Of a stretch of DNA of 39,527 bases, positions 1 through 39,527 are shown in pieces; position 1 is the stretch's first letter, and each line of letters opens with the position of its first letter. The position numbers were made by a program, and so were the translations under genes. The notes below the pieces were generated by a model that did no database searches, was not told the DNA's origin, and worked only from the letters and a program-made list of their open reading frames with translations. Source of the stretch: Chroococcidiopsidaceae cyanobacterium CP_BM_ER_R8_30 (GTDB lineage Bacteria > Cyanobacteriota > Cyanobacteriia > Cyanobacteriales > Chroococcidiopsidaceae). Where the stretch lies: contig JAFASY010000050.1 in NCBI GenBank assembly GCA_019244235.1, positions 1-39,527 on the forward strand, in the 5' to 3' direction.

Positions 1-105
1 AGCTTGGGCAGTTTTCTCTGCCCACAGCACAAAGTCTGTGTTGTAGAGACTTAGAGGTTGGTGCGCATGATTTAGCGTCAAATCATGCGATATGTCTTCT
101 TTCAC
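1..105 (-). CDS. DUF29 family protein, N-terminal fragment cut by the window edge
   Basis: Reading the minus strand inward from a GTG at 103-105 gives 35 open codons that run off the window. The stretch SLYNTDFVLWAEKTAQ matches the characteristic N-terminus of DUF29 proteins, a small helical family very common in cyanobacteria and without a settled function. A stop lies directly before the GTG; a TTG at 79-81 is an alternative start that would give an N-terminus closer to the family's usual length. It is divergent from argF across about 100 bases. The identification rests on one short motif, so confidence is moderate. Confidence 0.5.
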   Translation of the reverse strand, partial: MKEDISHDLTLNHAHQPLSLYNTDFVLWAEKTAQA

Positions 106-203
106 TCACATTTACATGTAGACGATCCGGTCTATTAGTTTATGATAAGGCTTTAGCCTCGGAGAGTGCCAATGCTTTCTTGGCCATGTTAGGGATTGAC
201 AGC

Positions 204-1124
204 ATGGGAGCTTTGAAGGGACGAGATTTGTTGAGTTTAGCAGACCTCAGTGCAACAGAGGTTCAAGATCTGCTACATTTGGCAGCGCAACTGAAGTCTG
301 GGCAGGTGAATCCAACGTGCAATAAGGTTTTGGGGCTTTTATTTTATAAGGCATCTACCCGAACGCGAGTCAGTTTTTCTGTGGCAATGTACCAACTAGG
401 CGGACAGGTGCTAGATCTCAATCCCGATGTGACTCAAGTCAGTCGTGGGGAACCAGTGGCTGATACGGCGAGGGTTTTAGATCGGTATCTGGATATTTTG
501 GCGATTCGGACGTTTGAACAGCAGCAATTGGAAACCTTTGCCCGCTATGCCAAGATTCCTGTCATCAACGCTCTAAGCGATCTAGAGCATCCCTGTCAGG
601 TACTAGCAGATTTGCTGACCATTCAAGAGTGCTTCGGCACACTTTCTGGGTTGACGTTAACTTATTTGGGTGATGGGAATAATGTTGCTCACTCGCTGCT
701 ATTAGGATGTGCGCTAGTGGGAATGAATATCAGAATTGCTACACCCCCCGGCTTTGAGCCCAGTGCAGCAATTGTGGAGCGAACCCGATCTATTGCTCTT
801 CATAAGACAGAAATCACGTTGACTCAAGATCCCAAAGCAGCAGCCCAAGGAGCTTCTGTTCTTTACACTGATGTTTGGGCAAGTATGGGGCAAGAAACAC
901 TAGCTAATTCCCGCATTCCAGTGTTCCAACCCTATCAGATTAATGAGCAGTTGTTGGGCGTTGCTGCTCCGGGAGCAATCGTTTTGCACTGCTTACCTGC
1001 TCATCGTGGTGAAGAAATTACCGAGGCGGTGATAGAAGGCTCCCAGTCGCGGGTGTGGGATCAGGCGGAAAATCGACTACATGCTCAAAAAGCTTTACTA
1101 GCGAGTTTGTTAGGAATAGATTAA
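204..1124 (+). CDS. argF: ornithine carbamoyltransferase
   Basis: This enzyme transfers the carbamoyl group of carbamoyl phosphate to ornithine, giving citrulline in cytosolic arginine biosynthesis. The carbamoyl-phosphate motif STRTRVSF, the HPCQVLADLLT motif and the ornithine-loop motif HCLPAHRGEE are all present and in order. I start at the ATG at 204: AGGGA lies 8 bases upstream, and the resulting N-terminus (MGALKGRDLLSLADLS) fits cyanobacterial homologues. The frame stays open upstream to a TTG at 180 and an ATG at 186, so 314 or 312 residues are possible against the 306 chosen. It stands alone rather than in an arg operon and is followed by lexA. Confidence 0.95.
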   Translation: MGALKGRDLLSLADLSATEVQDLLHLAAQLKSGQVNPTCNKVLGLLFYKASTRTRVSFSVAMYQLGGQVLDLNPDVTQVSRGEPVADTARVLDRYLDILAIRTFEQQQLETFARYAKIPVINALSDLEHPCQVLADLLTIQECFGTLSGLTLTYLGDGNNVAHSLLLGCALVGMNIRIATPPGFEPSAAIVERTRSIALHKTEITLTQDPKAAAQGASVLYTDVWASMGQETLANSRIPVFQPYQINEQLLGVAAPGAIVLHCLPAHRGEEITEAVIEGSQSRVWDQAENRLHAQKALLASLLGID

Positions 1125-1158
1125 TTCGCAAAGAGGGTGGTGTAAGAGACAATTTTGT

Positions 1159-1172
1159 AGTACGAATGTTCT
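1159..1172. promoter_or_regulatory. LexA box upstream of lexA
   Basis: AGTACGAATGTTCT matches every position of the cyanobacterial LexA-box consensus RGTACNNNDGTWCB that I recall from work on Anabaena LexA. It ends 33 bases before the lexA start codon, where a promoter-overlapping operator is expected. Autorepression of lexA is the natural reading. No other copy of the motif was seen in the window, though I did not scan exhaustively. Confidence 0.75.
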
Positions 1173-1205
1173 ATGGATATTTGTGTAGTCACTCCCTAGA
1201 ACTTT

Positions 1206-1814
1206 ATGGAATCTCTAACTGAAGCCCAGCAAAAACTTTATGATTGGTTAGCCGAATACATTCAGCAACACCAGCATTCTCCTTCGATTCGCCAGATGAT
1301 GCAGGCAATGAACTTGAGATCGCCAGCCCCAATTCAGAGTCGTCTGGACCATTTACGCAACAAGGGCTACATTGAATGGACGGAAGGTAAAGCACGGACA
1401 ATTCGGATTCTGCGCTCACCAAGGCAAGGAGTCCCAGTTTTGGGGGCGATCGCAGCTGGCGGTTTACTCGAACCATTCACTGATGCAGTAGAACAGCTAG
1501 ACTTTTCTAGTTTGTTTTTGCCACCCCAAACTTTTGCTCTGCGGGTGATGGGGGATAGCATGATTGAAGACTTGATTGCGGAAGGCGATGTCGTTATTAT
1601 GCGTCCCGTGCCAGAACCCACTCATTTAAAAAACGGCACTATAGTAGCGGCAAGAGTGGAAGGACATGGTACGACTTTGAAGCGTTTCTACCGGAAAGGA
1701 GATCGTGTCACACTCAAACCAGCTAATTCTAAGTACAACCCAATTGAGGTTTCTGCTGTCCAAGTGCAGGTACAGGGCGCTCTGATTGGTGTCTGGCGTG
1801 AATACGAGCGCTAA
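1206..1814 (+). CDS. lexA: LexA repressor (S24 family)
   Basis: This 202-residue transcriptional repressor has an N-terminal winged helix-turn-helix (about 1-70) and a C-terminal self-cleaving S24 peptidase domain. The cleavage site Ala84-Gly85 (AIAAGG), the catalytic serine Ser118 in VMGDSMI and the lysine Lys159 in TTLKRFYR are all present, so the protein should be cleavable. That matters because some cyanobacterial LexA proteins, such as that of Synechocystis 6803, are reported to lack these residues and to control other processes. Together with the operator upstream it suggests a classical DNA-damage response. The ATG at 1206 is the only reasonable start and gives the family's usual length. 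Confidence 0.95.
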   Translation: MESLTEAQQKLYDWLAEYIQQHQHSPSIRQMMQAMNLRSPAPIQSRLDHLRNKGYIEWTEGKARTIRILRSPRQGVPVLGAIAAGGLLEPFTDAVEQLDFSSLFLPPQTFALRVMGDSMIEDLIAEGDVVIMRPVPEPTHLKNGTIVAARVEGHGTTLKRFYRKGDRVTLKPANSKYNPIEVSAVQVQVQGALIGVWREYER

Positions 1815-1901
1815 ATCTATGTATTTTATAATACCTAGTTTTTAGAGAGGAAATTACGTTGCACTAGTGATTATGGGCTTAGGGTGGCCGTTTAGCTTGA
1901 G

Positions 1902-1959
1902 CTATCAGTAGTAGACTATAAACAGTAACAAATTGTTTTATACGTCTACTTACTGATAG
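1902..1959. repeat. long inverted repeat upstream of the Dnd-type operon
   Basis: The arms, starting with CTATCAGTAGTAGAC and ending with GTCTACTTACTGATAG, are complementary over about 15 pairs with one bulged base. A second imperfect inverted repeat (ATAAACA against TGTTTTAT) lies inside the loop, so the 58 bases can form one extended hairpin. No T-run follows, which argues against a plain terminator. It lies 67 bases before the helicase start and could be an operator, an attenuator or a small mobile-element relic. Confidence 0.6.
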
Positions 1960-2025
1960 TTGTGGTATTATTAATATCACAGGCTTAACAAGGGGGTGAG
2001 GCAGCTGCTACAAGGATGCCCTAGA

Positions 2026-3372
2026 ATGCCGTCATTTATTCAGCTACGGCAGTATCAGCAACAAGCAGTCGCAAGCTGGTTTGCTAACAATGGCAGAGGT
2101 ACGCTGAAAATGGCTACGGGTAGCGGCAAGACGATTACAGCACTAGCAATAGCGACGGAACTTTATCAAAAAATTGGCTTGCAGACTATGTTGGTTGTCT
2201 GTCCATACCGACATCTAGTCACCCAATGGGCGCGAGAGTGCCAAAAGTTTAGCTTGGAGCCAATCCTAGCTTTTGAAAATGCCCGTACCTGGCAGAGCCA
2301 ACTCTCCTTTGGGCTATACAACATCTGTTCTGGCAACCAGTTATTTCTCACGATCATCACCACAAACTCCACCCTAATTGGAGACAGCTTGCAGTCTCAG
2401 TTGCGCTATTTACCAGACAAAACATTGATTGTGGGAGATGAAGCCCACAACCTCGGAGCACCACGCCTAGAGCAGAGTTTGCCCCGCCGCGTAGGGTTGC
2501 GCCTTGCCCTATCAGCGACTCCTGAAAGATACTTCGACGATCGGGGTACAAAATCCCTATTTGATTACTTTGGTCCTGTTCTGCAGCCAGAATTCACCTT
2601 GGGAGACGCTATTCGTCAAGGGGCATTGGTACGCTATCTCTACTACCCCATCCTAGTAGACTTGACCGAATCAGAAAGCCGTAAGTATGCCAAGCTAACC
2701 AGAAAAATTGGATGGGCACTGATGGACGGAGAAGATGTTGAGGATAGTGAAGCCCTAACACCCTTGTTAATGCAACGAGCTAGATTGATCGGGGCAGCAG
2801 CCAATAAGTTAGAAGCTTTGCGATCACTCATGGTGGGGCGGCTCGGTACTGCTCACACCCTTTTTTATTGTGGAGACGGCACACCAGAAACATCACAGAC
2901 TGAGGAGGGTAGCCATCAGTTAGCAGCTGTCGCCAGGATATTGGGGGCTGAGCTGGGTTATCGAGTCAATACTTACACAGCCCAAACACCCTTAACAGAG
3001 CGAGAGGAGATACGGCGTCAATTTGAAGCTGGTGAATTACAGGGTTTAGTTGCTATTCGCTGTTTAGACGAAGGCGTAGACATCCCAGCAATTCAAACAG
3101 CAGTGATTCTTGCCAGTAGCAGCAATCCACGTCAGTTCATCCAGCGTCGCGGACGAATTTTGCGTCCTTACCCTGGCAAGCAACGCGCTACCCTATTTGA
3201 CATGATTGTCGTGCCTCCAGAACTCGATCGAGAAACGTGGGAAGTTGAGCGTAATTTGTTACGAAAAGAGTTAAGGCGGTTTGTGGAGTTTGCTGACTTA
3301 GCTGATAATGCCGGGGCTGCCAGGAAAAAACTGTTAAAGCTACAGAAGCAATATGGATTAATGGATTTATAA
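2026..3372 (+). CDS. DEAH-box helicase, probable Dnd phosphorothioation-linked restriction protein
   Basis: This is a superfamily 2 helicase of 448 residues. Motif I is ATGSGKT (about 30-36), motif II is DEAH (about 138-141), motif III is SAT (about 163-165), and the C-terminal motif VI region contains QRRGRILRP. Its size, its position directly before a DndD-like gene and the Dnd-associated gene behind it fit the family annotated as DNA phosphorothioation system restriction enzyme (dnd_restrict_1 type). I infer that role from context; motifs alone show only a DNA-dependent ATPase of the type found in restriction systems. I start at ATG 2026, which has AAGGA nine bases upstream; the frame is open to a GTG at 1996, giving 458 residues. 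No nuclease domain is visible. Confidence 0.75.
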   Translation: MPSFIQLRQYQQQAVASWFANNGRGTLKMATGSGKTITALAIATELYQKIGLQTMLVVCPYRHLVTQWARECQKFSLEPILAFENARTWQSQLSFGLYNICSGNQLFLTIITTNSTLIGDSLQSQLRYLPDKTLIVGDEAHNLGAPRLEQSLPRRVGLRLALSATPERYFDDRGTKSLFDYFGPVLQPEFTLGDAIRQGALVRYLYYPILVDLTESESRKYAKLTRKIGWALMDGEDVEDSEALTPLLMQRARLIGAAANKLEALRSLMVGRLGTAHTLFYCGDGTPETSQTEEGSHQLAAVARILGAELGYRVNTYTAQTPLTEREEIRRQFEAGELQGLVAIRCLDEGVDIPAIQTAVILASSSNPRQFIQRRGRILRPYPGKQRATLFDMIVVPPELDRETWEVERNLLRKELRRFVEFADLADNAGAARKKLLKLQKQYGLMDL

Positions 3373-3374
3373 GG

Positions 3375-3548
3375 ATGAATCAGCAATTAACTCTAAAAGA
3401 AGTACAAGAGCCGATCACAACCGCTCCAGCTGAAGTTAGGCAAATCATTGAGCGAGTATTACAAGCAGAAAGAGATAAGCTCTACATGAAAAATCCTAAG
3501 AATATTAACGATGATATTTTGAAAATTGTGAAGGAAGCTGTGCCATGA
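3375..3548 (+). CDS. 57-residue protein between helicase and dndD
   Basis: An ATG two bases after the helicase stop (the AAGG before it serves as ribosome site) opens 57 codons. They end in a TGA that overlaps the dndD ATG by the 4-base ATGA arrangement. The product is charged and predicted helical (MNQQLTLKEVQEPITTAP at the start, DDILKIVKEAVP at the end) with no motif I recognise. Tight packing on both sides argues that it is translated and coupled to dndD. It is about half the length of DndE and I see no DndE signature in it. It may be a small Dnd-specific subunit. Confidence 0.7.
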   Translation: MNQQLTLKEVQEPITTAPAEVRQIIERVLQAERDKLYMKNPKNINDDILKIVKEAVP

Positions 3549-5614
3549 AACTATTATCAATTAGACTCTGTAATTTTCGGCAGTTTTATGGCAAAACACC
3601 AGAGATTTTTTTAGCGCATAGAGAGCGTAATACCACAATTATTCATGGCAATAATGGTTCTGGAAAAACAACTATACTAAATGCGTTTACTTGGGTACTG
3701 TACGAAAAATTTAGCGCTGCTTTTGCTTCAGTTGACAAGTTGGTAAACAAACGGGCGATCGCCGAAGTGGCACCAGGAGAACCAGTAGAATGCTGGGTAG
3801 AAATTGGATTTGAACATGATAGCAAAAAATACAAAGCTAAGCGTCTGTGCCGTGCTTATAAAGGTGACACTATTGGCATTGAGCATAGCAAAAGTGAACT
3901 GTATCTACAAGTAGCAGGTGATGATGGTTGTTGGCTACTGCCACAACAACACCCTGATGACATAATTGGAAGAATTTTACCAGCAAGTTTGCATCAGTAT
4001 TTTTTTTTCGATGGGGAACGGATCGAACAGATTTTTCGTGATGACAAGAAGTCTGAAATTGCTGAAGCTACTAAAGACTTATTAGGATTAAAAGTTTTAG
4101 ATCGCTCTATTGAACACTTGAAGAATGCAAAAAGAACTTTAGAAGAAGAGCTAGCAGCAATTGGAGATACTGAGACCAGAAATCTACTACGGGAAAAGGA
4201 AAATACTGAGCAACGAAGTGAGGCTTTATCGAAGCGCCAGAGTGAAATAGATAAGGAGCTAGAAAACCAGAATGATTTAAAAAGAGAAATTAGCGGGCTT
4301 TTACTTAAACTAGGGGGTGCTGAAGAGTTACAACAATTAAGGGACAGGCTTGAAGCTGAGGCAGTATCAATCAGAAGCCAATTACAACAGACTAAAAATG
4401 TACGCAATCGAGTAATTTCAACGCGAGGCTATACAGTTTTTTTATTAGAGATAACTGCTGGATTTCGGGTGATTGTGAATGACTTACGCTCCAAAGGAGA
4501 GTTGCCGACTGGAATTAAACGGACCTTTGTTAAAGAGTTACTGGAACGGGAACGTTGTATATGTGGAACTGAACTGACGAATGGCTCACACCCTCATGCA
4601 TTAGTGCAAGAATGGATGGAGAGATCCGGAACACCAGATGTCGAGGAGACAGCTATTCGCATGGAGTCACAGATAAATGAAATCGATCAGCAGGCTACAG
4701 AATTTTGGCAGGAGGTTGACCAACAGCAAGAGAAAATTAACAAAGATAGAATTGAACTTTCCCGGATTGAAACACAGTTAGATGATATCAAGAAAAAATT
4801 GCTAACTTATCCAGATGAAAATATTAGTAATTTACAAAAGCGCTTAGATGGAATTGAAGAAAGAATTCGAGAACTAATTTTAGAAAAAGGAGCAAACAAG
4901 CAAAAAATTGAGACGCTAAAGACAGAAATTGAGGCGAAAGCGAAGCAAATTGCCAAGTACAGAATGAAAGAAGATAAGCAAGCCATTGCTCAGCGCCGCA
5001 TTACCGCAACTCAGGATGCGATTGAGCGGTTAACAGAAGTTAGAACTGGTCTAGATCAGCAATTTCGCTTGCAGCTAGAAAAGCGAGTGCAGGAGATATT
5101 CAGCCAAATTTCCTTCACTCCTTATATACCTAACCTCAGTGAGAAGTATGAATTAACCTTGTTAGACGTAGTATCAGGAGAATTAGCACCAGTTGCAGCT
5201 TCTACTGGCGAAAATCAAATTCTCAGTCTTTCATTTATCGGTGGCATTATTGACAGAGTACGCGAATGGAGTCAAAAAAACGCACTCATGGGACCAGATA
5301 GTAGCACGTTACCCGTTGTCATGGATTCTCCTTTCGGGAGTCTAGACGAAATTTATCGGCGGCAAATTGCTAAAACAATTCCCAAATTAGCCAATCAACT
5401 GGTGGTGTTAGTCACTAAAACTCAGTGGCGCGGAGAAGTAGCGCAAGAGATGGCAACTCATATTGGTAAAGAATATGTTTTATCTTATAACTCTCCGAAG
5501 CCAAACTGTGAAGTAGATGTTATTGAGTTGGGAAGCGAGTTCTATCCATTAGTAAGGCAGAGTTCTAGCGAATTTGAATATACTGAGATTATAGAGGTAC
5601 GTCGAGATGGCTGA
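3545..5614 (+). CDS. dndD: DndD-like SMC/Rad50-type ATPase
   Basis: DndD is the ATPase of the DNA phosphorothioation machinery; it binds DNA and partners DndC and DndE. This 689-residue protein has Walker A GNNGSGKT (35-42), the FFFDGERI element typical of DndD (153-160), two long coiled-coil arms (about 185-290 and 370-500), and a Rad50-like zinc-hook cysteine pair CICG at 338-341. The ABC signature-like STGENQ follows at 553-558, then Walker B with LPVVMDSPFGSLDE (589-602). The start overlaps the previous stop (ATGA) and the end overlaps the next gene by 8 bases. The gene looks more A+T-rich than its neighbours, as expected for a transferred island. A related defence ATPase outside Dnd is the main alternative. 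Confidence 0.8.
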   Translation: MKLLSIRLCNFRQFYGKTPEIFLAHRERNTTIIHGNNGSGKTTILNAFTWVLYEKFSAAFASVDKLVNKRAIAEVAPGEPVECWVEIGFEHDSKKYKAKRLCRAYKGDTIGIEHSKSELYLQVAGDDGCWLLPQQHPDDIIGRILPASLHQYFFFDGERIEQIFRDDKKSEIAEATKDLLGLKVLDRSIEHLKNAKRTLEEELAAIGDTETRNLLREKENTEQRSEALSKRQSEIDKELENQNDLKREISGLLLKLGGAEELQQLRDRLEAEAVSIRSQLQQTKNVRNRVISTRGYTVFLLEITAGFRVIVNDLRSKGELPTGIKRTFVKELLERERCICGTELTNGSHPHALVQEWMERSGTPDVEETAIRMESQINEIDQQATEFWQEVDQQQEKINKDRIELSRIETQLDDIKKKLLTYPDENISNLQKRLDGIEERIRELILEKGANKQKIETLKTEIEAKAKQIAKYRMKEDKQAIAQRRITATQDAIERLTEVRTGLDQQFRLQLEKRVQEIFSQISFTPYIPNLSEKYELTLLDVVSGELAPVAASTGENQILSLSFIGGIIDRVREWSQKNALMGPDSSTLPVVMDSPFGSLDEIYRRQIAKTIPKLANQLVVLVTKTQWRGEVAQEMATHIGKEYVLSYNSPKPNCEVDVIELGSEFYPLVRQSSSEFEYTEIIEVRRDG

Positions 5615-6071
5615 AAAAAGGATTAAGATTGCTAAAGACAAGACCAAGCTGGTAAGAGACTTAAAAGCAGCAGATGATACAACAGGACCTTTCCAAACTT
5701 TTGTAGATATTATGGTATTCGCAGCAGCATTGGGGGCAAAGCGGAAAAAACGAGTCCCCTTAGTGGAATTTGCCAAAGATTTAGATCCTATCCGTCGAGA
5801 TTATTTTGATAATCATAAATGCGACTTAGTCATAAATTTATTAGCTATTTCTGAAACTCAAGACCAGAAAATTTTGGCTCAGGATGAAGAATCTGATGAA
5901 CAACGCATTACAATATTTGAAGAGTATGCTAATGGCGGACTTGAAATATTACAAGATGAACTGCGTGGAGCAGTGGAATATTCTGAGCAAATTCTACTAA
6001 TGATGACATCTGAGCGTCTGAGGCAAGATGAGCCAGAAGATGATTTCGATCTCAGCAGATTCCTGTCTTAA
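5607..6071 (+). CDS. DNA phosphorothioation-associated protein 4
   Basis: This 154-residue, acidic, mostly helical protein overlaps the end of dndD by 8 bases. Its sequence (KDKTKLVRDLK near the start, a central FVDIMVFAAALGAKRKKRVP, a Glu/Asp-rich tail) fits the family annotated as dnd_assoc_4. That family is found by co-occurrence with Dnd clusters and has no assigned biochemical activity. The overlap indicates translational coupling with DndD. No catalytic motif is visible. It closes the island; a 51-base gap with no terminator that I can see leads to por. Confidence 0.75.
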   Translation: MAEKRIKIAKDKTKLVRDLKAADDTTGPFQTFVDIMVFAAALGAKRKKRVPLVEFAKDLDPIRRDYFDNHKCDLVINLLAISETQDQKILAQDEESDEQRITIFEEYANGGLEILQDELRGAVEYSEQILLMMTSERLRQDEPEDDFDLSRFLS

Positions 6072-6092
6072 TTAGCTATCTATACGTTTTAA

Positions 6093-7085
<993 letters not shown>

Positions 7086-7088
7086 TGC

Positions 7089-7334
7089 TTAATAGCTCTC
7101 TCTTGAGAGCTTATCGATTTCGCTAGTAGGGGGATTGAGGGTGGTAGGGGCAACTGAACGAGATTTTTGCTGAATTTGCTCTATCATGCTCGGATCGTAA
7201 ACTAGCCATGATAACCAGGGCCACAAGATAATGAACGACCACACCCCTATCCAGAAAAAGTTAACCTTTTTTCGGCTTACTAAGATTGAGCTGTATCTAT
7301 ACCTATAGCCTTTAGCAAAATTTTGTCTCGTCAT
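7089..7334 (-). CDS. small predicted single-pass membrane protein
   Basis: This 81-codon reading frame is convergent with por, its stop lying 3 bases past the por stop. Residues about 24-47 form a Trp-rich hydrophobic segment (FFWIGVWSFIILWPWLSWLV) that would span the membrane, preceded by a basic N-terminus (RYRYSSILVSRKK), so an N-in orientation is likely. The C-terminal third is polar. I do not recognise the family. No strong ribosome site is visible before the ATG, and the frame could be fortuitous; the length, the topology and the lack of any other use for this DNA favour a real gene weakly. Confidence 0.4.
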   Translation of the reverse strand: MTRQNFAKGYRYRYSSILVSRKKVNFFWIGVWSFIILWPWLSWLVYDPSMIEQIQQKSRSVAPTTLNPPTSEIDKLSRESY

Positions 7335-7497
7335 TAACGCCTACTATTATGCCTACTATTCCAATCCTCGCATACGGGTCTCTCTTCAGGGTACCCTATG
7401 TTACATAATTTATTTAATTCGTATTATTTTATACTTTTAATTGATCTACATCCCAGTGGTTATATAACTCAAAGGTCAGCACGCCAGTTCGACGCCA

Positions 7498-7609
7498 CTT
7501 GCTACAACGGGGGGAACCCCCAAGAGCGCAGTGGCTCCTCAAGTCGGGCGCACTTCGTTGGCGATCCCTGCCCACGCGACTGGCTCCGGAGAAAGCTCTG
7601 GCTGCAAGC
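7498..7609. repeat. probable interspersed cyanobacterial repeat behind the STAND gene
   Basis: This G+C-rich block contrasts with the A+T-rich bases before it and contains the near-palindromic core ACGGGGGGAACCCCC. Runs such as GTGGCTCCTCAAGTCGGG resemble dispersed intergenic repeats I know from Nostoc-like and Chroococcidiopsis-like genomes. It abuts the stop codon of the WD40 gene and may serve as its transcription end. Only one copy is visible here, so repeat status is inferred from resemblance. The rest of 7335-7497 is A+T-rich with nothing I can name. Confidence 0.4.
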
Positions 7610-10600
7610 TCAAGACTCAACTGCACCTAGCGCTTTTAATGTTGCTTTCTGAGCTTCTGTTAAACCAGTTGAACCAGTGATATTCATACCTTCATAGGGT
7701 CTTTCGATGCTTAGTGTTTTGATACATTCACCTGTCTCGATCTCCCAAAACCGTATTGTCTGGTCGTCACTACCACTAACAATAACTTGCTTCAATTCTT
7801 GGGATTTATGGCGTAGGCGGGTGAAGGCAACTGAAAGCACCCAGCTTGTATGTCCACGCAATACTCTTAAAGCAAGACCTGTGTCTGTATCCCACACCCG
7901 CACTGTTTGGTCCATACTAGCGGTGGCTAAAGTATTACCATTTGGACTATAAGCAACCGAGGCAACCCAATTAGTATGCCCAGGAAGAATTTTACTGCAC
8001 TTACCATCTGAGACATCCCAAATTCTCACTGTCTGGTCGGCACTAGCGCTGGCTAGGTTTCGACCATCTGGGCTAAAAGCGATACACCACACCCAATGAA
8101 CATGTCCCTGTAGAACTTTGAGGCATTCACCAGTGCTAACATCCCAAAGCCTAATCGTTCGGTCAGCACCACAGCTAGCTAAAATCTCACCATCTGGGCT
8201 GTAAGCAACTGAAAGCACAAAACTGCTGTGTCCTAGTAGAACTTTGCAGTATTCACCAGTATTGATATTCCAGACTCTTACCGCTTGGTCTACACTGGCA
8301 ACCCCTACAGTAGTACCTTGTGGATTGTAGGTAATCGCAACGACCATGTTGGCGTGTCCCTTAAAGCTTCTTAAGCATTTACCATTGGAGACATCCCAGA
8401 TCTTAACTAGTAGGTCTGCACCTCCACTGGCTACAGTTTTCCCATCAGGACTGTAAGCAACGCCCCTGACCCAACTCGTATGCCCTTCAATAGTTCTCAA
8501 GCACTTACCATCTGAAACATTCCAGAGTCTTACCATCCGGTCTGTACTACCGCTGACAAGAGTTTCACCATCAGGGCTGATAGCAATAGAACACACCCCA
8601 CTACTGTATCCCTGAAAGGTTTTCAGACAGCTACCATCCGAGATATCCCAGACTTTTAGAGTTTGGTCTTCATCACTAGCAATTAGAGTATGATCTTGAG
8701 GGCTAAAGACAAGAGACCGAATCTCTCTACTATGTCCCTGTAAAGTTCTAACTTGCTGACCTGTACTGATATCCCACAGCTTTATTGTTCGATCAGAGCC
8801 ACCAATAGCTAGAATTTGATGGTGGGAACTGAAGGCAACAGGCCATGCCAACAAACTTTTTTTTCCGCTTAATATTGGTAACGTTTTCAAGCATTCACCC
8901 GTCTTAACGTTCCACAGTTTCACGGTTTGGTCTTCACTGGCACTGACTAGAGTCTTACTATCAGCACTAAAACTCACAAAAAAGACCGTCTCTTTATGTC
9001 CCTGCAAGGTTTTCAGACAATTACCAGTATTAATATCCCATAGTTTTATTGTTCGATCAGCACCACTGCTAACTAGGGTCTTGCCTTGTGGACTACAGGC
9101 AACAGACAATACCCAACTGCTGTGTCCCTGTAGAGTTTGATGGCACCTACCATCTGAGAGAGCCCACAGTTTTACGGTTCCATCTTCACCACCACTGACA
9201 AGAGTATTACCTTGCACATCACAGGCAACAGACAACACTACACCTATATGTCCCTGTAGAGTTTGGCGACAGCTACCATCTGAGAGAGCCCACAGTTTTA
9301 TGGTTCCGTCTTCACCACCACTAACGAGGGTATCACCTTGAAAACCAAAGGTAACAGCACGAGACCAACCCAAATGTCCATCCCAAACTAACAGTTGTTG
9401 TCCATCTGCAACTCGCCAAAGGCGAATCTTACTATGAGTATCAAATGTAGCTAGAAGTCTTCCATCTCGGCTAGCTGCCATGGCAAAAATGTAGCTAAAG
9501 TTCTCAGTAAAAATAGATTTCGCGAGATCGGAACCAGAGAAATTACAGAAATGTAAATCTAATCCTCGTAAGTCAGCCTGCCAAACCGTCAACATAGAAA
9601 AATCACGACCGCTTAAACCTATTTGCAACTGGCGCATTAGATTAAGAATATTACCAGCAGCATAGCCAGTTTCAAGGGGCGGTTTACCTTGTAAAAAGGA
9701 TAAGGTTTGCATTAGCTGCTCGTCAAGTTTATTGACGTTACCAAACACATGCAGTAGTTGTTTAATAATTGGCTTAGCAATTAAATTAATTTGAACATTT
9801 CTAATATAGTCTTTGACTTGGGCTTTAATCAAAGCATGTTTTTTGAGAAATGAGATTCTCTGACTAACAGTTTCTTCACAAACCTGCTCTATTACTAAAT
9901 TAGTAATATACCCTATAAGTACGGGATGTAATGTAAAAAGATCGGCTCTCTTCTCAATTAGCGATCGCCGTTTTAGAGATTCTAATGCCTCCAATAGCTG
10001 AAAAGATGCTATTGGTGATAAAAGATCTGATTTAATTTCTGCGATTGTAATAGGTTCACGATTAATAGCTAACCAGTGCATTATCTCAGCTTCCAACAAG
10101 GATAATCGAGCGTATTGCTGAGAGAGAAGAACTCTAATATCACCAAAGACTGCCGTTTGCTCTAATAAAAACTTAGAAATACTACAGTTGAACAAATCTC
10201 GGATTGTTGTGGAAACGATTTTCAAGGCAAGAGGATTTCCTGCATAATACTGAATGAGTTTTTCCCAGTCATCTTCCAAGCCAGAAAAGTTGCCTTTGCC
10301 TCGAAAAAATTCTTGTCCATCAGCTGTCGATAAACCTGATAACTGCAGGGATCGAATGGGGAAAGTTTTGCCTTCAAGGACTGCCACTTCTTTAGGCTTT
10401 TCTCGACTAGTTATTACCAAACAACTATTGTGACGCGATTCTCCAATTCGCTTGAAGAGTTCGCCATATCCCTCATATTCCTCAAGATAATATCCTGCCT
10501 GAAAATCATGGACTTCAGATGAATCATGACTACATAAAATAGTCTCCACATTGTCAAGTACAAGTAGGCAGCGAGATTTTTTTAGATAATCTAGCAGTTG

Positions 10601-11206
10601 CGATATGTTTGCACTTACCTCTCCAGATAACTCTGTTTCCTGCTGGTTGGATAGAAATTGAATCAAGCTAGAGAGAAGAGCTTCAATGGATGGAGCATTA
10701 TGAAGCGATCTCCAGATGATGTACTCAAATTGCGGCTGAACTTGCTCTGCTAACTTCACAGATAAAGCCGTTTTACCAATGCCACCAATTCCCAGAATTG
10801 CTACTAATCTACAGCGCTCTTGAACGATCCATTTCTCTAAAGCAGTCAGCTCAGCAGAGCGTCCGTAGAAAATTGAAGTGTCAATTGCTTCACCCCAATC
10901 TTGGTGACAAACGGTTGTTGATTGCAGTTTCCTTAAGGGAGTATAGGATCGCGTTTGCCAACGATTTATTGCTGAACGCAAGTTATTTTTTGTAACTCTC
11001 TCGCCCAAAGCCTCCGAGAGTAGCTTCCAAAGCTGGAAGCCAACATACTTAACGTAGCCATCATCATATCCCAAACTTTGAGCCATCTCTGGGTAACTCT
11101 TTCGTTCCCAAGATTGAAGAAAAACCGTTTTTTGTAAATCATTCAAAGACTCTTTGCCAAGAATCGCATCTATAGTAGCGAAGGCTTCTTCAACGTCATC
11201 TGTCAC
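7610..11206 (-). CDS. STAND NTPase with N-terminal helix-turn-helix-like region and 14 WD40 repeats
   Basis: This is a 1198-residue signalling ATPase. Residues 1-80 form a helical region resembling the helix-turn-helix modules at the front of many cyanobacterial NB-ARC proteins. The NB-ARC/STAND core has P-loop GIGGIGKT (139-146), Walker B LLVLDNVE (214-221) and the GNPLAL motif (323-328). From about residue 570 there are 14 WD40 units, each ending in forms such as [10 protein letters not shown], enough for two seven-bladed propellers. Such proteins act as ligand-sensing switches; in bacteria many serve in conflict, cell-death or antiphage roles, but no effector enzyme domain is visible here. 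It is a single gene, divergent from the psbA region. Two adjacent repeats are nearly identical at DNA level, showing recent repeat turnover. Confidence 0.9.
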
Positions 11207-11285
11207 AAAAACCTCGTCTCAAATTCTTATTTTAATAACTTTAGTATAACCCTCAAGCTAAAAATAGACTAGAAAGATGTAACTC

Positions 11286-11451
11286 TATACTAACCTTTAA
11301 TAACAGACAAATTTAAGCAAATGTCCTACTGTTAAGTTAGGTTGCTTCAAAAGGCGACTACTGACAGCTAAATTGTAATAGATGAAGTAGCTGTTATTGT
11401 TCTAATGATTGCTTAATAATAAAAGCGCTCTTATTAGAGGAGCGCTTTTTC
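11286..11451 (+). other. psbA-like leader joined to a terminator with no gene between
   Basis: This stretch resembles the psbA control region without psbA. Bases 11291-11372 align with the psbA leader at 11615-11700: both share TAATAAC(A/T)GACAAA, TGTTAA, GTTGCTT and AAAAGGC in the same order. About 50 bases later comes a terminator hairpin nearly identical to the one behind psbA. A possible -10 element TATACT lies at 11286-11291. It may be the scar of a deleted tandem psbA copy or may encode a short transcript of roughly 150 bases. In the rest of the 520-base gap (11207-11285 and 11452-11614) I see only A+T-rich DNA. Confidence 0.5.
11421..11451 (+). terminator. intrinsic terminator of the psbA-like leader cassette
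   Basis: The stem AAAAGCGCTC / GGAGCGCTTTTT encloses a loop of about nine bases and ends in a T-run. It matches the hairpin behind psbA (12879-12907) in stem, loop core TTATTA and T-tract. Confidence 0.75.
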
Positions 11452-11614
11452 TGTGTTCTTGATGTAATCTTAAAAAACTTTAATACTATTTTGTATAATT
11501 ACTGCAGCATTTAGTCTGCTATAACTATTTCCTAAAAAGACTTTCATGATCCAAAGCAGTATTAGGAAATTTAACGCAAAAATAACTTTTTAGCTAACTT
11601 ATTAACTTGAGTTT

Positions 11615-11726
11615 ATAACTTTTAATAACTGACAAAGCTGAATGCCTCTTTTATTGTTAACTTATGTTGCTTTATCAAAAGGCAACAACCTGATAGTCAA
11701 CATGTAACAGTGCAATCATTCAAATT
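11615..11726 (+). promoter_or_regulatory. psbA leader with conserved hairpin
   Basis: Upstream of psbA, GTTGCTTT and AAAGGCAAC (11666-11686) form a hairpin with a short loop. The homologous cassette at 11341-11358 keeps the pairing despite changes (GTTGCTT / AAGGCGAC, with an A-to-G change giving a G-U pair). Conservation of pairing supports a structured 5' untranslated region, as known for light-regulated psbA messages. TATAAC at 11614-11619 is a plausible but weak -10 element; I cannot place a good -35. No strong Shine-Dalgarno sequence precedes the ATG, as is common for psbA. Confidence 0.5.
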
Positions 11727-12824
11727 ATGACAACAACCATACAGAGACGCGAAAGCACATCTTTGTGGGAACAGTTCTGCGAGTGGGTAACATCCACCGA
11801 CAACCGCCTGTACATCGGCTGGTTCGGCGTATTGATGATCCCTACATTGCTAGCTGCCACAACCTGCTTCATCATCGCCTTCGTTGCAGCACCCCCAGTA
11901 GACATAGACGGCATCAGAGAGCCAGTAGCAGGTTCACTCCTGTACGGCAACAACATCATCACCGGAGCCGTAGTGCCATCATCCAACGCCATTGGTCTAC
12001 ACTTCTACCCGATCTGGGAAGCAGCCAGCCTAGACGAGTGGTTGTACAACGGTGGTCCCTACCAGCTAGTAGTATTCCACTTTTTGATTGGCATATTCTG
12101 CTACATGGGAAGGGAGTGGGAACTCAGCTACCGCCTAGGAATGCGTCCATGGATAGCAGTAGCATACAGCGCGCCAGTAGCAGCAGCGACAGCAGTATTC
12201 CTAATCTACCCACTGGGACAAGGGTCATTCAGTGATGGTATGCCCCTGGGAATCTCTGGAACATTCAACTTCATGTTCGTATTCCAAGCGGAGCACAACA
12301 TCCTGATGCACCCATTCCACCAGTTGGGAGTAGCAGGAGTATTTGGCGGAGCGCTATTCAGTGCCATGCACGGTTCATTGGTCACCTCCTCATTGGTTCG
12401 CGAGACCACAGAGAGCGAGAGCCAGAACTACGGATACAAGTTTGGGCAAGAGGAAGAGACCTACAACATCGTAGCCGCGCACGGTTATTTCGGTCGCTTA
12501 GTTGGACGGACAAACGAGGTAATCTTGGGAACCTACGCAAACAGCCGTACCTTACACTTCTTCCTAGCAGCTTGGCCAGTAGTGGGAATTTGGTTCACAG
12601 CCTTGGGCATTAGCACCATGGCATTCAACCTGAACGGATTCAACTTCAACCAGTCTGTCATTGACTCTCAAGGGCGCGTAATTAGCACCTGGGCAGACGT
12701 ACTTAACCGCGCCAATCTAGGAATGGAAGTGATGCACGAGCGCAACGCGCACAACTTCCCACTCGATCTCGCTGCGGGTGAAGTTATGCCGATTACTCTA
12801 TCTGCTCCTGCCATTCACAGCTAA
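11727..12824 (+). CDS. psbA: photosystem II D1 protein with an altered QB-site loop
   Basis: D1 is the thylakoid reaction-centre subunit that carries P680, TyrZ, the Mn4CaO5 ligands and the QB plastoquinone site. The protein has 365 residues against the usual 360. Donor-side residues are intact: Asp170 and Glu189, Tyr161, His190 and His198, and the C-terminal ligand series in [14 protein letters not shown]. Position 130 is Glu, as in high-light D1 forms, and Gly80, Phe158 and Thr286-equivalent are the standard residues rather than the low-oxygen D1' set. After Leu258 the usual loop IFQYASFNNSR is replaced by [16 protein letters not shown], so the Ser264-Phe265 pair that holds QB is missing. 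His215 and the His272 equivalent (His277) remain. A processed C-terminal tail follows Ala344-equivalent. It is probably one of several psbA genes in this genome. Confidence 0.93.
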
Positions 12825-12878
12825 GAAGTTCTCACTCAGTATTCAGTTGCCTAAGTGCCTGAACTGTAGCTAAATCTT

Positions 12879-12907
12879 AGCGCTCCTTATTAATAGGAGC
12901 GCTTTTT
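12879..12907 (+). terminator. psbA terminator
   Basis: AGCGCTCC and GGAGCGCT pair around a TTATTAATA-type loop and are followed by five T. It lies 55 bases after the psbA stop and touches the stop codon of the convergent gene. On the minus strand the same hairpin could also terminate that gene. Confidence 0.85.
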
Positions 12908-13476
12908 CATTTGTTCATATTGCGCTTCAGCCTATCTAGCTCATCCTGGGTTTCCCAGCGGCAAAATGTTTCTTCTAACACATCTGGCTGCTGAGAAGTG
13001 CCAGCTCGATTCCAGCCAGCCGTCTCCAATCGCTGTTCAGCTCGATAGCTGGTGCGAGCCGCTTGTGCCTGGGTTGCTTTGGCTTTGACTTCCTGTCGAC
13101 GCTGTTGGACACGGTGCAGAAGTTCCTTGGCTTGTGCAATCCGTTCTCTCAGCCCTTGCATATGTCCCCAGCGCTGATTCCCTTCACGCAGCAGCGCTGC
13201 TTCTCGCTCTTGTGCTGGTTGAGCTAAATCAAGTCTCCCTGCCGCCTTTGCCTTTTCAATTCTGATATGCCAGCGCTGGATTTCTTGAGCAGTCGCAAGG
13301 ATTTCTTCCTCTGCCTGCTTTTCTTGCAATTGCAGATCAGCAATTAACTTTAGAGTGTCTTCCTCTTGCTCACGCAACTGCTCTAAGAGAGCTTCTAACT
13401 CTAGATGAGGATTATTGCGTAAAAATTCTTCTAAACGGTTTTCCAAAAAACGGCTCAAGTCGTCGAATAAGCCCAC
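12907..13476 (-). CDS. TIGR04376-type conserved cyanobacterial coiled-coil protein
   Basis: This 189-residue protein is almost entirely predicted coiled coil, rich in Glu, Gln, Arg and Ala. The N-terminus (MGLFDDLSRFLENRLEEF, then NNPHLELEALLEQLREQEED) is what I recall for the cyanobacterial family TIGR04376. Members resemble PspA/Vipp1-like helical proteins in style, but I would not claim that function. No membrane segment or signal peptide is visible. It is convergent with psbA, sharing the terminator hairpin, and has the same orientation as mnmG with a 61-base gap. Function is unknown. Confidence 0.8.
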   Translation of the reverse strand: MGLFDDLSRFLENRLEEFLRNNPHLELEALLEQLREQEEDTLKLIADLQLQEKQAEEEILATAQEIQRWHIRIEKAKAAGRLDLAQPAQEREAALLREGNQRWGHMQGLRERIAQAKELLHRVQQRRQEVKAKATQAQAARTSYRAEQRLETAGWNRAGTSQQPDVLEETFCRWETQDELDRLKRNMNK

Positions 13477-13537
13477 AGCAAGGACCCCATAGCTAAGTTA
13501 TGCAATCTTCACATTAGCGGTTTTTTAGCCTGAGCGT

Positions 13538-15463
13538 CTATGCGAGAAGAGGTGATTCCTTTGGGGTAGAGGCACGTAAACGTAACTCCAGATAAACCAA
13601 TAAGGCATTGACATCCGCTGGATTCACCCCACCGATTCGAGCCGCCTGACCAATAGTTAAAGGTCTGACCTTAGCAAGTTTCTCTCGTGCCTCTTTTGAT
13701 AAGGTATCTATCACTGAGTAGTCTAGATCTGGAGGCAGTTTGCGGTTAGCTTGACGAGCAATCTGGTCGATCTGATTTTGCTGCCGTTGAAGATAGCCAG
13801 AATATTTAATATCAATTTCGACCCCTGCTTTTTCTGTTGCATCGAGAGCGGGTTGCGAGAGTCCATAACGCTCTAGATCGATGTAGTGAAACCCCGGTCG
13901 CCGCAGCAGATCGGCTAGGGTAATTGAGCCTTTAATGGCTTGCTGGGTGGCAGAAGCGATCGCTTGTCCGACGGACCCGTGTTCTTTGACTCTAACTGTA
14001 TGAAGTCGTTCTTTTTCTGCGACAATGTTTGCCTGTTTACGTGTAAAGATTGAGTACCGACGGTCATCAATCAAGCCTATCTGCCGTCCCAAAGGTGTCA
14101 GGCGCTGATCAGCATTATCTGAGCGCAGCAACAACCGATACTCAGAGCGGCTGGTGAGCATCCTGTATGGCTCTCGCAAGTCTTTAGTACATAGATCGTC
14201 AATCAGCGTCCCGATGTAGCTTTGCTCGCGGGGGAAAATTAGCATCTCCTGATGACGGACATAACGAGCAGCGTTAATTCCGGCAACAATGCCTTGAGCA
14301 GCAGCTTCTTCGTAGCCAGTCGTGCCATTGATTTGCCCAGCACAGAACAGCCCCTCAATCCGCTTAGTCATCAAAGTGGGGTAGCACTGAGTCGCAGGGA
14401 GGTAGTCATACTCCACAGCGTAGGCTGGGCGAAGCATCACGCAGTTTTCCATCCCTGGGAGCGATCGCAAGAGTTGCAGTTGAATAGCTTCGGGTAACCC
14501 AGTCGAAAATCCCTGGATATAGAGTTCTGGAATATCTCGACCTTCCGGCTCAATAAATATTTGATGGCTTTCCTTATCGACAAAGCGCACAATCTTATCT
14601 TCAATGCTGGGACAGTAGCGCGGTCCTTTAGCATCTACCCAGCCACCATAGACTGGCGACAGGTGCAAATTCTCCCGAATTAGTCGATGCGTTGCCTCTG
14701 TAGTGCGGGTAAGATAGCAATTCATCTGCTCTCTTTCTACCCAGACATCAGGATCAAAACTGAACCAGCGCAACTCAGCATCGCCAGGTTGAGGTTCCAA
14801 CTGACTATAGTCGAGCGATCGCTTATCCACCCTTGCTGGTGTCCCTGTCTTTAGCCGTCCCGTTTCAAAGCCTAATTGATTGAGAGTTTCTGTCAGTCCT
14901 TCAGCAGCAAATTCTCCTGCCCTACCCGCTGCCATAGATTTGTTTCCCACCCAAATGCGCCCACCCAGAAATGTTCCCGTTGTCAGCACCACAGCTGGAG
15001 CTTGGAACCCAACACCGAAGTAAGTTTCAACCCCGATCACTTCATCGTTGGCACCCAGTACTAAATCTGTCACCATACTTTCGCGGATTGCCAGATTTTC
15101 CTGGTTCTCGACAATCCCCTTCATGACTGCAGCATACTCCCGCTTATCAGTCTGCGCTCGCAACGCCCAGACAGCAGGTCCACGAGAGGAATTCAGTACT
15201 CGCTTTTGCAGATAGGTGCGATCCGCCATCTTGCCAATTTCCCCACCCAATGCATCCACTTCATGCGTTAACTGGGATTTAGCTGGACCACCCACAGCTG
15301 GGTTACAGGGTTGCCAAGCGATTTTGTCTAGGTTGAGGGTCAAAAGCAGAGTGCGACAACCCAGCCGCGCGGTAGCTAGGGCAGCCTCACAACCAGCATG
15401 ACCCGCACCCACTACTATGACATCAAAAGCATCTTGGAATTGAACGGATGTTGGCGATCTCAT
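13538..15463 (-). CDS. mnmG: tRNA uridine-5-carboxymethylaminomethyl modification enzyme MnmG
   Basis: With MnmE, this FAD enzyme installs the (carboxymethyl)aminomethyl group on U34 of certain tRNAs in the cytosol. The FAD-binding motif [12 protein letters not shown] is near the N-terminus, followed by family signatures [31 protein letters not shown] and the Cys-containing CPSIEDK. The C-terminal helical region ([30 protein letters not shown]) binds MnmE and tRNA in known homologues. I start at the ATG at 15463 (641 residues) because [19 protein letters not shown] fits cyanobacterial homologues. The frame is open to an ATG at 15496, which sits three bases after the preceding gene's stop and would add 11 residues. 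Confidence 0.95.
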
Positions 15464-15499
15464 GATCAGGGTTAAATTTGAGCAGCAAGGACTCATGCT

Positions 15500-16209
15500 T
15501 TATTCTAGCGGTTCTGGAGTTTTGACAAGAACATGGTCACTTTTTTCCCAAGGGGCTTTCTTCTTGAGCAATCGGCGCAGCTTGTCGGTCGGTGGTAAGG
15601 GCTCGTCTAGAAGTGCTTGAAACTTGGCGAACGTACCAGCATCAACTGTAAAAAATACCTGGTCTAGCAGCGCATCCTCATTAAGTTTTTGAACCGAACT
15701 CGCAAACTTATGAATACTTTTAAGCAGTATTAAAGAGAGGGACTTATTCTTGCTGACTGTACGAAAAGATAACAATAGTCTTTTAAGATTATGCCGTAGT
15801 CTTCTCTTGAATGCTTCATAGATAGCAGGAGAAACCTTCGATATATCTAAACAACCATCATAGTTTGGTAAAATATCTAGCACAGCTTTACTACCTTTAG
15901 TTAATTCTACTTTGGTTTTCGCTGGCAGTAAGTCCCAATTATCGTTAACATATTGATCTGCAAAATCAAAGGCTCTAGCTAATCCTTGAAGGTCTTTAAT
16001 AGCTTTTGTTTCAGGATCAATACTTTGAAGCAAAATTTTTCTAGCTTCTAAAAAATTTTTTGAAGTTCCTTCTTCACTACCCTTTTTAAAGGTGGGCAAA
16101 CTCTTATTTGGATTTTTTTTTGATTGCTAAATTGTTGAATATTAGCGTCAAATAATGCGAAGATGAACTCTCCTATTTCATCTTCAAAGACACTAATTGA
16201 GGCAACCAT
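15500..16209 (-). pseudogene. frameshifted gene with a DUF1778/TacA-like C-terminal tail
   Basis: The long open frame (15500-16099) has only a TTG start. Upstream in another frame, an ATG at 16209 with AGGG ten bases before it opens a coding-like stretch (MVASISVFEDEIGEFIFALF, then DANIQQFSNQKK). The two join if the run of nine A (minus strand, 16113-16121) is read with one extra A or a -1 slip, giving 236 residues. CAA AAA AAA A contains the slippery heptamer A AAA AAA. The body is predicted helical. The end, FFTVDAGTFAKFQALLDEPL then PTDKLRRLLKKKAPW, resembles the toxin-binding tail of DUF1778 (TacA) antitoxins, yet no GNAT toxin lies next to it. It could be a pseudogene, a case of programmed slippage, or a homopolymer sequencing error. 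Confidence 0.6.
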
Positions 16210-16283
16210 AGGAACTAAACCCTAAATGCGATGACTAAAAGACTGGTAACTAGACTAATAATAGAACTACCAACATCATAATT

Positions 16284-16500
16284 CTAGTATACTGGGGCAA
16301 GCATGACGACACTTTTTGAGAACAAACCTAGGTGACTGGAATCAGGAGATCTTTCCGGTCACATGTGAGCTGAAAAGCTTGCTTCATCGGTATGGGGTTC
16401 CGTTTGGAGGAAATCTTGCATCACAAACCCCCTTGTGCTAAGGACCAGTCTTCAGACGAGGCACTGTGCCCCCGTGCAACGCATGTCTAGAGCTAGGTAG
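16284..16500 (+). other. structured intergenic region, candidate non-coding RNA or leader
   Basis: The gap 16210-16624 has no credible reading frame but contains several hairpins. GTGACTGGA (from 16333) pairs with TCCGGTCAC over nine positions; AGCT-GAAA-AGCT has a GNRA loop; GGGGTT pairs with AACCCC; CACAA pairs with TTGTG. The region is less A+T-rich than flanking intergenic DNA. TATACT near 16287 on the plus strand is a possible -10 element. It could be a free small RNA or the 5' leader of the lipoprotein gene. I do not recognise it as tmRNA, RNase P RNA, SRP RNA or a known riboswitch. Confidence 0.35.
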
Positions 16501-16624
16501 AAAGTGTATATAAATCTTTCACAATTCTATACATAAATAAGGCACCATTCGTATTATTAATATTTAAAAGTTCTTGGACAACACAACTAGGACATTTTCA
16601 TCCCCAAACTTGATGCTTAAGCCA

Positions 16625-17011
16625 ATGAAAACTGCGATTGCTTCTCGTATAGCGGCTACTGCTGTGTCGCTTTCAGTAATTATTATCCTTTCTAGTTGCG
16701 GTGGCGGTAATAACGCTAACAACCCAAGCGGTAGTAATACTGAGAGTTCACCTAGCGCTAGTACGACTTCGCCCTCAGAGACAGCAACAACCTCACCTAG
16801 CTCATCCGCATCCCCAACTGCACAAACACAAGGTGTTGCACCTCAAGGAACAACCTGTCCAAGCGGCAATCCAATCAAGGCTGTCAATAGTAAAAGACTG
16901 GGAAAAATTGCCGTTACTACAAAGTCTCCAAATTATACCAAAACTAAGCCAGAAAAGTGCTTTCCTGATGTAGCAGCAGCCCAAAAAGCAGGCTATAAAG
17001 TTCCTAAGTAA
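16625..17011 (+). CDS. secreted lipoprotein with Ser/Thr-rich linker
   Basis: The product has a lipoprotein signal peptide: a basic start, a hydrophobic segment (AATAVSLSVIIILSSC) and a lipobox ending in Cys. The mature protein begins with Gly/Asn and then a 50-residue linker rich in Ser, Thr and Pro, typical of surface-exposed tethers. The C-terminal 45 residues have CPSGNPIKAVNSKRLGK, a YTKTKP turn and CFPDVAAAQKAGY. The spacing of these elements recalls the small metal-binding sunset/Ada-like module, and I infer only that. I start at ATG 16625 because it gives a normal signal-peptide length; the frame is open upstream to ATG 16613 and TTG 16574. Confidence 0.75.
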   Translation: MKTAIASRIAATAVSLSVIIILSSCGGGNNANNPSGSNTESSPSASTTSPSETATTSPSSSASPTAQTQGVAPQGTTCPSGNPIKAVNSKRLGKIAVTTKSPNYTKTKPEKCFPDVAAAQKAGYKVPK

Positions 17012-17108
17012 AGTAGGGTGCTGACGATTGCTCCAACTAAAATCCTAGGCGATACCCGCTGCCACAAAACTCTAAAATCGAGAGGAGAAGGACTTTTGGG
17101 CTTGGGGC

Positions 17109-20100
17109 ATGAAACGCATTGTTTTAATTGCTGGGTTTGAATCATTTAATGCCGACCTATACCGTCAGGCAGCTCAACTGGCAGTAGAACGCTGCCCTGA
17201 GTTAGACATTCGGGTGTTTAGCGATCGCGACCTCACCACTCGTCCAGGTGAGATAGAAGTAGCACTGCAAGACGCCCAGGTCTTTTTTGGCAGTTTGCTC
17301 TTTGATTACGACCAAGTTTTGTGGCTGCGTGATCGTTTGCAACACATCCCAATTCGCCTTGTGTTTGAGTCAGCCCTAGAACTGATGACCCTAACCCAGC
17401 TTGGTGTCTTTGCCATTGGCGATCGGCCCAAGGGCATGCCTAAGCCAATTAAATTTATTCTTGACAAATTCAGCCAAGGGCGAGAAGAAGACCGACTAGC
17501 TGGGTATTTGAGCTTTTTAAAAATTGGACCAAAATTATTGAAATTCGTGCCTGTGCAGAAGGTACAAGACCTACGCAACTGGCTTATTGTCTATGGCTAC
17601 TGGAATGCTGGCGGATCAGATAATGTTGCTGCCCTGTTCTGGATATTGGCAGAACAGTATTTGGGGTTAAAGGTGGGTGAAATTCCCTCACTAGTGGAAA
17701 CCCCAAATATGGGTCTAGTACATCCCAACTATCAAGGATTTTTTGATTCACCCCGGCAGTACTTAGAGTGGTACCGAAGTCAAAAGCCGACTGCTGTCTT
17801 AGAGGGAAGCTCGCTCTTTACGTCAGGGACAAGGAGTCAGGGGGAATGCTCTCAATTACCAGTCGTGAGCATTTTGCTTTATCGTAAGCATGTTATTACC
17901 CGGCAGCCATACATTCACCAACTGATTCGCTACTTTGAGCAGGCGGGTTTAGTTCCCTTACCTATTTTTATCAATGGAGTTGAAGGCCATGTGGCGGTGC
18001 GGGATTGGATGACTACAGCCTATGAAGCTACCCAGAGGCAGCTAGGTGTAGTTGAGATTCCCTCCCTATCTAGTGAGGCAAGTCAGGTAGATGCAATCGT
18101 CTCCACTATTGGCTTCCCTTTAGTAGGAGGTCCTGCTGGGTCGATGGAAGCAGGGCGGCAGGTGGACGTTGCCAAACGCATCCTTGGCGCTAAGAATGTA
18201 CCTTACATTGTGGCGGCACCACTACTCATTCAAGATATTCATTCCTGGACTCGTCAAGGGATTGGAGGATTGCAAAGTGTAGTATTGTACGCATTACCAG
18301 AACTGGATGGAGCAATTGACCCTGTACCGCTGGGCGGTTTAGTAGGAGAAAAGATCTATTTAATACCAGAACGGGTACAGCGTCTGATTGAACGGCTGAA
18401 ATACTGGATTGCTCTGCGGCAGAAGCCACTTCAAGAGCGACATGTAGCAATTGTCCTTTACGGTTTTCCTCCTGGTTATGGGGCTACGGGAACAGCCGCC
18501 TTGCTAAATGTGCCGCGATCGCTTCTCAAGTTGCTACAGGCACTCAAAGCTCAAGGATATACCGTTGGTGAATTACCAGAAGATGGAGAGGAATTAATTT
18601 GCCATATCAAAGAGGCAGATGAGGGTAGAGCTACCACCCTCAACGCCCAAACCTTAGAAAAATGGCTCGGCTATTTAAACACATCTCGAATTGAGAAACA
18701 GTGGAAATCTCTTACTGGCAGTGGCATTAAAACTTATGGGGATGAATTCGCCCTTGGTGGCGTCCAGTTGGGCAATGTATGGATTGGGGTACAGCCGCCT
18801 CTAGGGATACCAGGCGATCCCATGCGACTCATGTTTGAGCGTGACTTAACACCCCATCCCCAATACGCTGCTTTTTATCAATGGCTGCAACATGGATTTC
18901 AAGCTGATGTGGTAATTCATTTTGGGATGCATGGCACAGTTGAATGGTTGCCTGGTTCTCCTTTAGGCAATACAGGCTATTCTTGGCCTGACATTCTGCT
19001 GGGAAATTTGCCCAATATCTATATATACGCAGCTAATAATCCCTCTGAGTCAATCCTGGCAAAGCGGCGAGGCTATGGTGTTCTCATATCTCATAACGTG
19101 CCGCCATACGGTCGCGCTGGATTGTATAAAGAGTTGGTAGGACTGCGCGACTTAATATCTGAATATCGGGAAGATCCAGATCAGAACTATCAGCTCAAAG
19201 CAGCCATCTGTAAACAGATTGTGGATACTGGAGTGAATGTAGATTGTCCGTTTGAGGATGCCCAACGATTGGGGATTGCCTTCTCTCCTGAGAATGCTCA
19301 GATGTTTAGTCCTCAAGCGTTCAATCGGTATTTGGTGCAGGTATATGAATATCTTCAAGTGCTGGAGAATCGCCTATTCTCTGCTGGATTGCACACACTA
19401 GGCGAACCACCTGATTCAGAAGAGTTAACGAGTTATCTTCGGGCTTACTTTGGAGAAGAATTACCAGAGGACGTGATTAGCGAAGTTGTTAGCAATCAGC
19501 TATCAGTAGCCAACACAAAAATTGAATCCAAAATCGGCTTATCCAGTCGCTCTGGAATAGACGCAAACGCTAAGACCAAAATCGAAGAGGCAGAGCAGAT
19601 CTGCAAATTATTAATGCAAACCGGGGATGAGTTAACGAACCTGCTGCGCGGTATCAATGGTGAATATATACTCCCAGCTCCAGGTGGCGATTTATTGCGA
19701 GATGGTCCGGGTGTGCTACCCACAGGTCGGAACATGCACGCCTTGGACCCCTATCGGATGCCTTCTCCAGGTGCTTACGAGCGAGGACGAGTGATCGCTA
19801 TTTCCCTCCTCACTCAACATTTGAAAGAGCATGGGCAATATCCTGAAACTGTTGCCGTTATGCTGTGGGGATTGGATGCCATCAAAACTCGTGGTGAATC
19901 CCTGGGTATTCTCTTGGAACTAGTGGGAGCAGAACCTCTGAAGGAAGGTACTGGTCGAATCGTCCGCTATGAACTAAGACAGTTATCTGAGTTGAATCAT
20001 CCCCGGATCGATGTGCTAGGAAATCTCTCTGGCATCTTTCGAGATAGCTTTGTCAACATCATTGAACTGCTTGATGATTTGTTTCAACGAGCGGCAGCGG

Positions 20101-20897
20101 TTGATGAACCCGAAGACCAGAATTTTATTCGCAAACATGCTCTAGCTCTAAAAGCACAGGGTGTAGACAACCCAGCCGCTCGATTGTTTTCCAACCCGGC
20201 TGGTGATTTCGGCTCACTAGTTAACGATCGAGTTGTGACATCTAACTGGGAGTCAGGAGATGAACTGGGGCAGACATGGCGCGAGCGTAATGTCTTCAGC
20301 TATGGCAGACAAGATAAGGGTCAAGCACGTCCAGAAGTTTTAACTCAGCTATTGCAGACGAGCGATCACATCGTTCAGGAGATTGACTCTGTAGAATACG
20401 GGCTTACTGATATCCAGGAATACTACGCCAACACAGGGGGATTAAAGCGAGCTGCTGAAAAGCAACGCGGCAGAAAGGTGAATGCTAGCTTTGTAGAGAG
20501 TTTCTCGAAAGACGCAACGCCTCGTAACCTAGAAGACTTGCTGCGAATGGAGTATCGAACTAAGTTACTCAATCCTAAGTGGGCAGAGGCGATGGTAAAT
20601 CAAGGTTCTGGGGGAGCTTTTGAAATCTCCCAACGACTCACAGCACTGATTGGTTGGAGCGGTACTGTAGACTTTACTGACTCGTGGGTTTATGACCAGG
20701 CAGCTGCTACTTATGCCTTCGATGCAGAAATGGCGGAAAAACTAAGAGCCTCGAATCCAGAGGCATTTCGCAATATTGTGGGCAGAATGTTAGAGGCGAA
20801 TGGGCGCGGATTCTGGCAACCGGATACTGAGAAGTTGGATAAGTTGCGGGAATTATATGAATTATCTGAGGCGGAGATTGAAGGTGTGATGATATGA
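17109..20897 (+). CDS. bchH: magnesium chelatase subunit H, BchH-type paralogue
   Basis: The H subunit binds protoporphyrin IX and, with subunits I and D, inserts Mg2+ in the first committed step of chlorophyll synthesis. The 1262-residue protein belongs to the CobN/BchH family, with conserved blocks such as HFGMHGTVEWLPGSPLG, RNMHALDPYRMPS and NWESGDELGQTW. Its N-terminus (MKRIVLIAGFESFNADLYRQ) and length differ from the main cyanobacterial ChlH of about 1330 residues, which I recall starting MFTHVKSTIRH. I therefore take it as the second, BchH-like form found in many cyanobacteria. A cobaltochelatase CobN role is less likely from these motifs. Residues about 793-815 (VVSNQLSVANTKIESKIG) look like an in-frame inserted repeat. 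It appears to stand alone. Confidence 0.88.
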   Translation: MKRIVLIAGFESFNADLYRQAAQLAVERCPELDIRVFSDRDLTTRPGEIEVALQDAQVFFGSLLFDYDQVLWLRDRLQHIPIRLVFESALELMTLTQLGVFAIGDRPKGMPKPIKFILDKFSQGREEDRLAGYLSFLKIGPKLLKFVPVQKVQDLRNWLIVYGYWNAGGSDNVAALFWILAEQYLGLKVGEIPSLVETPNMGLVHPNYQGFFDSPRQYLEWYRSQKPTAVLEGSSLFTSGTRSQGECSQLPVVSILLYRKHVITRQPYIHQLIRYFEQAGLVPLPIFINGVEGHVAVRDWMTTAYEATQRQLGVVEIPSLSSEASQVDAIVSTIGFPLVGGPAGSMEAGRQVDVAKRILGAKNVPYIVAAPLLIQDIHSWTRQGIGGLQSVVLYALPELDGAIDPVPLGGLVGEKIYLIPERVQRLIERLKYWIALRQKPLQERHVAIVLYGFPPGYGATGTAALLNVPRSLLKLLQALKAQGYTVGELPEDGEELICHIKEADEGRATTLNAQTLEKWLGYLNTSRIEKQWKSLTGSGIKTYGDEFALGGVQLGNVWIGVQPPLGIPGDPMRLMFERDLTPHPQYAAFYQWLQHGFQADVVIHFGMHGTVEWLPGSPLGNTGYSWPDILLGNLPNIYIYAANNPSESILAKRRGYGVLISHNVPPYGRAGLYKELVGLRDLISEYREDPDQNYQLKAAICKQIVDTGVNVDCPFEDAQRLGIAFSPENAQMFSPQAFNRYLVQVYEYLQVLENRLFSAGLHTLGEPPDSEELTSYLRAYFGEELPEDVISEVVSNQLSVANTKIESKIGLSSRSGIDANAKTKIEEAEQICKLLMQTGDELTNLLRGINGEYILPAPGGDLLRDGPGVLPTGRNMHALDPYRMPSPGAYERGRVIAISLLTQHLKEHGQYPETVAVMLWGLDAIKTRGESLGILLELVGAEPLKEGTGRIVRYELRQLSELNHPRIDVLGNLSGIFRDSFVNIIELLDDLFQRAAAVDEPEDQNFIRKHALALKAQGVDNPAARLFSNPAGDFGSLVNDRVVTSNWESGDELGQTWRERNVFSYGRQDKGQARPEVLTQLLQTSDHIVQEIDSVEYGLTDIQEYYANTGGLKRAAEKQRGRKVNASFVESFSKDATPRNLEDLLRMEYRTKLLNPKWAEAMVNQGSGGAFEISQRLTALIGWSGTVDFTDSWVYDQAAATYAFDAEMAEKLRASNPEAFRNIVGRMLEANGRGFWQPDTEKLDKLRELYELSEAEIEGVMI

Positions 20898-21031
20898 GGA
20901 TAGTGTCCTCATGTCCAGTGTCATAGTAGGGGCTCCACGTTGGGTAAAAATCAAACAGAAACTATTCTGGCTCCAGCAAGCAAACTGGAAATAGAATGGG
21001 AGAGTAGAACGGGGGTAGGTGCCCAAATGGC

Positions 21032-21709
21032 ATGAGCAATATCACATTTGACTTGCAACAACTCCTCATCCCCATAGGGCAATACATTTTGTTGCAAGAT
21101 GTCACTTGGGAGAGATACGAAATAATCCTTACCGCTCAAGGGGAGCGAGATGTTGGTCGCTCCTCAAGAATTGCCTTTTGCGATGAAGTTCTGGAAATCA
21201 TGGTTCCCCTGCCCGAACACGAATATCTTAAACGTCGGATTGGAAGTTTGATTGAAGACTTGCTGGAGGAACTCAATATTGAGTTTGAAGGCTTTGGCTC
21301 AACCACTTGGAGAAGACAACAAAAGATGGCTGGTGCTGAACCGGATGAGTGCTTCTATATCCACAATTTTGCTGCTGTTCGGGGCAAAATTGACATAGAC
21401 TTGCAGCGAGATCCTCCACCTGACCTAGTATTAGAAATTGATATCACCAGTCGGTCACTTGATCGATTAACTATCTATGCACGGCTAGGAGTGCCTGAAG
21501 TCTGGCGGGTGAATCAAAATCAATTACGGATCTATCAATTGCAAGATGATTACTATGAAGAAACAGAATCAAGTCTCGCCTTCCCAAACTTCCCAGTAAA
21601 AATGTTGCCCAACTTTGTGCAAAGTTACCAATCGGGTGGCAGAATTGCTCTTCGTCAGGCTTTTCGGAAATGGGTAAGAAATTGGCTTAACACCAATTCA
21701 CTTTCATGA
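21032..21709 (+). CDS. Uma2 family (DUF820) putative endonuclease
   Basis: This 225-residue protein belongs to the Uma2/DUF820 family of restriction-endonuclease-fold proteins, hugely expanded in cyanobacteria. The core pattern is visible: ERYEIIL near residue 30, the PDLVLEID strand with its acidic pair (about 130-137), then RLTIYARLGVPEVWRVN. The PD-(D/E)xK-like acidic residues are present, but no biological substrate is established for the family. It stands alone behind bchH; the 134-base gap before it holds no obvious terminator. The C-terminus reaches the decayed end of the minus-strand tnpB. Confidence 0.88.
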   Translation: MSNITFDLQQLLIPIGQYILLQDVTWERYEIILTAQGERDVGRSSRIAFCDEVLEIMVPLPEHEYLKRRIGSLIEDLLEELNIEFEGFGSTTWRRQQKMAGAEPDECFYIHNFAAVRGKIDIDLQRDPPPDLVLEIDITSRSLDRLTIYARLGVPEVWRVNQNQLRIYQLQDDYYEETESSLAFPNFPVKMLPNFVQSYQSGGRIALRQAFRKWVRNWLNTNSLS

Positions 21710-21734
21710 AGTTATTTATCAACGCCTTACGGCA

Positions 21735-22767
21735 TCAGTGGCAAGTTTGAGAAGGTTTCACCAATGAAGTTGGCACCTCAACAAACACACCATCACATTC
21801 AACCAACTTATACTCAATCATGCCTCTCAGCATCCCCCATCCTGTATCCAAGATGGAACGATTGAGTCCAGTTTTTTGATGTTTGCGTTTGCTTCCTTTC
21901 TTAGCTTTGCGGGTCATCCCTTTAATATTTAATTTCTCAGTAGCAACCATGCTATTACTGCTAACAATCTGTGCAGCTACCTTATGCGCCCAATCCCTAC
22001 GCTGATTTGCGCTCTTTTGCTGAAGTTTAGCGACCTTTCTAGATGCCTTTTTCCAACGTTTGGAGGCTTTTATCTTTTTCTTGAAATTAGGTGCTTGCTT
22101 TCGTCTTTTCTGTTTAGAAACCTGTTTAACTTTAGCTTGAGCTGTAGCAAGAAATCTAGGATTTTCTATCTTACTACCATTGCTCATGGCAACAGCAGTA
22201 AGAGTGCCAAAGTCAATTCCTACTGCACCTGTGTCAGTCTGTCTAACTGGTGCGCAGTTAACGGTGATCGAGGCAAACCATTGATTATTGCGGTAGACAA
22301 TAGTGCAAGTTGTTGGTGTTCCCCAAGTCCTAGCTTTACCCCTCATCTGAATCTGAAAGCCTAAGTCTCTCAGTTCCAGATGACCATTATCGCCATTACT
22401 GTGAACCTTGAAACCTTGACGAGCATCAGGATAAGTCCACCCAGAATACTTGCGTATTGACTGGAACTTTGGATATCCTCCAATTCCTTTAAAGAAACGC
22501 TGGAAAGCAAAATCTACTCGCTTCACTGTCGCTTGTAGCGAACCATGATTGAGAGATTTATAGTCAGTCCAGCAATCCTTGAATGGCACTATTGCTGCTT
22601 GCTGAGTCAAGTAATCGACAGCCTTTCCAAACTTCTGGTAACTCGTATGAGCGATGCTCCACGCAGGCATTATACAGGTAGGCATGAAGTCTCCGCGTCT
22701 CAAGCATTTTGACCGCTTGGGCTTTGGACGGATACAACCTAAAAGTGACTCGGCGTGTTACTATCAT
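21735..22767 (-). pseudogene. tnpB: tnpB of an IS605-type element, frameshifted and truncated
   Basis: TnpB is the RNA-guided nuclease of IS200/IS605 elements. The N-terminus (ATG at 22767, MIVTRRVTFRLYPSKAQAVK) runs to about 22650 and continues in another frame (TSYQKFGKAVDYLTQQ). One extra base near 22647-22650 explains the break. The RuvC-like block GIDFGTLTAVAMSNG with its first Asp and the ATEKLNIKGMTR block with its Glu are present. The frame then stops after PSQTCH, inside the first zinc-finger pair, so the second CxxC and the final catalytic Asp are lost. No tnpA is present. It is therefore a dead copy, and its guide-RNA end, expected past the 3' end, is missing or unrecognisable. Confidence 0.85.
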
Positions 22768-22797
22768 GGTTGATATAGTACAACCAAAAGTACGCAC

Positions 22798-22998
22798 ATG
22801 CCAAGAACAGAAAGGCTCTATATTAGAATCTCACCAGAACTCAAAGATAAAGTGACAAGGGTTGCCAAAGAGCGCAACGTAACTGTATCTGAGTTGCTCG
22901 TGGACTATATTAAACGACTGCCTAACCCGAAAGTTCTATTGGCAATCTCCGCTATTGCTCCAATCGCCGCGCTATCCCTCCCCACCCCGCTTCACTGA
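22798..22998 (+). CDS. ribbon-helix-helix (CopG-like) protein divergent from tnpB
   Basis: The first 45 residues form a ribbon-helix-helix DNA-binding fold: a beta strand RLYIRISPEL, then helices KDKVTRVAKE and TVSELLVDYIKRL. Only 30 bases separate its ATG from the tnpB ATG on the other strand, so the two genes share a control region and this protein may repress tnpB. After KRLPNPK the frame runs on through a hydrophobic stretch (AISAIAPIAALSLPTPLH) that reads into the hairpin at 22980-23006. That tail is probably a C-terminal extension by decay or insertion rather than an original domain. Confidence 0.7.
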   Translation: MPRTERLYIRISPELKDKVTRVAKERNVTVSELLVDYIKRLPNPKVLLAISAIAPIAALSLPTPLH

Positions 22999-23006
22999 GG
23001 GTGGGG
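22980..23006. repeat. strong hairpin at the edge of the tnpB element
   Basis: CCCCACCC and GGGTGGGG pair perfectly around an 11-base loop containing the stop codon of the ribbon-helix-helix gene. IS200/IS605 elements end in such subterminal hairpins, so this may mark the element's left end; it could also act as a terminator, though the T-run comes only about 20 bases later. Element ends and the target site cannot be fixed by eye. Confidence 0.5.
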
Positions 23007-23163
23007 ACACCCGCGATTTCGTTGTTTTTTTGAAAAACTTGCTGTACTGTCAGGTTGAAATCTGGTAAAAGTGGGTCAGTGATCGCGATGCTGCCCGGTA
23101 GGTTTTTGGTAAAGCATTAGCGCTCGACTATAAAATGGACTGCTCTAACAGCAAAAATCCCAG

Positions 23164-24147
23164 ATGCTTCACCCAGTTCAATTAGATGGGAAAGTCCGTC
23201 TCTTAACGTGGCTGTTGCGTTGGAGCAGCAAGCCTGCCAATGAAATGACTCTTCAAGAAATCGAGCAGCAGTCTCAAACTCCAATTTCTCCAATTGTTGC
23301 TCGTATCATGCTGGGTCAATCATTGCCAATGCAGAAGATTACAGATGTTGTTACTGCAGGGCGACATGGCGATATTCCGTTGAAGCTCTACTACCCAAGG
23401 CAACAATCGGCATTAGGAGTCATTGTCTTTTTTCATGGCGGCGGTTGGATTGGCGGCAATTTTCAAACCCATGATGCCATGTGCAGACGACTGGCACATC
23501 AGAGTGGGGTGGCAGTGATTGCCGTGGGGTATCGACTTGCACCGCGATATCCGTTTGCGATCGCTTTAGAGGATGGGTACGACACTCTACAGTGGGTTGT
23601 CCAGCAGGCTGCATCTTTAGGTGTTGATGCCAACTCCCTGATAGTGATTGGCGACAGTGCAGGTGGCAATTTGGCAGCAGCCCTGTGCTTAATGGCAAAA
23701 GATGCACAGAAGCCCAACATTCGAGGACAAGTTTTGCTATATCCGATTACTGATGGCACGCTCAGTCAGCCCTCAGTTAAGCAATATGCGAATGGACCGT
23801 ATTTAACCAAAGCGCAACTGAAACGGTTTGTGCAGGATTATGCTCGCACGCCGAATGACATCTACCACCCTTACTTTTCACCGCTCTTAGCGACAAACCT
23901 TACTCAATTACCGCCTGCCCTAATCATCACCGGGCAGTACGATCCATTACACGATGAGGGACAAGCCTACGCAGAACGATTGCGATTAGCAGGGAATCAA
24001 GTGCAATTCACCGACTACATGGGTATGATTCACGGCTTTCTGAGCTTCCCAGGCTTTTGTCACGGTGCTAAACCTGCTTTTGCAGAAATTGCTGCTTTTA
24101 TAGACTCCCTGTTTAAGGAACCAAGCGTTACCCAATGGTCAAGTTAG
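23164..24147 (+). CDS. alpha/beta hydrolase, HSL-type esterase/lipase
   Basis: This 327-residue hydrolase belongs to the hormone-sensitive-lipase-like group. The oxyanion motif HGGGWIGG (about residues 91-98) and the nucleophile elbow GDSAGGNLAAA (about 164-174) are typical. The remaining triad residues are likely Asp in ITGQYDPLHDE and His in GMIHGFLSF. The natural substrate cannot be told from sequence; short-chain esters are usual for the family. No signal peptide is visible, so it is probably cytosolic. It stands alone between the decayed tnpB element and a gap with a gene fossil. Confidence 0.9.
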   Translation: MLHPVQLDGKVRLLTWLLRWSSKPANEMTLQEIEQQSQTPISPIVARIMLGQSLPMQKITDVVTAGRHGDIPLKLYYPRQQSALGVIVFFHGGGWIGGNFQTHDAMCRRLAHQSGVAVIAVGYRLAPRYPFAIALEDGYDTLQWVVQQAASLGVDANSLIVIGDSAGGNLAAALCLMAKDAQKPNIRGQVLLYPITDGTLSQPSVKQYANGPYLTKAQLKRFVQDYARTPNDIYHPYFSPLLATNLTQLPPALIITGQYDPLHDEGQAYAERLRLAGNQVQFTDYMGMIHGFLSFPGFCHGAKPAFAEIAAFIDSLFKEPSVTQWSS

Positions 24148-24245
24148 GATTTTAACTTTCCTAATTTTCACCTTTCTTACGCGTTACTTTCCGAGCCGCG
24201 ATAATGCAAATCATTTAGCCCCTTTGTGCAGGACGGGCTTGCTAT

Positions 24246-24308
24246 GCGGTTCATCGCCGATTGCAGACTTTCAATTTCCCGGAATGGTTGCCAACGAACT
24301 AATGCCAT
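24246..24308 (-). pseudogene. hsp20 fossil: first 21 codons only
   Basis: On the minus strand an ATG at 24308 opens MALVRWQPFREIESLQSAMNR, the N-terminal signature of cyanobacterial Hsp20 small heat-shock proteins. Homology stops abruptly after these 21 residues; the frame continues through unrelated sequence to a stop near 24178. An AAGG-like ribosome site remains before the ATG. This is the 5' end of an hsp20 gene whose body has been lost. The rest of the 351-base gap (24148-24498) shows nothing else I can name. Confidence 0.7.
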
Positions 24309-24498
24309 AACCTTAATGCCCATTACAGCAGCAATGTAAGTACTTGGCGATCACTCCCTAAAAATTAAGTGTACCTTTGTAGAAGTCTCATCGCTATACT
24401 GAGAGCGTATATTATGTCTAAATGTTAACTACCTTGGATGAGCGGCGAAGATTATTGGCTCTTGGGCACTAATGTGTTTGTTTTGTAGTAGTTGAATT

Positions 24499-24804
24499 AT
24501 GACCAAACTAATCCCCATCGAAGAAGACGCCGTGGTCGTCGGCTATATGTTTTACTGCCCTGGCTGCAATGAAAATCACGCCCTCTACATCCGCCCTAGC
24601 AAAGTTCGAAGCGGCGCAACTTGGGATTTTAATGGAGACATGGAGAAACCGGCATTCTACCCCAGTCTTCTAACAATAATTGAACAAGCGAACAAAAGGT
24701 TCAGAGTATGCCACCTTTACGTTAGAGATGGCAAGCTCCAGTTTCTTACTGACTGCACTCACTCGCTGGCGGGTCAGCTTGTCGAGATTCCAGACCAAGA
24801 TTAA
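24499..24804 (+). CDS. DUF6527 family protein, phage-type
   Basis: This 101-residue protein has the pattern I recall for DUF6527: FYCPGCNENHALYI with a CxxC pair, a central WDFNGDMEKPAFYPSLL, then CHLYVRDGKLQFLTDCTHSL and a C-terminal VEIP. The cysteines and histidines suggest a zinc site. The family is best known from bacteriophages and prophages, without assigned function. Here it stands alone with no other phage gene nearby, so it looks like a leftover or a domesticated cargo gene in a decayed zone. Confidence 0.75.
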   Translation: MTKLIPIEEDAVVVGYMFYCPGCNENHALYIRPSKVRSGATWDFNGDMEKPAFYPSLLTIIEQANKRFRVCHLYVRDGKLQFLTDCTHSLAGQLVEIPDQD

Positions 24805-24866
24805 CAGCTCTCTTGTGATAGCCTGCTTACTCGCCAATTGCCTCTGCGCATCGGGGGACTTTTAAG

Positions 24867-25763
24867 CTAACGTAGGCTAAACAGCAGTCCAATCCCGATA
24901 ATCGCTATCAGAACACCAACGATGGCTCGGAGACTAACCCGCTCACCCAGGCAGGCGGCAATTGGTAGCACGAACAGAGGACTAGTGTTCGTCAGCGTCA
25001 GAGTGATTCCAGCAGCAGTAAATTTAAGCGCCATTTGCTGTAGCCAAATTCCCAGATAAGTCCCGGCAAAAGCTGCAACAAAAATCCCTCCGATCACCTT
25101 CCCTGATCGTAGAGCTTTAAGCTGAGGGCCATACTGCCGCTGTCTCAGCCATTTCCACGGCAGTAACACTAGCACACCTGCACTGAGCCGCAATAGTGCT
25201 GCCCACAAAGGGTCAATGCTGGTAGTTGCGAGTACCTTGTGCGAGAGAACAGCCCCAGTCGCCAGTGCCATTGCTGCCACAAGTCCAAAGCTAATACCTC
25301 GTACCCAGTCGGCACTAGCATCACTTCCACCAGGTACTCGTTCGGTTATAACTCCAGCAACTCCCAAAATAGTCAGAAAAATACCGCACCAAGCACCAGC
25401 ACTTAGCTGTTCTTGAAGAAAAATCAGCGCTAAGATTGCCGCAATTGGTGGTGCCAAGGTTTCCATTAATAAAGCCCGACGTGCCCCTAGGCAATTTAAG
25501 GTGACAAAAAAGGCTGTATCGCCGACCCCGATCCCCATAACACCACTCAGTAGCAGTAGGCAGACAGCAGTAGGATTGATAGCTAGCAGGAGAGTGTGAT
25601 TTAGAAAAAGGGTGAGGAGCAGCAACGGAATGGCTATCGCTCCTTTGAGCAAGTTCAGTTCTAGAGGTGGGATACTTTGCCCCAAGCGAGTGTAGATAAT
25701 TGACGATACAGCCCACAAAAAGGCAGCACATAGAGCTGCTATTTCACCTTGAAAGTGTCTCAT
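24867..25763 (-). CDS. EamA/DMT family transporter
   Basis: This 298-residue membrane protein has ten predicted helices in two EamA repeats, the drug/metabolite transporter fold. The first repeat begins at FQGEIAALCAAFLWAVSSII and the second near GISFGLVAAMALATGAVLS; the GxxxGIWLQQMALKFTAAG element near the end is typical. Substrates of this family include amino acids, nucleosides and toxic metabolites and cannot be predicted here. Its ATG overlaps the stop of the sensor-kinase gene by the 4-base ATGA arrangement. It is therefore translationally coupled to the two-component genes, hinting that it acts in the same response. Confidence 0.9.
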   Translation of the reverse strand: MRHFQGEIAALCAAFLWAVSSIIYTRLGQSIPPLELNLLKGAIAIPLLLLTLFLNHTLLLAINPTAVCLLLLSGVMGIGVGDTAFFVTLNCLGARRALLMETLAPPIAAILALIFLQEQLSAGAWCGIFLTILGVAGVITERVPGGSDASADWVRGISFGLVAAMALATGAVLSHKVLATTSIDPLWAALLRLSAGVLVLLPWKWLRQRQYGPQLKALRSGKVIGGIFVAAFAGTYLGIWLQQMALKFTAAGITLTLTNTSPLFVLPIAACLGERVSLRAIVGVLIAIIGIGLLFSLR

Positions 25764-28700
25764 CCAGCAAATTCATCTTGGGAGTTTAGTCGTGTTAAAC
25801 CCTCTGGAGGTACAGGCAAGGTGAAATAGAAGGTACTCCCTTGGCCCATCGTACTCTCCACCCAAATACTACCCCCATGTTGCTGCACAATACTTTGACA
25901 AATTGCCAAGCCCAAACCTGTTCCCCCTTTCTGCCGCGCATCCGAAACATCCACCTGCTGAAACCGATCAAAAATCGTTTCCAATTTCTCGGCCGGAATC
26001 CCACGCCCGCGATCTTTGACCTGAAACCGCACCGACTCCGATTGCTGTTGGCTCGATAGCGTCACTGTCGTGTGGGGAGCAGAGAATTTGATGGCATTGG
26101 AGAGCAGATTGGTCAACAGTTGCAAAATCAAGTCCGCTGCTGCCCACACCTGATGCCCTACTGTCGGTTCAATTTGCAGCGTCACCAAGGCGTTATCTGC
26201 TATTGCCTGCACCCCTTCCACTGCTTGCTGCATCAACTTCCCGGCATCGCAGACACTCATCTCTAGCTCCACTCGGCCAGAATCGAGTCGTTCCAAATCC
26301 AGAATGTCATTGACGAGGTTCACCAGCCTGTCGCTATTGGTGAGCGCTAGCTCGATCATCCGCTTGGCCTTCTCTGGCCTCTGGTTATAGATGCCTGTTT
26401 CCAGCAGTCCCAAACTGCCCCGAATCGCTGTCAGTGGTGTGCGCAACTCGTGGCTGACTATGGAGATAAATTCCTTTTTCATCCGCTCTACTGCCTGCTG
26501 GTCTGTGATGTCTTGGATCTGTGCCACATAGTACAACGGCTGCTGTTGCCCATCTCGCACCAATGACAAACTTAGTCTTCCCCACGCTATGTGTCCTTGC
26601 TTGCAGCAGTAGCGCAATTCGACTTGTGCATGGTGATTTTCGTTATTCTGCGTTTGTTCGACACATTGCTGCAGCTTCTTTTGATCTTCCGGGTGCACCA
26701 GGGCTGCAGCATCTGTGGATAGTAACTCTGGTTCTGAGTAGCCGAGCATATCACACAGCATTAGGTTCACTTTCAGCCACTGGTTGTCTGTCCCGATCAG
26801 TGCCATGCCGATCGGCGTTGCCTCAAATGCACTGCGAAACCTCTCTTCACTGTCTCTCAATGCGACTTCTGTTTGTTTGCGAGCAGTGATATCGCGAATA
26901 ATCGCTAGAACCTCATCAACTCCAACAGCGACAACGCGAACTTCCTCGTAACAGGTCTCCCCTCGATCTGTAACAAACTGCTGTTCGTAAACTTGGACTT
27001 CACCAGTTTGCACTGCCTGATGAATGGAGTTCATGCGTTGTGGTACTAGTTCTGTAGGCAAGTTTTCATATGGCTTTTTACCAATCGCCGCCGCTCTAGA
27101 AATAAAAGAGGTGATATCTGTGCCTTCAATAAGATCGAGATATGTGCCATCAGCAGTCATCCAAATTATTAAATCGGGGATGGCTTTAAGAATTTTATTT
27201 TTTGTTGCTTCACTCTGACGCAATAATTCTTCCGATTGTTTACGCTGGGTAATGTCTAGATTTGTGCCAATCAGTTGAATCACCTGTCCTTGCTCGTTAA
27301 CAATAGCTTCTCCTTTCGCCTCCACATGCCGGATCGAACTATCTGGCAAGATAATTCGGAATTCTGTACTGTAGGGGACTCTAGTTGCAATTGTTTGCTC
27401 GATAATCTGCCTTAGCGACTCTTGATCTCCAGGGTGGACCAGCTCAAAGAATTGGGAGAGGGTTGGCTCTGGCTCTTGTAGATCCCAACCAAAAATGAGG
27501 AAGCTTTCCTCTGACCAGGTGACTTGCTCCAGTTTGATGTCCAGTTCCCAACTACCAATATGAGCAACTTGTTGTGCTCGTCGAAGCCGCGCTTCACTCC
27601 GACGCAGAGCCGCTTCGGCTTGTTTGCGAGCGGTGATCTCTTTAGCGATCGCAATGACACAGAGTTGTCCCTGAATATCAATGCTTTCAGCTGAGAATAA
27701 AACAGTTAGCAGATTGCCCGATTTTTGGCGCAGAGTATACTCCTGAGCCCGGATTTGTCCCTTGGTCTGCAACAGTTGCACATACTGCTCCCGGTCGTCT
27801 AAGTTTACCCAAAGTCCTACTTCTGCTGCTGTGCGACCAATCACCTCTTCTTTGGAATACCCAAATTGCTCGATAAAGGCGTCATTCACCTCTAGATAGC
27901 GTCCTTCGACAGCGACGATGCCTATTGGGTCAGGACTGGCGCGAAACACTTTAGTGAACTTTTCCTCAGATGCTTCCAGACTGCTCTTAATGCAATCAAA
28001 AGACTGTTGCACCTGTTCTGCCGTTTGTTCAAAAAACTGAGCCAGAAGATGCAGTTCTGCAATCGGACTTGTTTGCCGGAGTGTTTCATGCCATTTCCCC
28101 TGAGCCAAAGCTTGACTTGCGAGACTTAACTGCCGAATCGAGCGGCTAATCCAACTGGCAATCAACAGCCCCAAAACAGTTGCCCCTATCAATGCTTCCG
28201 TACATAGCAGAATGGTTGTGCGGGTATTGACATCGATTTGCTTCATGAAGTCTGCTTCAGGAACGGTAGCCACAATCAGCCAGTCCAATCCAAAAGAGTC
28301 TCTGTAGGGAAGCACTCGCACAAATTGCCTACCGTTGTTGTCAAATGTGAATTCCCGATTCCGATCAATCTGGGTTAAACCACCAGTTGCCTGCTCTAGA
28401 TAACGGGCGGTTGTCTGAATCAGTGGATCTGGAAAATCGCTAGCTAAAACTCGCTCTGGGGTTTTACCTGTATGTTTGAAGGGCAATCGCTCATCTGAAC
28501 TGGCAACCAGATTGCCTGTTCGTTCCATAACAAAGACTTTGCCTGTCTTACCTACCTTTAATGAATGCAGAAAATTACTAAACTGCCTCAGCGTCAGATC
28601 GACTGCAAAAATGCCTCGGAATGTTCCAGTTCGATCTCGGTAAGGCTCTCCTAGCGTGATTGCTAGGGTTAGCGGACCAGCCCGACTACTATAGATACTA

Positions 28701-29269
28701 GACCAGGTTGGCTTCCCTGTTTGCGCTGGTGCTTTATACCAGGGACGGGTGCGTGGGTCATAATCGGGAGCAACTTGCAAGCGCTGCCCGTGATCGCCTT
28801 GAGTATCAATAGCATAAGACACTAAATTGCCAGTAAACTCCGTTACCTGGTAGTCCACAGTGCCATCGTTATTAACGGCTAAGCCAACAAATTCCCCCTG
28901 GGTATTGCCAAACTGAATATAGCTTACGGAGGGAAAGAGCTGGCTTTGCTGCCAGAATTGGCGTTCGAGTTGACGAGAGTCATTTAGATTGAGCTGACCA
29001 AGTTTAACTGCACTAATGTTAAGTTGATTGATTAGATGAGGCGTTGATAAATAGGTGTCCAGTTTTTGGACAATGCGAGCACCTAGCTCAGCCATTAGCT
29101 GACTGGCAAGATTATTGACTGCTTGCTGTCCATTACGAAAGGATAAATATCCCACTAGCCCTACCACACCAACCGTCTGTAGAACGAAGGGCACGATGAG
29201 AACAGTTCGCAGAGGCACCTTGATGCCGCGAAGACTCAACCTTTTGTCTAGAAGACGGGGCGATATCAT
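25760..29269 (-). CDS. membrane PAS sensor histidine kinase
   Basis: This is a 1169-residue sensor. Two membrane helices (about 21-43 and 348-372) flank an extracytoplasmic Cache-type domain (about 60-335). A HAMP segment follows, then four PAS domains (starting near 438, 560, 690 and 810) with PAC-type ends such as ITARKQAE. The HisKA block has the phospho-acceptor His940 in SIVSHELRTPL. The HATPase domain shows the N box (LLSNAIKF), the G1 motif DRGRGIP and GTGLGLAI. It should sense an external ligand plus an intracellular cue and phosphorylate the response regulator encoded upstream. Its ATG overlaps that gene's stop by four bases, and its stop overlaps the transporter start. Confidence 0.93.
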   Translation of the reverse strand: MISPRLLDKRLSLRGIKVPLRTVLIVPFVLQTVGVVGLVGYLSFRNGQQAVNNLASQLMAELGARIVQKLDTYLSTPHLINQLNISAVKLGQLNLNDSRQLERQFWQQSQLFPSVSYIQFGNTQGEFVGLAVNNDGTVDYQVTEFTGNLVSYAIDTQGDHGQRLQVAPDYDPRTRPWYKAPAQTGKPTWSSIYSSRAGPLTLAITLGEPYRDRTGTFRGIFAVDLTLRQFSNFLHSLKVGKTGKVFVMERTGNLVASSDERLPFKHTGKTPERVLASDFPDPLIQTTARYLEQATGGLTQIDRNREFTFDNNGRQFVRVLPYRDSFGLDWLIVATVPEADFMKQIDVNTRTTILLCTEALIGATVLGLLIASWISRSIRQLSLASQALAQGKWHETLRQTSPIAELHLLAQFFEQTAEQVQQSFDCIKSSLEASEEKFTKVFRASPDPIGIVAVEGRYLEVNDAFIEQFGYSKEEVIGRTAAEVGLWVNLDDREQYVQLLQTKGQIRAQEYTLRQKSGNLLTVLFSAESIDIQGQLCVIAIAKEITARKQAEAALRRSEARLRRAQQVAHIGSWELDIKLEQVTWSEESFLIFGWDLQEPEPTLSQFFELVHPGDQESLRQIIEQTIATRVPYSTEFRIILPDSSIRHVEAKGEAIVNEQGQVIQLIGTNLDITQRKQSEELLRQSEATKNKILKAIPDLIIWMTADGTYLDLIEGTDITSFISRAAAIGKKPYENLPTELVPQRMNSIHQAVQTGEVQVYEQQFVTDRGETCYEEVRVVAVGVDEVLAIIRDITARKQTEVALRDSEERFRSAFEATPIGMALIGTDNQWLKVNLMLCDMLGYSEPELLSTDAAALVHPEDQKKLQQCVEQTQNNENHHAQVELRYCCKQGHIAWGRLSLSLVRDGQQQPLYYVAQIQDITDQQAVERMKKEFISIVSHELRTPLTAIRGSLGLLETGIYNQRPEKAKRMIELALTNSDRLVNLVNDILDLERLDSGRVELEMSVCDAGKLMQQAVEGVQAIADNALVTLQIEPTVGHQVWAAADLILQLLTNLLSNAIKFSAPHTTVTLSSQQQSESVRFQVKDRGRGIPAEKLETIFDRFQQVDVSDARQKGGTGLGLAICQSIVQQHGGSIWVESTMGQGSTFYFTLPVPPEGLTRLNSQDEFAG

Positions 29270-31191
29270 ATGCCAATCCTTTGCTTTATCTCCCCAAGCT
29301 GCTGCTGTAACCGCGAGCGGTCAATTCGACTAATTGTGCGCGTCACTAACTCTGGTCCTACAACAGGCTTACCAATGAAGTCATCAGCTCCTGCTGCAAA
29401 TACTTGCTGAATTGATTCCATATCTGTGTGGGCTGTGACAACCAAAATCGGCAAATTGCCCCATATTGGGTCTTGACGCACAACTTGGCAGAGGTCAATG
29501 CCACTAAAGGTCGGCATCTCTAAATCCATCACCAATAGGTCAGGATTTGTCTTCGTGAGTACATTCCAAAACTGTTTGGGATCTTGCAGACCGATTACCT
29601 GTAGTCCCCAAGGTTGCAGCAGATCGCTTAATGCCACTAGCATCGTGGGATCGTCATCCACAACCATCACCCTGGCTTCTGCATTTTGAGATTTGGGCAA
29701 GACTTGAGAGATTGCTTCAAATACCTGAGTCGTGGCAATTGGTTTGGGCAAAAATCTCCTTCCTCCCAAGCGGGAGATAACAACTCGCTCATTCAGTTCA
29801 TCTCGTTCGCTCATAACCATAACTGGTACTGTGGGGAACAGTTCCCTAAGTTCCTGTAGCACTGTCACCCTGTCTCTAGTAGTACCGTGACCAGTAAGAT
29901 CGAGCAAAATCCCGTCGGGAGGTTGAGCGCTGGGAAAGCTCCCGGCAGAATCCTGAGTCATTCCTTGAAGAGCGATTGCTAGGGTGGGCACCGTCTCGAT
30001 CCGAAGTCCCCAGGCAGCGGCATCTAATTGAAGTTGCTGAGTGAAGGACGCATCACTGCTAATAACCAACACGAGGGGTACTGGCGTTGATTCAGTTCGC
30101 AGGCTGGCTAAAGGTTTCGGAGATTTAGTCAGTTCTTGTTTCAGCTCAGTAACCAGTTTTGAGAGCTGGGTAACTTCTATTGACTCTAGAGGCTTATTAC
30201 TGTCCAGTAGATGTTCGATTGCCCGTGCTAAATTTGAGCCTGTCTCGTAGCCAAACGAGCCTAGGATTCCTGTCAGCTTGTGTACTTCCTGTTCGGCAGC
30301 TTGCCAAAGATTCTGGCTGAGGTTTCCTACTCGCAAGGCTTGTTCAACTTGCTCCAGCAGATCAACCCGTTCAGTAAATGTCTCTCTAAACCGCTCCAGC
30401 ACCTTGTTGACTGAAGATAAATCCTTTTGACGTTTCTCTTTTCCCTTGCTTGCTTGCCTCTTTATCTCCCCTTTTCCCTCACTAGAAGACAAGTCAACTT
30501 GTGCCTGAGTACTCGGCGGTGCCTTAAGCCGATAGCCCAAACCATAGACCGTCTCCAGCAGGTCGGTGGTCATCCCCGCTGCCTTCAGCTTCTGCCGCAA
30601 GTCTTTAATCAAGTTGGTGACAGCACCTTCACCTGGGGTGGCATCAATCGACCACAAGCGATCAATAATCACACTACGGCTGAAGACGCGTTGCGGACTA
30701 CGTAGGAATAGCCCCAGCAAACTGTATTCCTTTGGGGTTAGAGACAGAGTTTGCCCTCTATAGGTAACTTCTGCCGAGACTGGATTCACACAAAGATGCT
30801 CCCATGTCAGCATCAGAGGAGCTAGGTTTGTCTCTCCCCGCCGCAGTAATGCCCGAATCCTTGCCAGCAACTCAGACAGATTGTAAGGTTTGATAACATA
30901 GTCATCCGCACCTGCATCCAATCCTCCAACCACATCGGCACTAGAATTTTTAACTGTGAGTAAGAGAATCGGTTTCTGATACCCTTGAGAACGAAGTTGA
31001 CGGCACAGGCTAAATCCATCTAGTTTGGGAACGACTAAATCTAGTAATATCAGGTCGTAGTCCCAAGATGTTACGAACTCTAGCGCAATTTGACCATTTT
31101 CTGCCACATCGACTGTGTAGTACTGAGCATTAAGTGCTTCTGATAGTGTTAACGCTGTCCGTCGGTCGTCTTCTACCAGTAGAATTTTCAC
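29266..31191 (-). CDS. multi-domain response regulator: REC, OmpR-type DNA binding, Hpt, REC, REC
   Basis: This is a 641-residue regulator. REC1 (1-115) has Asp9/Asp10, phospho-acceptor Asp51 and Lys101. The winged-helix OmpR/PhoB domain (about 125-225) ends in LLETVYGLGYRL. A basic linker leads to an Hpt domain with His304 in VHKLTGILGSFG. REC2 (about 372-497) keeps Asp431, but its N-terminal acidic pair is replaced by SSD. REC3 (about 507-635) is complete, with Asp512 and Asp556. One chain thus holds receiver, phosphotransfer and transcription output, so an internal phosphorelay with the adjacent kinase is plausible. It is the first gene of a three-gene coupled operon. Start and length are clear. 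Confidence 0.93.
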   Translation of the reverse strand: MKILLVEDDRRTALTLSEALNAQYYTVDVAENGQIALEFVTSWDYDLILLDLVVPKLDGFSLCRQLRSQGYQKPILLLTVKNSSADVVGGLDAGADDYVIKPYNLSELLARIRALLRRGETNLAPLMLTWEHLCVNPVSAEVTYRGQTLSLTPKEYSLLGLFLRSPQRVFSRSVIIDRLWSIDATPGEGAVTNLIKDLRQKLKAAGMTTDLLETVYGLGYRLKAPPSTQAQVDLSSSEGKGEIKRQASKGKEKRQKDLSSVNKVLERFRETFTERVDLLEQVEQALRVGNLSQNLWQAAEQEVHKLTGILGSFGYETGSNLARAIEHLLDSNKPLESIEVTQLSKLVTELKQELTKSPKPLASLRTESTPVPLVLVISSDASFTQQLQLDAAAWGLRIETVPTLAIALQGMTQDSAGSFPSAQPPDGILLDLTGHGTTRDRVTVLQELRELFPTVPVMVMSERDELNERVVISRLGGRRFLPKPIATTQVFEAISQVLPKSQNAEARVMVVDDDPTMLVALSDLLQPWGLQVIGLQDPKQFWNVLTKTNPDLLVMDLEMPTFSGIDLCQVVRQDPIWGNLPILVVTAHTDMESIQQVFAAGADDFIGKPVVGPELVTRTISRIDRSRLQQQLGEIKQRIGI

Positions 31192-31345
31192 AAGGGATAC
31201 TATTTATCCAGTGCTTGTTAATTAAATTACATCTTAATTTTAAGTCAAGTCGTGCTTCTTCTCTCAAAGAATCAACAATTAAATTCACTTTGTTAAACCC
31301 GCCTTCCCTTCTCAACTGGGAAGACAGGTTATGGGAGAGCTTTAA

Positions 31346-32527
31346 CTAACGCAAGGACTCGAAATAGTCCCGAACACGATTACGATTTTTTGGTAGGCGT
31401 AACTTCTGGAGAGCTCTTGATTCAATTTGCCGCACCCGTTCTCGCGATAGGTTCAGCGCTCGCCCAATTTCTGCTAAGGAGTAAGGGTGCTCATCTGTAA
31501 GCCCAAATCGCATCAGGATTATATCGCGCTCTCGGTCATTCAATTCTGCCAGCAGTAACTGTAAGTCTTGGTGCAAGGCTTCTCGGAGTAATGCATCTTC
31601 CGGAGACTCAGTGTCCGTTTGGATTAAATCCCCAAACTCTACATCTTTCTTATCGCCTACTTTGATTTCTAACGAGACAGCTCGCGGTGTTTTTGATAGC
31701 ACTTCCTGCACTTGAGACGGTGGTATTTCCAACTCCTGTGCGATGTCCTCAATTGTGGGAGTCCGACCTTTTTCTTGCGCAATTTTCCGCTGAGCTCGCT
31801 TAATTTTGTTGAGCCTTTCCGTCACGTGCACTGGCAAGCGAATGGTACGGCTTTGAGTCGCGATCGCCCTTGTCATCCCTTGGCGAATCCAGTAGTAGGC
31901 ATAGGTGCTGAAGCGGTAACCTTGGCAGGGGTCAAACTTTTCTACCGCCCGCTCCAAACCTAAAGTCCCTTCCTGCACCAAATCCAAAAACTCTAAACCG
32001 CGATTTTGATATTTTTTAGCAACTGATACTACCATGCGCAGGTTTGCCTTGAGCATGTGTTCTTTAGCGCGGATGCCTTCGGACTGGATTTGTTCAAGTT
32101 CCTCGATCGTTAAACCTGCAATGTCAGCCCAGCGTTGTTTTCCCTGAGCCAACATTAGCTTGAGTTCTGCCAGTGAGAGCCCCACGGTATCTGCCCAGCG
32201 TTCCAGCGACGGTCGATGTCCTAATTGAGAAACTAGACGCTCTTGGATGGTTCTTAGCTGGGTATAAGTCTGAATGACTTGGTCTGAGATGACAGTCTTG
32301 CTAGACAGCAGCGAACGCATCCGCAGATAGCGCTGCACTTTCTGGGCTTCGGAAATCTCCTCATCTCGCCTAAGTAAATGGACCCGACCGATTTCCTGTA
32401 AGTATAAACGGACTAAGTCAGTTGTGCGAAGATTAGGGCTTGGCTGTAACTGGGTAGTGCTGCCGGAATTGAACTCTAGAGCCAGCGCATCTACCAACAT
32501 CTTCCCTTCATCTAGAGTATTTTCCAT
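31346..32527 (-). CDS. sigC: RNA polymerase sigma factor, group 2, SigC-like
   Basis: This non-essential primary-like sigma factor redirects RNA polymerase. Region 1.2 (DLVRLYLQEIGRVHLL), region 2 (NLRMVVSVAKKYQNRGLEFLDLVQEG, then FSTYAYYWIRQGMTRAI), region 3 and region 4 (DRERDIILMRFGL, then SLAEIGRALNLSRERVRQIE) are all present. The C-terminal VRDYFESLR fits cyanobacterial SigC; the assignment to SigC rather than another group 2 member is tentative. I use the ATG at 32527 (393 residues); a TTG at 32578 is the only longer option. It is divergent from psaD. The 154-base gap towards the response regulator contains a small hairpin (CTTCCC/GGGAAG) without a T-run. Confidence 0.88.
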   Translation of the reverse strand: MENTLDEGKMLVDALALEFNSGSTTQLQPSPNLRTTDLVRLYLQEIGRVHLLRRDEEISEAQKVQRYLRMRSLLSSKTVISDQVIQTYTQLRTIQERLVSQLGHRPSLERWADTVGLSLAELKLMLAQGKQRWADIAGLTIEELEQIQSEGIRAKEHMLKANLRMVVSVAKKYQNRGLEFLDLVQEGTLGLERAVEKFDPCQGYRFSTYAYYWIRQGMTRAIATQSRTIRLPVHVTERLNKIKRAQRKIAQEKGRTPTIEDIAQELEIPPSQVQEVLSKTPRAVSLEIKVGDKKDVEFGDLIQTDTESPEDALLREALHQDLQLLLAELNDRERDIILMRFGLTDEHPYSLAEIGRALNLSRERVRQIESRALQKLRLPKNRNRVRDYFESLR

Positions 32528-32861
32528 GCGAATTTCCGTTGCTTGTCTGTCTTTAGAGGTAGCAGCTGTGCAGGACAAAATGCATCTCCACTTTTTTTCT
32601 AAGTGAGTCTAAAAGACCAGTTATTCTTTCGTTAAGATATAAGGCAAAAAAATAAGGAAATAATAAGTCTCAATTGGGGTGTAATACCAATTTGCTTGAA
32701 CGCAATTGAAGAATGAGTCGATCTCAGGTTTGAGAGGCTTCAGAATCTGTAGCCGGAATTTAGAGAATTGGTGTAACGATCTTGTGTAACAGTTCCTAAC
32801 ACAGTCACAGACCCAGTACAGTCTCAATGCTAGGATGCCCTAAAACCCTTGAGAAATACCT
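32528..32861. promoter_or_regulatory. divergent sigC-psaD control region
   Basis: This 334-base gap has no reading frame. It contains a short palindrome AATTGG/CCAATT (32672-32692), part of a GGTGTAATACCAATT-type motif common between cyanobacterial genes. Two GTGTAAC copies (32771-32777 and 32784-32790) lie before psaD; on the minus strand they read GTTACA, the half-site of the RpaB-binding HLR1 box, but with 13-base rather than the canonical 10-base spacing. I cannot place promoter elements with confidence. Confidence 0.4.
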
Positions 32862-33290
32862 ATGGCAGAACAAACTCTGACTGGACAAACTCCTATTTTC
32901 GGTGGCAGTACTGGCGGCTTACTGAAAAAGGCTGAAGAGGAAGAAAAGTACGCCATTACCTGGACTAGCCCAAAAGAGCAAGTTTTTGAGCTGCCCACAG
33001 GTGGCTCTGCTATCATGCGCAAAGGCGAAAACCTGCTCTATCTAGCTCGTAAGGAATACGGCATTGCTTTAGGCGGTCAACAACTGCGAGCAAAGTTCAG
33101 AATCAATGACTACAAAATTTACCGGATTTATCCTAACGGAGAAATCCAGTATCTACATCCCAATGATGGCGTCTTCCCTGAAAAGGTGAATGAAGGCCGT
33201 GAGAAAGTGCGCTATGTAGACCATGGCATTGGCGAGAATCCTGAACCAGCTAGGCTAAAGTTTAGTGGTCGTACGACTTACGACAGTTAG
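32862..33290 (+). CDS. psaD: photosystem I subunit II
   Basis: PsaD is the stromal-side photosystem I subunit that docks ferredoxin and stabilises PsaC. The 142-residue protein shows the conserved start [21 protein letters not shown], the central [20 protein letters not shown], and the basic C-terminal half with [18 protein letters not shown]. Length is typical of cyanobacterial PsaD. It has its own leader and terminator and so is a single-gene unit. High light-regulated expression would be expected from what is known of psaD. Confidence 0.97.
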
Positions 33291-33296
33291 CAATCA

Positions 33297-33332
33297 GAAG
33301 GGCGGTGCGCTAATCACCGCTCCTTCTTTTTC
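33297..33332 (+). terminator. psaD terminator
   Basis: GAAGGGCGGTG and CACCGCTCCTTC pair around a seven-base loop, with one G-T pair, and are followed by a run of T. It lies just after the psaD stop and ends 13 bases before the trpE start. Confidence 0.85.
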
Positions 33333-33344
33333 AAGATCGTCTCT

Positions 33345-34901
33345 ATGGTATTCCCTAATTTCTCTCAGTTTTCGACCCTGGCTTGTGAGGGTAACTTTAT
33401 ACCAGTGTATCAAGAATGGGTAGCGGATCTGGACACGCCTGTCTCAGCTTGGTATAAAGTCTGTGCTGGTCAACCCTATAGCTTCTTGCTAGAGTCGATA
33501 GAAGGTGGGGAGAAACTAGGGCGCTACAGCTTTCTAGGTTGCGATCCGCTGTGGATTTTGGAAGTTAGGGGAAATCGCACGATCCAGACACACCGACAGG
33601 GTGCAGTAGAAGTGTTTGAAGGGGACCCCTTTACAACCTTAGATCGGTGCTTGCAAACCTTTCAACCAGTTAAGCTACCTCAACTGCCGCCTGGAATTGG
33701 AGGGCTTTTTGGTTTTTGGGGCTATGAGTTGATTCGCTGGATTGAGCCTAGTGTTCCGGTTCACTTAGCTACGGCAACAGACTTGCCAGATGGGCTGTGG
33801 ATGCAGGTGGACCACCTGCTGATTTTTGATCAGGTAAAGCGTAAAATTTGGGCAGTTGCCTATGCCGATCTACGTGACCCTTCAGTGAATTTGCAACAGG
33901 CTTATCAACAAGCTAGCGATCGCGTGAATCGGCTAGTCAGCAAACTCCAACTCCCCGTCTCGCCGCAAACGACTCGCCTACAGTGGACTCCCCCAACTCC
34001 AGGTAGCAGTAGCCCAGAGTTAATTTATACTAGCAACACTTCACGAACCCAGTTTTGCGCTAATGTCCAAAAGGCAAAAGCTTATATTCAAGCTGGAGAT
34101 ATTTTCCAAGTTGTTTTGTCTCAGCGCCTCTCTACTGAATTTACAGGTGAAGCCTTTGCCCTCTACCGCTCTCTGCGCCTGATCAATCCTTCGCCATATA
34201 TGGCGTACTTTCACTTCAATGATTGGCAGATTATCGGATCGAGTCCCGAAGTTATGGTCAAGGCTGAGCGCAATTCATCTGGCAGTATGCTAGCAACAGT
34301 GCGCCCAATTGCTGGAACTCGTCCACGGGGTAAGACGCTACAAGAAGATGTGGCTTTAGCTGAAGAATTACTCAAAGATCCCAAGGAAGTTGCTGAACAT
34401 GTCATGCTGGTTGACCTGGGGCGCAATGATATTGGTCGTGTCTGTGCTAGCGGTACAGTAAGAGTGGATGAATTGATGGTAGTTGAGCGTTACTCTCATG
34501 TAATGCATATTGTTAGCAATGTTGTTGGGGAACTAGCTCCATATCGCTCCGCTTGGGATCTATTAAAAGCTTGTTTCCCGGCTGGCACAGTTAGCGGTGC
34601 GCCCAAGATCCGGGCAATGCAGATTATTTACGAGCTGGAGGCTAGCCGTCGCGGTCCCTATTCAGGTGTTTACGGTTATTATGATTTTGAAGGTCAGTTG
34701 AATAGCGCGATTACCATTCGCACAATGGTTGTCCGCGATCACGTAGTTAGCGTCCAAGCTGGTGCCGGTCTAGTTGCTGATTCCGACCCAGATAAAGAAT
34801 ACGAAGAAACCCTAAATAAGGCTAGAGGATTGTTAGAAGCAATTCGCTCTTTAGCAGTTGACTTAAGTGGAGTAAAAAGTGAGGAGAAAAAACTAGGCTA
34901 G
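33345..34901 (+). CDS. trpE: anthranilate synthase component I
   Basis: This enzyme converts chorismate and ammonia or glutamine (with TrpG) to anthranilate, the first step of tryptophan synthesis. The 518-residue protein has the N-terminal tryptophan-feedback element FLLESIEGGEKLGRYSFLG. The chorismate-binding domain has PSPYMAYF, the IAGTRPRGKT motif, HVMLVDLGRNDIGRVC and GAPKIRAMQIIYELE. Intact feedback residues suggest normal allosteric control. No fused TrpG domain is present. A para-aminobenzoate synthase is less likely given the LLES element and the length. The PhzF-like gene starts two bases after its stop. Confidence 0.93.
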   Translation: MVFPNFSQFSTLACEGNFIPVYQEWVADLDTPVSAWYKVCAGQPYSFLLESIEGGEKLGRYSFLGCDPLWILEVRGNRTIQTHRQGAVEVFEGDPFTTLDRCLQTFQPVKLPQLPPGIGGLFGFWGYELIRWIEPSVPVHLATATDLPDGLWMQVDHLLIFDQVKRKIWAVAYADLRDPSVNLQQAYQQASDRVNRLVSKLQLPVSPQTTRLQWTPPTPGSSSPELIYTSNTSRTQFCANVQKAKAYIQAGDIFQVVLSQRLSTEFTGEAFALYRSLRLINPSPYMAYFHFNDWQIIGSSPEVMVKAERNSSGSMLATVRPIAGTRPRGKTLQEDVALAEELLKDPKEVAEHVMLVDLGRNDIGRVCASGTVRVDELMVVERYSHVMHIVSNVVGELAPYRSAWDLLKACFPAGTVSGAPKIRAMQIIYELEASRRGPYSGVYGYYDFEGQLNSAITIRTMVVRDHVVSVQAGAGLVADSDPDKEYEETLNKARGLLEAIRSLAVDLSGVKSEEKKLG

Positions 34902-34902
34902 G

Positions 34903-35778
34903 ATGAAATTTTACATCGTTGATGTCTTTGCAAAAGAAAAGTATACTGGGAATCAGCTAGCAGTTTTTACCCATGCCGCTGGTATTTCTGAACAGACAAT
35001 GCAGCGCATTGCTAAAGAAATTAACTATTCTGAAACTACCTTTATTACTTCAACAGACTTACGAGAAGGGGGATATGATGTGCGCATATTCACCCCAGAA
35101 CAAGAGCTACCTTTTGCTGGACACCCCACTTTAGGAACTGCTTACGTATTGCAACAAGAATTACTTGAACCAGTTGAGAAGATTTGCTTAAATCTTAAAA
35201 TTGGGCAGATTCCAGTGACGTTGCATTACTCGGAGGGTTCTTTAGAATGGTTATGGATGCAGCAAAAAGCACCAAGTTTCTATCAGGTATTTTCTCCAGA
35301 AGTATTAGCTCAAGTTCTGAATTTACAACTAGATGAGATAGATGCAAGGTTTCCTATTCAAGAAGTTTCTACTGGTGTTCCGTTTATCATTGTTCCCTTA
35401 AAAAATCTAGCTGCGTTAAAACGAATTAAGGTAAATAAAGACAAGTATTTTGAATTAATTAGTCATACTCAAGCAAAATCGATACTTAGCTTTTGTCCAG
35501 AGACATATAGCCCAGACAATGACTTGAGCGTGCGAGTATTTGCTGATTATCTAGGGGTTCCAGAAGACCCTGCTACCGGGAGTGCTAACGGTTGTCTAGC
35601 AGGGTATTTAGTTCAGCATTCGTATTTTGGTACAGAGTCGATTAGTCTGCAAGTAGAACAAGGCTATGAGATTGGGAGACCCTCTCTACTATTATTGAAA
35701 GCTCAACGAAAAGCTGAAGAGATAGAAGTATTAGTGGGGGGCAAGGTCATTATGGTAGCTAAAGGAGAATTTGTCTAA
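34903..35778 (+). CDS. PhzF family isomerase-like protein
   Basis: This 291-residue protein belongs to the PhzF/diaminopimelate-epimerase-fold family, whose founding member isomerises a chorismate-derived intermediate in phenazine synthesis. The N-terminal VDVFAKEKYTGNQLAVF, the catalytic-type glutamate in NYSETTF, the FAGHPTLGTAY loop and DPATGSANGCLAGYL are all present. Most members, including cyanobacterial ones, have no known substrate, and no other phenazine gene is here. It starts one base after the trpE stop, so it is probably cotranscribed; the chorismate link may or may not be meaningful. It is convergent with the mannosidase, four bases apart. Confidence 0.88.
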   Translation: MKFYIVDVFAKEKYTGNQLAVFTHAAGISEQTMQRIAKEINYSETTFITSTDLREGGYDVRIFTPEQELPFAGHPTLGTAYVLQQELLEPVEKICLNLKIGQIPVTLHYSEGSLEWLWMQQKAPSFYQVFSPEVLAQVLNLQLDEIDARFPIQEVSTGVPFIIVPLKNLAALKRIKVNKDKYFELISHTQAKSILSFCPETYSPDNDLSVRVFADYLGVPEDPATGSANGCLAGYLVQHSYFGTESISLQVEQGYEIGRPSLLLLKAQRKAEEIEVLVGGKVIMVAKGEFV

Positions 35779-35781
35779 ATT

Positions 35782-38700
35782 TTAGAAATCCAAAACCATA
35801 AAACTGGCGATTTTCCAAGGTGCAATCTCAAAAGTTTGCCCTTTGAAGAATGTTTTAGGAGTATCATCAGGTTCCTCTAGTAAATTAACTGGGTGTGCTA
35901 TTACAAACCCTAAATCGCTCTGCAAAGATAACTGCGCTGGTTCTCCGTGGCATTCGTAGCACCGCAAAATCCACTTGTGCGGATCAGTTTCTGATCGTTT
36001 GAATGCCATCAAGATGAGATGATCGCTAGACAAATCTAATAAACGACCAACAGACGGTAACTGACTAGACATTGAACTGGAAATGGCAGGAAGCAGCATC
36101 ACTTGGAGCGGTAGATTGAGTTCATAACCTCGTCGAACAGAGTGAGCTGACTGCCAACTTCCCTTGTGAGGATAGAGGGCGTAGGTGAATTTGTGAAGAC
36201 CTTGATCTGCTTCCGGATCGGGCCAGCTGGGACTTCGTAGCAGGGTGAGTCGTAACTGCTGCGGTAGGCTATCATAACCGTATTTGCAATCATTTAGCAA
36301 ACTGACACCGTAGTCAGCTTCACTGAGGTCTGCCCAACGCAGGGCAGGAACTTCCCATTTTGCCTGCTCGGCTGGAGTTTTGGGTTTAGTTGGTCGTTGA
36401 ATGGCACCACAGGCAATTTCGTATGTGGCATGGTCAGCCTCTAAGTTGAGTGGGAAAGCCGCTTTCACCAATACCTGACGCTCTCGCCAGTCTACCGTAG
36501 TAGCGATTTTGAGAACTGATGAGCTGGCTTGCAGGATGTAATCTTGGCAAAACTCAGATTCACCTAGTTGGCGCACAACGCGTACACAACTCTGTACTGG
36601 TCCACAATCTACCCATTGGATAGATTTGAGTTTAGCCGCAGGTAAGGGGTGTTGGGCATAGCTAGGATCGATATTCCAAGCATCCCAGTACTGCCCACAA
36701 TCCCGGAAGGCTTGCAACTGATTACCTCCTAATTGATTTAAGATTTCCCTAAGATGAACCTTGTCAAAAACACTAGATAAATTACCTGTTTGAGGTTCTA
36801 TAACTACACGCAACAATTCATTTTCTAAAATCCAATCTTCTCTAGAAAAATTTTCTTGGCTTGGTCTTGCCTTTCCAGGACATAGCCAAAAGACGCGATA
36901 ACCAACAGAGGGAATGTCTCTTGCCAAAAAAAGTAGCGTTGATGTCCCTGACATCTGGGAGGGTAGTTGATGTCTTTCTAGATCGTAAATCTCCCAGTTA
37001 GGGAAAGCTTTTGGTAAGGAGACAGCAACGACCTCTGAGCGCTGCCAGTTAAGGGAGTTAAAAACGACAATTGGTAAAGCATCTGGTTGTGGTGGTAGGG
37101 GAAAGGAGATGTGGTTTGTGATCGCGCTCAACGACTGTTGCAAGATCTCTGTCCCAACCTGCTCTACCTCTTGCCAAGCTCGGTTGGCATCTAGATAAAC
37201 TTGAGGAATGGATGAACCCGGCAGAATATCGTGAAACTGGTTGAACAGCAACAGTTTCCAGGCAGCTTCTAATTCAGCTTGAGGATAACCTGTCCCACAG
37301 CTTTGGCTTGCCAAAGCTGCAAACAGTTCTGCCTGATACAACAGTCCTTCACAATAGCGATTCCATCGCTTCTGATCGGCGTGAGAGGTGTAGCAGCCAC
37401 GATGGAATTCTAGGTACAGCTCATCTTCCCAGATGGGAAATTCAGCTCTCGATGTATGGCTGCTGATATGTTGTAAATAACTCTCGGCTGTGGTGAATTC
37501 TAATTGTGGGAAGTAGGGGGACTTTTGCCAACGCTGGGCAATTTCTAACATGTCGCGGGTGGGTCCACCTCCATGATCGCCAACCCCAGGGAGCCAAAGG
37601 GCGTCTAGTAGACTGGTTTGCTTTTCCCAGTTTCGGGCATAGTCGGTCATTTTCAGTGGTTCAATCCCTTCTCCTATTGGGGCAGACATGAGGCTAAATA
37701 TTTCCGTGCCGTCAAGCGATCGCCACCAAAAAGCACCATAGGGAAACTCAGTGGTATCGTTCCAGCGCAATTTTTGGGTGACGAAATATTCAATGCCACC
37801 CTGTTTAAAAATCTGCGGCAGAATCCAGCTGAATCCAAAACTATCTGGTAACCAGGCAATGGTAGAGATTTTGCCAAATTTTTCTAGGACGTAACGCTGA
37901 GCATAGAGAACTTGACGCACGATAGATTCACCATCGCTCAAGTTCAGCTCTGGCTCCACCCACAAGCCACCGACAACTTCCCAGCGCCCAGCTACGACCT
38001 GCTGTTGAATAGTGGCGAATAAGTCTGGACGATTTGCTTCAATCCAGGCATAGAGCGCAGGTGTAGAGTGGCAGAAGATGAGCTGGGGAAATTCTTGCTG
38101 GAGCTGGAGGACTGATTCAAATGTCCGCTGAGCAGCTTCCCAAGTTTCACTCAAAGGCCATAACCAAGCTAAATCTAAATGAGCATGGCCCAGTAATTGA
38201 ATCCGATGTTGTTTGAGCCCATGATTGAGATTTTGAAGTGAGGAGCGCACTTGAAAAAGCGACTGTTCAAACTTTTGCCGATCTGGCAGTGCTGACCAGT
38301 CAATCGCCATAGCTGCGGCAAGGAAAGAGCGTTTTTCAGCTGCTTCACCGTCTAGATAACGCAGCAACACTGCTAACTCATCAGCGATAAAACCTGGGTC
38401 AAGCTGGTTGTAGTCAGCTTCGTATACACAGAGCGATCTTACTAAAGCCCCATCATCATGACCCGGACTCACCAGCCGCAAAGCGACAATCAATTCTTCA
38501 CCAGGCAACACTGCTTGATTCAACAGCACTCTAGCTGAGTGATCGAATAAATCTCCCTCTTGTACAAGATCGTCATTTATAAAAATTCGAGCCGATGTTG
38601 CCCACCAAGTCAGTGCTAGCCGTAAGGATAAGCCTGTTAGAGGATAGCCTTGTAAATTCTCTGGGATGACTATTTTTTGGCCCAGCCACAGCACTCGTTG

Positions 38701-38907
38701 CCCCAATTGCCAAGTAATCTGTCCTCTAGCATTAAGCTGCACAACCGGACAATTCATCCAATCAAATTTAGTGACGCTGGTCGTTGCAGGAAGTTCATCT
38801 GCCCAGTATCGCCAAGTCGACCGAACATCCACTTGAGTGCAGGAACGCAGCTTCTCAATTGCTTCTAAGACTGGGTTACTATCTGACCAAGAGGTTGGAG
38901 AAGTCAT
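35782..38907 (-). CDS. GH38 alpha-mannosidase
   Basis: This 1041-residue glycoside hydrolase family 38 enzyme hydrolyses alpha-mannosidic bonds with a zinc-assisted retaining mechanism. The zinc motif GHAHLDLAWLWPL, the VGGLWVEPELN block, and IAWLPDSFGF with the likely nucleophile Asp355 are all present, followed by the helical domain and C-terminal beta-sandwich regions. I start at ATG 38907 because the extension to a TTG at 38970 reads through repeat-like DNA (TTGCAAATTGCGAATTGCG) and would add a spurious hydrophobic stretch. No signal peptide then remains, so a cytosolic role in polymer or oligosaccharide turnover is likely. Confidence 0.9.
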   Translation of the reverse strand: MTSPTSWSDSNPVLEAIEKLRSCTQVDVRSTWRYWADELPATTSVTKFDWMNCPVVQLNARGQITWQLGQRVLWLGQKIVIPENLQGYPLTGLSLRLALTWWATSARIFINDDLVQEGDLFDHSARVLLNQAVLPGEELIVALRLVSPGHDDGALVRSLCVYEADYNQLDPGFIADELAVLLRYLDGEAAEKRSFLAAAMAIDWSALPDRQKFEQSLFQVRSSLQNLNHGLKQHRIQLLGHAHLDLAWLWPLSETWEAAQRTFESVLQLQQEFPQLIFCHSTPALYAWIEANRPDLFATIQQQVVAGRWEVVGGLWVEPELNLSDGESIVRQVLYAQRYVLEKFGKISTIAWLPDSFGFSWILPQIFKQGGIEYFVTQKLRWNDTTEFPYGAFWWRSLDGTEIFSLMSAPIGEGIEPLKMTDYARNWEKQTSLLDALWLPGVGDHGGGPTRDMLEIAQRWQKSPYFPQLEFTTAESYLQHISSHTSRAEFPIWEDELYLEFHRGCYTSHADQKRWNRYCEGLLYQAELFAALASQSCGTGYPQAELEAAWKLLLFNQFHDILPGSSIPQVYLDANRAWQEVEQVGTEILQQSLSAITNHISFPLPPQPDALPIVVFNSLNWQRSEVVAVSLPKAFPNWEIYDLERHQLPSQMSGTSTLLFLARDIPSVGYRVFWLCPGKARPSQENFSREDWILENELLRVVIEPQTGNLSSVFDKVHLREILNQLGGNQLQAFRDCGQYWDAWNIDPSYAQHPLPAAKLKSIQWVDCGPVQSCVRVVRQLGESEFCQDYILQASSSVLKIATTVDWRERQVLVKAAFPLNLEADHATYEIACGAIQRPTKPKTPAEQAKWEVPALRWADLSEADYGVSLLNDCKYGYDSLPQQLRLTLLRSPSWPDPEADQGLHKFTYALYPHKGSWQSAHSVRRGYELNLPLQVMLLPAISSSMSSQLPSVGRLLDLSSDHLILMAFKRSETDPHKWILRCYECHGEPAQLSLQSDLGFVIAHPVNLLEEPDDTPKTFFKGQTFEIAPWKIASFMVLDF

Positions 38908-39026
38908 ATTTTTCGATAGAATCAGGGCACTGACAAAAACAATTGCAAGAACGCAATTCGCAATTTGCAATTAAAGAGGGTATAAGCCCCCACTGAACCG
39001 CGCTAACTTTGAATTTAACAACTAGC

Positions 39027-39527
39027 ATGCCTGCTGCCTCCTCTGGTCCTTATCAAAGCAGAATCTTTAATTTCGTCCACCAAAAATCCCGTCGAGTGAG
39101 CGAACAAATAGGTCGTACTATCCGGCACCTCCGAGTTGCTACCAGTTGGGGGGTTCAGGTCATGCTTTATCCGATTTATCTACTATTTCAGACAACCGAA
39201 TCAGCTGAGAAAAGATTTTATTCATCCCAGCAAAACTGGCGGCAATTGCCAGAAGATGAGCTTGATGCCCAGCCCCAAACTCCTCCAGCCACTGACCAGG
39301 CAATTCAGCGAGTATTACACATAGTCAAGGTTTTACCATCAGAGGCATTGGCAGCCAATCCATTAGAGGAGTCAACAAAACCCCTTAGCCTCTTGGCCTC
39401 CTTGGCATCTAACTCGCTATCGCGCTTCAAATTCCTTGTCTTTCCATCTCCGAACTACCCCAGCACCCCAGCATCCCACCACCTCACCACCTCATTTCCC
39501 CCAATCCAGGGAGTCGCCACACAGTTA
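39027..39527 (+). CDS. conserved cyanobacterial protein, partial at the window end
   Basis: From the ATG at 39027 the frame is open for 167 codons to the end of the window. The N-terminus (MPAASSGPYQSRIFNFVHQK) and RHLRVATSWGVQVMLYPIYLL resemble a cyanobacterial family of unknown function that I have seen only as hypothetical proteins; the second stretch could be membrane-associated. From about residue 117 the sequence becomes low in complexity (SLLASLASNSLSRFKF, then SPNYPSTPASHHLTTS). At DNA level this is a run of CCCAGCACCCCAGCATC-like units, as if an intergenic repeat had entered the gene in frame. Its 3' end is not in the window. Confidence 0.6.
   Translation, partial: MPAASSGPYQSRIFNFVHQKSRRVSEQIGRTIRHLRVATSWGVQVMLYPIYLLFQTTESAEKRFYSSQQNWRQLPEDELDAQPQTPPATDQAIQRVLHIVKVLPSEALAANPLEESTKPLSLLASLASNSLSRFKFLVFPSPNYPSTPASHHLTTSFPPIQGVATQL

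What the first reader, a model, noticed from the sequence alone, without database searches (positions are those of the whole stretch)
12501..12545. D1 protein with a rebuilt QB-site loop lacking Ser264-Phe265
The DE-loop segment after Leu258 reads [16 protein letters not shown] instead of the nearly invariant IFQYASFNNSR, a net gain of five residues. Ser264 and Phe265, which bind the QB head group and most PSII herbicides, have no counterpart, while all Mn-cluster, TyrZ, P680 and non-heme-iron ligands I can check are intact. Known atypical D1 forms (ChlF-type, rogue/sentinel, low-oxygen D1') differ mainly elsewhere. This combination of intact donor side and altered acceptor side suggests a PSII variant with changed quinone exchange, redox poise or herbicide response. 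The reading frame is continuous on both sides, so a simple sequencing slip is unlikely.
Basis: partly seen in the sequence, partly recalled or inferred. Interest (0 to 1): 0.85.

Follow-up and report, generated by a model that had tools for sequence, protein, structure and literature searches.

The report
Regulated D1 with rebuilt QB pocket
This cyanobacterial gene makes a water-splitting photosystem II core protein whose quinone-binding pocket has been rebuilt, and the same version recurs in scattered cyanobacteria, usually with a chemical-sensor-like switch beside it, as if made on demand against natural herbicide-like poisons.

Summary
The window psbA (11727-12824) reads [16 protein letters not shown] where the genome's other complete copies have 11 residues (QYASF type): five more residues, Ser264 and Phe265 gone, every donor-side, iron, bicarbonate and His252 residue tested kept. 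It is no error: 17 of 18 hits of a length-based scan of 84,980 species' genomes have exactly +5 and the same motif GRTNE-xx-LGxxANSR, with free synonymous variation, inside G4-type D1. I found no description of the class in the literature I could search. In 17 of 21 loop genes a divergent TetR regulator sits upstream (1 of 46 non-loop D1s), with a palindrome found almost only at this promoter. The window and three others instead have a divergent NB-ARC/WD40 STAND protein and TAACT repeats; in the window their core occurs once in 5.5 Mb and overlaps a promoter-like site. Paralogous TetRs often adjoin Rieske or flavin-oxygenase-like genes. Best reading (0.45): a substitute D1 induced by a chemical, probably a QB-site inhibitor, so that photosystem II keeps working. 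Regulation is inferred from sequence; ligand and resistance are untested; AlphaFold models were unusable.

The parts
11727..12824 (+). psbA encoding the loop-type D1 (365 aa)
   Evidence: ORF; TIGR01151 psbA 770 bits against a cut-off of 596; best PDB match 6wj6_A, aligned over residues 1-364 with a 5-residue gap at the loop
12501..12548 (+). rebuilt QB-niche segment, codons 259-274, [16 protein letters not shown]
   Evidence: recurs in 17 of 18 loci
11583..11630 (+). TAACT direct-repeat array (starts 11583, 11595, 11603, 11616, 11626), proposed STAND-activator site
   Evidence: only cluster of 4 or more TAAC[TC] in 45 nt in the window; 0 of 2000 Markov resamples of the upstream region reach it; TAACY-N8-TAACT-N5-TAACT occurs once in the 5.54-Mb genome, at 11603-11630; a closely similar array in L013, L022, L027 (the stricter pattern of that call does not match the window, whose spacing differs)
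11629..11657 (+). promoter-like CTGACA-17-TATTGT whose -35 box overlaps the last repeat
   Evidence: as a consensus match no commoner than in shuffles (3 found, mean 2.7), of interest only by its place
7610..11206 (-). divergent STAND protein: N-terminal region, NB-ARC ATPase, WD40 propeller (1198 aa); proposed regulator of psbA
   Evidence: NB-ARC 1.8e-12, WD40; relatives divergent upstream of loop psbA in L013, L022, L027, 55-73% identical over 426-454 aa among the four
12879..12903 (+). terminator-like hairpin after psbA
   Evidence: 2 found in the stretch, mean 1.3 in shuffles

Best explanation
This is a conserved minor D1 isoform ('loop-D1') of the water-oxidising G4 type. Residues 259-266 of its QB pocket, including Ser264 and Phe265, are replaced by a different 13-residue segment centred on G-R-T-N-E. 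It appears to be the main or only target of a dedicated one-component regulator: in the window a STAND (NB-ARC/WD40) protein acting through TAACT repeats that end on the -35 box (activator-like), in most other holders a TetR repressor acting through palindromes on the promoter. Proposed working: the cell normally uses its standard D1 copies. When the regulator binds its signal, most likely an aromatic or quinone-like compound that blocks the normal QB pocket (an allelochemical or herbicide-like natural product), loop-D1 is made. Because D1 turns over fast (recalled), photosystem II is refitted with a pocket the inhibitor fits poorly; plastoquinone still binds His215 and is protonated through His252 with new partners from the GRTNE segment. 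Shown: the sequence class, its selection, the donor-side residues, the linked regulators and candidate operators. Inferred: regulation by these proteins, expression on demand, the ligand, resistance, and the protonation route.
For: Class and selection: 17 of 18 loci of a length-based scan have the same +5 loop; 21 unique full-length proteins keep every Mn, TyrZ, P680, iron, bicarbonate and His252 residue tested; synonymous codons vary freely. In the window, gene conversion from a standard copy is suggested up to the loop (five 150-nt blocks 96.7-98.7% identical to L005) and not beyond it (90.0 then 76.7%). Regulators: TetR divergent in 17 of 21 loop genes against 1 of 46 non-loop D1s (Fisher 3e-11, rows not independent); the other 4 of 21 have the STAND protein. 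Apart from the regulator, neighbours shared by three or more loci (14 largest clusters printed) are those of the five Chroococcidiopsidaceae-type or the three Nodosilinea-type loci. Operators: 18 distinct places in 15 genomes match the palindrome at <=2 mismatches, 17 of them at loop psbA, against 14 for the reversed control (the motif was read from these promoters, so the informative part is the single match elsewhere). STAND array: once in the own genome; of 8 close STAND homologues reported for 388 genomes (at most 4 candidates scored per genome) 3 have loop psbA and array, 5 have neither in the stretch held, 2 of these 5 cut by a contig end. Chemical sensing: of 30 TetR-subfamily loci taken, 12 adjoin a D1 gene (11 loop-type, 1 own D170E-type), 6 a divergent Rieske-type and 5 a divergent FAD_binding_3 gene, a sixth FAD case being own L103; 7 had no identified partner (Pfam checked on 5 of the 12 oxygenase-like proteins). 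In two loop loci (L025, Leptolyngbya sp. PCC 6406, and L125) the same Rieske-type gene lies on the far side of the TetR. Pocket chemistry: Ser264 and Asn266 are herbicide-resistance positions (PMC11275581, passages); of the 21 loop proteins 5 also have Leu at 274 and 6 others Met at 275 with Ile at 211, while 30 of 30 standard copies are F211/F274/L275; 274 and 275 are on the same list of eight resistance positions, and 211, 274 and 275 line the QB pocket (PMC8398153, passages).
Against: No expression, binding or inhibitor data. The other listed resistance positions 218, 219, 251 and 255 are unchanged in all 21. TetR and STAND proteins can sense internal metabolites; the nearest named TetR model is RutR (pyrimidines), far below cut-off. 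An oxygenase-like gene beside loop psbA was seen only in L025 among the loop loci and in L125; flanks are 1-7 kb. Two proteins of the wider class depart from the motif (L116 +4, L122 GRMNE). The tree does not recover the loop genes as one clade (2-3 changes; one clade not rejected, p-AU 0.123), so origin and spread are unsettled. The exact 3-unit array of L013, L022, L027 is not met in the window. Structure predictions of the window protein and of the standard control both failed (pLDDT 47 and 44).
Confidence: 0.45

Rival explanations
1. A physiological acclimation isoform: the loop shifts the QB redox potential or quinone residence time for a condition such as low oxygen, over-reduced plastoquinone or shade, and the regulator senses an internal metabolite or redox signal.
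For: The alternative D1s listed in PMC4582080 section 7 are condition-specific; holders have 3-15 PF00124 matches each (D1, D2 and fragments); the hydrogen bonds of the quinones are said to set their redox potential (PMC4030317 passages), so loss of Ser264/Phe265 should alter it. Window D1 is E130, the high-light type in PMC4582080, though many standard copies here are E130 too.
Against: The regulators belong to chemical-sensor-type families and many TetR siblings adjoin oxygenase-like genes. The extra changes confined to this class include QB-pocket positions 211, 274, 275. A redox tweak would hardly need the whole 259-266 segment rebuilt (inference).
Confidence: 0.3
2. A QB-impaired photosystem II: the inserted segment fills or blocks the pocket so that electrons stop at QA, giving a protective, non-exporting photosystem II made under stress.
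For: The two head-group contacts Ser264 and Phe265 are missing; the residue at the 264 spacing is T, V or A.
Against: H215, H252, F255, M214, L218, L271, E244, Y246 unchanged in 21 of 21; a merely blocked site should not keep 11 of 16 segment residues invariant; water-oxidation ligands all kept.
Confidence: 0.13
3. Loop-D1 binds a different quinone or a modified plastoquinone, made in the same conditions.
For: TetR siblings adjoin flavoprotein and Rieske genes of kinds that can hydroxylate aromatic rings (the chemistry is recalled); one such Rieske gene lies near loop psbA in L025 and L125.
Against: No such gene in the other loop loci (flanks 1-7 kb); no quinone-synthesis gene was recognised among the shared neighbours.
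Confidence: 0.08
4. Assembly error, sequencing slip or decaying gene-conversion scar.
For: The genome is in 328 contigs and several psbA copies end contigs; the first two thirds are nearly identical to another copy.
Against: The same loop is present in independent genomes of several genera with synonymous divergence; the upstream array is unique and the 3' part distinct.
Confidence: 0.01

Closest known systems
Standard G4 D1 (e.g. Synechocystis D1, PDB 6wj6/7n8o)
   Same: Best PDB match over nearly the full length, all donor-side residues tested, TIGR01151 above cut-off.
   Different: Five residues longer; 259-266 including Ser264-Phe265 replaced; linked regulator and candidate operator.
G2 'rogue' D1
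   Same: Both lack Ser264: the 7 copies examined have A/M, G/F, A/F or G/S at 264/265; PMC4582080 section 7 notes changes near QB in rogue D1.
   Different: Those copies lose E189, E333 and D342 and carry E170; about one residue longer near H252, not five; separate starred clade.
ChlF-type (G1, 'super-rogue') D1
   Same: Altered QB side: both copies examined have Q at 252; one keeps S264/F265, the other has R264.
   Different: Mn ligands lost, clade far away.
G3 low-oxygen D1'
   Same: Minor isoform of water-oxidising type.
   Different: The 4 copies I labelled G3 are A80/L158/A286 with normal IFQ(Y/H)ASFNNSR; the loop class is G80/F158 in 21 of 21 and T286 in 20 of 21. The three marker residues are recalled.
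Herbicide-resistant psbA alleles of weeds, algae, cyanobacteria
   Same: Affected positions overlap: 264 and 266 in all, 274 in 5 and 275 in 6 of 21.
   Different: Those described are single substitutions; this is a rebuilt segment in a separately regulated extra copy.
Inducible target-replacement resistance (spare drug-insensitive target under a ligand-sensing regulator; recalled principle)
   Same: Spare target copy, altered binding site, linked TetR or STAND regulator.
   Different: Target is a photosystem subunit; inducer and resistance untested.

Membership tests
Photosystem II D1 (psbA) | NCBIfam TIGR01151 above curated cut-off | tested here: met
   770 bits against 596
Water-oxidising D1 (G3/G4) | D170, E189, H332, E333, H337, D342, A344, Y161, H190 | tested here: met
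   21 of 21 loop proteins
Standard G4 D1 | Ser264 and Phe265 in the QB niche, 11-residue loop of IFQYASFNNSR type | tested here: not met
   16 residues instead of 11; T, V or A at the 264 spacing, Ser in 0 of 21
Standard G4 D1 | Placement among G4 copies in a tree | tested here: met
   Loop rows fall among standard copies, outside the G1-, G2-, G3- and far-red-labelled groups; inner order weakly supported
ChlF (G1) | Loss of Mn ligands | tested here: not met
   Ligands kept
ChlF (G1) | Location in a far-red (FaRLiP) gene cluster | tested here: inconclusive
   No such gene recognised by eye among the shared neighbours, but flanks are a few kb and only clusters of shared frames were looked at
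Rogue/sentinel D1 (G2) | Loss of donor-side ligands | tested here: not met
   Ligands kept; outside the G2 clade
Low-oxygen D1' (G3) | A80, L158, A286 (recalled) | tested here: not met
   Window has G80, F158, T286
Far-red D1 | Grouping with the two D1 copies I labelled far-red (label mine, from sequence and nearby psbA/psbD hits) | tested here: not met
   Those two form a separate starred clade
D1INT | Diagnostic residues of Sheridan et al. 2020 | not testable with these tools
   Paper not held
Inducible target-replacement resistance | Ligand-sensing-type regulator next to the spare target | tested here: met
   TetR 17 of 21, STAND 4 of 21
Inducible target-replacement resistance | Operator specific to that promoter | tested here: inconclusive
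   Sequence is as expected (palindrome 17 of 18 places at loop psbA; TAACT core once in own genome), but binding was not tested
Inducible target-replacement resistance | Spare copy is less sensitive to the inducer | not testable with these tools
   Needs inhibitor assays

The most novel reading that the evidence does not exclude
Cyanobacteria hold a natural, inducible herbicide-resistant photosystem II: a spare D1 whose QB pocket is built without Ser264-Phe265 and carries a conserved R-T-N-E segment (an acidic residue possibly near the quinone, as purple-bacterial reaction centres have), switched on by TetR or STAND sensors of natural PSII inhibitors and passed among distant lineages as a regulator-psbA pair.
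Probability: 0.4. Interest if true: 0.88.

Novelty: new variant of a known kind. Interest (0 to 1): 0.74.

Why it matters
Ser264 and Phe265 offer the QB head group two of its hydrogen bonds (PMC4030317 passages) and are described as structurally conserved across the D1 groups compared in a 2025 survey (PMC12096807, parts 1-3 of 5). A water-oxidising class that lacks both suggests a second way to build the site. That makes QB binding and protonation directly testable in a lab strain, gives a route to natural PSII inhibitors (the regulators' ligands), and would be the first natural on-demand herbicide-resistance system in photosynthesis that I know of (recalled; none seen in the listings, which showed 20 of 197, 15 of 1,219, 8 of 8 and 12 of 13 papers).

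Tried and rejected
AlphaFold2 on the window D1 and on the own standard copy L001, 49-row alignments: mean pLDDT 46.8 and 44.3, pTM 0.30 and 0.28. Both unusable, so no fold search was run and nothing about loop shape is claimed.

Viral origin: the loop motif and the long-loop pattern gave 0 hits in viral contigs.

A single clade for all loop genes: not recovered, not rejected. Gene conversion could explain it; a tree on loop-distal DNA alone was not made.

Operator in the window: the TetR palindrome is absent from the window upstream region and from the own genome at 2 mismatches, so the own TetR paralogues are not proposed as regulators of the window gene.

Counts and dropped rows: the table leaves out partial D1s (L005, L006, L019; L028 is broken), D2s (L007, L098, L099), L045, repeats of the window (L011, L065) and duplicates; L009 and L010 did not enter the set. 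The 21 loop genes are the window, 16 of the 17 loop loci (L019 is cut) and 4 found by the motif itself. Not every psbA hit was fetched: 30 came as loci and 34 more regions were taken (two of these are D2, not used); fragments and some near-duplicates were left. L021's genome is not held, so one search covers 16 genomes for 17 loci. Two of the 46 non-loop copies had under 700 nt of upstream flank (419 and 492). TetR identity rests on Pfam for 2 of 17 and on a profile built from all 17 for the rest. One search reported 48 matches, of which 30 became the loci examined. The motif misses variants such as L122. The G651 match reads G-S-T-N-E and is likely chance.

Full report
OBSERVATION. The window psbA (11727-12824, +) is an uninterrupted 365-codon frame. 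Codons 259-274 (12501-12548) read [16 protein letters not shown]; the four other copies of the genome that cover this site have the usual 11-residue QYASF-type segment. Outside it the protein is ordinary: the best PDB match (6wj6_A) aligns over residues 1-364 with one 5-residue gap. The residues checked for the Mn cluster, TyrZ, P680, iron, bicarbonate and QB protonation (H252) are all kept.

A CONSERVED CLASS, NOT AN ERROR. A pattern blind to the insert's letters, asking for HGYFGRL and GIWF 1-10 residues further apart than normal, gave 18 loci in genomes of 84,980 species. 17 of 18 have exactly +5 and read [VI]GRTNE[IVL][IVL]LGxxANSR; the eighteenth, L028, is a broken gene. By record title the holders are mostly Leptolyngbya and Nodosilinea, with Adonisia, Halomicronema, Phormidium tenue, a Coleofasciculus MAG, Gloeocapsopsis crepidinum and unnamed filamentous strains. 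A motif search, blind to variants, finds it in 6 of 19 genomes of the window's family, 7 of 388 of its order and 3 of 386 in a phylum-wide draw, each count including the window's own genome and the last one likely chance match. In the 17 full-length proteins found without the motif, 11 of the 16 segment residues are invariant; over 21 genes synonymous codons vary freely, so the protein sequence is selected. In the window, five 150-nt blocks before the segment are 96.7-98.7% identical to the own copy L005, and the two blocks after it 90.0 and 76.7%: gene conversion seems to have run up to the segment and spared it.

PLACE AMONG D1s. With the loop columns left out, loop proteins lie among standard G4 copies and away from the G1-, G2-, G3- and far-red-labelled groups (group labels are mine, from diagnostic residues partly recalled). 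They are not recovered as one clade (one clade not rejected, p-AU 0.123); conversion would blur this. Against 30 standard copies the loop class differs clearly at 209 (A in 20 of 21 against 4 of 30) and 276 (A in 19 of 21 against 3 of 30), and less so at 7. In addition 211 (I in 6), 274 (L in 5) and 275 (M in 6) vary in the loop class but in none of the 30; 211I and 275M occur in the same six proteins and 274L in five others. 211, 274 and 275 line the QB niche (PMC8398153, passages) and 264, 266, 274, 275 are among eight resistance positions of weeds (PMC11275581, passages); of the other four, 218, 219, 251 and 255, none is changed.

THE SWITCH. In 17 of 21 loop genes a divergent TetR-family gene starts just upstream (PF00440 and TetR_C_29 shown for two of them; the rest by a profile of the 17). 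Apart from the regulator, neighbours shared by three or more loci (14 largest clusters printed) are those of the five Chroococcidiopsidaceae-type or the three Nodosilinea-type loci, so the pair, not a long syntenic block, is conserved. All 17 intergenic regions hold at least one match to the palindrome TTAACTAACnnGTTAGTTAA (at up to 4 mismatches of 18); 12 of 17 hold two or three around a TTGACA-N17/18-TAnnnT promoter, the other five hold one. Over 15 genomes 18 distinct places match within two mismatches: 17 at loop psbA, one elsewhere, against 14 for the reversed control; the own genome and G001 have none. As the motif was read from these promoters, the point is its near absence elsewhere.

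The window and L013, L022, L027 have no such TetR. All four have a divergent STAND protein (window 7610-11206, NB-ARC and WD40; 55-73% identical over 426-454 aa) and, upstream of psbA, a run of TAACT units (for three, spaced 13, 10-11, 10; for the window, spaced 12, 8, 13, 10). In the window the last unit (11626) overlaps the -35 box of the promoter-like CTGACA-17-TATTGT at 11629-11657, as expected for an activator. The core TAACY-N8-TAACT-N5-TAACT occurs once in 5.54 Mb, here. Of eight close STAND homologues reported for 388 genomes, three stand next to a loop psbA with the array and five have neither in the stretch held, two of these five being cut by a contig end (at most four candidates per genome were scored).

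WHAT THE REGULATORS MAY SENSE. Of 30 loci of the TetR subfamily (taken from 48 matches in 36 of 242 class genomes), 12 adjoin a D1 gene (11 loop-type, two of them variants: L116 +4, L122 GRMNE; 1 = own L004), 6 a divergent Rieske-type gene, 5 a divergent FAD_binding_3 gene, and 7 no partner I identified; a further FAD case is the own paralogue L103 (Pfam checked on five of these twelve oxygenase-like proteins). L103 also lies near a glyoxalase/bleomycin-resistance-superfamily gene. In two loop loci, L025 (Leptolyngbya sp. PCC 6406) and L125, the same Rieske-type gene lies on the far side of the TetR; it is absent from the other loop loci within their 1-7 kb flanks. These families commonly handle aromatic compounds (recalled), which suggests, and does not show, an aromatic or quinone-like ligand.

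HOW IT MOST LIKELY WORKS. Ser264 and Phe265 can bond a QB keto oxygen, and Ser264 via His252 is the supposed first proton route (PMC4030317 passages; PMC12096807). Replacing them while keeping His215, His252, Phe255 and the donor side points to a working photosystem II with a differently shaped pocket; ureas, triazines and triazinones are Ser264 binders (PMC8398153 passages). A spare, non-standard target under a dedicated chemical-sensor-type switch is the logic of inducible target-replacement resistance. Confidence 0.45; the main rival is a redox or physiological acclimation isoform (0.30).

KNOWN OR NEW. I found no description of a +5 loop class or of a TetR- or STAND-linked psbA in the listings or the texts opened (PMC12096807 parts 1-3 of 5; PMC4582080 section 7 and passages; passages of PMC9325196, PMC5061849, PMC4030317, PMC11275581, PMC8398153, PMC4793316). 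The 2025 AlphaFold survey of D1 (PMC12096807) calls the S264/F265 region structurally well conserved across its groups. The two phylogenetic surveys most likely to have met this class are not held. It is a new variant of D1, with a regulatory arrangement that I could not find reported.

Noticed in passing
L004 (own genome C237:4310-5209, -): Another odd D1 of this genome: D170E, E244D, F158L and a W260/H266-type QB loop, the other Mn ligands tested kept, with its own divergent TetR of the same subfamily and a related palindrome at 4 mismatches. Possibly a second regulated special-purpose D1.
   Followed up: partly
L103 (own genome C272), L111, L113, L114, L118, L124 and L117, L126, L131, L132, L134, L136: Paralogous TetRs of the same subfamily are divergent to FAD_binding_3 or Rieske-type genes, which may form a small cyanobacterial aromatic-response family.
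   Followed up: partly
L025 2264-3328 (-) and L125 3-611 (-): A Rieske-type gene of that same family lies near the TetR-loop psbA pair, so some genomes may couple target replacement with breakdown of the compound.
   Followed up: partly
L116 (D1 at 82-1176, -) and L122 (D1 at 180-1310, -): Variants of the loop class: HGFLSRLLGRTNEIIGAKANSR (+4, with changed flanking residues) and GRMNEVVLGTQANSR, both beside the TetR.
   Followed up: no
window 11421-11449 and 12879-12903: Two very similar hairpins (AGCGCTC...GAGCGCT) flank the psbA unit on both sides; may be terminators or a repeat that bounds a transferable cassette.
   Followed up: no
L016, L021, L024: In the three Nodosilinea-type loci the TetR-loop psbA pair lies beside rbcL/rbcS-like frames (identified by eye).
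   Followed up: no
own genome: L005, L006, L008, L009, L010: Several psbA/psbD copies end contigs, so the number of D1 genes in this genome is not settled.
   Followed up: no
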